DNA of 42,719 nucleotides from Lentisphaerae bacterium GWF2_49_21. Lineage in GTDB: Bacteria; Verrucomicrobiota; Lentisphaeria; Victivallales; GWF2-50-93. How positions within the stretch are numbered: the first letter of the stretch is position 1; every line of letters starts with the position of its first letter. Below the pieces are notes generated by a model. That model saw only the letters and a list, made by a program, of their open reading frames with translations, did not search any database and was not told the origin of the DNA. The translations under genes and the position numbers were made by a program. The stretch covers positions 1 to 42,719 of the forward strand of contig MHBH01000004.1 of NCBI GenBank assembly GCA_001804805.1. The letters are read 5' to 3'. Below, one piece after another: positions 1 to 42,719 of the stretch.

Positions 1-140
1 GTGTAAGTTTTCGTGCATCATTTTTTCTCATATCCAATACGATAGCACACAATAAATAAAAGTCTATACTATTATGAGACGATTAGTAACTACAAACATA
101 TTCAATCTTTATGAAATTAATTGTATCCGTTCGCAGCCTG

Positions 141-186
141 TCCTCCGTAGCTCATATGGCGAAGGAGGATCAAGCTCGCAAGAGCT
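141..186. repeat. REP-like palindromic unit, family CGTAGC/GCGAAG
   Basis: TCCTCC (141-146) pairs with GGAGGA (164-169) around CGTAGC and GCGAAG cores. It is followed by a perfect AGCTC-GCAA-GAGCT hairpin (173-186) with a GNRA-type loop. The same cores recur at 14246-14273 with a different stem, and AGCCTGTCCTCCATAGCT, a near copy of 136-153, lies on the minus strand near 11766-11783. Intergenic placement and stem variation suggest a dispersed palindromic repeat. Confidence 0.6.
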
Positions 187-345
187 GTTCTTTCGGTTTC
201 TTTGATTAACATTATCACTTTTCCAGCTTTCATGAGACTTTTATGACGGTGTGGAGGAGACATGCCTGCCATACCGTCAAGCTGACAGGAATTTAGTAAT
301 ATAACTTATTAATCATTAGGCACAATTGAAGAGAGATCAAAGTTG

Positions 346-381
346 CCGGAAAAGTTGCTAAAAACAGGTTTCCGGTATAAT
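346..381 (+). promoter_or_regulatory. Possible promoter with flanking 7-bp inverted repeat
   Basis: A perfect TATAAT (376-381) lies 58 bp before the TadE-like start codon. The nearest -35-like TTGCTA (355-360) gives a short 15-bp spacer, so promoter strength is uncertain. CCGGAAA (346-352) and TTTCCGG (369-375) form an inverted repeat that spans the -35 region and ends directly before the -10, a plausible operator position. Confidence 0.4.
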
Positions 382-438
382 TTATGCCCTCAGAATACGT
401 ATTGTGGCTAGAGGGATACATAAGGAAGGGTTTACCGC

Positions 439-957
439 ATGAAAACGAGAAGAAATCAGGGAGGACAGGCGATTGTCGAACTGACAGTATCCCTTGTGAT
501 GCTGCTTGCCATGTTCTGCGGATTCATCCTGATAGCCCAGCTTGCCACCAAGAATGTTGAAAATATAATTACGGCCAGGGGCGAAGCCGATGAGAACGGA
601 TATATGGGATCCGTCTCGGACAATGGCAATCCGATATTGAGCTGGAACGAAGGGGCGGACACCTACCTGTACACCGCCGACGACCAGGCAGTAATAGGCA
701 CGTCGGACAACCCTTCTTTGTTCAGCGGCGAATTAAAGAATGATGAATATGATCTCAAGGCAGCCCCTGACTATGTCCAGGACAATTTTTCGAAGACCAT
801 GGGGACGCTGTATATATTTCTTGACGCCGCCAACCTTACATCCGGGAATGAAACTTCATCAGTATCCCTGGATGATCTTTCAAGGATGCTTTATGTGGAC
901 AGTTCCACCATCACTCTTGAGGACACAGTATATATGCCTTATATGTCGGATTTTTAA
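439..957 (+). CDS. TadE-like membrane-anchored pseudopilin
   Basis: The 172-residue protein starts with a short basic stretch, then GGQAIVEL and one hydrophobic segment (about residues 12-36). That Gly-Gln-Ala-x-x-Glu start is the TadE/TadG-type pilin-like signature. The remainder is a polar, acidic extracytoplasmic region that I cannot match to a fold. TadE-like proteins are minor pseudopilins of Flp/Tad pili; they insert by the N-terminal helix. No other tad genes (ATPase, prepilin peptidase, secretin) occur in the window, so this is an orphan or the end of a set lying upstream. AAGGAAGG about 9 bp before the ATG supports the start. A hairpin overlaps the stop codon. Confidence 0.7.
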   Translation: MKTRRNQGGQAIVELTVSLVMLLAMFCGFILIAQLATKNVENIITARGEADENGYMGSVSDNGNPILSWNEGADTYLYTADDQAVIGTSDNPSLFSGELKNDEYDLKAAPDYVQDNFSKTMGTLYIFLDAANLTSGNETSSVSLDDLSRMLYVDSSTITLEDTVYMPYMSDF

Positions 958-985
958 TTTTACAGCGAGGCTGCAAAATTAAAAA
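951..985. terminator. Hairpin overlapping the TadE-like stop codon
   Basis: Arms 951-966 and 970-985 are complementary over 16 bp with one mismatch: an A/T-rich outer part (TTTTTAATTTT / AAAATTAAAAA) and a CAGC/GCTG core around a GAG loop. The U-run lies in the outer arms, so the element could terminate transcription from either side. The TAA stop (955-957) is inside the 5' arm. Confidence 0.6.
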
Positions 986-1050
986 TTCCAATCTCCAGTT
1001 TGTCTTATTTTGGAAATTGGAATTTATTTGGAACTTGAAATTTAATTTTG

Positions 1051-1133
1051 ACGCTGAAAGCGTATAGTGATGAAACCTATGGTTTCAACCATAGATGCTA
1101 TAAATCGAAGTGATTCCGTCCTGAAGGGACGGA
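1051..1133. repeat. Three-hairpin cluster before rfaE2
   Basis: Three perfect small hairpins follow one another: ACGCT/AGCGT (1051-1063), CTATGGTT/AACCATAG (1077-1094) and TCCGTCC/GGACGGA (1115-1133). TATAG (1063-1067) and CTATA (1098-1102) could close a stem around the second. The third contains most of the GGAG (1131-1134) that would be the ribosome binding site of rfaE2. Confidence 0.6.
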
Positions 1134-1144
1134 GTAAAAGTTGA

Positions 1145-1648
1145 ATGGCAGGTCTTATGGAAATGAATCCCCGGCGAAAAATAATGTCGTTTGAGAAGGC
1201 TCTCGCTTGGCGGAACAAGATTCTCAGGTCCGGTAGAAAACTTGTTGTCACCAACGGCTGTTTTGATTTGCTCCACCGCGGACATGCCGAATATCTTTCA
1301 AATGCCAGGAGATGCGGGGACGCGCTGCTGATTCTTGTGAACTCCGACTCGTCTGTCAGGAAGGTAAAGGGGAGGAACAGGCCGATAGTGGACGAGAAGG
1401 ACCGTTCATTCCTGCTTGCCAGCCTTTCCTGTGTCGATGCGGTTGTCATCTTCGGCGCCAGCAACTGTGTCGGACTCTTAAGGAAAATCAGGCCTGACAT
1501 CTATGTGAAGGGCGGGGACTACGACATCGACAGCATTGTGCAGGAGGAGAGGGGTGTCCTCGAAGCTGTAGGTGCAAAAATAAGATTCATCAAATTCGTG
1601 CCCGGCCTTTCCACCACCGAAATCCTCAAGAAGATCTCCAGGGGCTGA
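1145..1648 (+). CDS. rfaE2: D-glycero-beta-D-manno-heptose 1-phosphate adenylyltransferase (RfaE2/HldE C-terminal type)
   Basis: This cytoplasmic nucleotidyltransferase of about 167 residues transfers AMP from ATP to heptose 1-phosphate, giving ADP-heptose for the lipopolysaccharide inner core. The sequence shows the cytidylyltransferase-fold signature VTNGCFDLLHRGH (HxGH) near residue 37, the KGRNRP loop, RPDIYVKGGDY and the terminal GLSTTEIL typical of RfaE2. It is the stand-alone adenylyltransferase rather than the kinase fusion HldE; the kinase half is not in the window. Start: ATG 1145 has GGAG 10 bp upstream; ATGs at 1157, 1163 and 1187 are alternatives, the last nearest to where the family usually begins. 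Its SD lies in a hairpin stem. It implies a Gram-negative outer membrane. Confidence 0.9.
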   Translation: MAGLMEMNPRRKIMSFEKALAWRNKILRSGRKLVVTNGCFDLLHRGHAEYLSNARRCGDALLILVNSDSSVRKVKGRNRPIVDEKDRSFLLASLSCVDAVVIFGASNCVGLLRKIRPDIYVKGGDYDIDSIVQEERGVLEAVGAKIRFIKFVPGLSTTEILKKISRG

Positions 1649-1792
1649 CAAGATTCCTTAGGTTCCATTTTATGCAATCCGGCTGGCAAGACGGTTTGCT
1701 TTAGGATATTTGACAACTATCTTATATTAACTCCGGTGCGAACTTTATTTTAAAAGAGACAACGGTAGTATGATCAAGAAAGCTCGGGGTTT

Positions 1793-3808
1793 ATGACTTT
1801 GAAAAAAATCTCCTCAGGACTCTTTGTAACATTTATTTTAATTTCATTTTCCGTCTACGGTCAGGATTCCGCAAACAATCCAAGCGCCACCCCAGGCGGC
1901 AGAACTGTCTCAGCTGCGCAGATTTCAGTGCAGATCACAAAGAAGAACTGGGAGAAGGTCCGGGAATATGGTATTGCCGCGGCAGTGCCGCTGATAGCGT
2001 CGCTCAGGGACGATGACGATGAGATAAGGGCGGTATCGGCTGAAATCCTGGGATCGCTCGGGGACAAACGTGCCGTGGCACCGCTGATCGAATGCCTCAT
2101 GGACAAGGACTGGCATGTCAGGCAGCAGTCCGCAAAGGCGCTTGGAATATTAAAGGACAAGAAGACGATAGATCCTTTGGTCGGATGCCTTAACGACTCT
2201 TCCAGGGATGTACGCCTGGAAGCAGTGGGGGCATTGAAGAGCATTGCCGATGAACGTGCTTTCCATCCCCTTGTAAAATCCCTGAAGGATTCCGACCCTT
2301 CTGTCCGTAGCGAGGCTATCAAGGCCTTGATTATGACGGGAGGTGAGAATTCGGTGGAGCCATTCCTGGAGTATCTGAAGGATCCCAATTCGGAATCGAA
2401 GGTTGAAGTGATCCGTGCGCTTGGAGTTCTTGGAGACAAAAAAGCTGTTGGACAATTGATCTTATTATTGAAGAGCAAGGATAAGACTGTCCGGATGTGG
2501 GCCGCTGTTGTGCTCGGTAGGATTGGCGACAGCAGGGCGGTCGAGCCGTTGAAGGAAGCCTTGAATGATTCGGATCCGAAAGTCAAGTGGAAGGCCGAGG
2601 AGTCCCTCAAGAAACTGAATGTCAATATCAAGCCTGTAGAAACTGCCAAGCCGCAAATTGCCAAAAAACCTGAACCTCCTGCATCTCCTGCGGTTCCCGA
2701 TACGCCCAGGGCCCAGCCGGACGCAAAGCCACAGGAAACTCCTGTGGAAAAAGCTGGGGAGACGGTTGCTGGGAATAAAATTCCGCCATCTGAAGCAAAA
2801 AAGAAAGGAACAGTCCACTGGTGGATAGTTGGTATTGTCGGCATCTTCGCAGGGATATTGATCCTGCTGGGGCTGGTTCGTTTCTTCGCCGGGAAAAAAT
2901 CCCCCGGGGAAATCAAGAAGGAATTGGACAGGCTTGCAGCCCAGATAAGGGAGGTCTGTACCAGGAAGTCCGGTGATTCGATGCAGAATTTTGCACTTAG
3001 CCTGCTGGAGTCGCAGTCAGTCGCCTATATGCTTTTTCCGACGCATGAAGGAACTGCCGAGGAGAAGAGGAAGTGCCTTGCGACGATGAAGGAGACTAAT
3101 AAGAAGGTTTCTGATATCCTAGGGGCTTTCCACAAAGGCGTATTGCTGTTGAACAAGATGTGCTACCTCATCGAGAGAAACTTGGATGTGCTGGCCGATG
3201 CGCTGCACAAGCAACCCGGAGTCTCTGATAAAGGAGTGCTAAGAGGAGGGGAGCTTCCTACGGAGTCATTTCTGTCTTCCGGTGTGAATTTCAAACGGCA
3301 GCTGCAGAATGAAAACGGGATTTATGAGATATACACTGCCAATTCCAAGGACGAGGCCATTGAATTTCTACGGAAGACGACTGTGAAGATGGAGAAGAAA
3401 TATGTCATCGTCGAGACTCCTGTCGGGAATTTCGGCAAGGATCTGATTGCCATCTTCAATGAGGGCAACGGCTCCGTGATTGAATATGGGAAAAGGGAGC
3501 CTCTTCCGCAGCGGTTGAAATCACCGACCCACTGTGTGAAATGCGGATATCCTGTACTGCCTGCCGGATCGGAGATAGACGAGTCTGTGGAGAAGCTCCT
3601 GTTTGAAGAGTCGGCGCCGGCGCAGGGAATCATGGCACTGAAGAAAGAGGGCAACAAATGGCTTATCATGGAGCAGCTGAAGAAGCATGGAGTCGGGCTG
3701 TCCTGCAAAAAATGCCCTACCGCATGGTGTCCGTTCTGTGTTGATCCAAGCACCCCGGACACCTGCGGAATATGCAAAGGCGAAATGACCATATGCAGGG
3801 GAAAATGA
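1793..3808 (+). CDS. Membrane HEAT-repeat protein with C-terminal CxxC zinc knuckles
   Basis: The 671-residue protein starts with a signal peptide (hydrophobic to about residue 22, VYGQDS cleavage region). About seven HEAT-like repeats of 31 residues follow (about 60-280), with recurring units such as DKRAVAPLIECL and VRQQSAKALG. A Pro/Lys/Ala-rich linker (285-338) leads to one transmembrane helix (about 342-366). The C-terminal half is helical, and the last 90 residues carry CVKCG, CKKC, WCPFC and CGIC pairs that look like zinc knuckles. Predicted topology: HEAT domain in the periplasm, zinc region in the cytoplasm. I know no named family with this arrangement. The FHA/pseudokinase gene follows after about 70 bp and probably shares its transcript. 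The ATG is preceded only by a weak CGGGG. Confidence 0.75.
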   Translation: MTLKKISSGLFVTFILISFSVYGQDSANNPSATPGGRTVSAAQISVQITKKNWEKVREYGIAAAVPLIASLRDDDDEIRAVSAEILGSLGDKRAVAPLIECLMDKDWHVRQQSAKALGILKDKKTIDPLVGCLNDSSRDVRLEAVGALKSIADERAFHPLVKSLKDSDPSVRSEAIKALIMTGGENSVEPFLEYLKDPNSESKVEVIRALGVLGDKKAVGQLILLLKSKDKTVRMWAAVVLGRIGDSRAVEPLKEALNDSDPKVKWKAEESLKKLNVNIKPVETAKPQIAKKPEPPASPAVPDTPRAQPDAKPQETPVEKAGETVAGNKIPPSEAKKKGTVHWWIVGIVGIFAGILILLGLVRFFAGKKSPGEIKKELDRLAAQIREVCTRKSGDSMQNFALSLLESQSVAYMLFPTHEGTAEEKRKCLATMKETNKKVSDILGAFHKGVLLLNKMCYLIERNLDVLADALHKQPGVSDKGVLRGGELPTESFLSSGVNFKRQLQNENGIYEIYTANSKDEAIEFLRKTTVKMEKKYVIVETPVGNFGKDLIAIFNEGNGSVIEYGKREPLPQRLKSPTHCVKCGYPVLPAGSEIDESVEKLLFEESAPAQGIMALKKEGNKWLIMEQLKKHGVGLSCKKCPTAWCPFCVDPSTPDTCGICKGEMTICRGK

Positions 3809-3880
3809 TCCTGAAGAAATAAAAGGCCGACAAATGCGGGAGATGTCCATGCCATACATGACTTGTAGATGGAGAGCATA

Positions 3881-6091
3881 ATGCCTGCGAGCGTAACACT
3901 GAAAGCCATTGAAGGCCCCTTGAAGGGAAGGGAGTTCTCCTACAGCAGGAAGACGACCATTATTGCGGGAAGCAGTGCGGAGTGCGGGCTTAAGATTCCT
4001 GCTCCGGCCCCCAGGCACCTCTGTCTTATCAAGGTATATCCTCCGGAGCTGATGATTGAAGGCCCGGATGACCTTAAGCTGATATTCGTCAACGGGCAGA
4101 ACATACGTAGGCTGAAGGATCGCAAGACCCCGCACGAGGATGAGGATTCGGACAGGAATGGATATGAACTGAAGAACGGTGATGAGATCAAGCTCGGGAA
4201 TTCGGTGTTCAAGATTGAAACTACGGCAGCTGAGCCGAAAGATGAACTGCTGCTCAAGGTGATAAAAGTCCAGCAGGCAAGGGTCGACGAGGAGGAAGCT
4301 TCAGGGATAAAAGGGTATGAAACCTTGAAGAACATCGGCAAAGGCAGCAGAGGAACGGTATTCCTCGCCAAAGACTCCGCAGGAGAACTGGTGGCCCTGA
4401 AAATCATGAATTCTGTGATTGCTTCAAATTCCAAGCGTCTTGCGGATTTCGAGCGCAAGGTCAGATTCTCAAAAGGGTTGAAACATAAGAACATCATCCG
4501 ATTTCATGAGGGCGGATATTCAAGCGGGAAATATTACCTGGTTCATGAATACTGCGATGGAGGGACTGTCGGCCAGCTTATGGCTTCAAGGGGTGGGGCT
4601 TTGGGATTGAGCGAGGCCTTGGGAATAATGTTCCAGGTTTTGGACGGTCTTGATTACATGCATAATGCGGAGCTGCCGTGTACGCTTCTGCTTCCCGACG
4701 GATCAAGGCGCTACCGCAGGGGGCTCCTGCATAGGAGCGTCTGCCCGCATAATATTTTCCTTTCAGGACAGGGTGCGGCGTCAGTTGTAAAGATTGGAGG
4801 CTTTGACATAGCGACACCGATTGAGACTTCCGAAGATGATCTGACCGGTGATATTGCAGGGAACATCTGCTTCATGACGAGAAAAATATTCGTCGATTAT
4901 GATGTGCACAGGGCTGAGTATGATGTCTGGGCTGCAGCAGCGACGCTCTACAACATGCTTACTGGAAAATATCCTCGTGATTTTCCGGACAACTGCCAGG
5001 AGCTCTGGCAGGCAGTCCTCCGCAATCATCCGGTTCCCATCAGGGAGAGGAATCCCGAGATTCCCAGGAAAATAGCCGACGTGATTGATGAGACGCTTGT
5101 TGAAGAGCCCCAGATGAAATACAAGAGCGCCTTGGAATTCAAGAATGCCCTTCAAGCGGCGTTGGCTTCCTCGGGAGAAATCATGCCAGCTGGTTTTATT
5201 GATCCTGGCCAGACCGTTCCGGTCGGACACTTCACCCCCACTGAATTCCATATAGGCGATATACTTCTTGACCGATATGAAATAAAGGGGCTCATTGGTG
5301 AAGACGGGATTCTGACAACGTTCAGGGCCTTTGACATAAAGATGAATATTGAAGTCGCCCTGCACAAGTGGAATATTTTTTCAGTGGAGGAGCTTGATTT
5401 CGCAGTGCGGAATTCGCAGATCTGGGAAAAACTTCCCGAATGCTGGAACATAATCCGATGTTTGAAGGTGCTGACCATACAGGGGGTTCCGTGCATAATT
5501 ACAGGAATTCCTGAGGGGAGCCCGCTGTCCGTCTGGATCCGGAAGACCCCTGGGAGGACTCTGGAAAAACTGCTCAATATTTCCATCCAGGCTTTGACAG
5601 GTCTGGATTCGATACATAAGAAAGGAATAGTCCATCAGAATATAAAGCCCAACATAATGTTCCTCACGGATTTTGAAGTGATTGTAATTTCAGGTTTTGA
5701 ATTGGCGGAAATATGCCCGCCGGGGATGGATACGGTGGAAGGAGGATGTTTCACTCCGAGCTACTGTTCTCCAGAGCAGGCGAAGAATGAAAAGATAAGT
5801 TCAAAAACTGATATCTGGGGCTGGGCCGTGACCGTGCTCGAAATGTTTACCGGCAAGGCCAGCTGGGCGTCAGGCCAGATTGTAGGTGACATTTTCGATG
5901 ACGTCTTAAACTCCACAAATGGCGATGGAAGCGTTCAGATGCCGGAAAAACTAAGGAAAATCATTAAGAGATGCCTGAAGAGGAATTCGGCAGAGCGACC
6001 TGCCGCCTCCGAACTCCTGTTCGAACTCAAGGAGCTTTACAAGGATATCACAGGAAAAGATCCTGGCTCCAATATTTTCAGGAATCTTTAA
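3881..6091 (+). CDS. FHA domain plus tandem Ser/Thr pseudokinase protein
   Basis: About 736 residues without signal peptide or membrane segment. An FHA-like domain (about 1-125) keeps the strand pattern and VNGQN but has IAGSS where IGRS is expected and APRH for SxxH, so the usual phosphothreonine contacts appear lost. Kinase-like domain 1 (about 147-420) has GKGSRG and VALKI, but HRD is HRS, DFG is GFD and APE is replaced. Domain 2 (about 466-725) lacks a glycine loop, has VALHKW for VAIK, HQN for HRD and GFE for DFG, yet keeps SPEQ and TDIWGW. Both domains therefore look catalytically dead. Start: ATG 3881 has GGAG 6 bp upstream; ATG 3869 is in frame but has no SD. It likely acts with the HEAT membrane protein upstream (inference). 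Confidence 0.8.
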   Translation: MPASVTLKAIEGPLKGREFSYSRKTTIIAGSSAECGLKIPAPAPRHLCLIKVYPPELMIEGPDDLKLIFVNGQNIRRLKDRKTPHEDEDSDRNGYELKNGDEIKLGNSVFKIETTAAEPKDELLLKVIKVQQARVDEEEASGIKGYETLKNIGKGSRGTVFLAKDSAGELVALKIMNSVIASNSKRLADFERKVRFSKGLKHKNIIRFHEGGYSSGKYYLVHEYCDGGTVGQLMASRGGALGLSEALGIMFQVLDGLDYMHNAELPCTLLLPDGSRRYRRGLLHRSVCPHNIFLSGQGAASVVKIGGFDIATPIETSEDDLTGDIAGNICFMTRKIFVDYDVHRAEYDVWAAAATLYNMLTGKYPRDFPDNCQELWQAVLRNHPVPIRERNPEIPRKIADVIDETLVEEPQMKYKSALEFKNALQAALASSGEIMPAGFIDPGQTVPVGHFTPTEFHIGDILLDRYEIKGLIGEDGILTTFRAFDIKMNIEVALHKWNIFSVEELDFAVRNSQIWEKLPECWNIIRCLKVLTIQGVPCIITGIPEGSPLSVWIRKTPGRTLEKLLNISIQALTGLDSIHKKGIVHQNIKPNIMFLTDFEVIVISGFELAEICPPGMDTVEGGCFTPSYCSPEQAKNEKISSKTDIWGWAVTVLEMFTGKASWASGQIVGDIFDDVLNSTNGDGSVQMPEKLRKIIKRCLKRNSAERPAASELLFELKELYKDITGKDPGSNIFRNL

Positions 6092-6104
6092 TCTTCCTTG
6101 GGTC

Positions 6105-6133
6105 AAATTTCAGTTCTCCCGAACTCCCGAACT
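6105..6133. repeat. Stuttering CCGAACT/CAGAACTTC phrase
   Basis: The short gap between the convergent pseudokinase and TPR genes holds GAACTCCC, GAACTTCA and GAACTTCA in tandem with a period of about 8. Similar short degenerate stutters occur in other gaps of this window. No clear terminator hairpin is seen here. Confidence 0.45.
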
Positions 6134-7909
6134 TCAGAACTTCACATCTTCGGCCTTCCTGATCTTTTCCCTGACAGTATCGACGTTCACGTCCGGATTC
6201 CAGGTCTCCTCCGCGATCTTCCAGTATTTAAGGGCAGCCGTCCTGTCGCCGAGGGCGTTGTAGATGTCGCCTGCATGGTCGGATATTACGCCGTCGGGTG
6301 AGTCCTCCTGGGCCTTTAGGGATTTTTCTATGTATTTTTTTGCAGACTGGATGTCCCCCTTCCTGTAGAAGACCCACGCCAGACTGTCGAGGAACGCCGG
6401 ATTCTGGTTTTCCGCGTCGACGGCGATACGGATCAGCTTTTCAGCATAGTCAAGATCCTTGTTCTTGTCCGCGAGAAGATATCCGAGGAAATTGACCGTC
6501 TCGGGATCTTCTGGATTCTTCTCCACTTCCTTCTTCAATATTTCAACGGTCTTTTCGAACATACCAGCCTTGTCGCAGAATGCCGCGAATGTCAGGTAGA
6601 AGTCATTTGTCAGATAGTCATCGCGCTTCTGTTCGAGGGCGATTTTTTCGGCCTCCTCCAGCGTCTTCACAGCCTTTTTATATTCCGCCTGCTGCCTGTA
6701 GCAGAGGGCCGCCAGATATTTCGCCTCCGGCATGTCGGTGATCTTGCCCAGCTTGTTCAGCGCCTTGTCATACTTCTTCAGCTCATAATAGCAGATTCCG
6801 AGCTGGTAAAGGGCGATGGGATTGTAATCCGGCTTGAGGAGGAGCAGCCATTCGAACGATTTTGATGCCTCGGTGAAGTTCTTCATCATCAGCGAGGAAT
6901 GTCCAAGCTCATAGTAATAATATGGCTCCGAATTGTTCTTCTGGGCAAGCATCTTCCAGATCCTGTATGCGGTTCCATACCGTCCCCAATCGCTGTATAC
7001 GGCTCCGAGGATCCTGTATAGATACTCGTTGCCGGTGAGTGAGATCAGAGAGTTCAGGATTATCCTTTCGGAGCCTTCATAAAGCTTGTATCTCTTGTTC
7101 AGTTCAAGGATGGGGACTAGTTCAAGTATCGACGGGGTTTTGGCTTTCTTGTCCTCGGGATTGATCATGGAATACCACAGCGTCTCGCATGCTTCGAGGT
7201 TCTGGTCCATCTTCTTCCTGAATCTGCGCTTGGTCCATCCCGAGAAGAATCCGTCCTCGCCCTGGTCGGCCCTGAGCGAGAAGAAGACCGCCGCCGAACG
7301 CCTTGTCTTGAAGTCCTCCGAGAATTCCGTATGGCCCAGAATATTGTCGAAAAGAGACTCGCCTTCATCGAACATCTTCGATTTGCCGTAGATATCCGCC
7401 AGACATGTCACGAGGTTCAGGCAGCTCTTCTTCTTCTCCTTGTCGGTTATCGGGAACTCCAGCGTGCGGAAGGTCTTTTCCAGGAGGGAGGCGGCTTCAG
7501 CGTCCTTTTTCAGGCATATCATCGCCGACGCCACCGATAGATTCAACTCTATCGCTCCGGGATTCTCACTGGCGATCGGACGGAAGTTGTCAATGCACTC
7601 CTGGAACGCCTGGTTCGTGAACCATTCTCTCACAAGCAGGGCGATTGGAAGGCGGGCCTCGGGATTCTTCTGGACGGACTTGATGAAATAATCCTTCGCT
7701 GCAGGGCTCAATTTCTCCTGTTCGAGGAAAGTAAGATAGCCTACTGCGAAATCCGCAAGGGACCTGGCGGCATCATCGGCCTCCTTGGGCAGAAATGAAC
7801 CGGAATCAACTACATCGATCCTTTTCAGGGAATCAGATCCGATGTTGATGTCGGCAAGACAGGAGAGCCCCGCAAAAAGAAAAAAAAGGAATGGAGTCAG
7901 CTTTGTCAT
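6134..7909 (-). CDS. Secreted or lipid-anchored TPR-repeat protein
   Basis: The protein of about 591 residues begins with a signal sequence (MTKLTPFLFFLFAGLSCLAD); the LSCLAD stretch is not a clean lipobox. Tetratricopeptide repeats fill most of the rest, clearest after residue 280 (units such as ALYQLGICYYELKKYDKALN and FLDSLAWVFYRKGDIQSAKK). TPR proteins of this kind are envelope scaffolds; the partner is unknown. I chose ATG 7909, because a further in-frame start at 7930 is TTG and would put seven polar residues before the signal peptide. The ribosome binding site is weak (GGA). The small bS22-like gene lies just upstream on the same strand and may share its promoter. Confidence 0.75.
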   Translation of the reverse strand: MTKLTPFLFFLFAGLSCLADINIGSDSLKRIDVVDSGSFLPKEADDAARSLADFAVGYLTFLEQEKLSPAAKDYFIKSVQKNPEARLPIALLVREWFTNQAFQECIDNFRPIASENPGAIELNLSVASAMICLKKDAEAASLLEKTFRTLEFPITDKEKKKSCLNLVTCLADIYGKSKMFDEGESLFDNILGHTEFSEDFKTRRSAAVFFSLRADQGEDGFFSGWTKRRFRKKMDQNLEACETLWYSMINPEDKKAKTPSILELVPILELNKRYKLYEGSERIILNSLISLTGNEYLYRILGAVYSDWGRYGTAYRIWKMLAQKNNSEPYYYYELGHSSLMMKNFTEASKSFEWLLLLKPDYNPIALYQLGICYYELKKYDKALNKLGKITDMPEAKYLAALCYRQQAEYKKAVKTLEEAEKIALEQKRDDYLTNDFYLTFAAFCDKAGMFEKTVEILKKEVEKNPEDPETVNFLGYLLADKNKDLDYAEKLIRIAVDAENQNPAFLDSLAWVFYRKGDIQSAKKYIEKSLKAQEDSPDGVISDHAGDIYNALGDRTAALKYWKIAEETWNPDVNVDTVREKIRKAEDVKF

Positions 7910-8000
7910 TGTCAAGGTTTTTCCGGACAAAACATACCGTTCCCATATGAAACCGGAGTCTCATATGGGAAAACTTCTGAAGCCGGTCCGCGAACTGAGA

Positions 8001-8087
8001 TTATTTCTTGTGACGGTTCGCGCGAAGATGCTTTCTGCGTTTATGCTTCGAGATCTTCTTTCTGCGTTTTTTTCTGAGATTGCCCAT
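8001..8087 (-). CDS. bS22/mS38-like (AURKAIP1/COX24 domain) small ribosomal protein, 28 aa
   Basis: A 28-codon gene reading MGNLRKKRRKKISKHKRR and ending in HLRANRHKK. It is almost entirely Lys, Arg and His, and the MG-x(3)-KKRRKKxSKHKRRK pattern matches the AURKAIP1/COX24 family: mitochondrial mS38 and mycobacterial bS22 (33 residues), which sit in the small ribosomal subunit near the decoding region. AAAGGAC lies 6 bp before the ATG. A -10-like TATAAT lies about 32 bp upstream. It is followed on the same strand by the TPR gene, 91 bp downstream. Genes this short are often missed by gene finders. The composition, start site and family pattern together make it convincing. Confidence 0.8.
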   Translation of the reverse strand: MGNLRKKRRKKISKHKRRKHLRANRHKK

Positions 8088-8118
8088 GATTGTCCTTTTC
8101 CTTTTGTTAAAAAGACCT

Positions 8119-8126
8119 ATTATAAT
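8119..8126. promoter_or_regulatory. Possible shared -10 for two divergent genes
   Basis: The palindrome ATTATAAT gives a perfect TATAAT on both strands, 45 bp before the rightward gene at 8171 and 32 bp before the leftward bS22-like gene. No good -35 element is seen on either strand, so this rests on the -10 match and its position. Confidence 0.35.
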
Positions 8127-8170
8127 AATATTAAATCAAGATGAAGACTATGCAAGCATTGTTTTGAAAA

Positions 8171-9193
8171 ATGGACCCTCAAAAGAATAAAAAATCATCG
8201 CTGAATGCGCCTGCTTTGATCCTCTGTGCCGTGATCATCGCCGTGACCGGAGTTTCCTACATCCGGCAGAAACAGGAGAAGATCTTTCCGCAGCAGGCGC
8301 CGAAGGGTTCCAGGGACGATGCGGCCCGCTGGTGTGAATCCGTGGAAAAGGGCGAAATGAAGAAGGCTGAAACATATGCCGCGCGCATCTGCGGTGGCTG
8401 CGACATGAAGCAGATCCCCGACGTCGACTACCTCCGCCTCGCAGAGGAAATGAAGTTCAGCACCCTCCTCTTCAACCAGCCTTTTGGAAAATATGATTTC
8501 TACAGATGGAAGGATGCCTGTGCTGTCCTTGATCTCGTCTGGGACAAGAAGACAAGGAGGGAACTGCAGAACATGGTGCAGGGCGTGATTGACAAGCTCG
8601 AATGCCGCCCGACACCCGAAGGCAAGCCACAGTCCCTCACAATCTCGGAAATACTTCAAAGGGGCTACGGCAACACGCATGAGATCACAAGAGTACTATG
8701 CGAGGCAGCCTACCAGTCCGGATATGATGTCATGGCGGTCTCCATCTTCGACGAATCGAAGAACCTCATCCATGTCGTCTGCGAAATCCGCGGAAAGGAC
8801 AAGTCGCTGGTGGTTGATACGCGATTTAAGAAGATCTGGGACAACATGACTTTTGCGAAACTCGCAGAGGAGCCGAAGCTGACTTCCGGTACCTGGCCGG
8901 AGAACATTGCGAAATCCGTAAAATTCCATATCTACAATCTGCCCGCCGAATTCCAGGACTATAAGGTTTACAACCAGAATCTCCAGCAGGCGCTCAGCAC
9001 CCGGAAAATTGACGGAATACCACGTTTCGGGGAGGATCCGCGGACGAGAATTGAAAAGTACCTGAAATATTTCGGGCCGGATCAAAAACCTCTCGTAACT
9101 TACTGGAGATATCCGTTCATCGCACTGCTGTCACAACCGGACTTTCCTGCCGGATGGCGCTTGAACTATGAAAAATTTCTTGAAGAACAATAA
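8171..9193 (+). CDS. Membrane-anchored protein with degenerate transglutaminase-like domain
   Basis: The 340-residue protein has a basic start and one hydrophobic helix (about residues 11-29), so it is probably anchored facing the periplasm. The region around 165-220 (GYGNTHEITRVLCEAA, then LIHVVCEI, then SLVVDTR) follows the spacing of a transglutaminase-like core: Cys helix, His strand, Asp strand. The position expected for the catalytic Cys holds Thr/His, while His and Asp are kept. It may be an inactive protease-fold binding domain. I do not recognise the rest. There is no clear SD. It stands alone between the divergent bS22-like gene and purM, and its function is unknown. Confidence 0.6.
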   Translation: MDPQKNKKSSLNAPALILCAVIIAVTGVSYIRQKQEKIFPQQAPKGSRDDAARWCESVEKGEMKKAETYAARICGGCDMKQIPDVDYLRLAEEMKFSTLLFNQPFGKYDFYRWKDACAVLDLVWDKKTRRELQNMVQGVIDKLECRPTPEGKPQSLTISEILQRGYGNTHEITRVLCEAAYQSGYDVMAVSIFDESKNLIHVVCEIRGKDKSLVVDTRFKKIWDNMTFAKLAEEPKLTSGTWPENIAKSVKFHIYNLPAEFQDYKVYNQNLQQALSTRKIDGIPRFGEDPRTRIEKYLKYFGPDQKPLVTYWRYPFIALLSQPDFPAGWRLNYEKFLEEQ

Positions 9194-9283
9194 GATTATA
9201 TAGAAATTTTACTTAACAGGATTACTTTAGCGGGATATAAATCTAATCAATCCCTCATGCAGGGATAATTACAGGATATATAA

Positions 9284-10324
9284 ATGAACAGAATAAGAAG
9301 CAATTCATACAAGGAAGCCGGAGTAGACATCGATCTCGCGGGTGAACTTCTCGACAAGATGAAGAAGAAGCTTTCAAAGGCGCGCCGCCCTGAAATGCTC
9401 GCTCCTATCGGAGGATTCGGCGGACTCTTCAAGCTCAACCTTAAAAAATACAAGAGCCCTATATTGGTCTCCAGCATCGACGGCGTCGGAACCAAGCTCA
9501 TGGTCGCGATGATGATGGACCAGTTCTATTCGGTCGGCTACGACATCGTGAACCACTGCATAAACGATATCGCCGTGCAGGGCGCCGAACCTATTTATTT
9601 CATGGACTACATTGGTATCGGAAAACTCAAGGGGCCTCTCTACAAGGAGGTTCTTTCTGGCATCGCCGACGCATGCAGCGAGGCCGGATGCGCGCTTCTC
9701 GGCGGCGAAACTGCTGAAATGCCCGGCATGTACGGGGATGATTTCGACCTGGTCGGCGTCATAACCGGCGTCGTCGAGGAGAAAAGACTCATCACCGGGA
9801 AAAAGATAAAACCCGGATATGTCGCAGTCGGAATTGCCTCGAACGGACTCCATACGAACGGATTCAGTCTTGCTAGAAGAGTCCTCTTCCAGCAGTGCGG
9901 ATATTCTATAGACACGGAACTCAAGGAGCTCGGTGGCACGATCGGCGAAGCGCTACTGAAACCCCATATCTCCTACTGGCCGGCCATCAAGAAGGCGATG
10001 GACAAGAAACTGCCTCTCGACGGAATCGCCCATATCACCGGCGGCGGACTCTACGACAATGTTCCGAGAATACTTCCGAATAATGTGAACGTGATGTTTG
10101 ACAGGAGCGTTCTTCCGGTCCTTCCAATATTCACCCTCATGGTCGAGGAGGGGAACATTGCCCTCGAGGAGGCCTACAGGGTCTTCAACATGGGCATCGG
10201 GATGGTCTGGTTTGTTCCGGAGAAATCAGCCAAGGAGGCGGTAAAGATCTGCCGCGACACAGGATTCACCGCCGGTGTCATCGGAAAAGTCGTCAAAGGC
10301 TCCCGGAAAGTCTTCGTCGAATAA
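9284..10324 (+). CDS. purM: Phosphoribosylformylglycinamidine cyclo-ligase (AIR synthetase)
   Basis: PurM closes the imidazole ring of purines: FGAM plus ATP gives AIR, in the cytoplasm. The 346-residue length is normal. Family motifs are visible: YKEAGVDID at the start, SIDGVGTK, NDIAVQGAEP, GCALLGGETAEMPGMY, IASNGLHTNGFSLAR and HITGGGLYDNVPRIL. The ATG is preceded by AGGA with 7-bp spacing. A small ATCCCT/AGGGAT hairpin (9250-9266) lies just upstream of that site. No other pur genes are nearby, so it appears to be a single-gene unit. A palindromic repeat begins right after its stop. Confidence 0.95.
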   Translation: MNRIRSNSYKEAGVDIDLAGELLDKMKKKLSKARRPEMLAPIGGFGGLFKLNLKKYKSPILVSSIDGVGTKLMVAMMMDQFYSVGYDIVNHCINDIAVQGAEPIYFMDYIGIGKLKGPLYKEVLSGIADACSEAGCALLGGETAEMPGMYGDDFDLVGVITGVVEEKRLITGKKIKPGYVAVGIASNGLHTNGFSLARRVLFQQCGYSIDTELKELGGTIGEALLKPHISYWPAIKKAMDKKLPLDGIAHITGGGLYDNVPRILPNNVNVMFDRSVLPVLPIFTLMVEEGNIALEEAYRVFNMGIGMVWFVPEKSAKEAVKICRDTGFTAGVIGKVVKGSRKVFVE

Positions 10325-10349
10325 GTAGGTACGCCCTTTAGGGTGTACC
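10325..10349. repeat. 25-bp hairpin repeat, copy 1
   Basis: GTAGGTACGCCCTTTAGGG (continuing to 10349) folds as GGTACGCCC/GGGTGTACC around TTTA. The reverse complement recurs at 14298-14322 with only two differences, and these are paired (C-G here, T-A there). It starts right after the purM stop codon. Confidence 0.7.
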
Positions 10350-10384
10350 ATCTTAAGTCTCTTTCTTCTTAACGGTATTCGTTC

Positions 10385-10447
10385 GTAGTCAAGCCATTAT
10401 TGGCTGTGTTTTGAAAGCGAAGAGACACGCAAAAATGCGTTAACTAC
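10385..10447. repeat. 63-bp multi-hairpin repeat, copy 1 (upstream of speB)
   Basis: The unit starts GTAGTCAAGCCATTATTGGC and ends GCGTTAACTAC. GTAGT and ACTAC close it. Inside lie AGCC-ATTATT-GGCT, a possible GCG/CGC stem and ACGCA-AAAA-TGCGT. The closing stem extends into the flanks (TTCGTTCGTAGT with ACTACGAGCAAA, a few non-pairs). A second copy at 11815-11877 is identical at 60 of 63 positions. This fold resembles a cloverleaf but has no tRNA consensus. Confidence 0.75.
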
Positions 10448-10541
10448 GAGCAAATTCATTGCAAAATACGCCCAAATCCACAATTTAGTGGCCCCTGTGT
10501 GTAAAAAACGAGCTAATATCTTGAGTTGCAATGAGATAAAG

Positions 10542-10562
10542 ATTAAGCACTTAGTGCTTAAT
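10542..10562. promoter_or_regulatory. Operator-like palindrome before the speB promoter
   Basis: ATTAAGCAC (10542-10550) and GTGCTTAAT (10554-10562) form a perfect 9-bp inverted repeat with a 3-nt centre. It ends 4 bp before the speB -35 box, a position typical for an activator or repressor site. It could equally be a small hairpin of an upstream transcript. Confidence 0.45.
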
Positions 10563-10566
10563 TCCC

Positions 10567-10595
10567 TTGACAATAGCTAAGACCCCCTTTAGATT
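10567..10595 (+). promoter_or_regulatory. Sigma-70 type promoter for speB
   Basis: A perfect TTGACA (10567-10572) is followed after exactly 17 bp by TAGATT (10590-10595, four of six matches to TATAAT). The predicted transcript starts near 10602, leaving a leader of about 40 nt before the speB ATG. Confidence 0.6.
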
Positions 10596-10642
10596 AGTTC
10601 CTTGCACTTCTACCTATATAAAAATCTCAGGAGATCACCCTA

Positions 10643-11518
10643 ATGGGGAATAATAAACATACTGTGTTCAATTGCATCGACATGCTTCCTTCTTCGCCGG
10701 GAACGGCCTTGCTGCATGTAATTCCGGCACCGTACGAGAAAAGCGTCTGTTACGGGAAAGGGACGGCCAACGGCCCGTCGGCAATCCTGCATGCCTCTCA
10801 TCAGCTCGAGACCTTTGATGGCAAGTCTGATCCATCGGACCTGGGGATTTTCACTCATCCTCCTGTCGACTGCCTTGGCTCGCATGAATTCGCCCTGAAA
10901 AGGATTGAAAAAACTGTCGCGGAAGTCCTGAGGATTGGGAAAGTTCCAGTGATGATCGGAGGGGAGCATACCGTGACCTTTGGCGCCATCAAGGCTCTCT
11001 CTGTGAAATTCGCAGATTTCGGAGTCGTCCAGTTTGACGCACATGCCGATCTCAGGGACAGCTACCAAAAGAGCGGTTACAGCCATGCCTGCGTTCTCCG
11101 CAGGATACACGAGCTCGGAATTCCAGTCTTCCAGATGGGTGTAAGATCCATCTGTGCTGAAGAACATGAATACAGGAAAAAGAAGAAGATTCCATATCTC
11201 GATGCCGAACAGATCTGCGTGAAGGGGATTCCTGGGAAAATACTTCCTGCCAGTTTCCCGAAGAAGATCTATCTGACATTCGACATTGACGCGCTTGATC
11301 CGTCAGTCGTGCCTTCTACTGGGACACCAGTGCCCGGCGGACTCGGATGGTATCAGACGATGGAACTGCTTGAAAATGTCCTGAAAGGACGCAAGCTGCT
11401 CGGGATGGATCTTGTGGAGTTCTCTCCGGTGAAGACATTCCATTATCCGGACTATACGGCGGCAAATCTTCTGTATAACATCTTTGGGATAGCGCAAAGA
11501 GCGAAGTCACTCTCGTGA
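10643..11518 (+). CDS. speB: Agmatinase/arginase-family ureohydrolase
   Basis: This 291-residue member of the ureohydrolase family most likely hydrolyses agmatine to putrescine and urea for polyamine synthesis. The Mn-binding motifs are all present: IGGEHT, QFDAHADLRD, SHACVLRR and TFDIDALDPS. SpeB is the best fit among family members, but formimidoglutamase or guanidine-hydrolase activity cannot be excluded by motifs. AGGAG lies 8 bp before the ATG. No arginine decarboxylase gene is adjacent. The gene has its own promoter and terminator and is bracketed by two copies of a 63-bp structured repeat, so it is a self-contained cassette. Confidence 0.85.
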   Translation: MGNNKHTVFNCIDMLPSSPGTALLHVIPAPYEKSVCYGKGTANGPSAILHASHQLETFDGKSDPSDLGIFTHPPVDCLGSHEFALKRIEKTVAEVLRIGKVPVMIGGEHTVTFGAIKALSVKFADFGVVQFDAHADLRDSYQKSGYSHACVLRRIHELGIPVFQMGVRSICAEEHEYRKKKKIPYLDAEQICVKGIPGKILPASFPKKIYLTFDIDALDPSVVPSTGTPVPGGLGWYQTMELLENVLKGRKLLGMDLVEFSPVKTFHYPDYTAANLLYNIFGIAQRAKSLS

Positions 11519-11542
11519 CAAATCCGAAATCCGAATATAGAT

Positions 11543-11568
11543 GAGGCAATTTCAAAATTGCCTCTTTT
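11543..11568 (+). terminator. Rho-independent terminator of speB
   Basis: GAGGCAATTT and AAATTGCCTC form a perfect 10-bp stem with a 2-nt centre (CA), followed by TTTT. It begins 25 bp after the speB stop. Confidence 0.75.
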
Positions 11569-11762
11569 GAGCTGATTTCAAAAGTTGGAGTGCGCTGCCC
11601 CGACATCACTGAGCCGGGATCTTCGACTTTAGCGTGTGTAACCTGTTGTCGAAGATCCCGGCCCCAACGGGTGTCGGGAAATACCAAGACACGCTGAAGC
11701 CGTGAACTCCAACGGGTTTATTCTCGCAACAAACGTTTTTCGTATTTTTTGAAATCAGCTCA
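11568..11762. other. 195-bp nested inverted-repeat element with possible pseudoknot
   Basis: The outer arms TGAGCTGATTTCAAAA (11568-11583) and TTTTGAAATCAGCTCA (11747-11762) are perfectly inverted over 16 bp. Inside are GTTGGAGT/ACTCCAAC (11584-11591, 11706-11713), CCCGACA/TGTCGGG (11599-11605, 11672-11678) and a perfect 15-bp stem GCCGGGATCTTCGAC/GTCGAAGATCCCGGC (11613-11627, 11648-11662). AGCGTGT in the apical loop (11631-11637) matches ACACGCT outside the hairpin (11689-11695), which would make a pseudoknot. It has no coding capacity. Candidates are a structured non-coding RNA or a MITE-like element; I recognise no known family. Confidence 0.65.
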
Positions 11763-11814
11763 GATAGCTATGGAGGACAGGCTACCAACAAATTCCAACT
11801 GGGTTAATTTGTTT

Positions 11815-11877
11815 GTAGTCAAGCCATTATTGGCTGTGCCTTGAAAGCGAAGAGACACGCAAGAATGCGTTAACTAC
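11815..11877. repeat. 63-bp multi-hairpin repeat, copy 2 (downstream of speB)
   Basis: This is the second copy of the unit at 10385-10447, in the same orientation, with three differences (TGTGTT to TGTGCC, and CGCAAAAA to CGCAAGAA). The flanking stem also persists: TTTGTTTGTAGT opposite ACTACGAACAGA. Flank bases differ between copies while most pairing is kept. Confidence 0.75.
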
Positions 11878-11905
11878 GAACAGAATCACTCTGAAGTCTT
11901 GAAAT

Positions 11906-11937
11906 CCAGTTACGAGTTTCCAGTATCAAGTATCATC
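11906..11937. repeat. CAGTATCAAGTATC stutter
   Basis: TTTCCAGTATCAAGTATC sits directly after the 3' end of the ROK gene (minus strand). Near-identical text, TTTCCAGTATCAAGTTACAA, occurs at 29388-29407, beside the other ROK gene. These are short dispersed intergenic strings rather than coding sequence. Confidence 0.45.
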
Positions 11938-12942
11938 CTACTTCTTTTCCCACGGCAGCTGCCATTTTCCTTCTTCGAAGAGGCCGTTGAGGGCGACACA
12001 GATGCCGGAATATTCCCCGATATGGCTGCCGAGGGCAGTCACACGGAGCTCCATCGCCTGGAGCATTTCCTTCCAGCAGAACAGCGGAAGATAGCGTTTT
12101 ACAGGATCAAGCAGGAGTTCCTTTGAATGGAGGGCGACTGTTCCGAGGACGATCATTTCCGGATTGAAGGTATTGGCGAAAATCCCAATGGCCTGTGCAT
12201 TTCTGAGGCAGATTTCGTCCCAGAGTGCCAGGGCGTATGGATCCTTGTTGACTACTGCCTGACGGAGGACCGGATATCCGAGATCGTCGACCTTGCCTTC
12301 AGCAAGCTTCATGATGGGATGGTCTGGCTGTCCGCCAATCTCGCGTTTCATCCTGTCGGAGATGGCTCTTCCTCCGCAGAATGCTTCATAGCAGCCCTTG
12401 AGCCCGCAGTTGCATTGGGGGCCTTTTGGATCGAGCACAACATGTCCCATTTCTCCGGCAAGGAAGCTTGCGCCCTGGACAAGATGTCCGTTCACAATTA
12501 TTCCGCCGCCTATGCCTGTGCTCATGGTCAGGTAAATAAGGTTCCTGCATCCTTTTCCAGCTCCGAAAAACCATTCAGCGAGAACTCCGGCGTTCGCATC
12601 GTTGTCAAAATAGGCCTTTACACCCATTTTTTCGGCGAGATGATCCCTGACAGGGACATTGATCCATTTTTTCATGTTGCATGGGGAGATTGTGCCCTTT
12701 GGTATGTCCATTGGTCCCGGGGCGCCGATTCCGATCGCTGTAAGATCGGAGTTTTTGAAACCGTTGTCCTTCAGCAGAGCGTATCCGTCTGCGACCATTT
12801 CCCCGAGGACGTCTTCGGGCGAACGGTGTTCGCTTTTAATTCTTTTTGATCCTATGATCTTGCCGTCGCTGGTGCCGAGGGCTGCTGCTATTTTTGTTCC
12901 TCCGATGTCAAAACCGAGGATGAGCTTTCCATCTTTCTTCAT
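11938..12942 (-). CDS. ROK-family sugar kinase (glucokinase-like)
   Basis: This 334-residue ROK protein lacks the N-terminal helix-turn-helix of NagC/Mlc regulators, so it should be a sugar kinase. It shows the ATP-binding FDIGGTKIAAALG start, IGAPGPMD, NDANAGVLAEW, STGIGGGII, GEMGHVVLD and the zinc motif CNCGLKGCYE. ROK kinases phosphorylate glucose, N-acetylglucosamine, N-acetylmannosamine or fructose; the sequence alone does not settle which. The second ROK protein (29410-30384) is only distantly similar. GGAG 7 bp before the ATG supports the start. It is transcribed leftward, divergent from tolQ. Confidence 0.85.
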   Translation of the reverse strand: MKKDGKLILGFDIGGTKIAAALGTSDGKIIGSKRIKSEHRSPEDVLGEMVADGYALLKDNGFKNSDLTAIGIGAPGPMDIPKGTISPCNMKKWINVPVRDHLAEKMGVKAYFDNDANAGVLAEWFFGAGKGCRNLIYLTMSTGIGGGIIVNGHLVQGASFLAGEMGHVVLDPKGPQCNCGLKGCYEAFCGGRAISDRMKREIGGQPDHPIMKLAEGKVDDLGYPVLRQAVVNKDPYALALWDEICLRNAQAIGIFANTFNPEMIVLGTVALHSKELLLDPVKRYLPLFCWKEMLQAMELRVTALGSHIGEYSGICVALNGLFEEGKWQLPWEKK

Positions 12943-13037
12943 CGTGATTCTCCATGAATATTTTCTTTGGAATTGTTTTAAACTGAAAAACTGGTATTTT
13001 AAGATATTTTAAAAGAAATTAACTATAACTGTTTTCC

Positions 13038-13054
13038 GGGCCTAATCAAGGCCC
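13038..13054 (+). promoter_or_regulatory. GC hairpin in the tolQ leader
   Basis: GGGCCT-AATCA-AGGCCC is a perfect 6-bp stem followed by TTT, 21 bp before the tolQ ATG. It does not include the GGGAG ribosome binding site. It could be a weak attenuator or a messenger-stabilising hairpin. Confidence 0.4.
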
Positions 13055-13075
13055 TTTACTTGGGAGAAAGATTCT

Positions 13076-13822
13076 ATGCAGTCGGATGTCATTACAATTA
13101 CCATGAACTCGGGTTCGGGCATTTATTATGCCTACCAGCACTGTGACATTATGGGCAAGGTCGTCGTCTGGATGCTTTTCATAGGTTCGATAATAACCTG
13201 GACGATCATGATCGAAAAGGGTATCGCCCTCTACAAGGCCAAGAAGGCCACCATGCTTTTCATTTATCTTTTCAGGGACAAGAAATATCCTCTTGCGCTC
13301 TGGAAAAAGGCCGAACAAGTGAAATGTCCGGTTACAAAAGTCTACATGAAAGGAGCCGAGGATCTCCTGAATTTCTATGAAATGCCGCCTGAATTCGCGG
13401 AATTCTACGGAACTTCAAAGCATCCCGTGCAGAAGCTCACCACCGCCCAGATCGAAACCATCAGAAGCACCTTGGACAGGGCCGTGTCCGATCAGATACT
13501 CCTCATGGAGGACAAGCTCGGAGTTCTCGCAACCGCCGTCAGCGCAAGCCCGTTCTTCGGTCTTTTCGGAACGGTCTGGGGAATCACGATGGCGTTCGCG
13601 GCACTTGCCGTACAGGGCAGGGCGGACATGCAGGCGCTGGCCCCCGGCGTCAGCGGAGCGCTTATCACCACTATCGTCGGTCTTCTCGTGGCGATTCCAT
13701 CGCTGATCGGATACAATCTAATCACCGTCACGATAAGAAGGATAACTGTCAGCATGGACAACTTCGTCGAGGAGTTCATGGCCAAGGTAAAACTTGAACA
13801 ATATGAAAAAGGTTCCGAATAA
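13076..13822 (+). CDS. tolQ: MotA/TolQ/ExbB proton-channel protein
   Basis: The 248-residue inner-membrane protein has three hydrophobic segments (about residues 25-45, 150-180 and 195-215). The family core is visible: GVLATAVSASPFFGLFGTVWG, then GVSGALITTIVGLLVAIPS. Together with the ExbD/TolR protein it forms the proton-driven motor that powers TolA or TonB. A GGGAG about 9 bp upstream supports the ATG. Its stop codon overlaps the start of the next gene (TAATG), showing translational coupling. TolQ and ExbB cannot be told apart from sequence alone; without tolB or pal nearby, an ExbB role with the TonB-like gene is equally possible. Confidence 0.85.
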   Translation: MQSDVITITMNSGSGIYYAYQHCDIMGKVVVWMLFIGSIITWTIMIEKGIALYKAKKATMLFIYLFRDKKYPLALWKKAEQVKCPVTKVYMKGAEDLLNFYEMPPEFAEFYGTSKHPVQKLTTAQIETIRSTLDRAVSDQILLMEDKLGVLATAVSASPFFGLFGTVWGITMAFAALAVQGRADMQALAPGVSGALITTIVGLLVAIPSLIGYNLITVTIRRITVSMDNFVEEFMAKVKLEQYEKGSE

Positions 13823-14229
13823 TGCCAAGCCGGGGAAAAAGATCTCAGCTCGAAATGGTCAACCAGATCAACATGACCCCCATGGTCGATCTTGTCCTGG
13901 TCCTGCTGATCATCTTCATGATCACCGCCCCGCTGCTGGAATACAGCATCGATGTTTCCCCGCCCAAGATGAATGCCGACAAGATCCCGGAAGACAATAC
14001 AAAGGTCGTGAGCCTGAACAAGAAAGGACAGATTGTCTTCAACAAGGAAACACTCAGCCCCAAGGCCCTTGCGGAGAAACTCGATGTGCAGAAAAGGCTG
14101 AATCCTAAGCTTACTGTCCTAATAAGAGCCGACGGAACTCGTCAATATAATGAGGTCATGGAAGTCATGAAGGCCGTCAGGAACGCCGGAATTATGACAG
14201 TATCCCTCGTGACCGAGTCGGAAAAGTAG
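13822..14229 (+). CDS. tolR: ExbD/TolR biopolymer transport protein
   Basis: The 135-residue protein has a single N-terminal transmembrane helix (about residues 16-38, with VDLVLVLLIIFMITAPLL) carrying the Asp of the NMTPMVDL motif, the proton-path residue of ExbD/TolR. The periplasmic part ends with the usual PKLTVLIRADG and MEVMKAVRNAGI. It pairs with the TolQ/ExbB protein encoded by the overlapping upstream gene (TAATG). Its stop codon touches the 5' arm of a palindromic repeat. Confidence 0.87.
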   Translation: MPSRGKRSQLEMVNQINMTPMVDLVLVLLIIFMITAPLLEYSIDVSPPKMNADKIPEDNTKVVSLNKKGQIVFNKETLSPKALAEKLDVQKRLNPKLTVLIRADGTRQYNEVMEVMKAVRNAGIMTVSLVTESEK

Positions 14230-14283
14230 GGACGGGCTTTCAGTGTCCGGCGTAGCCCTTGGGCGAAGTCGGAAGCCTGTCCC
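14229..14283. repeat. REP-like palindromic unit between tolR and the tonB-like gene
   Basis: GGGACGGGCTT (14229-14239) and AAGCCTGTCCC (14273-14283) form an 11-bp stem with one G-T pair. Inside are TCCG/CGGA (14246-14249, 14270-14273) and GCCC-TT-GGGC (14255-14264) with the CGTAGC and GCGAAG cores also seen at 141-169. The 3' arm abuts an in-frame ATG at 14284. Confidence 0.65.
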
Positions 14284-14297
14284 ATGAATTCAGGATT

Positions 14298-14322
14298 GGT
14301 ACACCTTAAAAGGCGTACCTAC
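14298..14322. repeat. 25-bp hairpin repeat, copy 2 (inverted)
   Basis: This is the reverse complement of 10325-10349 with two differences that change a C-G pair into a T-A pair, so the hairpin is kept. Because it is a repeat, the preceding in-frame ATG (14284) is less likely to be the start of the TonB-like protein. Confidence 0.7.
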
Positions 14323-14328
14323 TTATCA

Positions 14329-15276
14329 ATGACAGAAGAACTATACAATCTACATGAGATCTACGGGGAAGATGACACTCTGACCGACAAGGTCAGGGCG
14401 AGGAAGGTGTTTTTCAGTGTTTCCTTCTTCCACGTGCTTTTCATCGCCGGTCCTTTTTTGTTCTTTGCGCTATGGGAGAAATTCTACGAGAAGAAACCGC
14501 TTCCAATGCAGGTCAGCCTGCTGAACCTCAATCCTGAAGGCAACAAGACCAATGAACCTCCAGGAAATCCTGAACCGCCGAAAAATGAGGTTCTAAATAA
14601 GAAAAAAGATGATCCGAAGCCTCCAGAACCTGAGGAGGAGGAAGCTGTCGAGGAAGCCCCCGTCGTACCTCCGAAAAGACCTGTAGTCGAACCTCCGGTG
14701 AAAAATGATCCGAAGCCCAAGGTTCCAGTTCCTGTGGAAAAGGCGAAACCAGTAATCAAGCCTCCGGAAAAAGTCGATGACACGCCGAAAAAATGGGAGC
14801 CGAAGAAACCAACTGAGATTATCAAGTCGGACAAGGTCGTCAAGGGCAAGGCACCAACCCCGAAAATCAACGCTAACACGCTTGCCGACAAGCTGAAAAA
14901 TATTCAGAAGCAGTGCAAAGTGACAAATACCGGTGCTGGCGGCCGTGGCGGTGGACCAGGACTGCCCGGAGGAATCGGAGCTCCTGGAGGTGTTGGAACA
15001 ATGCCGGCAAGTTATTATGATTCGGTGTCTGTCTATCTCTACGAACTTTGGAAACAGCCCAGCCAGGCGGAACTCAAAGGCTTGAAACCGACTGTCACCG
15101 TCCATATTTCAATCGATGCAACCGGAAATGTGAGATCCGCGCAGATCACCAAGAAAAGCGGCAACAGTGCAATGGACATATCCGTCAACGAACTCCTCAC
15201 AAGCCTTAAAAACCTTCCGAAACCCCCGCAGGGAGCCCTGGAATTGGACGTGTCACTGGAGATTGAAGATAATTAA
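14329..15276 (+). CDS. TonB/TolA-like energy-transducing protein
   Basis: About 315 residues. After a short cytoplasmic start, one transmembrane helix (about residues 27-47, VSFFHVLFIAGPFLFFAL) is followed by a long Pro/Lys/Glu-rich periplasmic spacer (PPEPEEEE, VVPPKRPVVEPP), a Gly-rich hinge and a C-terminal domain (ASYYDSVSVYLYELW ... PTVTVHISIDATGNVRSAQI) typical of TonB/TolA C-terminal folds. It would carry energy from the TolQ/TolR-type motor to outer-membrane partners. The three genes form an operon. Start: ATG 14284 (GGAA upstream) would add 15 residues encoded by a repeat element, so I prefer ATG 14329, although its SD is poor. Confidence 0.8.
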   Translation: MTEELYNLHEIYGEDDTLTDKVRARKVFFSVSFFHVLFIAGPFLFFALWEKFYEKKPLPMQVSLLNLNPEGNKTNEPPGNPEPPKNEVLNKKKDDPKPPEPEEEEAVEEAPVVPPKRPVVEPPVKNDPKPKVPVPVEKAKPVIKPPEKVDDTPKKWEPKKPTEIIKSDKVVKGKAPTPKINANTLADKLKNIQKQCKVTNTGAGGRGGGPGLPGGIGAPGGVGTMPASYYDSVSVYLYELWKQPSQAELKGLKPTVTVHISIDATGNVRSAQITKKSGNSAMDISVNELLTSLKNLPKPPQGALELDVSLEIEDN

Positions 15277-15302
15277 TAAATTTTTCAGGATGAAAAATTT
15301 AT
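15276..15302. terminator. Bidirectional terminator between tonB-like and methyltransferase genes
   Basis: ATAAATTTTTC and GAAAAATTTAT form a perfect 11-bp stem around AGGAT. The A-run and U-run pair with each other, so it can serve both convergent genes. It overlaps the last codons of the methyltransferase gene. Confidence 0.65.
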
Positions 15303-16160
15303 CCATCGCGAGAAAATAGACATCGGCAGCACTCGTTCTGAAGATTTCTCCTTCAAGGCAAGCTCCCCGACACTGACTGTTCCACCATGCGGTTTCATCG
15401 TGTCTTTCATTATGTTACCGAGCATTATCGAGGATGCTTCAAGATTGTACATGGTGAGGATGATGAACAACGGCTTGTCGGTCAAGGTCTGCCTGCACAG
15501 GTCCAGAAATTCGGAGATTGAATCTTCCGCCTTCCAAATTTCGCCGTCCGGACCGCGTCCGAACGACGGCGGATCCATCACGATTGCGTCGTATTTGCTG
15601 TTCCTGCGGATTTCGCGCTTTACGAATTTAACGGCATCGTCGATGATCCATCTGACAGGTGCAGTTTCCAGTTTTGAGAGTTCCTGGTTCCTCCTTGCCC
15701 ATGACACGGACGGTTTGGAGGCGTCCACGTGGGTCACTCCCGCACCGCATGATGCGGCTGCGAGAGTCGCAGCTCCGGTGTATCCGAAAAGATTGAGGAC
15801 TTTTATGTCCTTCCTGCCGGAATCAGCTATCTTCTTGGTCATCCAGTCCCAATGTGGCGACTGTTCGGGAAATATCCCTACATGCTTCGACATGTCGGTA
15901 AGCCGGGACTGGAAAGTGATTTTTCCGTATTTCATCAGCCATTCCCGGGAAGGATTGCGGTTGCCAATGATCCATCTGCCGGAATCGTCGTTGACAGCGT
16001 CGGCCTTCTGCCATTCGGATTCGGGGAGTGAGGGCTTCCACCACGCCTTCGGTTCGCTTCTTACCAATACATGGTTTCCAAAGCGTTCCAGCTTCCTGCG
16101 GTTCCCCGAATCAAGAAGCTCGTGCTCGGACCACTGCGATGTGAGAATTTCGATATTCAT
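15285..16160 (-). CDS. Class I SAM-dependent methyltransferase (RlmI-like, COG1092 type)
   Basis: About 291 residues. The N-terminal HELLDSGNRRKLERFG and SEPKAWW resemble the start of a subgroup of rRNA-methyltransferase-like proteins. The SAM-binding motif is VLNLFGYTGAATLAA, the acidic strand THVDASKPSV, and the catalytic-type motif MDPPSFGRGP. Members methylate 23S rRNA cytosine or uncharacterised substrates; the target here is unknown. I chose ATG 16160, where the family usually begins; an in-frame TTG at 16196 adds 12 residues of no family likeness. The SD is weak (AAAGAAAA). Confidence 0.8.
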   Translation of the reverse strand: MNIEILTSQWSEHELLDSGNRRKLERFGNHVLVRSEPKAWWKPSLPESEWQKADAVNDDSGRWIIGNRNPSREWLMKYGKITFQSRLTDMSKHVGIFPEQSPHWDWMTKKIADSGRKDIKVLNLFGYTGAATLAAASCGAGVTHVDASKPSVSWARRNQELSKLETAPVRWIIDDAVKFVKREIRRNSKYDAIVMDPPSFGRGPDGEIWKAEDSISEFLDLCRQTLTDKPLFIILTMYNLEASSIMLGNIMKDTMKPHGGTVSVGELALKEKSSERVLPMSIFSRWINFSS

Positions 16161-16251
16161 TTTTTCTTTTGCTTTGCAAAATAAAATAACTTTCAATTAT
16201 TGTATTGCTCTTTTCCTTTATTTCAAAATTAGATGGCTGATTTTTCAATTT
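16161..16251. other. Divergent promoter region of the methyltransferase and uxaC
   Basis: AT-rich stretch between the leftward methyltransferase gene and the structured uxaC leader. It should hold promoters for both directions, but I see no pair of -35/-10 boxes good enough to call. Confidence 0.4.
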
Positions 16252-16423
16252 ATAGCCCCTTTCAATCAATGGATAAGCAATCTAGTTGGAAAAGGATTTA
16301 AGATATTTTCCGTGGTTTATGACAAAAGAAGCGGGAAAGAAAGGGGCTATTTTTGTAAAAATCGTTTTCAGGTTATAATTTTACTCCCTGAAATATTGAA
16401 AATATTGAAGGGAGTAAAATTAT
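16252..16423 (+). promoter_or_regulatory. Structured uxaC leader, riboswitch-like, with SD-sequestering hairpin
   Basis: Domain 1 is closed by a perfect 12-bp stem, ATAGCCCCTTTC (16252-16263) with GAAAGGGGCTAT (16339-16350), followed by TTTT. It contains GGAAAA/TTTTCC (16288-16293, 16306-16311). Domain 2 is a perfect 15-bp stem, ATAATTTTACTCCCT (16375-16389) with AGGGAGTAAAATTAT (16409-16423), capped by AATATT-GAA-AATATT. Its 3' arm contains the SD (AGGGAG) and the first two bases of the uxaC AUG. When folded, translation should be blocked. The layout of aptamer-like part then expression platform is typical of translational riboswitches; no known class is recognised. Confidence 0.6.
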
Positions 16424-17786
16424 GTTCCTGGATGAAAATTATCTTCTCAAGGGGAAGACCGCCCGTGATCTCTACAAGCAGGTGATGGACCTTCCCATTG
16501 TCGATCCTCACAACCATGCGAATGTGAAGGAAATTGCCGACAATAAGAATTATCCCAATCCCTGGCAGCTTTTTGCCGCCACGGACCATTACGTCTGGGA
16601 AGTCCTCAGGAAAAGAAAGATCGAGGAGAGATTCCTTACCGGCGATGCCATGCCGAAGCAGAAGTGGCTGAGAATGGCGGCTGTCTTTCCGGAACTGGCA
16701 GGTAATCCCGTCTACGAATGGATACACCTTGATCTTAAACGATATCTCGGGATCGACGAGATCCTTGGCCCCACCACCGGCCTTATAATCTGGGAGAAGG
16801 CGTCCGAAGTGCTCGCAAGAAGCGATAAGAAGCCACAGGCGCTTCTCAAGGAAATCGGTGTTGAAGTCATGTGCTCCACCGATGATCCGGTCGATATGCT
16901 TGAAGAACACAAGGCTGTTAACAAATCCATGGGGCAGACCGTCCTCCGCCCGACATGGCGTCCGGACAAGGCAATGAACATCTTCTCGCCCAACTGGAAG
17001 CCCTACATTGGAAGGCTTGAAAATAGATTCAATATGAGAATAAAATCCGTCAAGGATCTCGTGACAGCCCTCCGCCTTTCGCACCATTATTTCGCGGAGA
17101 ACGGCTGCAAGGCCAGCGATCATGGTGTCGAGATCCCTTACGCAGGCGATGCCAAGCTCGGGGATGCCGAAAAAGTCTTCAAGATCGCAATGTCGGGTAA
17201 GAGACCGACATGCGAGGAATGTGGCGTCTTCATGAGCTATATCATAGGGGAAATGGCGGAAATGGACTCCGAAAAAGGCTGGGTGTTCCAGATGCATATC
17301 GGAGCAGTCCGCGATGTCCGCAGATCACTCTTCGACGGCATCGGACCGGATTCCGGCGGCGATGTTTCAAACCATCATCTCGACATCCTTTCTCCTCTTA
17401 GGAAATTCCTCAACCGTTTCGACAACAGGCTCAAGGTCGCCCTCTACTGCCTTGAACCGGGGCATCAGCCCACCCTCGCGACGGTTTCCAGGGCGTTCGG
17501 CGCGAATGTGAACCTCGGTTCCGCCTGGTGGCTTTGCGATACGCCAATTGGAATGAGACGCCAGCTCGAATACATCGGAAGCGTCGACCTCTTTGCGAAT
17601 TTCGCAGGAATGGTCTCGGATTCCAGGAAGCTCCTGTCATACGGTTCCAGGTTCGAAATGTTCAGGAGGATCTTCTGCGATGTCATAGGCGAAATGGTCG
17701 ACTACGGACAGATTCCGGCTCCAGTAGCCGCAAAAATCGCTGAAAGAGTATGTTACTCCGGCCCGAAGGAGTTTTATAACTTATAA
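16422..17786 (+). CDS. uxaC: Uronate isomerase (glucuronate/galacturonate isomerase)
   Basis: UxaC interconverts D-glucuronate and D-fructuronate, or D-galacturonate and D-tagaturonate, the first step of hexuronate breakdown in the cytoplasm. The 454-residue length is close to the family norm. Amidohydrolase-fold metal motifs are seen: VDPHNHAN (HxH, residues 30 and 32), MCSTDDPVD, FQMHIGAVRD and WWLCDTPIGM, ending with GMVSDSRKLLSYGSRFEMFRR. The SD AGGGAG has 7-bp spacing but lies in a long hairpin. A hairpin also overlaps the stop codon. A uronate-dehydrogenase-like gene occurs at 40796; no uxuA, uxuB or transporter is nearby. Confidence 0.92.
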   Translation: MFLDENYLLKGKTARDLYKQVMDLPIVDPHNHANVKEIADNKNYPNPWQLFAATDHYVWEVLRKRKIEERFLTGDAMPKQKWLRMAAVFPELAGNPVYEWIHLDLKRYLGIDEILGPTTGLIIWEKASEVLARSDKKPQALLKEIGVEVMCSTDDPVDMLEEHKAVNKSMGQTVLRPTWRPDKAMNIFSPNWKPYIGRLENRFNMRIKSVKDLVTALRLSHHYFAENGCKASDHGVEIPYAGDAKLGDAEKVFKIAMSGKRPTCEECGVFMSYIIGEMAEMDSEKGWVFQMHIGAVRDVRRSLFDGIGPDSGGDVSNHHLDILSPLRKFLNRFDNRLKVALYCLEPGHQPTLATVSRAFGANVNLGSAWWLCDTPIGMRRQLEYIGSVDLFANFAGMVSDSRKLLSYGSRFEMFRRIFCDVIGEMVDYGQIPAPVAAKIAERVCYSGPKEFYNL

Positions 17787-17807
17787 TTTTGTCTGGGACA
17801 AAATTAT
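17783..17807. terminator. Hairpin overlapping the uxaC stop codon
   Basis: ATAATTTTGTC and GACAAAATTAT form a perfect 11-bp stem with a TGG loop; the TAA stop lies in the 5' arm. Its outer sequence (ATAATTTT/AAAATTAT) equals that of the hairpin at the uxaC start codon. Confidence 0.6.
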
Positions 17808-17845
17808 GAATTTGAAGAGATTCTTTTGAACTTATTTCACAGAAT

Positions 17846-17884
17846 CAATTGTTAAGTTTTTGCGCAGCAAAAAATTAACAATTG
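17846..17884. terminator. Long AT-rich hairpin between uxaC and uvrC
   Basis: CAATTGTTAAGTTTTTGC (17846-17863) pairs with GCAAAAAATTAACAATTG (17867-17884) over 18 positions with one mismatch and a GCA loop. It may be a second terminator or a palindromic repeat. Confidence 0.5.
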
Positions 17885-17890
17885 GCTGCT

Positions 17891-17950
17891 TTTCGTGTAA
17901 TTCGTGTGTTTCGTGGTTAAATATTCTGTGTCTTCTGTGTGTTCTGTGGT
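17891..17950 (+). repeat. TTCGTGTG/TTCTGTGTG stutter ending at the uvrC start
   Basis: Three TTCGTG units with a 9-bp period are followed by three TTCTGTG units with a 9-bp period, ending 6 bp before the uvrC ATG. A GTG inside this array (17939) is in frame with uvrC but is probably not used. Such short-period phrases recur in other gaps of the window. Confidence 0.6.
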
Positions 17951-17956
17951 AAAAAA

Positions 17957-19408
17957 ATGAATTTAAAACTTTCATTCAATCCGGGAGATATTCCCCAGAA
18001 GCCCGGAGTCTACATTTTCCGGGACCGTTTCGGGGACGTCATCTACGTCGGAAAAGCTGCCAATCTGCGGAAAAGGCTTTCGCAGTATTTCCAGAGGTCG
18101 CGCTCAAGGCTTGCCGATCCGAAGCTCCGATCCCTGATAAACTCCATTGATTCATGGGAGATCTCTCCTGTAAAGAATGAATCCGAGTCCCTGATCCTCG
18201 AATCACGCCTCATCAAGGAGTATGCACCGAAATACAATGTCCTTCTACGTGACGACAAAAGATTTTTCCTTATCAAGATAGATTTGAACGAACAATATCC
18301 GAGATTGAAGCTTGCACGGCTGAGGAAGAATGACGGCGCCCGCTATTTTGGCCCTTTCCCGAAGGGGGACGTAAGAGGAACTGCGGATTTCCTGACAAGA
18401 TATTTCGGCTTGCGCACCTGCCGTGCCGATGTTCCAGACGAAATAGACTTTCGGCACTGCATGTCCAGCAGGATCAGGGACTGTTGCGCTCCGTGCAACG
18501 GGAAAGTCACGAAGGAAGGATACATGGAAAGAGTCTCTACTCTCATGAAGGTCCTTGAAGGCGATAGCGAGCAAGTCGTCTGCGAACTTCGCAGCAGGAT
18601 GGAGAAGGCAGCTGCAGGGAAACAATATGAAACCGCAGCCAAATGGCGCGACATGCTCACGAACATCGAGGAAATATTCGGAGAGAAGAAACGTAATTTC
18701 CGGTTTGCCTCCATTCCCTCTGAGTCAGGCGGGGAATCAGTCAAAGACCTGCAGACCGCCCTCGGGATCGACAGGGAGCCGAAAATGATAGAGGCTTTTG
18801 ACATTTCGAATATCTCCGGACAGTTCGCAGTTGCTAGCATGGTATGTTTCCGTGACGGCAGGCCCGACCGGAATTCCTACCGCAGGTTCAGGATCAGGGA
18901 GGTTCATCAGATTGACGACTTTGCGATGATGGACGAAGTTGTCAGGAGGCATTATTCGAGAAAGCTGTCCGAGGGCAGGGCTGATACGGATCTGATAATC
19001 GTAGATGGTGGAAAAGGCCAGCTCAATGCGGCCTTGTCGGCTCTTATTTCAATCAAATATCCGCCGATGCCGATTCTCGGCCTTGCGAAACGCAACGAAG
19101 AGGTTTTCCTTCCAGGAAAACCTGAGCCAATAGTATTGGAACGAACCAGACCCGCTTTAAAGCTGCTGCAGGCGGTACGTGATGAGGCGCACCGCTTTGC
19201 GATCTCGTATCACCGTGAACTACGTGAGAAGCGCATCGAGGAATCGATACTCGATGAAATTGAAGGCATTGGAGATAACAGGAAGATGCAGATTTTGAAT
19301 GAATTCGGATCAATTGAAAGCTTGAAGAAGGCCAGTCCGGAGCAGATTGCCGAACGCATCCCTGGAATCGGGCTCAAACTGGCGGAAATGATAAAGGAAA
19401 AGATTTGA
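17957..19408 (+). CDS. uvrC: UvrABC excinuclease subunit C, short form
   Basis: UvrC makes both incisions in nucleotide excision repair. The order is normal: GIY-YIG nuclease (PGVYIFRDRFGDVIYVGKA, about residues 15-95), a Cys-containing region (FRHCM, CCAPC), a UVR motif near residue 225 (AAGKQYETAAKWRDML), the RNase H-like nuclease (IEAFDISNISG, LIIVDGGKGQLNAA) and C-terminal helix-hairpin-helix motifs (IEGIGDNRK, IPGIGLKLAE). At about 483 residues it is shorter than the usual 600; the missing part is the stretch between the UVR motif and the RNase H domain. ATG 17957 is chosen over GTG 17939, which lies in a repeat. There is no strong SD. Confidence 0.92.
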   Translation: MNLKLSFNPGDIPQKPGVYIFRDRFGDVIYVGKAANLRKRLSQYFQRSRSRLADPKLRSLINSIDSWEISPVKNESESLILESRLIKEYAPKYNVLLRDDKRFFLIKIDLNEQYPRLKLARLRKNDGARYFGPFPKGDVRGTADFLTRYFGLRTCRADVPDEIDFRHCMSSRIRDCCAPCNGKVTKEGYMERVSTLMKVLEGDSEQVVCELRSRMEKAAAGKQYETAAKWRDMLTNIEEIFGEKKRNFRFASIPSESGGESVKDLQTALGIDREPKMIEAFDISNISGQFAVASMVCFRDGRPDRNSYRRFRIREVHQIDDFAMMDEVVRRHYSRKLSEGRADTDLIIVDGGKGQLNAALSALISIKYPPMPILGLAKRNEEVFLPGKPEPIVLERTRPALKLLQAVRDEAHRFAISYHRELREKRIEESILDEIEGIGDNRKMQILNEFGSIESLKKASPEQIAERIPGIGLKLAEMIKEKI

Positions 19409-19488
19409 TAAGAACGCACAAACACGGGCTACTGCGAACAAGGATAATTTATTCCTTTGCATTTACCATGGATTTTCTGTATTACAAT

Positions 19489-19511
19489 ATAATCCTCCGC
19501 CGGAGGATTAT
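19489..19511. terminator. Bidirectional hairpin between uvrC and the PIN toxin gene
   Basis: ATAATCCTCCG and CGGAGGATTAT form a perfect 11-bp inverted repeat with a single central base. It overlaps the stop codon of the leftward PIN gene and lies 80 bp after uvrC. Confidence 0.6.
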
Positions 19512-19909
19512 GGGGATATGATTTTCAGTTTTGGGAAATATTCCCCGTATCTTCCGGTGTCGCGTGTAAGCAGGGTCATGTTCCTGACGGATGCATGGGC
19601 ACCTATGAAGAAGTCGGGCAGGGGAGATCTTCTGGCTCCGCCTCTTTTCCTGTATTTCAGGAAGCATTTTCCGGCAAGAAAAGCAGCTTCCCATGGGATA
19701 TGCTCCCTTAAAAAGAAGGTGCCGGAAATAACCTCGTCAAGTTCCTCAATCCTTTCAAAACTTATAGAGACTTCCGAATAGATGAGAGGATTTATGAAAA
19801 AACGGCAATTTGAAGAGAATTCCGAAAGTTTACTGGATGACCAGCCATACCAGATATGATCCTCGGTGACAATATCAAGTATCACATTGCTGTCGACAAG
19901 AATATCCAA
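19508..19909 (-). CDS. PIN-domain ribonuclease toxin (VapC-like)
   Basis: The 133-residue protein has PIN-domain acidic residues: ILVDSNVILD at the start, a Glu in YSEVS near residue 47, an Asp in SPLPDFFIGAHA near 98 and LLTRDTGRY near 115. PIN toxins cleave RNA, often initiator tRNA or 23S rRNA, and are neutralised by the antitoxin encoded next to them. Start: TTG 19909, one base after the antitoxin stop codon, so translation is probably coupled and weak. A type II toxin-antitoxin operon is the clear reading. The insertion between uvrC and lepB suggests an accessory locus. Confidence 0.85.
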   Translation of the reverse strand: MDILVDSNVILDIVTEDHIWYGWSSSKLSEFSSNCRFFINPLIYSEVSISFERIEELDEVISGTFFLREHIPWEAAFLAGKCFLKYRKRGGARRSPLPDFFIGAHASVRNMTLLTRDTGRYGEYFPKLKIISP

Positions 19910-19910
19910 G

Positions 19911-20156
19911 TCAGTTACCTCTGGTCAGAGCCATGATTTCATCCGTCGAAAGATTGGAAGTAGCCCGGCCTTTCATATTTTCTATGATTTGCATGGCCAT
20001 TGTTGTCTTCCCAGTTTTGCCGTGGCGCCTTACAGGCGAAAGCCTGGCAATAGGCTTCCCGTTTCGACAAATAGTAACTTGTTCCCCAGTCCGTTCCACT
20101 TTCATAAGAAGTGCCGACAAGTTTGTCTTGGCGCTGTGGGTGTTTACGTTTATCAT
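19911..20156 (-). CDS. Phd/YefM-type antitoxin
   Basis: The 81-residue protein starts MINVNTHSAKTNLSALL and continues GEQVTICRNGKPIARLSP, the standard N-terminal DNA-binding domain of Phd/YefM antitoxins. The C-terminal tail (about 55-81) should wrap the PIN toxin. AGGAG 7 bp upstream of the ATG gives it a stronger start than the toxin, as expected. Phd-family proteins repress their own operon with the toxin as co-repressor. Confidence 0.88.
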   Translation of the reverse strand: MINVNTHSAKTNLSALLMKVERTGEQVTICRNGKPIARLSPVRRHGKTGKTTMAMQIIENMKGRATSNLSTDEIMALTRGN

Positions 20157-20177
20157 TTTAAATCTCCTGTTTGGTGT

Positions 20178-20206
20178 AAGTTAGCTTAGTTTACTTATGA
20201 GTTCAA
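20178..20206 (-). promoter_or_regulatory. Possible promoter of the toxin-antitoxin operon
   Basis: On the minus strand TTGAAC (20206-20201) and TAACTT (20183-20178) are separated by exactly 17 bp. The -10 matches poorly. The predicted transcript starts about 15 bp before the antitoxin ATG. Confidence 0.3.
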
Positions 20207-20271
20207 ATCGTGCACTAAAGAAATATGTCGAATTGCTTCAAAAATCGGACATATGGAATAGATTATAAAGA

Positions 20272-20300
20272 TTTGCGCCTCTGAGCCTTTGCGTTAGAAA
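20272..20300 (+). repeat. TTTGCGCCTCTGAGCCTTTGCG stutter before lepB
   Basis: Short units TTTGCGCC, TCTGAGCC and TTTGCGTT with a period of about 8-9 lie about 20 bp before the lepB ATG. This is the same style of short-period leader phrase as at 17891-17950. Confidence 0.45.
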
Positions 20301-20319
20301 GACATATTCTAGGAAATCC

Positions 20320-20817
20320 ATGGAAGACAGCCATCTTAAAAATTTCTTTTTCCCGAAGATGACACCGAAGTTCCTTATCAGGCTCGGTGTTGTCGCCATC
20401 CTTGCATATCTGATTTTCGGATATATCTGCCTTCCGATGCGGATAGTTGGAATCAGCATGGAGCCGACATACCACGATGGAGGCGTGAATTTCTGCTGGA
20501 CCCCCACATACTGGTTTTCAAAGCCTAAACGCGGAGATGTGGTGATGGTCAGGTTCGCCGGGAACAAGGTCATGTTCTTGAAGCGGGTTGTTGCTTTCGA
20601 GGATGAGACGGTTGAATTCAAGGATGGAAAGCTTATTGTCAATGGCAAGGAACAGGATGAACCTTATGTGAGGTTTGAATGCGAGTGGAACCTTCCAGCT
20701 CGAAAAGTTGAAAAGGGAAATGTATATGTTATCGGCGACAAGCGCGACATGCACATCGACAACCATCAGTTCGGGCAGGCCCCGCTTAAAAGAGTGGTTG
20801 GAACACCATTGTGGTGA
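20320..20817 (+). CDS. lepB: Signal peptidase I
   Basis: This 165-residue inner-membrane serine protease removes signal peptides from exported proteins. It has a single N-terminal helix (about residues 18-38) and the SPase I boxes: GISMEPT with nucleophile Ser46, KRGDVV, the general-base Lys88 in MFLKRVVA, and GDKRDMHIDNHQFG. The protein is shorter than many Gram-negative LepB enzymes (E. coli has about 324 residues); it resembles a minimal SPase I. AGGAAA lies just before the ATG. Many proteins in this window carry signal peptides that would be its substrates. Confidence 0.88.
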   Translation: MEDSHLKNFFFPKMTPKFLIRLGVVAILAYLIFGYICLPMRIVGISMEPTYHDGGVNFCWTPTYWFSKPKRGDVVMVRFAGNKVMFLKRVVAFEDETVEFKDGKLIVNGKEQDEPYVRFECEWNLPARKVEKGNVYVIGDKRDMHIDNHQFGQAPLKRVVGTPLW

Positions 20818-20881
20818 TGGGATACGATTTGATCGCATAGGAAATTGTATTTTCTTCGAATCTTTATGATTGCGAAGCAAT

Positions 20882-20959
20882 CTTTGGAGTGCGAAACCCC
20901 TGTTTCGCTTTGGATTGTGAATTAATTAAAAAGCGGCACAGGGGTGCCGCAGTCCAAAG
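20882..20959. repeat. Inverted pair of palindromic repeats with complementary loops
   Basis: Unit 1 has the hairpin CGAAAC-CCCT-GTTTCG (20892-20907) and starts CTTTGGAGTGCG. Unit 2 is its inverted relative, GCGGCAC-AGGG-GTGCCGC (20933-20950), ending CGCAGTCCAAAG. The outer ends pair over 12 bp with one mismatch. ACCCCTGT (20896-20903) is fully complementary to ACAGGGGT (20938-20945), so loop-loop pairing is possible. Confidence 0.6.
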
Positions 20960-21014
20960 TCAGTCCAAAGCGCCTGACAAAATACAAGCATCGGAGAAGC
21001 TGGCTAAATTCAAT

Positions 21015-21512
21015 ATGAAGATTAAAATTATAATAGTAGTTGTTCTCCTTGCGGTTGGCGCCGTGATCGCATCTCTTTATCTGTTTCCCAGCGAGAAGGC
21101 GAAGATAAAGAAGCAGTTTGATTACCTTTCCAGCCTTGTTTCAAAGGAAAAAGGAGAGTCGGCAATCGTAATGGGATACAGGGTTACTGCCATAGGAGGT
21201 CTTTTTGCCGAGAAGTGTTCCTTCGAGTTCCCTCAGAACGAAATGGAGGGGGAATATTCTCCTGAGGAAATAACGGCCCATACGACCAGGGGCAGGGCGA
21301 TGTTCGCCAAAATAAACCTCAAGTTCTACGACATAAATCCTGAGATCCAGAACGATGACGCAGTAGTCGACACCACTGTCAGATTCTATGGTGAAGCCAT
21401 CCATTCCAATAAGGCACACGAGGAAACGCGCGAGATCCAGTGCAAGCTCAAGAAGATCGACGGCAAATGGAAGTTCAGTAATTTCAAGGTCGTGGAAGTC
21501 TTAAAAAAGTAG
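21015..21512 (+). CDS. Small membrane-anchored hypothetical protein
   Basis: About 165 residues: MKIKIIIVVVLLAVGAVIAS is a membrane anchor or signal sequence, followed by a soluble alpha/beta domain rich in charged residues with the end KKIDGKWKFSNFKVVEV. That ending resembles SnoaL/NTF2-like or lumazine-binding-like small domains, but I cannot assign a family. An open frame extends upstream to 20889 but crosses the palindromic repeat pair, so ATG 21015 is the better start. No good SD is seen (GGAG is 19 bp away). It follows lepB by about 200 bp and could be exported. Confidence 0.6.
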   Translation: MKIKIIIVVVLLAVGAVIASLYLFPSEKAKIKKQFDYLSSLVSKEKGESAIVMGYRVTAIGGLFAEKCSFEFPQNEMEGEYSPEEITAHTTRGRAMFAKINLKFYDINPEIQNDDAVVDTTVRFYGEAIHSNKAHEETREIQCKLKKIDGKWKFSNFKVVEVLKK

Positions 21513-21576
21513 GGCGGTTTTCCTGCCCCGTCGAATGACTGGGGTAAACCGCCAACTGTCGGGATTAATCCCGACA
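21513..21576. repeat. Two palindromic repeats after the anchored protein gene
   Basis: GGCGGTTT (21513-21520) pairs with AAACCGCC (21546-21553), enclosing CCCC/GGGG. Then TGTCGGGATTAATCCCGACA (21557-21576) is a perfect 20-bp palindrome. The second unit recurs with base changes at 41639-41658. It encodes the last residues (CRD) and stop of the leftward deacylase gene. Confidence 0.65.
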
Positions 21577-23133
21577 TACTAAATACCTTCCGCCACGTTC
21601 CCCTGTCATAACTCCTTCATCGTAGGAAAGCACGCCGTTCACCCATACTTTCATTATCCCCTTTGAAAGCTTATGGGGTTCTGCGAAATCCGCAGTGTCT
21701 TCAAGCTTGTCGGGGTCGAAAAGGACGAGATCCGCTGCGTGATCCAAAACAATTCTTCCCCGGTCGTGCAGATTGTATATGTCAGCGGGAAGCGAAGTGA
21801 CTTTCCTTATGGCTTTTTCAAGGCTCATGCCCTTTCTCACGATGTTTATGAATCTTGGGAAAGAGCCGAAGCCTCTCGGATGACTTCTGCCTATGGAATA
21901 ATCAAGGGGGCGCGCTGTTTCATCGGAACCGCAGGAGACATAATCCTGCTGCAGGATCCTTATCATATTGTCCTCTGACATTCCGGACGAGGCGGCAGTT
22001 GCCCCGGCGGTGTCATCCTTTAGAATTGACGCGCAGATGTCCCAGGGATTCATTTCGGACATGGATGCGAACTCCGCAAAAGTCTTTCCGAATCCCTTTT
22101 CTGCGAACTTCGCAGTTGTGCTTATGATCCTGAGCGTCTTCCATCTTTCTTCAGGCATTCGCCTGAGGGCTTCCGTAAATTCTGCGAACTTCGCAGGATC
22201 CTGAATATGTTCATGGAGTTTTATGTCATCCATCCTGTCATAGGGCTCTGGCAGGTAGGAACTGAGCTGAGTCATCGATTCCGTATATGGATATCTGTCC
22301 GCGGTGAGATGGATGCCGTTATGATGGGCCTGCGAAATCCGCTGGAAGACGGCATCAATTTTGTGCCAGTTTTCCCTGCCTGCCGTCTTAAGATGGCTTA
22401 TGTGGAGTTTCTTCTGTCCGGATTTCATGACTGCGTCCAATGCCTCGTCAATCGATTCGACAAGGAGAGATGCTTCGCTGCGGAGATGGGTCGTGTAGGG
22501 CTTGTTAGACCGGGAGAGCTCTTCGAGAAGAAGGACGATTTCCCTTTTCTCGGAAAATTTCCCTGGAATATAGAAAAAGCCGGAGGACAGTCCGGCTGCC
22601 CCGTTGCATATGGACATTCCGAGAAGTGTTTTCATGGTGTTGAGCTGGCTTAAAGACGGTTTAAGATCTCCATATCCCATGACAGCTGCGCGGAGGGTGT
22701 TGTGTCCGCACAGCGAGCTCATGTTTATTGCAGGCTGTACTTTATCGATCAGCACGGAATAGTCATCGGCATCGTTCCAGCTTATCTTGACATCGTACTG
22801 CTTGTAGAGGTCCTGAAGATGCTCGCGGTTGTGTCTTGTCACCGGAAAGACTGAAAGGCCGCAGTTTCCTGAAATCTCGGTTGTGACACCCTGTGATACC
22901 TTGCCGGTTGACTCAGGCGCGGCGATTACGGAAACGTCCGAATGCCCATGTGAGTCGATGAAGCCGGGAGAAAGCACGAGGCCCTTTGCATCAATGGCAT
23001 TGATTCCAGTTGACGGCAGGTTTTTCCCGATGGCGGTGATTTTCCCTTTTCCGACCGCCACGTCGCCGACGGTTCCGGCCCTGCCGGATCCGTCGATGAT
23101 AAGTGCATCCCTTATGATAAAGTCTTTATCCAT
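21565..23133 (-). CDS. N-acyl-D-amino-acid deacylase (D-aminoacylase family)
   Basis: This 522-residue amidohydrolase-superfamily protein most likely removes acyl groups from N-acyl-D-amino acids. Visible motifs: FIDSHGHSDVSV (metal HxH), EISGNCGLS with the metal-bridging Cys, GLSSGFFYIPG, THLRSEAS, HISHLKTAG and CGSDETARP with the catalytic Asp. Length fits the family (about 480-530). It lies back-to-back with nagB, which suggests salvage of cell-wall or amino-sugar material (inference). No SD precedes the ATG. The gene contains four TGCGAANNYCGCA motifs, mostly coding AKFAE-like peptides, and its last codons lie in a palindromic repeat. Confidence 0.85.
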   Translation of the reverse strand: MDKDFIIRDALIIDGSGRAGTVGDVAVGKGKITAIGKNLPSTGINAIDAKGLVLSPGFIDSHGHSDVSVIAAPESTGKVSQGVTTEISGNCGLSVFPVTRHNREHLQDLYKQYDVKISWNDADDYSVLIDKVQPAINMSSLCGHNTLRAAVMGYGDLKPSLSQLNTMKTLLGMSICNGAAGLSSGFFYIPGKFSEKREIVLLLEELSRSNKPYTTHLRSEASLLVESIDEALDAVMKSGQKKLHISHLKTAGRENWHKIDAVFQRISQAHHNGIHLTADRYPYTESMTQLSSYLPEPYDRMDDIKLHEHIQDPAKFAEFTEALRRMPEERWKTLRIISTTAKFAEKGFGKTFAEFASMSEMNPWDICASILKDDTAGATAASSGMSEDNMIRILQQDYVSCGSDETARPLDYSIGRSHPRGFGSFPRFINIVRKGMSLEKAIRKVTSLPADIYNLHDRGRIVLDHAADLVLFDPDKLEDTADFAEPHKLSKGIMKVWVNGVLSYDEGVMTGERGGRYLVCRD

Positions 23134-23298
23134 TTTATTTAATAGAAAAGTAAATTGTCAGATTTCAAAGGGGAGCTGCAATCTTGGTGGCATAATCCTT
23201 TCGAGCAATTAATTGATGCCGGCGAGACGCCAGCGCTCCACCGATAGCAAAATACTGCTGAAAAGCTGAAATGGAATTAGCAAATTCCCTAATTAGTT
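23134..23298. other. Divergent intergenic region with leader hairpins of nagB
   Basis: Small hairpins are visible: GGCG-AGA-CGCC within GCCGGCGAGACGCC (23219-23232) and GGAATT-AGCA-AATTCC (23273-23288). GGTGG and CCACC could close a larger stem around the first. No clear promoter boxes are seen. The segment leads into the SD-sequestering hairpin at 23299. Confidence 0.45.
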
Positions 23299-23332
23299 AT
23301 AAGATTATCCGTTTATTAACGGAGAATCTTAT
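23299..23332 (+). promoter_or_regulatory. SD-sequestering hairpin of nagB
   Basis: ATAAGATT (23299-23306) pairs with AATCTTAT (23325-23332), and TCCGT (23308-23312) with ACGGA (23319-23323); one A-G mismatch separates the two stems. The SD GGAG (23321-23324) is inside the 3' side, and the stem ends two bases before the AUG (23335). Confidence 0.55.
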
Positions 23333-23334
23333 TC

Positions 23335-24120
23335 ATGGAAGTAATCATACGTCCCGACAAGGAAAAGGCTACGGAGCTTGTAGCAAAACTCATCGCGAAG
23401 GCTGTCAGGGCCAGGCCCTCTCTTGTCCTTGGCCTTGCCACCGGAAACACGATGGAGCCTCTATATTCGAAACTCGTTGAAATGCACAGGAAGGAGAAGC
23501 TGGACTTTTCAAAGTGCAGGACATTCAATCTTGACGAGTATGTCGGGCTGGAGGCTGACAACAGGAATTCATACCGGCATTACATGGACGAACATCTTTT
23601 CAGCAGGATAAACATTGACCGGCGGAACACGCATCTTCCTTCGGGCACTGCGAAGGATCTCGAAAAGGAATGTGAAAAATACGAGCAGAAGATAAAAAAG
23701 TGCGGAGGAATAGATCTGCAGCTGCTCGGAATCGGCAGATCAGGACATATCGGTTTCAACGAACCGCTTTCCGCATTTTTCTCCAGGACCCGGGTGAAGG
23801 CGCTGACGCCTACTACCATTGCCCAGAATTCACCTCTCTTCGACAGGCCGGAAGGAATGCCGAAACGTGCAATGACAATGGGGGTTGGAACAATCCTCGA
23901 AGCGAAGCGGATCGTAACTCTCGTTGTCGGAGACTCGAAGGCGGACATTCTTGCAAAGGCCGTCGAAGGGCCGGTTACTTCCATGGTTTCAGCGTCAGCG
24001 CTCCAGCTGCATCCGAAATGCATAGTTATAACGGATGCGGCGGCGGCGGCAGGACTTCAGGGGAAGGATTATTACAAGTGGATATTTGAGAATGAGCCGG
24101 AGTGGGATGAATTCCGTTAG
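23335..24120 (+). CDS. nagB: Glucosamine-6-phosphate deaminase
   Basis: NagB converts glucosamine 6-phosphate to fructose 6-phosphate and ammonia in the cytoplasm. Of 261 residues, it has LGLATGNTMEPLY, FNLDEYVGL, the active-site GIGRSGHIGFNEP, RAMTMGVGTILEAKR and the C-terminal SALQLHPKCIVITD. The residue before GHIGFNEP is Ser where E. coli has the catalytic Asp141; to my knowledge some homologues also vary here. The gene is divergent from the deacylase, with its SD (GGAG) in a hairpin. No nagA or GlcNAc transporter is nearby, but the two ROK kinases in the window could supply phosphorylated amino sugars (inference). Confidence 0.92.
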   Translation: MEVIIRPDKEKATELVAKLIAKAVRARPSLVLGLATGNTMEPLYSKLVEMHRKEKLDFSKCRTFNLDEYVGLEADNRNSYRHYMDEHLFSRINIDRRNTHLPSGTAKDLEKECEKYEQKIKKCGGIDLQLLGIGRSGHIGFNEPLSAFFSRTRVKALTPTTIAQNSPLFDRPEGMPKRAMTMGVGTILEAKRIVTLVVGDSKADILAKAVEGPVTSMVSASALQLHPKCIVITDAAAAAGLQGKDYYKWIFENEPEWDEFR

Positions 24121-24415
24121 ATACTCTCGGCGGAAGTCCTTCCGCACGAGATTATCTGTCAAAGCTTCCGACGTTAAAGAGGACTGTTGCGAATCTCGCA
24201 GGTACGTATTCAGTAAACTATGTCGTTTACTTAATCCGTACTAAAAATAAAATGCAAAATCACTCTTTTTACGATTTATTAGATATAAATATTCACTGAA
24301 GGACATATTTCAGTGAATATTTACGCTTGACCTGGCAGTTAAATCCATGTTATGGATATAACGTTCATGACAGATGGATAAAACATTCATGATGTTGCTA
24401 TTTCTCCCTAAGTAA
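24121..24415. other. Hairpin-packed intergenic region between nagB and degT
   Basis: Four hairpins lie in order: TCTCG-GCGGAAG-TC-CTTCCGC-A-CGAGA (24125-24151), a probable nagB terminator without a U-run; GTACGTATTCAGTAAAC with GTTTACTTAATCCGTAC (24202-24241, 15 of 17 paired); TAAATATTCACTGA with TCAGTGAATATTTA (24286-24323, perfect 14 bp); and ATCCAT-GTT-ATGGAT (24343-24357). One TGCGAATCTCGCA motif is at 24188. There is no coding signal. Confidence 0.6.
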
Positions 24416-24472
24416 ATAATTTCCCTTCTGAAACAATCGTGATTTTATAATAAATAACAGGAGGAAAATTAT
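24416..24472 (+). promoter_or_regulatory. SD-sequestering hairpin of the degT gene
   Basis: ATAATTTCCCTTCTG (24416-24430) pairs with CAGGAGGAAAATTAT (24458-24472) at 14 of 15 positions (one G-U, one C-A mismatch). The 3' arm contains the entire strong SD AGGAGG and ends at the base before the AUG (24473). The loop is 27 nt and AT-rich. Confidence 0.6.
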
Positions 24473-25597
24473 ATGCAGACGCCTTTCTACGGTCACGTGA
24501 GACAGTACGAGAAGATTAAGAAGGAAATTGATGACAACATCAATGAAGTCCTGATGAGCGGACAGTATGTCCTTGGTCCGATGCTCAAGAGGTTCGAAGG
24601 TGAGCTTGTCAAATATTTCGGAACCAAGCACGCGATCGGGGTTGGAAACGGCACCGATGCGATCTGGCTTGCGCTCATGGCGATGGACATCGGTCCTGGA
24701 GATGAGGTCATCACCCATCCCAACACATTCTTTGCGACTGCCGAGGCCGCTTGGATCGCCGGATGCAAGGTTGTTTTCGTAGACTGCGACGAGAAGACGC
24801 GCTGCATAGATCCTGCAAAGATCGAAGCGGCAATAACTCCGAAGACGAAGGCGATCATTCCGGTCCATCTCTACGGGCAGTGCGCCGACATGCCGGCTAT
24901 CGCGAAGATCGCAAAGAAGCACAACCTGAAGGTCATTGAAGACAATGCCCAGGGTATCGACGGACGCGGCGACACCTTCAAGCAGGGCGAACTTTCAGAT
25001 GCTGTCGCGACAAGCTTCATCATCCAGAAGAACCTCGGATGTTTCGGCGACGGCGGGGCGCTCTTCACTAACGACGACAAGATCAACGAGAGAGTCCGCA
25101 AGCTCCGCAGCCATGGTTCCGTCAAGCGCGACCATCATTCATACGGATTCAACAGCCGTCTCGACGATCTCCAGGCAGGCGTTCTCAGCGCTAAGTTGAA
25201 ACACATCACGGAATGGACTGACGTGAGGGTCAAGCTTGCCGAGCAGTATACAAAGGGGCTCAAGGGAGTGAAGGCAATAACTCTTCCGTATGCAAAGCCC
25301 GGATACCGCCATGTGTTCCACCTCTATGTAGTCGAGACGAAGGACGCGAACAAGCGCAATGACCTGCTTGACTTCCTCGTCGCCGGCGGAGTCGATGCCA
25401 AGACACACTATTCCATCGCCATCCACAAGCAGGAAGGGTTCCCGTGGGGCAAGGAATACAAGATAGTCGGTTCGATTGCGAACGCGGAGAAGAACGCGGC
25501 ATCGTGCGTCTCTCTGCCGGTGTTCCCCGAACTTACGGCCGAGGAAGTGGACTATTCCATCAAGAAGGTTCTCGAATGGGACAGGAAGAACTCGTAA
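24473..25597 (+). CDS. DegT/DnrJ/EryC1/StrS-family sugar aminotransferase
   Basis: This 374-residue PLP enzyme belongs to the DegT family, which mostly transaminates keto sugars for amino-sugar synthesis. Signatures: GVGNGTDAIWLAL, GDEVITHPNTFFATAEA, VHLYGQCADMP, EDNAQGIDGR, and FIIQKNLGCFGDGGA with the PLP lysine, resembling the KNLG type of WbpE/PglE enzymes. The C-terminal part has YRHVFHLYVVET. The strong SD AGGAGG lies in a hairpin. A Gfo/Idh oxidoreductase follows 128 bp downstream, a pairing like WbpB/WbpE in UDP-amino-sugar synthesis, although here an AraC regulator follows rather than glycan genes. Confidence 0.88.
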   Translation: MQTPFYGHVRQYEKIKKEIDDNINEVLMSGQYVLGPMLKRFEGELVKYFGTKHAIGVGNGTDAIWLALMAMDIGPGDEVITHPNTFFATAEAAWIAGCKVVFVDCDEKTRCIDPAKIEAAITPKTKAIIPVHLYGQCADMPAIAKIAKKHNLKVIEDNAQGIDGRGDTFKQGELSDAVATSFIIQKNLGCFGDGGALFTNDDKINERVRKLRSHGSVKRDHHSYGFNSRLDDLQAGVLSAKLKHITEWTDVRVKLAEQYTKGLKGVKAITLPYAKPGYRHVFHLYVVETKDANKRNDLLDFLVAGGVDAKTHYSIAIHKQEGFPWGKEYKIVGSIANAEKNAASCVSLPVFPELTAEEVDYSIKKVLEWDRKNS

Positions 25598-25630
25598 GAT
25601 TGGAACTGTGAATTTCGCAAATGAAAAATT

Positions 25631-25708
25631 AAGAACAGCCCTTGCGGACTTAACTACTAACGAACTCAAAGGAATTTGTTTGTAGTTAATGTCGCAAGAC
25701 ATGTTCTT
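25631..25708. repeat. 78-nt long imperfect hairpin between degT and gfo genes
   Basis: AAGAACA/TGTTCTT closes a stem continuing with CTTGCG/CGCAAG, TTAACTAC/GTAGTTAA and AAC-G-AA/TT-T-GTT, capped by AAAG. It has only small bulges and a few mismatches, so about 30 base pairs form. It shares AATTTGTTTGTAGT with the flank of the 63-bp repeat at 11806-11819, indicating relatedness. It is non-coding. Confidence 0.65.
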
Positions 25709-25725
25709 GTATGGAGAATAATTCC

Positions 25726-26793
25726 ATGAACAAGTTCAAAGTGATGATAGTCGGAATGGGCAAGCGAGGCAAGCACCATGCCGCCGCCTTCAATGCGAAC
25801 CCGAATTTCCAGATTACAGGTATCTGCGACATAGATATGGAAAAGCTGAAGGCCGCCGCTCCAGGCCTCGGCAATCCTGCGGTCGGGACAGATGCGGCGA
25901 AGATGGCGAAGGAACTCAGGCCCGATGTGTTCTGCTTCTGCACGATGCCCCATATAAGGATTGAGATGATGAAGGCAGCTGTCGACTGTGGTGCGAAGAT
26001 GGTCGCGTTTGAGAAGCCGGTCGCACTGAGCATGTCCGAGGCCCTGGAGCTCAAGTCCCTCGTGGACAAGAGCGGGATCAAGGCGGTTGTCAGCCACCAG
26101 CACCGCTATGGAGTCCATTACAGGAAGGTGAAGGAGATAGCCGCCAGCGGAGAGCTTGGAAGGATAGAGATGATCTATGCCGGAGCCACGGGCTGGATGA
26201 CCCATATGATGAGCCATATGGTTGACTACATGCGGTGGTACAATGGAAATGTCGAAGCGGAGTGGGTCATAGGGCAGGCCTCCGGGAAGTCGAAGCTTTC
26301 CGACAACCATCCTTCTCCCGACTATATGGAAGGAATGATCCAGTTTGCGAACGGTGTCCGCGGAATAGTTGAATGCGGTGCTGGAGCCCCCGACCAGCCG
26401 GAAGTTGCCAAGTGGTGGGGGAAGAACCGCATCTGTGTCCAGGGTACGGAAGGATTCGCCGAAGTCCTCACGAACGGTGGATGGAGGGCTGTGACTTCCA
26501 AGGGCGTCCAAAAGGGTGAAGGTGCTATGAACTACGATCTTGACATGCCTCCATATATCCAGGAGATGTCTGACTGGCTGATCAGCGGGAAAATACACCA
26601 GAACAGCTTTGACAGCGCATTCAAGGGGTGCGAGATCGTGAATGGCATAATACGTTCAGCCCTCTACGGCGGACAGGTCAGGCTTCCTCTCGCTGACGGA
26701 CCGGACGAGATAGAGGAACTGAAGTCGAAGCTTCCTGAGAGGAAGGCGATCGCGAATTTATCCAACAAGGCCGAGTTCCCAGGCTGTGAATGA
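25726..26793 (+). CDS. Gfo/Idh/MocA-family NAD(P)-dependent oxidoreductase
   Basis: The 355-residue protein has an N-terminal Rossmann fold (VMIVGMGKRGKHHAAAF, then GICDIDMEKL) and the family motif EKPVALS with the catalytic Lys near residue 109. The histidine-rich segment SHQHRYGVHYRKV and a later HMMSHMVDYMRWY continue the substrate domain. Members oxidise or reduce sugars, inositols or nucleotide-sugars; the exact substrate is not predictable. ATG 25726 is preceded by GGAG at 9 bp; ATG 25711 has no SD. ATGGA and TCCAT can form a small hairpin over this SD and AUG. It is probably an operon partner of the aminotransferase. Confidence 0.88.
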   Translation: MNKFKVMIVGMGKRGKHHAAAFNANPNFQITGICDIDMEKLKAAAPGLGNPAVGTDAAKMAKELRPDVFCFCTMPHIRIEMMKAAVDCGAKMVAFEKPVALSMSEALELKSLVDKSGIKAVVSHQHRYGVHYRKVKEIAASGELGRIEMIYAGATGWMTHMMSHMVDYMRWYNGNVEAEWVIGQASGKSKLSDNHPSPDYMEGMIQFANGVRGIVECGAGAPDQPEVAKWWGKNRICVQGTEGFAEVLTNGGWRAVTSKGVQKGEGAMNYDLDMPPYIQEMSDWLISGKIHQNSFDSAFKGCEIVNGIIRSALYGGQVRLPLADGPDEIEELKSKLPERKAIANLSNKAEFPGCE

Positions 26794-26941
26794 GATCATG
26801 TCGGGTCTAGCCAAATAAAAATGACATCCGAAATTCGGGGCTCATCTTCTTCCAGCTCTTATGAACTGGGCAGCTTTGCCGCAGTACTTTTACCCTGTTC
26901 ATGATACTGGAATTGCACCAATACTTGTAATAGATTAAGGG

Positions 26942-27802
26942 ATGGACAGTTCGATCGTAAACAACGTGGTTGTCAAGAACGGCGTTTGCAGCGTGCATAA
27001 GATGCCTGACGGCAGGCAGGATATACACGAGAAATACGGGCTGTGGATCTTCAGATTCGGGCGGGATGGCGTCTCCCCTCCGCAGGAACCCCCGAACGAG
27101 GCGAGGTATTTCGAATTCTACTGCATATCCCACCTTATAAGGGGACGTGGCTGGTACTGGACGGAAGACAGGCCTATCGAGATATTTGAAGAGGGGACGG
27201 CTGTACTGGCAAGTCCGCATTTCATCCACCGTTACAGCGGATATCTTACGGAATATGTAGAGGATACAATCTGCTTTACAGGGCCTGTTGCCGATTTTCT
27301 CTTCGGGACAGGGGTTTTCAAGAATGGGACAGTTCCCTTTGGCAGGGCGCGCAGGCTCCTGCCAATAATAGAGAGAGCTTCCGATCCGTCAAGGGATTCC
27401 CAGATACAGGCGAACATCGGCCTGCAGAACCTCCTTGTTGAACTGTATCTGAAGCGCAAGAAACACAGTGACAGTGAGAAGAACCCATACCTTGGCGATC
27501 TCATCGAAGAGATCAAGGTGTCCAGGGATAGGTGGTGGACGGTCTCGGAGATGGCCGATTTCTGCGGACTGAGCAAGGAGCAGTTCCGACGTGTGTTCCA
27601 GGCGAGCATAGGCGCCAGCCCGAAGAACTATGTCGACAGGTTGAAGATAATGAAAGCCGCAGAGATGCTTTCCTGTTCGCCTGAGAAGATTTCGGATGTT
27701 GCAAAGCAATTCGGATATTCGGATCCATTGCATTTCAGCAGGCGTTTCAGGCAGATTATTGGACTGTCTCCCGAAAAATACCGCTTGGAGATGAGGAGAT
27801 AA
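26942..27802 (+). CDS. AraC-family transcriptional regulator
   Basis: Of 286 residues, the first 180 form a cupin-like sensor region (FEFYCISHLIRGRGWYW, then ASPHFIHRYSGY), as in sugar-responsive AraC regulators. The last 100 hold two helix-turn-helix motifs, clear in VSEMADFCGLSKEQFRRVFQ and ISDVAKQFGYSDPLHFSRRF. It most likely controls the upstream aminotransferase/oxidoreductase genes or other sugar genes in response to a small ligand (inference). AAGG precedes the ATG closely. Downstream a convergent terminator separates it from the DUF3137 gene. Confidence 0.88.
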   Translation: MDSSIVNNVVVKNGVCSVHKMPDGRQDIHEKYGLWIFRFGRDGVSPPQEPPNEARYFEFYCISHLIRGRGWYWTEDRPIEIFEEGTAVLASPHFIHRYSGYLTEYVEDTICFTGPVADFLFGTGVFKNGTVPFGRARRLLPIIERASDPSRDSQIQANIGLQNLLVELYLKRKKHSDSEKNPYLGDLIEEIKVSRDRWWTVSEMADFCGLSKEQFRRVFQASIGASPKNYVDRLKIMKAAEMLSCSPEKISDVAKQFGYSDPLHFSRRFRQIIGLSPEKYRLEMRR

Positions 27803-27823
27803 ATTCCGCTACGCGGAATTTAT
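27799..27823. terminator. Bidirectional terminator between araC-type and DUF3137 genes
   Basis: ATAAATTCCGC and GCGGAATTTAT form a perfect 11-bp stem with a TAC loop. It overlaps the stop codons of both convergent genes. Confidence 0.7.
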
Positions 27824-28797
27824 TTCCAGATGCGGGTGTTAAGGTTCAGCTCCTCGATGATGCGGCCTGCGAGCTGGAGATTTCCGAAGTATTCCCGGAT
27901 AAGATCGAAATTTTCGTTCGACCTGAAGATCCTAGGTTCAAAAAGATCCTTGGCAACTGATATGGCCACATAGACTTTTGAATCCTTGAATGACAGATAG
28001 ATCGTATTGTTGAGATTGGTCCGGAACTCGACAAGCCTCTGCATCAGCCCCGGCGTCAGGATATATCTCGCAGTTATCTGGTCGTCGCCGTACACCACGA
28101 AGAGCTTTTCAAATTCCGGATCCTCTAGCTTGATGAGCTTGCCGCTCCTGGTCAGGTTCCATGACTGGAAGATCTTCCCGAGGAAACCGAATGTCTTTTC
28201 CGCGAGGTCCGGCAGGACGACAGTCGTACCGGAAAAGTTCTTGTTGAATTCAGCAATGAAAAAAAGTCCTCTGAAAATCGTGTGCCAGTGGGTCTGCCTG
28301 TGCCCCTTGCTGTCCGTGGTCTCAGTCTTGTACTCTGAATGTATTTCCGAGAACTCTATGAAGGTCTCACCAATCTTGCCCGAGACATAATCCTCGCATT
28401 TGTATCTGTCCGGACTGGTCAGGAATATCTGGCTGCTCATGTAGGCTGGCTGTCCTATCCCGGATTCGGGCTTGTAGGAGAGATTGCCGTCTATGAACTT
28501 GACTATTTCTCCGACTATCCTTCTTTTGAACTCGGACGTGAAGGCTTTTGTCTCGCTGTTTATCAAGATGAAGAACAGGATGAGGCCTATGACCAAGAGC
28601 GCGAAAAATGAAAATATTGCGATTACGGGATTCCGAAATAACAATGAGCCCAGGAGTGCAAACATCATGAAGAACATCAGCGTGCAGACAAGGATAAGCA
28701 GCTTGAACGTGATCTTTTTCCTTTGTTCCTCAAGCTCCCTTATCTGCGGCAGGAGCGAGGCATCATAGAAATTCCTGAGTTCTTCCAATGTTCTCAT
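27820..28797 (-). CDS. DUF3137-family membrane protein
   Basis: The 325-residue protein has a charged N-terminal helix (MRTLEELRNFYDASLLPQI), two adjacent transmembrane helices (about residues 30-52 and 58-78), and a soluble domain containing YVSGKIGETFIEFSEIHSEY and FRGLFFIAEFNKNF. This pattern matches DUF3137, which is commonly found next to lemA. Function is unknown. The start overlaps the lemA stop by four bases (ATGA), so the two proteins are translationally coupled and may form a complex. Confidence 0.75.
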   Translation of the reverse strand: MRTLEELRNFYDASLLPQIRELEEQRKKITFKLLILVCTLMFFMMFALLGSLLFRNPVIAIFSFFALLVIGLILFFILINSETKAFTSEFKRRIVGEIVKFIDGNLSYKPESGIGQPAYMSSQIFLTSPDRYKCEDYVSGKIGETFIEFSEIHSEYKTETTDSKGHRQTHWHTIFRGLFFIAEFNKNFSGTTVVLPDLAEKTFGFLGKIFQSWNLTRSGKLIKLEDPEFEKLFVVYGDDQITARYILTPGLMQRLVEFRTNLNNTIYLSFKDSKVYVAISVAKDLFEPRIFRSNENFDLIREYFGNLQLAGRIIEELNLNTRIWK

Positions 28798-29363
28798 ATG
28801 CTGGCCTTCACCGGCTGTTTTTCATTATCAGATATCTGGAACAGGTTCTTCTTCTGGAATCCGAACATTGACGCGAAGATATTGGTCGGGAACATCTCGC
28901 AGGAGTTGTTGAAGTCCGTGACTGCTGCATTGTACGCCCTTCTTGCGGCAGCTATCTGTTCTTCGGTTTCGGTGAGGTTTTTCTGCAGGTTGAGGAACTG
29001 TTCATTGGCCTTGAGGTCGGGATAATTCTCCGCGACCGCGAAGAGCCTGCCGAGTGCGGTCTTCATCTCTCCGTCAAGCGCGATTTTCTCATTTGTACCG
29101 GTGTTGCCGGAGATCGCCTTCGTCCTTATTTCAGTTATCTTTGTCAGGGTATCCTTCTCGTGCGCGGCATATCCTTTCACCGTTTCAACCAGGTTCGGGA
29201 TGAGGTCATATCTCCGTTTCAGCATCACATCGATCGTGGAAAAGACATTGTCCGCGGCGTTGCGCCTGTAGACAAGTATGTTATATATGACCGCGACGAG
29301 GATGAGGATGCCGAAGACCGGGCATGACAAGGCGATGAGGCCGGCTATCAGAGATGAACCCAT
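28794..29363 (-). CDS. lemA: LemA family protein
   Basis: This 189-residue protein has one N-terminal transmembrane helix (about residues 4-26), then NILVYRRNAADNVFSTIDVMLKRR and DLIPNLVETVKGYAAHE, the LemA hallmark, and a helical body (KANEQFLNLQKNLTETEEQI). LemA proteins are membrane-anchored helical bundles of unclear function. ATG 29363 has AAAGGA 6 bp upstream; a TTG at 29378 is less likely. The SD sits in the loop of a TTTGAAT/ATTCAAA hairpin. It is coupled to the DUF3137 gene and 46 bp after the ROK gene on the same strand. Confidence 0.9.
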   Translation of the reverse strand: MGSSLIAGLIALSCPVFGILILVAVIYNILVYRRNAADNVFSTIDVMLKRRYDLIPNLVETVKGYAAHEKDTLTKITEIRTKAISGNTGTNEKIALDGEMKTALGRLFAVAENYPDLKANEQFLNLQKNLTETEEQIAAARRAYNAAVTDFNNSCEMFPTNIFASMFGFQKKNLFQISDNEKQPVKASI

Positions 29364-29409
29364 TTTGAATCCTTTCAATATTCAAATTTCCAGTATCAAG
29401 TTACAAGTA

Positions 29410-30384
29410 TCAAACCTCTCCCTTTTCCTTCGCATAGATCGCGGCACCGACCGGGACGGCATCGTCACCCAGTGCTGATAATTTCAGCTTGATGTCTTCA
29501 GGCGACAGTGCGAAAAGGTTTTCTGAAAAACCCCTCCTGATGTGAGGCATGGGCAATTTTTTAAATGCCTCGATGACGCCGCCTCCGAATACTATGCACT
29601 CCGGCGCGATTATCGATGCCTGGTTCGCGGCGGCAAGGCCAAGGAGATAGAATCCCTTGTTCAGGACTCTGCGTGTGATCTTGTCCTTTGCGTTGTAGCA
29701 TTTGAGGAGGGCGCTGCTTTTTATTCCCTTGAAGTCGTTGTCGGTATAATCGCTCAGGAGGCTCTTTCTCCCTTCCTGGGTTATCAGTTTCTGGAACTGC
29801 CTGCAGAACGCAGTCTTGCTGCAGTAGGCCTCGATGCATCCAAGTTTGCCGCAGCCGCATTTCCTACCGTTGTATTCGATGATTTCATGGCCGAGTTCTC
29901 CGGCGGATCCCCTGACGCCTGTGTGCAGCTTCCCATTGATGACGATCCCTCCGCCAAGACCTGTTCCGACAAAATAGCCGACGATGCTGTTGTAGCCCTT
30001 TGCCGCGCCAATACGGAATTCCGCAAGAGTGCCGCAGTTCACATCGTTCTCTAGGAAGATCTTCTTCCTGAATATCTGCTGGAACCTCTTCCTGAGCGGC
30101 TGATTGATCCATCCGAGTGCAGGCGAATGCAGGGCGTCGCCGGTGTCCGGATCCACCGCGGACGGAACAGCTATCCCGACGCTTTCCACGTCCTTCCATG
30201 AGAGACCGGCTTCCAGGAGCGCCTCTTCCGAAGCCTTTTTCATCCTGAGGCAAGTCCCATCTATTCCAAGCTCAGACTTCGTCTTGCGTTTTGATCTTGC
30301 CAAAACTTTCAGATTGGGAGAAACTACGATCGCCAGTATCTTTGTCCCTCCGAGATCAATTCCAACGGTGTATTTTCCTGCCAT
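29410..30384 (-). CDS. ROK-family kinase, second copy
   Basis: This 324-residue ROK protein has no DNA-binding extension. It shows VGIDLGGTKILAIVV, VGIAVPSAVD, ENDVNCGTLAEFRIG, GTGLGGGIVINGKL, GELGHEII and the zinc motif CGCGKLGCIEAYC. A glucokinase or N-acetylhexosamine kinase role is likely. It differs from the other ROK protein in the substrate region, so the two probably serve different sugars. The ATG overlaps the mfd stop codon (TAATG), so it is coupled to the repair gene, an uncommon pairing. Confidence 0.85.
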   Translation of the reverse strand: MAGKYTVGIDLGGTKILAIVVSPNLKVLARSKRKTKSELGIDGTCLRMKKASEEALLEAGLSWKDVESVGIAVPSAVDPDTGDALHSPALGWINQPLRKRFQQIFRKKIFLENDVNCGTLAEFRIGAAKGYNSIVGYFVGTGLGGGIVINGKLHTGVRGSAGELGHEIIEYNGRKCGCGKLGCIEAYCSKTAFCRQFQKLITQEGRKSLLSDYTDNDFKGIKSSALLKCYNAKDKITRRVLNKGFYLLGLAAANQASIIAPECIVFGGGVIEAFKKLPMPHIRRGFSENLFALSPEDIKLKLSALGDDAVPVGAAIYAKEKGEV

Positions 30385-33300
30385 TATTCAACAAGTCCTT
30401 TTATTAGCTTGTATAGTTCGTCAATTTTCTTTCCAGGTTCTTTCTCCTTGAGAAAATATGTCGACTCGCCCTTTTGTTTCTTCAAGTCAGGACCCAACGT
30501 GACAACATTGTTTTTCACGTTTAGAAATTTATATCCTGATTCCGCAAGTGAAAGCCTGATTTTGTAAACTTTGATCAAATTTCGCGCCGTTACGGGAATT
30601 TTTCCGTATCTGTCCTCCAGTTCCGAGGCTTTCTGATCCAGTTCTTCACTGCCTGCCGTTCTGCACAACTGGCGATAGGCGTCGATCCTCAGCTTGTCCG
30701 AGGGGATATATTCCGGGGGAAGCGCGGCGGACACCCTTCTACCTTCAGTTTCGTGGGCGAAGTCTATGAAATCAATGAATATGTCAGTCTGCGGAATGAA
30801 TTTTTCCGGCTTGCCTTTCAATTCTGCGACTGCGGACTTGAGGAAGGTACAGTAAAGATCAAACCCGATCTTGTTGATATGTCCGCTCTGTTCCGCGCCG
30901 AGGATATTGCCGGCTCCCCTGATCTCAAGATCCCTCAGCGCGAGCTTGAATCCGGCGCCAAGATGGGTGTATCGCCTGATTGCGCTGATCCTTTCCCTGA
31001 CAGTCCCCTCGAGGATCGTGTGCGGAGGAAGAAGAAGATATGCGTATGCCTGGCGTGTCCATCTGCCGACCCTTCCTCTGAGCTGGTAGAGTTCTGCAAG
31101 CCCGAAACGGTCTGCACGTTCCATGATTATCGTGTTGGCGTTCGGGATGTCCAATCCTGATTCTATGATAGTTGTGCTGACAAGTACGTCGGTTTTTCCA
31201 TCGAGGAAATCCATCATGACCTTTTCAAGTTCATGTTCCGGCATTCTTCCGTGTCCGATTGCGAAGTTCGCAGACGGCACTAGAGCCTTGAGCTTTTTGC
31301 AGGTGTTTTCGATCGAATTGATCCGGTTGTGGAGGTAGAAGACCTGTCCGCCCCGCTGGATCTCCCGTGAAATGGCCTCGCGGATGTGCTTCTCATCATA
31401 TTTGCAGACGATCGTCTGGACAGGCAGGCGCAATCCGGGCGGAGTCATGATCGTGCTTAGGTCGCGGACTCCTGTCATCGCCATGTAAAGAGTTCTCGGG
31501 ATAGGTGTGGCGGTCATTGTGAGTATATCGACAGTCGCCCTCAGGTGCTTGAGACGCTCCTTGTGCTCGACGCCGAACCTCTGTTCCTCGTCGACGATTA
31601 TAAGTCCAAGATTCTTGAAAGCGACATCCTTTTGAATCAGCCTGTGTGTTCCTATGATGATGTCTATCTTCCCCTCGGAAAGGGACTGCAGTATCTCCCT
31701 CTGTTCTCCATGGGTCCTGAAACGGCTGATCATCTCTATTATGAATGGAAATTCCGAGAAGCGTTCTGAAAAGGTGTATAGGTGCTGCTGTGCAAGGACG
31801 GTCGTCGGGACAAGTACAGCAACTTGTTTTCCGGCGTTCACAGCCTTGAAGGCGGCGCGCATGGCGACTTCCGTCTTTCCATAGCCGACATCTCCGCAGA
31901 GGAGGCGGTCCATCGGGACATGCGAGCACATGTCCTTCTTTATTTCATCTGTTGATTTCCGCTGATCTGGAGTTTCCGGAAACCTGAAAAGCTCCTCGAA
32001 GCTGTGCTGGTCAGGATCATCCTTTGGGAATGAGAAACCCGGATTATGGCTCCGCATCGCCTGAATCCTTATCATGTCGATGGCGAGGCCGCGCACTGAT
32101 CTTACCGCCTCAATCTTGGATTTCGACCATTTCTTGCTCCCGATCTTGCTTAGGACGGGCATGTTCTTTCCGGCACCGGTATATCTTGAGACCATGTCGG
32201 CATGCCAGAGCGGGACATAGACTGTCACGTTGTCCGCGAACTCTATCTTGAGCATTTCCTGGGAGACTCCTTTTTCCGTGACGGTCTTGAGTTCCTTGAA
32301 GATCCCTATCCCGTATTCGTTGTGGACGACGTAATCACCTTCCTCGATGTCAGCGATAGTCGGCATTCCCCGGGATTTCAGCGACTCCTTCAGTTTTTTC
32401 ATCGGTGCGAAGTTCGCAAACCTCTGGTGGTGCATCAGGAACATCTCATGTTCAGTCAGCACTGCGAGCTTCGCAGACGGCAGCACGAATCCCGAAGTGA
32501 TCTCGGAGATGTCGATCTCGACGGAATCCTTTTTAATCCCGTTCTCATTGCACCATGAGATTATCCGTTCATGACTGCTCTCGCCGGATCCGAGAAGCGC
32601 CACCCTGTATCCTTCAGCGAGCCATGAAGAGAGCTGGCCTGCGGTGAGCTTCCTTATCAGGCTAGAATATGCACCCTCAGTTTCTCCGGAGACAGTCTTC
32701 TTGATCTCCAGTACCGGGGAAACGCAGTCGCAGTCCACTCCGGTTTCTTCAGATGACGAATCAGCAGGATCAAGGAGCCTGACGGTATCTGCTGAAAGCT
32801 TTTCCAGCGATGCATTGAAAGTTTCCATGGAAGAATCTTTTCCGAACCTCTGGAGGTGCGTGATGCATTCGCCGGGATTTACCACTATCAGTCTTGGCTT
32901 CCTGCCCTTGAAATAGCTCATGAGCGACGAACTTGTTTTCCCTGAGACAAAGCTGTTTCTCATGATGACCGTATATTCCTTCACATTCTCCAGGGAAAGC
33001 TGGGTTTCGACCGAGAATGTCCTGATGGAGCTTATTTCGTCGCCCCAGAGCTCGATTCTTGCCGGATTGGCGCTTCCCGGGGAGAAGATGTCGATAATGC
33101 CGCCTCTCCGTGCAAATTCGCCGGGGGTGTTCACTTCGATCTCATCGTCGTAGTCCATGTCGACAAGTTTTTTAGTCAGGTCTTTCAGGCTTATGTTCAT
33201 GCCCTTCGTCAATTTTATCGTGTTCTTATCTATGGAATCAAGTTCCGGGACAGGGCTGGTGAAGGAAATTGCGCTGGCGATGAAAATATTGCCGTTTTTT

Positions 33301-33620
33301 CCTGACGCGGCCAGATATAGGGCTTTCATCCTCTGGAATTCATTTTCCGGCATGAACCTTTCGCCTTCCTCGGTTTCCGGGATAAGGACAGGGGAAAGAT
33401 TCCTATTGCAGATATCGCCCCAGGAGCTTAAGTTCGAAGATATGAATTCGGCGATGCTCAGCCTTGGGACTATTATTATGACGGATTCCGGGCATCCCTG
33501 CAGGGCTCTCATGAGCACAGGGAACATGGTATCGGGATCGACGTTAAGAAAGGTGTTTCCAGCCTCAATTCCGCCTGAAATCCAGTTATTTAGCTCTTTT
33601 TTCCAGACAATATGCTTCAT
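30384..33620 (-). CDS. mfd: Transcription-repair coupling factor
   Basis: Mfd displaces RNA polymerase stalled at DNA damage and recruits UvrA. About 1078 residues. An N-terminal UvrB-like part is followed by the RNA-polymerase-interaction domain (EEGDYVVHNEYGIGIFKEL, near residue 425), helicase motifs GDVGYGKTEVAMRAAF, DEEQRFGVEHKERLK and TATPIPRTLYMAMTGVRDLS, the second helicase lobe with TTIIESGLDIPNANT and QLRGRVGR, and the C-terminal TRCF domain. ATG 33620 is chosen; an in-frame TTG at 33656 lies in the promoter region. The SD is weak. Three TGCGARNNYCGCA motifs lie inside. It is divergent from rpoD and heads a possible operon with the ROK, lemA and DUF3137 genes. Confidence 0.95.
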   Translation of the reverse strand: MKHIVWKKELNNWISGGIEAGNTFLNVDPDTMFPVLMRALQGCPESVIIIVPRLSIAEFISSNLSSWGDICNRNLSPVLIPETEEGERFMPENEFQRMKALYLAASGKNGNIFIASAISFTSPVPELDSIDKNTIKLTKGMNISLKDLTKKLVDMDYDDEIEVNTPGEFARRGGIIDIFSPGSANPARIELWGDEISSIRTFSVETQLSLENVKEYTVIMRNSFVSGKTSSSLMSYFKGRKPRLIVVNPGECITHLQRFGKDSSMETFNASLEKLSADTVRLLDPADSSSEETGVDCDCVSPVLEIKKTVSGETEGAYSSLIRKLTAGQLSSWLAEGYRVALLGSGESSHERIISWCNENGIKKDSVEIDISEITSGFVLPSAKLAVLTEHEMFLMHHQRFANFAPMKKLKESLKSRGMPTIADIEEGDYVVHNEYGIGIFKELKTVTEKGVSQEMLKIEFADNVTVYVPLWHADMVSRYTGAGKNMPVLSKIGSKKWSKSKIEAVRSVRGLAIDMIRIQAMRSHNPGFSFPKDDPDQHSFEELFRFPETPDQRKSTDEIKKDMCSHVPMDRLLCGDVGYGKTEVAMRAAFKAVNAGKQVAVLVPTTVLAQQHLYTFSERFSEFPFIIEMISRFRTHGEQREILQSLSEGKIDIIIGTHRLIQKDVAFKNLGLIIVDEEQRFGVEHKERLKHLRATVDILTMTATPIPRTLYMAMTGVRDLSTIMTPPGLRLPVQTIVCKYDEKHIREAISREIQRGGQVFYLHNRINSIENTCKKLKALVPSANFAIGHGRMPEHELEKVMMDFLDGKTDVLVSTTIIESGLDIPNANTIIMERADRFGLAELYQLRGRVGRWTRQAYAYLLLPPHTILEGTVRERISAIRRYTHLGAGFKLALRDLEIRGAGNILGAEQSGHINKIGFDLYCTFLKSAVAELKGKPEKFIPQTDIFIDFIDFAHETEGRRVSAALPPEYIPSDKLRIDAYRQLCRTAGSEELDQKASELEDRYGKIPVTARNLIKVYKIRLSLAESGYKFLNVKNNVVTLGPDLKKQKGESTYFLKEKEPGKKIDELYKLIKGLVE

Positions 33621-33624
33621 TCTT

Positions 33625-33652
33625 TTGACTTTTATTGTGTGTATTGTATAGT
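33625..33652 (+). promoter_or_regulatory. Sigma-70 promoter of rpoD
   Basis: TTGACT (33625-33630) and TATAGT (33647-33652) are separated by 16 bp and match five of six consensus positions each. The leader to the rpoD ATG is about 105 nt. The element lies at the 5' end of the divergent mfd gene. Confidence 0.6.
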
Positions 33653-33762
33653 ACAACCTTTTTGGGCAAAATCAGCCTTGTTGATCCGGCTTTGTCCAAG
33701 AAAAGGGAATCTATCGAGGTTCCCTAGGGGGATTTGGAAGTTTAACATAATTTACGGGTGTT

Positions 33763-35259
33763 ATGAAAGCCAAAAAAAGCAAGAAAATAATTAAGAAATC
33801 ATCTAAGCCCATAGCCGCCAAAAAGGTTGTGAAGAAGGTGAATTCGGCCTCAAAAGCAATAAAAGTTGTCAAACCGGCAAAGAAAGCCCCGGTTAAAAAG
33901 ACTGCCGTAAAAAAAGCCCCGCCGCCTAAGAAAATCGTGAAAAAACCGGCAGTGGCTAAAAAAATTAGTAAACCTGTAAAAAAGTCCGTTAAACCGGCAG
34001 TTTCCAAGAAACCCGTGAAAAAGGCTGAAAAGAAGCCTGTAATGGCCAAAAAGCCGGCTCCTGTCAAAAAACTTCCAGTTAAAAAGGTTCCCGTCGTCAA
34101 AGCTGCAAAAGACACAAAGCCTGTAAAAGGCAAGGAAACCAAGAAAACCGAACCTGCAAAGCCTGAGGCAAAGGTCAAGCTTCCGTCAAGGCTTTCAAAA
34201 AAGGAACTTGCCGCTATCAGGAAGGCCGAGGCAAAAAAGGCCAAGCTTCTTGCCATGGAGAAGACCGAGGAGAAGGAGTTCGAGGAAATTGAAGATTTTT
34301 CTGAAGAGCCCGCTCCCGTAAAAAGAAAAGTCGGAAGGCCGAGGAAGTCCGACGCCGACAAGGCGAAGGATGCTACTACAAAGGTAAAGAAAGGTGACTC
34401 AGCCGACGATGCAGCATCGCTTTCAAAGAACGATACGATGAAAGTGTATATGCAGGATATCGGACAGATATCCCTTGTGACAAAAGACGAGGAAGTCGAG
34501 CTTGCCGCAAAGATACACGGAAACGATCCGAAACTCAGGGAAGAGGCCCGCGCCACCCTTATCAAGGCGAACCTCCGTCTCGTCGTAAAGATTGCACACG
34601 ACTTCAAAGGACTCGGGCTTCCGCTCCTGGACCTTATTTCCGAAGGCAATATCGGCCTGATGAGGGCCGTTGAAAAATTCGATCCGGCGAAAGGTGCGAA
34701 ATTCAGTTCCTACGCCGCCTGGTGGATCAAGCAGTCGATGCGCCGCGCCCTGGCAAACCAGAGCAAGACGATCCGCATCCCCGTGCAGTCCGCCGGAAAG
34801 ATCAACAAGATCAAGTCCGCAAGGCTCAAGCTCACTGAAAAACTTGGCCGTGAACCCACGGATGCGGAAATCGCAAGTTATCTCGAGTTCAGTGAACGCA
34901 CGGTCGCAGGCCTCAGGCTCGCAGACCTCAGGACTTTCTCATTGCACGATCCCATCCAGCAGGGCGAGGACGGCGAGTTCCAGGACATCATTCCCGACAG
35001 GGGCGCTTCCATACCCGACAGAATTCTTGGCGATCTCGAATCGGTCGGACGCCTGACAAATCTCATGGAAAGCCTTGATGAGAGGGAGAAGATGATCCTC
35101 AAGATGAGGTTCGGTCTCGACGGTAACAAGCCTCGGACTCTTGAGGAAGTCAGCCAGGAAATCGGCAGGACGAGGGAACGCGTCAGGCAGATCCAGAACC
35201 AGGCCCTGACCAAGCTCAAGACCATGCTGATTGACGAATCAGGTTTCGTCTACGAATAA
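33763..35259 (+). CDS. rpoD: Primary sigma factor RpoD with Lys-rich AT-hook N-terminal extension
   Basis: The last 270 residues are a full sigma-70: region 1.2 (MKVYMQDIGQISLVTKDEE, from about 226), region 2 (NLRLVVKIAHDF, SSYAAWWIKQSMRRALANQ), region 3 (IRIPVQSAGKINKI) and region 4 (RTLEEVSQEIGRTRERVRQI). The first 225 residues are unusual: a histone H1-like stretch of KKxxKPxxKK repeats (1-135), a mixed charged part, and VGRPRK, an AT-hook, near 189-194. This replaces the acidic region 1.1 of classical RpoD. Lys-rich extensions occur on some PVC sigma factors to my recollection. It should bind DNA non-specifically or in the minor groove (inference). The SD is weak. Confidence 0.93.
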   Translation: MKAKKSKKIIKKSSKPIAAKKVVKKVNSASKAIKVVKPAKKAPVKKTAVKKAPPPKKIVKKPAVAKKISKPVKKSVKPAVSKKPVKKAEKKPVMAKKPAPVKKLPVKKVPVVKAAKDTKPVKGKETKKTEPAKPEAKVKLPSRLSKKELAAIRKAEAKKAKLLAMEKTEEKEFEEIEDFSEEPAPVKRKVGRPRKSDADKAKDATTKVKKGDSADDAASLSKNDTMKVYMQDIGQISLVTKDEEVELAAKIHGNDPKLREEARATLIKANLRLVVKIAHDFKGLGLPLLDLISEGNIGLMRAVEKFDPAKGAKFSSYAAWWIKQSMRRALANQSKTIRIPVQSAGKINKIKSARLKLTEKLGREPTDAEIASYLEFSERTVAGLRLADLRTFSLHDPIQQGEDGEFQDIIPDRGASIPDRILGDLESVGRLTNLMESLDEREKMILKMRFGLDGNKPRTLEEVSQEIGRTRERVRQIQNQALTKLKTMLIDESGFVYE

Positions 35260-35264
35260 GATTT

Positions 35265-35296
35265 TTGACAGGATAACAGGATTTTCAGGATTATTT
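35265..35296 (+). repeat. ACAGGAT stutter between rpoD and rpsU
   Basis: TTGACAGGATAACAGGATTT continues to TTCAGGATTATTTT: three AGGAT units with a period of about 8-10. It includes TTGACA, but no -10 stands at a good distance. It is one of several short-period phrases in gaps of this window. Confidence 0.45.
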
Positions 35297-35355
35297 TGTA
35301 AAAATTCAAAAAACATAAACTACCCATAGCAGCTTTGAAGGGGGTGAAGAAACAG

Positions 35356-35592
35356 ATGATTGAAATACGGATGAAGAAAGGCGAACAGATTGACCGCGCG
35401 CTTCGCAGGCTCAAGAAGAAGCTTGACAAGGAAGGCGTTCTCAAGGAGATCCGCAACCGCCGTCATTATGAAAAGCCGAGCGAGAAGAAACGTCGCGCGG
35501 CACGCCGCCCCAGAATGAGCAGCTACACTACCGGTTATAGCAGTGGTTACAGCGGAGGCAGCAGCGGTGGCGGTTACAGCAGCAGGGACTAA
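35356..35592 (+). CDS. rpsU: Ribosomal protein bS21 with Gly/Ser/Tyr-rich tail
   Basis: The first 55 of 78 residues are a normal bS21: [35 protein letters not shown], then [15 protein letters not shown]. bS21 binds near the anti-Shine-Dalgarno end of 16S rRNA and aids initiation. The last 24 residues ([19 protein letters not shown] and onward) are low-complexity Gly/Ser/Tyr, absent from standard bS21. AGGGGGTGA 9 bp before ATG 35356 is a very strong SD and fixes the start; the in-frame TTG at 35335 is upstream of it. A strong terminator follows. Confidence 0.92.
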
Positions 35593-35615
35593 ACATCCTG
35601 CCCAGCATAAAATTC

Positions 35616-35646
35616 AAAACCCCGGTCTTAAAAACCGGGGTTTTTT
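35616..35646. terminator. Strong bidirectional terminator after rpsU
   Basis: AAAACCCCGGT and ACCGGGGTTTT form an 11-bp stem with a short loop, followed by more T. It serves rpsU from the left and, through the A-run, the convergent hypothetical gene from the right. Confidence 0.85.
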
Positions 35647-35678
35647 ATTTGAAATATTCGGGAAAAATAAAAGCCCTA

Positions 35679-37031
35679 TTATCTTTCCTTTTGTATATAC
35701 TGAAGAGTAAATTTATATTTGAATTGATCAAGCATCCCGTCAACATTGAAAGATTTGATATCATAGCTGGCTGGATCCACAGTTATTACTGCGCATGCCA
35801 GTCTTTTCATTATTTCTCCAGAAAGATCAATTCCATTGACCTCCAAGGGTAATTTGATGCGTTTCATAATTTTAAGAAATTCATCTTTTTTCGGGATACC
35901 TTTGAGCGTAATTAGAGTTTCCGTTTTTCCAGTTATCTTAAACTCATACATATTCAGCAATTCCTCCATGAAGTTTTTAAAACTGTAAGATGTCAGTGAA
36001 GGCTGACCAGTTAATAGTGAAATTGAAGGGGACTCGCTTTTTCTAAAAATATCAATATCTATTGGGGGATTGTTCTCGACTTTGTCTTTCACCTTGAAAC
36101 TGCTCAATACTTGTTTGTCTTCAATCCTTATGGAACCGGACAATTCAGGGATAATCCATGGAATGGTGCTGAAATTATCTATATTTTCCGCATTTCCAAT
36201 CTTTTCCAGCAGCTTGTTTTTGGCGGAAAAATTCATTGTTAACTCCTTCAATCCGTCTTTATCTTCGATAAAAGTTATCTTTTGATTAATAATAGGATTT
36301 TCAACGGCATCATCAGGGCCGATTTTGTTGCTGGTATTTAATTCGGTCGTTAAAGATTTTCCAGTCTGAATTTTATCAAGTATGTTCTTAATTGTTCCTG
36401 ACGCATTTTCTCCGGTTATTTCCATCTGATTGTATACGGGCCGGGATATAAGTGACAATAAGGTTTTGCACATATCCATTTCTTTCCCTGTAGGCTTTTT
36501 AGGTGGATGGAAAAGAAGGGTGAGTACATTGGTTTCATTAAGAGTGGCTATAAAGCAGCAGAATACCATTTTACCGGACATTTCGCCAGTCTGAACAAGA
36601 ACAGGATATCCTCCTATGGAAAACTTTTTATATTCATAGTTGGAGATCATCTTTTTTAGTTTCTCATGCTCATCCTCAATATTGAATCTTTCCTTATCAG
36701 CAAAATAAGCTGTATTGGTTGAAACAAAAATACGAAAGAATCCACGTTCAGATTCGCCGACAGTGTATGGTTTCTGGGATAATATTTTATCTATATCCTT
36801 TTTAGTTCCCCAGATTGTGCCCAATAAACTGTCTCCGGAATCTATAGCTATAAAATCGGAAGGGATGGCAAATTCAAGCTGAAGAGGAACTAGAGTATTT
36901 GCAGTTGCGGTCTTAAAGGAAATCATTTTCCAGCCTTCGGGAAGATTCGGCTTTGCATCTTCTGCGTTCATTGCTGAAAATAAAAAGTAAAGGAATACAC
37001 AAACTGTAAGCCTAAAAGTGTTTGATTTCAT
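35679..37031 (-). CDS. Secreted hypothetical protein, 450 aa
   Basis: A signal peptide (MKSNTFRLTVCVFLYFLFSA, cleavage near NAEDA) is followed by a soluble domain of mixed strands. Residues 30-200 (GWKMISFKTATANTLVPL through FCCFIATLNETNVLTLLFHP) look like a single globular unit; a second part follows to the end. I find no motif that identifies a family. It lies 78 bp downstream of another secreted protein gene on the same strand, so they may be co-transcribed, and the pair may act together in the envelope (inference). Its base composition is visibly more AT-rich than that of its neighbours, which could reflect transfer or weak codon selection. Confidence 0.6.
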   Translation of the reverse strand: MKSNTFRLTVCVFLYFLFSAMNAEDAKPNLPEGWKMISFKTATANTLVPLQLEFAIPSDFIAIDSGDSLLGTIWGTKKDIDKILSQKPYTVGESERGFFRIFVSTNTAYFADKERFNIEDEHEKLKKMISNYEYKKFSIGGYPVLVQTGEMSGKMVFCCFIATLNETNVLTLLFHPPKKPTGKEMDMCKTLLSLISRPVYNQMEITGENASGTIKNILDKIQTGKSLTTELNTSNKIGPDDAVENPIINQKITFIEDKDGLKELTMNFSAKNKLLEKIGNAENIDNFSTIPWIIPELSGSIRIEDKQVLSSFKVKDKVENNPPIDIDIFRKSESPSISLLTGQPSLTSYSFKNFMEELLNMYEFKITGKTETLITLKGIPKKDEFLKIMKRIKLPLEVNGIDLSGEIMKRLACAVITVDPASYDIKSFNVDGMLDQFKYKFTLQYIQKER

Positions 37032-37109
37032 AATACCTCACTATTATTTTGGAATTGTAAAATACTATCAGTAATGCTATGAGGAGTAAACCAATAAGGG
37101 CTGTTCTTG

Positions 37110-38159
37110 TTATTTCTTTTGTTCTGTCTTCATGTTTTCCTTCAGCCAGCTGCGGAGATTGCCAATCAGCTTTTCTATCTTATCGTAGTTCGCCTGAGGG
37201 ATCTTGCCGCTTGAATAGAGATAGTCCATCATGATCGTCTTGGCGAAGATGTCGGCGCTCGCCTCCTCGGGATGGTAGATGTTCGTGCTCAGGGAAAGAA
37301 AGGCGTCCCTGTATTCCTTGACGGCAAGAAGATTCTGGGAAACAGGTTTGCCGTCCTTGTCGGGTTGTGGCTGCATATTGAAGCCATCAGGGGATTTTGT
37401 CAGCGTGATTCCGAGCATCTGGAAATCCTTCGGCATTTTCTTGAGACTTTCTCCGTCGGAAAAAACGACCAGCGGAAGAATGTAGGTGGTGTCCGAATCC
37501 TTTTTAACGGGCAATATCCAAGTGCAGTCAAGTGCATCCGGGTTTGCAAGATGGTGGACGACCAGCCAATCGCAGCCGTTTATCTTGTCCGCCTTTTCCA
37601 AGCCCCATATATTCTTGTAGAGCGAGCTGAAGAAGCCCGGATTGAGCCTTTGGAAGACATGGAACTGCTCATGGATGAAAAGCTCGATGAAAAAAAGCTT
37701 GTTTGGTGAACTGATGATGTTCTTGCAGATTCCTTCAGAAAGTATGATATGATGATCCCTCGTGTGAGGAAGACCTCCCTCGATGTTGTCCGAGACTTTC
37801 AGGAAGCTCCATGACAGTGCGGCGAACTTCGGATAATCCTTTTTCAGCGACGGATTGATTTCGGTGATCAGCTTTTTAATTTCCTCCTGTTCCTCTGCGG
37901 AGAAGGACTTTGCGGCGTTCTGGTAGCGGAGCCTGCATTCCGCACGCATCTCGTCCAAAGTTGTTCCCGCGATCTGCGAACCTGTCTTTGCGGACATTTC
38001 CATCGGCTGGAGCTGGTTGAAGTAAGGAGCGAGTGAATCGTTGACGATCTCCTTTTTAGCCTCGGTTTCGTCCAGGAACTTTATCTGCGGGATGTCCTCG
38101 GCGGCGCACAGGAAGGATGTGAATAAAAACAGGAAAACAGAAATGATTTTATGTTTCAT
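37110..38159 (-). CDS. Secreted protein with zincin-type HExxH motif
   Basis: About 349 residues starting MKHKIISVFLFLFTSFLCAA, a signal peptide; the CAAE stretch might be a lipobox variant. FIHEQFHVFQR (near residues 161-171) has the HExxH zinc signature, and NIYHPEEASADIFAKT (near 290-305) carries acidic residues at a spacing that could supply a third ligand as in gluzincins. A metallopeptidase role is likely but not certain. ATG 38159 starts the signal peptide; codons to 38198 upstream are not convincing. It precedes the 450-residue secreted protein gene. Confidence 0.65.
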   Translation of the reverse strand: MKHKIISVFLFLFTSFLCAAEDIPQIKFLDETEAKKEIVNDSLAPYFNQLQPMEMSAKTGSQIAGTTLDEMRAECRLRYQNAAKSFSAEEQEEIKKLITEINPSLKKDYPKFAALSWSFLKVSDNIEGGLPHTRDHHIILSEGICKNIISSPNKLFFIELFIHEQFHVFQRLNPGFFSSLYKNIWGLEKADKINGCDWLVVHHLANPDALDCTWILPVKKDSDTTYILPLVVFSDGESLKKMPKDFQMLGITLTKSPDGFNMQPQPDKDGKPVSQNLLAVKEYRDAFLSLSTNIYHPEEASADIFAKTIMMDYLYSSGKIPQANYDKIEKLIGNLRSWLKENMKTEQKK

Positions 38160-38256
38160 GGAAGATAATATAGGATACATCGTGGCAATTTCGAACAATT
38201 TCTGAATGAATCAGGCTGTAAGCAGTGTATATTAACCCATAGGAAATATCATTGCT

Positions 38257-38378
38257 GTCCCAAATGGGACGGATGACTGGATGGGTGGATTGATGGATGA
38301 ATGGGTTTGAAATGAATCAGAGAATGAATTAATACTTCTTGTTTTCATTTTTACATCCATCCAAGCATCCAGTCATCC
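38257..38378. repeat. Inverted repeat and GGATG stutter before the GT-B-like gene
   Basis: GTCCC-AAAT-GGGAC (38257-38270) is a small hairpin. GGATGACTGGATG (38271-38283) is perfectly inverted at 38366-38378 (CATCCAGTCATCC), and further TGGAT/ATCCA units extend the arms. The spacer of about 80 bp is AT-rich. The arms consist of repeated TGGATG-like words. Confidence 0.6.
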
Positions 38379-38413
38379 ATCCATCCTAAAAATATTACTG
38401 GAAGGCATTATAG

Positions 38414-39502
38414 ATGCATTCACCTGTGGACAAGGCTAGGAATATACTGGTTGTTTCGTGCGAGGCCGGCGGCGCGCAGATATTGTCGTCGATGGTTAAG
38501 TCGAAACCCAACAAGAACTACTTTTTCTGCCTGGAAGGGCCTGCCGTGGATATTTTTGAGGGCAAGATCCGGAAAATGCAGATGGTTCCGCTGGATTTCA
38601 TAAGCAGCAACAGGAGGAGCGTTGACCTTGTCCTCACCAGCACAAGTTTCCTTTCTGATTTTGAAAGGAAGGCAATCGCACTGGCGAAAAAGAACAAGGT
38701 TAAAGTGGCATCCGTCCTGGATCATTGGATTGGCTACCGGGAACGATTCCTTCCAATGGAAATATGGAAGAAGATTCCTGTCACCTGGATGAATTATCTT
38801 CCTGATGAGATCTGGGTGACCGACAGATGCGCCTTTGACATCATCCAGAAGGAAAAGTTTCCCATGCGGTTGGTGTCCAGGATGAACAACCAATACCTTG
38901 ACGATATAGCGTTGACGTTTGAAAATGAGGCCAAGAGGAAGAGAGGCCCTGAAATCCTGCCCAAGAATGACGTCAAGATCCTTTATATAAGCGAGCCGGT
39001 TTCAGAGGAGACCAGGCTTATGCATAGGGACCCTGTCCACCGTGGTTTTTCTGAAACCGACATCGTAAAGGCAATTCTCCAGTTCCTCGTGAGCAACTTC
39101 AGCCTGACAAATATAAAGTTCCGTTTGCGCCTGAGTCCCAACGAACCTCAGGACAAATACGACGATCTGATCAAGGGAGTTTCACAGATTGAGAAATCCA
39201 CGTCAAGGACCCTGATTGACGATCTGCTCTGGGCGAATACTGTTCTAGGAGTTGAAAGTCCCGACTTGGTGCTTGGGCTTGCCGCAGGAAAGGTTGTCCT
39301 CATCTATCAGCCGGAGACGGCACTGCGGAACAGCTGTATCCCCTACAAGACCATCATGCGGATAAGCGCACTGGACCTGGAATTGTACAACAAGCTGCTT
39401 GAACTGGTCAATCCGCCTCCGGAGCTTCCAATGCCGGAGTTTCCTTCATCAAGATCCGGTCCGATGGAAAGACCAGCTTTTCCAAGAAAGCCTAATTTCT
39501 AA
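38414..39502 (+). CDS. GT-B-like glycosyltransferase-related protein
   Basis: Of 362 residues, the start NILVVSCEAGGAQILSSMV is a Rossmann-like entry and the C-terminal half (DLLWANTVLGVESPDLVLGLAAGKVVLIY) resembles the donor-binding part of GT-B glycosyltransferases or polysaccharide-export proteins, where an acidic residue and a Gly-rich turn bind a nucleotide sugar. VLDHWIGYRERF and MNYLPDEIWVTD support a two-Rossmann layout. I cannot assign a specific family. The tail is Pro-rich (LPMPEFPSSRSG). GGAAGG 9 bp before the ATG supports the start. It is a single-gene unit. Confidence 0.55.
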   Translation: MHSPVDKARNILVVSCEAGGAQILSSMVKSKPNKNYFFCLEGPAVDIFEGKIRKMQMVPLDFISSNRRSVDLVLTSTSFLSDFERKAIALAKKNKVKVASVLDHWIGYRERFLPMEIWKKIPVTWMNYLPDEIWVTDRCAFDIIQKEKFPMRLVSRMNNQYLDDIALTFENEAKRKRGPEILPKNDVKILYISEPVSEETRLMHRDPVHRGFSETDIVKAILQFLVSNFSLTNIKFRLRLSPNEPQDKYDDLIKGVSQIEKSTSRTLIDDLLWANTVLGVESPDLVLGLAAGKVVLIYQPETALRNSCIPYKTIMRISALDLELYNKLLELVNPPPELPMPEFPSSRSGPMERPAFPRKPNF

Positions 39503-39553
39503 AATGGATATTTTGCAGAGGTGGATTTATGAAGAATATGACGATATGTATAA

Positions 39554-40711
39554 TCATCTCTTCTCTATCCAGTTAGCTATTTCATCTGCCATTGAATCCC
39601 TTTTTGAGAACATCAGGAAATGATCTTCGTCAGGATAATATCTGCTTTTGACTGGAACATTTATCATCTTCAGGCTTTCTTCAAATCCAGTTATGCTTTG
39701 GACTGGAATCCTGTCGTCCTTGTCACCGTGGATTAAGAGGAACGGCCTGTCCTTGGCGCTTGAAATGAAGTTGGATGAGTCATATATCCCTGGTTCTGTC
39801 ACCGCTGAAATGAAGATGAATCCCTTGTACCTTTGTCCATTTTTCGCTATAGTCCGAGTGAGTCCGGTTCCTCCATTTGACAGGCAGGCAACATAGACGC
39901 TGTCTGAATCCAGCTCGGGATTTGACCTGATATATTCATAGGTTTTTTCAATGGTACTGCATTCCGGATCAAGAAACCAGTTGCCGCATCCGTAGGTTGG
40001 CGAGATAACTGCCACGCCAGATTTTTCCGCGACTTTCTTCAGCACCCAGGTGTAGCCGATGAAATTGCCAAGGCTTCCATGCATGAAGATTAATACCGGA
40101 TATTTTGTTTTTTTTAGGTTTCTGGGGACATATTCATAGAAATGAAGTGTCTGGCGTTTGCCAGTGAAGATGTCCTCATAGCACATGCCGAGAGCGGAAC
40201 CTGCATTCCTGAAACTTTCATCCTTCATGAGCTCGTGATAGACGTCGAGAACAAGGCCGCGCAGACGGATCATCTGTTTTTCATTGATGCCGATAGGCAG
40301 ATATCGGAAGACATAGGTTCCAAGTTTGAGCTGGTCGATTTCAGGCACAAGGTTTGTTATTCTTGCCCTGTTGAATGAAAGCTGTCCGGATAATTTCTGC
40401 GAGAATCGCAAATCCTTGCTTGAGCCTGTCGGTGACACCGAATATGAATATATGAAACAGGCTATTGCTAAAAGCAATATCGCCGACTGTGCAAGCAAGG
40501 CTTTCCTCTTATGTGCTGGGAAAGCATAAATCCAGAAAAAAAGCGTTGAGATCAGGATCAGGTAGGAGCCGAGAGCAACACAAAAACCTCCTGAAGTCTC
40601 TGCATGGAAGAGGAGCTCCAGCGGAAGATAAATAAAGGGCAGCAAGATGAATGCATGGATGAAGAACAGCATCATATAACGAAAGGTCTTGTTTCTGGGA
40701 ACTAGTTTCAT
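39554..40711 (-). CDS. Membrane-anchored alpha/beta hydrolase (esterase-like)
   Basis: The 385-residue protein has three hydrophobic segments in its first 110 residues (FMLF..., LGSYLILIST, SAILLLAIAC), then an alpha/beta-hydrolase domain: oxyanion loop VLIFMHGSLGNF, nucleophile motif ACLSNGGTG (Ser near 276, with Cys in place of the first Gly), the acid IHGDKDDRIPV and the base PDEDHFLMF. The likely activity is a serine esterase or acyl hydrolase facing one side of the membrane. The substrate is unknown. It is divergent from the uronate-dehydrogenase-like gene, 84 bp apart. It contains one TGCGAGAATCGCA motif. Confidence 0.75.
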   Translation of the reverse strand: MKLVPRNKTFRYMMLFFIHAFILLPFIYLPLELLFHAETSGGFCVALGSYLILISTLFFWIYAFPAHKRKALLAQSAILLLAIACFIYSYSVSPTGSSKDLRFSQKLSGQLSFNRARITNLVPEIDQLKLGTYVFRYLPIGINEKQMIRLRGLVLDVYHELMKDESFRNAGSALGMCYEDIFTGKRQTLHFYEYVPRNLKKTKYPVLIFMHGSLGNFIGYTWVLKKVAEKSGVAVISPTYGCGNWFLDPECSTIEKTYEYIRSNPELDSDSVYVACLSNGGTGLTRTIAKNGQRYKGFIFISAVTEPGIYDSSNFISSAKDRPFLLIHGDKDDRIPVQSITGFEESLKMINVPVKSRYYPDEDHFLMFSKRDSMADEIANWIEKR

Positions 40712-40795
40712 TGCTGGCAGAACCCCATTTTTCTTGTATTACTTTAATCTATCATTAATTTAATGCATTTTAAATGAAAATCAGGTGATTGTCAT

Positions 40796-41548
40796 ATGCC
40801 CAAATACCGCATACTTGTAACAGGTTCCTCCGGAGCAATCGGCAAAGCCGTGGCTCCGGCGCTGACTGCCGCTGGACACTACGTCCGGGGATTCGATCTT
40901 TCAAAATCACCGAACATAGAGGACATGCATATTGGAAATCTCACCGACATGCAGGCTATTGAGAAGGCGATGGATTCCATGGACACGCTCGTTCATCTAG
41001 GGGCGGAGTCCAATGACTGCGATTTCATGTCCCGGCTTCTTCCGGCAAACATCGTCGGAGTCTACAACGTCATGGATTCCGCGAAAAGGTGCAAGCTAAG
41101 AAGGGTAATCCTAGCATCTTCGATGCAGGTCTACAACGGCTTCTGGAAAAGGCGCAAGCCCCCATTCAAGATAGAAGATGGTGCCGCGCCTTCGAACCAT
41201 TATGGAGTGACGAAGATTTTTTCCGAATCGATGGGGCAGATGTATTCCTATAAGTTCGGGCTTTCGGTCATTGCCGTGAGAATCGGCTGGTTTACGAGGA
41301 CCCCGAAGGAATTACAGGAGATGACTGATAGTCCCGGAGCGCAGAACTACTTCTTCAGCCATGACGATGCCGGCAGGTTCTTCCTCAAGGCCGTTGAAGC
41401 TGAGGGAATTGAATACTGCATCCTGCCTGCTGCCTCAAAATGGAATACAAAAGAAGTGTTCGACCTTGAACCGGCAAAGAAAGCGATCGGATATGAGCCG
41501 AAGGATACGTTCCCAGAAGGACTGCCGTTTAAATTACAAAATACATGA
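40796..41548 (+). CDS. NAD-dependent epimerase/dehydratase, uronate-dehydrogenase-like
   Basis: The 250-residue short-chain dehydrogenase has TGSSGAIGKAVAPAL (NAD binding, near residue 9), HLGAESNDCDF, ILASSMQVY, the catalytic HYGVTK, and VRIGWFTRTP. Length, the SHDDAGRFFLKAVEA helix and the ending KAIGYEPKDTFPEGL recall uronate dehydrogenase (Udh), which oxidises glucuronate or galacturonate to aldarate. If so it gives an oxidative route besides UxaC. Other small NAD-dependent epimerases are possible. AGGTGA precedes the ATG by 8 bp. Confidence 0.8.
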   Translation: MPKYRILVTGSSGAIGKAVAPALTAAGHYVRGFDLSKSPNIEDMHIGNLTDMQAIEKAMDSMDTLVHLGAESNDCDFMSRLLPANIVGVYNVMDSAKRCKLRRVILASSMQVYNGFWKRRKPPFKIEDGAAPSNHYGVTKIFSESMGQMYSYKFGLSVIAVRIGWFTRTPKELQEMTDSPGAQNYFFSHDDAGRFFLKAVEAEGIEYCILPAASKWNTKEVFDLEPAKKAIGYEPKDTFPEGLPFKLQNT

Positions 41549-41731
41549 ACGTCGAACATTCAACATCGAACATCCAACTTCGAATTAATTAATATTCAAC
41601 AATCCAGATAACTTTTCGATCCGCATATAGAAAACAGTTGTCGGGCTAAAGCCCAACATACTTTTAGAGAATATCGATACGAATGAAGTTATATTCGATG
41701 TTCAAAGTTCGATGTTGGATGTTCAAAGTTC
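41547..41731. repeat. Long inverted repeat with central palindromic unit in a convergent gap
   Basis: Arms of 38 nt (41547-41584 and 41694-41731) are inverted with 31 of 38 matches and consist of GAACAT/CAACATC stutters. Between them TGTCGGGCT-AA-AGCCCAACA (41639-41658) is a relative of the perfect palindrome at 21557-21576. The element fills the gap between two convergent genes and may act as a terminator. Confidence 0.6.
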
Positions 41732-42545
41732 AGTTGTATATGATTACCTTTCCGTGCTCCATCAGCATTGTCTTCAGCGTAGGATATTTCACCTTCATAT
41801 AGTCGATGAACAGCTGTGGATCGACTGAATTCCCCTTGAACATGTCGTAATGCGCCGGGATTGTCAGCGACGGCTTGATAGTTCCTGCGAGATCCGCAGC
41901 TTCCTGATAGGTCATGTTGCCAATGCAGTTCCTGGCATAGCGTTCAGCATCCCTGCCGTTGATCGGAAGCATCGCGATGTCAATCTTCCATTTACGCAAC
42001 TTCGCCTGGATCCCCTCGTAGATGCAGCAGTCGCCGGAATGGTACAGAGTGACACCATTTCCTTCAAAGATAAATCCAAGATGCGGGTAAAGTCCGGTCT
42101 TCTCGTCGTAGTCGAGGAATTCATGGGCGGCAGGAATTGCAGAAATCGTAACATCCTTGATTTTTATTGTCTCCCCGTCGTTCATTCCCTTTAGACGGTT
42201 CTCGGGAATGCCAGTTTCCTTCTGCACGGAATCCTTGACAGTCTTCGGCAGGACAAATACCGCGTTGGGAGACTTTGCGGCGAGGGTCGGCCAGACTTTC
42301 CTGTCAATATGGTCGGTATGATCGTGGGAGCCGGTGATAATATCCGCGTTCGTCAGTTCCTCAGCGGGCACTGGAGGAGCGAAGAGACGGTGACTGCTTG
42401 GTGAAAGATAAGGATCAATGTAAACGATCGTCTTCCCGAGCTTGAGCGCGAAACTGTGCTGTCCGAGCCAGCATAGGGCCGCCTGTCCGACCTTGAGATT
42501 GATGCTGTTGAGTTCAGAGACGATCTTTTGTCCAGTGCTTTGCAT
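41730..42545 (-). CDS. Metallo-beta-lactamase-fold hydrolase (UlaG-like)
   Basis: About 271 residues. Metal-binding motifs are GSHDHTDHID (HxHxDH), IPAAHEF, YHSGDCCIYEG and the C-terminal PAHYDMFKG, typical of the UlaG/YycJ-like branch of metallo-beta-lactamase proteins. UlaG opens the L-ascorbate 6-phosphate lactone; this relative may hydrolyse a sugar lactone, but no other ula genes are nearby. With the uronate genes a lactonase role would be plausible (inference). ATG 42545 has AGGAGAG 8 bp upstream; the extension to 42584 is not supported. It holds one TGCGAGATCCGCA motif. Confidence 0.82.
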   Translation of the reverse strand: MQSTGQKIVSELNSINLKVGQAALCWLGQHSFALKLGKTIVYIDPYLSPSSHRLFAPPVPAEELTNADIITGSHDHTDHIDRKVWPTLAAKSPNAVFVLPKTVKDSVQKETGIPENRLKGMNDGETIKIKDVTISAIPAAHEFLDYDEKTGLYPHLGFIFEGNGVTLYHSGDCCIYEGIQAKLRKWKIDIAMLPINGRDAERYARNCIGNMTYQEAADLAGTIKPSLTIPAHYDMFKGNSVDPQLFIDYMKVKYPTLKTMLMEHGKVIIYN

Positions 42546-42719
42546 GATAATTTCTCTCCTTTGGTATTTTTCGCGGCACCGCACTCCACGGAGCGAATCC
42601 TGCGCTCGAGTATAGAACCGAGAGCCATATATTGAAAATATCTTAATAGGTAAGATATTATGAAAAGTCAGTCTTGTCCTAAATAGCTTTTAAAAAAGCG
42701 TGACTCCTTTTGGGGATAT
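42546..42719. other. Intergenic end of the window
   Basis: A hairpin GAGCG-AATCCTG-CGCTC (42593-42609) and AATATCTTA-ATAGG-TAAGATATT (42637-42659, perfect 9 bp) are seen, but no gene. The rest is AT-rich and probably holds the promoter of the UlaG-like gene. Confidence 0.5.

Follow-up and report, generated by a model that had tools for sequence, protein, structure and literature searches.

A putative tandem pseudokinase with a degenerate FHA domain in a Lentisphaerae bacterium, probably formed by joining two partner kinases

The window analysed here, the whole 42,719-nucleotide stretch of Lentisphaerae bacterium GWF2_49_21, contains a gene for an FHA domain followed by two kinase domains. A sequence-only reading had proposed that every catalytic hallmark of both kinase domains is lost. 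The question raised by this locus is where such a protein came from and what it might do without catalysis. The function of most bacterial pseudokinases is undefined, although they are common. In this case, the ancestry of the protein can be read domain by domain.

Gene layout and the state of the functional motifs

The open reading frame extends from 3869 to 6091 on the forward strand (740 codons without a stop), and the residue numbers of motifs given here follow this 740-residue numbering, counted from 3869. We prefer the ATG at 3881 as the start over 3869 because a Shine-Dalgarno-like sequence, GGAGAG, lies ahead of it and because the resulting protein begins with MPASVTLK, which resembles the MPAKITLK of its nearest relative, L032. 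The start at 3881 had also been chosen from the sequence before, and these two observations bear it out. L032 is an intact FHA-zinc-ribbon kinase of Lentisphaerae bacterium GWF2_50_93 (genome G001), which belongs to the same genus. The coordinates of the gene, its domains and its neighbours are collected in Table 1.

Table 1. Features of the locus, with positions in the window
Feature	Position	Strand	Evidence or remark
HEAT-repeat protein gene, co-directional, upstream	1793..3808	+	ORF, Pfam; conserved in G001, where no FHA gene follows it
Shine-Dalgarno-like GGAGAG	3871..3876	+	sequence; serves the start at 3881
FHA-pseudokinase-pseudokinase gene, 736 aa	3881..6091	+	ORF, Pfam, start signal
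Degenerate FHA domain	3881..4231	+	alignment with intact FHA domains (L032, others); model; Rad53 best PDB match; no Pfam FHA
FHA Gly-Arg to Ala-Gly	3965..3970	+	alignment with L032
FHA SRHH to PRHL (Ser and His lost)	4010..4021	+	alignment with L032
Pseudokinase domain 1 (D1), FHA-zinc-ribbon kinase family	4307..5164	+	Pfam, alignment, tree, model
D1 beta3 Lys of VALK, retained	4400..4402	+	motif alignment, codons
D1 HRD to HRS (residues 288-290)	4730..4738	+	motif alignment, codons
D1 DFG to GFD (residues 311-313)	4799..4807	+	motif alignment, codons
Linker between the kinase domains	5165..5266	+	end IGDILLD resembles the pre-kinase stretch of HQD kinases (alignment)
Pseudokinase domain 2 (D2), HQD (WD40/TPR) kinase family	5267..6064	+	Pfam, alignment, tree, model
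D2 beta3 Lys to His499	5363..5365	+	motif alignment, codons
D2 HQD to HQN (residues 589-591)	5633..5641	+	motif alignment, codons
D2 DFG to GFE (residues 609-611)	5693..5701	+	motif alignment, codons
TPR protein gene, convergent	6134..7930	-	Pfam; directly abuts the HEAT gene in G001

Pfam Pkinase (PF00069) matched both kinase domains, with 192 bits for the whole protein at a cut-off of 31.7, and in a search of the own genome each domain alone exceeded the cut-off (102 and 88 bits). Both domains were predicted to form bilobal kinase folds (model pLDDT of 78 and 83, with kinases as PDB matches), and the model also contained a beta-rich N-terminal domain. Pfam, the FHA alignment and the models thus agree with the tandem kinase plus FHA architecture that had been read from the sequence. 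The chain ends about 10 residues past the kinase fold of D2, and C-terminal WD40 or TPR repeats are absent.

A pseudokinase is defined as a kinase domain in which at least one of three catalytic residues is missing (PMC12599244), and by sequence both domains fall under this definition. D1 lacks the Asp residues of HRD and DFG and D2 lacks the beta3 Lys as well as both Asp residues, so that neither has the full set of residues of an active Ser/Thr kinase. The changes reported before, HRS and GFD in D1 and HQN, GFE and a missing beta3 Lys in D2, were all found again in the motif alignment and the codons. Active relatives of D2 read HQD; thus, HQN represents a loss of the Asp only. Additionally, the alpha-C Glu of D1 is replaced by Lys and its catalytic-loop Lys by Cys. 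In D2, the G-loop reads GEDGIL in place of GxGxxG and is broken with an acidic residue, the alpha-C Glu is lost, and the catalytic-loop Asn is replaced by Ile; the catalytic-loop Lys and SPE are kept. The proposal that every hallmark is lost therefore holds, in each domain, for the Asp that acts as base and the Asp that binds metal, but it goes too far for D1, which keeps its GxGxxG loop (GKGSRG), the VALK Lys (K178) and the catalytic-loop Asn. Because L032 is also without the catalytic-loop Lys (HRDISPHN), the loss of this residue in the D1 lineage probably predates the other losses.

The N-terminal 120 residues align over their full length with intact FHA domains, and the N-terminal part of the protein matches the FHA and zinc part of L032 (phmmer 9e-17). 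The best PDB match of the FHA-kinase model was the Rad53 FHA-kinase. Pfam found no FHA domain in these 120 residues, and an FHA search of the own genome likewise gave no match at C4. In the alignment with L032, all five residues of the phosphothreonine site (Gly, Arg, Ser, His and Asn) are changed, and the NGT of L032 reads KLI. The earlier observation that the Arg and Ser that contact phosphothreonine are missing was correct, and Gly, His and Asn can be added to it. Sequence and model point to an FHA fold in which the residues of a phosphothreonine reader are missing. The zinc-ribbon CxxC region between the FHA domain and the kinase is missing as well; such CxxC pairs are also missing in some relatives (for example L033, L037 and L039).

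Ancestry of the two domains and a conserved kinase cassette

In a domain tree built without the catalytic columns, D1 had L032 as its sister (99/90) among the FHA-kinases, and D2 grouped with kinase-WD40 and kinase-TPR proteins of the genomes G001, G003 and G004 (100/99). A wider tree gave the same placement, with D1 among the FHA-kinases and D2 in the HQD clade, which had an SH-aLRT of 100. Given the long branches (in the first tree, 0.71 for D1 vs 0.26 for L032, and 1.16 for D2), the exact place of D2 inside the HQD clade is unsure, but its clade membership held in both trees. As D1 belongs to the FHA-kinase clade and D2 to the HQD clade, the two domains are not copies of each other, and both trees reject an internal duplication of one kinase domain.

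The relatives of both domains are nearly all intact. In the clade of D2 (n=42), 41 members keep the Lys together with the Asp of both HxD and DFG. Both Asp residues are lost in just two of the 78 members of the D1 clade, the window protein and L154 of Trichodesmium erythraeum (HGR, NYG), and these are separate events. Within the family, the catalytic Asp has been lost repeatedly: L120, L122, L143 and L154 read HRH, HCH or HGR in place of HRD, with NYG in L154.

Since D1 and D2 come from two different kinase families in which nearly all other members are intact, the sequences indicate that DFG was lost independently in the two domains. The sequence-only reading had called it striking that both changed DFG to Gly-Phe-acid. 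Our results do not support this view. Both Asp to Gly and Gly to Asp or Glu require one transition at codon position 2, with one-step change weights of 0.29 for Asp to Gly and 0.34 for Gly to Asp or Glu together. Thus, the appearance of the same pattern twice is unremarkable. Gene conversion was rejected because the codons differ (GGC TTT GAC in D1 and GGT TTT GAA in D2). The change of the DFG Asp to Gly is also found in L076 of the own genome, in CASK, in VRK3 and in one Pseudomonas DLHK pseudokinase. As had been proposed, the motif, tree and fold evidence points to an origin from phospho-signalling enzymes, with a putative loss of both catalysis and phosphothreonine reading.

The two parent families are frequently found side by side. 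An alignment-based scan of contigs recovered 80 FHA-kinase loci from GTDB genomes; a contig scan with the single window protein as query gave no match. At least 35 of the 80 loci had a D2-clade kinase within about 7 kb of the FHA-kinase, in six phyla other than that of Lentisphaerae (Actinomycetota 21, Pseudomonadota 7, Cyanobacteriota 3, Nitrospirota 2, Myxococcota 1 and Thermodesulfobacteriota 1). The partners were on the same strand in 33 of 36 pairs and were separated by less than 200 bp in 21 pairs, and a PP2C gene was present in about 20 loci. All these counts are lower bounds, as several loci were short and a few were omitted from the tree. The HQD-kinase usually comes first; the order of the fusion, with the FHA-kinase first, occurs in L137 (22-bp gap) and L181. 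In Lentisphaerae, the FHA-kinase gene L032 of G001 is flanked by an AAA-AAA-M41 protease gene and a PP2C gene, after which come two kinase-WD40 genes and one kinase-TPR gene, and a run in G169, from another family, contains a kinase-TPR, an AAA-AAA-M41, a rhomboid and an FHA-kinase. Examples of FHA-kinase with HQD-kinase (WD40/TPR), PP2C and sometimes AAA-AAA-M41 are L124, L103, L117, L184, L137, L166 and about 30 further loci. Genes for double-AAA M41 (FtsH-type) proteases lie beside FHA-kinases at 4931-8482 in L103, which also has a rhomboid gene, and at 5425-8874 in L064. The open-access literature that we searched gave no published account of such a cassette, although one may exist.

Because of the ancestries of D1 and D2, and because the two kinase types are neighbours across phyla and in Lentisphaerae, the window gene is best read as a fusion of both kinases of one conserved cassette, minus the zinc ribbons and the repeats. 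Fusion of neighbouring genes is a classical sign of joint action, and in this case it would point to a physical FHA-kinase/HQD-kinase pair, with a PP2C gene and at times one for an AAA-M41 protease close by. Both dead domains go back to families whose members are nearly all intact, and outside Lentisphaerae these families are genomic neighbours in six further phyla.

Distribution of the gene, and drift or maintenance of its folds

We searched 137 genomes from the order, 198 from the class and a phylum-wide sample of 388. None had a full-length homologue, and the orthologues with the GFD and GFE changes for which a search had been suggested before were thus not found. Orthologues with intact HRD and DFG, which had been named as evidence against the loss of catalysis, were not found there either. 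It is the nearest relatives that are intact; the losses are thereby polarised, and the proposal is not refuted. One scan of viral contigs did not find the window gene, and plasmids matched the FHA-kinase part alone and nothing of full length.

The flanking HEAT and TPR genes are 38 bp apart in G001, with nothing between them. As this site is empty in G001, the window gene is either an insertion in its own lineage or was lost in the G001 lineage. A search for target-site or transposon repeats around the gene gave only short, chance-like repeats. The HEAT protein has a signal-like N-terminus, an internal membrane-like segment (by inspection) and a Cys-rich tail, and is 53% identical to its ortholog in G001. 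A pairing of the window protein with this HEAT protein, as in STRAD/MO25, was considered and set aside as speculation, since G001 retains the HEAT gene but has no FHA gene beside it, and the HEAT part looks extracytoplasmic (by inspection). PADLOC matches (mad6, PD-T4-6 and others) were likewise rejected as a link to defence, because they are general kinase matches common to all kinases tested.

The own genome is 95% complete and has 41 kinase matches. No intact D2-clade member turned up in it at the search threshold, nor did an AAA-AAA-M41 protein or an intact pair of FHA-zinc-ribbon kinase and HQD kinase; the sole close kin of D1 is a 348-residue kinase without FHA. Other degenerate kinases are present. 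L076 (G000:C17:54500-58000, ORF 1316-2806 minus) is an FHA-pseudokinase of a different clade, with an intact FHA site, HLN and GIG. L029, L078 and L079 are related kinases that form a small pseudokinase family (beta3 Lys to Arg, HRD to HRN, DFG intact), and L081 and L082 have degenerate motifs (HHD/NYF and HQN/EFG) and N-terminal zinc-ribbon-like Cys pairs.

An orphan gene with long branches, at a site that is empty in a genome of the same genus, could be a relic in early decay, that is, a fused copy that was acquired (horizontally) or relocated, has no function and is drifting, with stops not yet in place. The loss of many invariant activation-segment positions would fit this explanation. We simulated neutral change by mutating L032 with 128 replacements, approximately the excess on the D1 branch, and scoring the products with the family HMM. 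The score fell from 325 to a mean of 172 bits (maximum 211), with about 5 stops per run, whereas the real D1 scores 234 bits and has no stop. For D2, 150 neutral replacements of a kinase-WD40 gave a mean of 94.5 (maximum 138) vs 137.6 for D2. Thus, the data argue against long unconstrained drift: some 120 extra replacements in D1 should have left the stops and the low score of the simulation, and more stops in D2. A shorter drift would fit: about 60 neutral replacements in D1 gave a mean score of 240, and 11 of the 100 runs stayed free of stops. Codon-position GC is similar to that of the neighbouring genes and both folds are well predicted, and these points also speak against a relic. We consider a relic unlikely, but we keep it in view.

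Catalytic positions of D1 were kept in 5 of 10 cases vs 40 of 58 for other family-invariant positions (p=0.21). For D2, the numbers were 3 of 11 vs 42 of 69 (p=0.04, a nominal and weak difference). We believe that the folds of the tandem pseudokinase have been kept by selection, which is supported, but not proven.

Proposed role and relation to known systems

We have a model for the origin and role of this protein that we hold with somewhat better than even confidence. Sequence, trees and gene order show that the FHA(-zinc-ribbon) Ser/Thr kinase of a cassette was joined to its HQD Ser/Thr partner. Once fused, or at about that time, each kinase domain lost its base Asp and its metal Asp, the FHA domain lost its phosphothreonine site, and the zinc ribbons and repeats were dropped. 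The product would be a tandem pseudokinase with maintained folds that works without catalysis, its kinase lobes binding another kinase or a client as a scaffold or an allosteric partner. The likeliest role would be that of a scaffold. D1 possibly binds nucleotide, as STRAD or CASK does, whereas D2 is probably nucleotide-free, by analogy with VRK3. The role of a ligand sensor, which had also been put forward, is conceivable for D1 alone, which keeps the G-loop and the beta3 Lys. The sensor-like WD40/TPR repeats of the ancestor of D2 are gone.

The same retained residues in D1, together with its catalytic-loop Asn, raise the idea of cryptic catalysis. CASK is active with GFG, and SelO and SidJ perform other chemistry on the kinase fold. 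D1 might therefore bind nucleotide without the usual metal ligand, or one of the domains might do other chemistry. However, the HRD Asp and the alpha-C Glu are lost in both domains and the catalytic-loop Lys is lost in D1, and we think this explanation very improbable.

That exactly the two partner kinases are fused, with their kinase folds kept and with chemistry and phosphothreonine reading lost, is also what one would expect of a decoy or antagonist. Such a protein would mimic the FHA-kinase/HQD-kinase complex and titrate the substrates or partners of a cassette, be it the cell's own or one that comes in. This seems rather improbable, as our searches of the own genome gave no intact cassette, the one scan of viral contigs was negative and plasmids had nothing beyond the FHA-kinase part. 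A broader form of the idea, a maintained dead one-chain mimic of the FHA-kinase/HQD-kinase heterodimer that acts on such complexes as a decoy or an allosteric regulator, is slightly less improbable, though still doubtful. If it were true, both kinases of a cross-phylum cassette would act as a physical pair.

The non-catalytic tandem pseudokinase that we favour can be compared with several known systems. L032 and its family resemble the window protein in the N-terminal start, the position of the FHA domain and an insert before the HRD loop, with 44% identity between L032 and the window protein over D1. L032 differs in its intact FHA domain, zinc-ribbon Cys pairs, HRD and DFG, and in having one kinase domain, followed by a PP2C gene. 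The HQD kinases with WD40/TPR repeats (L065, L054, L044 and the neighbours of FHA-kinases in 35 loci) share the HQ and SPEQ context with D2, and the homology extends nearly to the end of the window protein. They have the Lys, HQD (or HRD), DFG and the repeats, whereas D2 has none of these.

Three animal pseudokinases, which are single rather than tandem and have been studied experimentally, resemble the window protein in the states of their motifs, not by kinship. VRK3, which cannot bind nucleotide, is like D2 in its acidic G-loop residue, H-x-N (HGN in VRK3) and G-F-x (GFG). STRAD, with HRS and GLR, shares HRS with D1. CASK, which is active, resembles D1 in keeping the G-loop and Lys and in the change of the DFG Asp to Gly (GFG).

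Bacterial pseudokinase families have been described, namely ActPs1-3, GLW, CP1, DYD, DLHK and EssB/YukC (PMC12599244). Like the window protein, they have a bacterial Ser/Thr kinase fold from which catalytic motifs are gone, and EssB has a structural role (PMC12599244). The text of this review names no tandem pseudokinase, FHA fusion or Lentisphaerae example (PMC12599244). Kaur et al. 2020 (PMC7159879) also reported that kinase domains, most of them inactive, serve as effectors of ternary conflict systems. In MviN-FhaA of Mycobacterium tuberculosis, a pseudokinase and an FHA domain act in one pathway, as they are combined in the window protein. However, MviN and FhaA are two proteins and the FHA domain reads the phosphorylated tail of the pseudokinase, whereas the window protein is one chain in which the FHA site is gone. 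Thus, bacterial pseudokinases were already known; what appears to be new, judged from the sequence, is a tandem, FHA-fused form derived from two cassette kinases.
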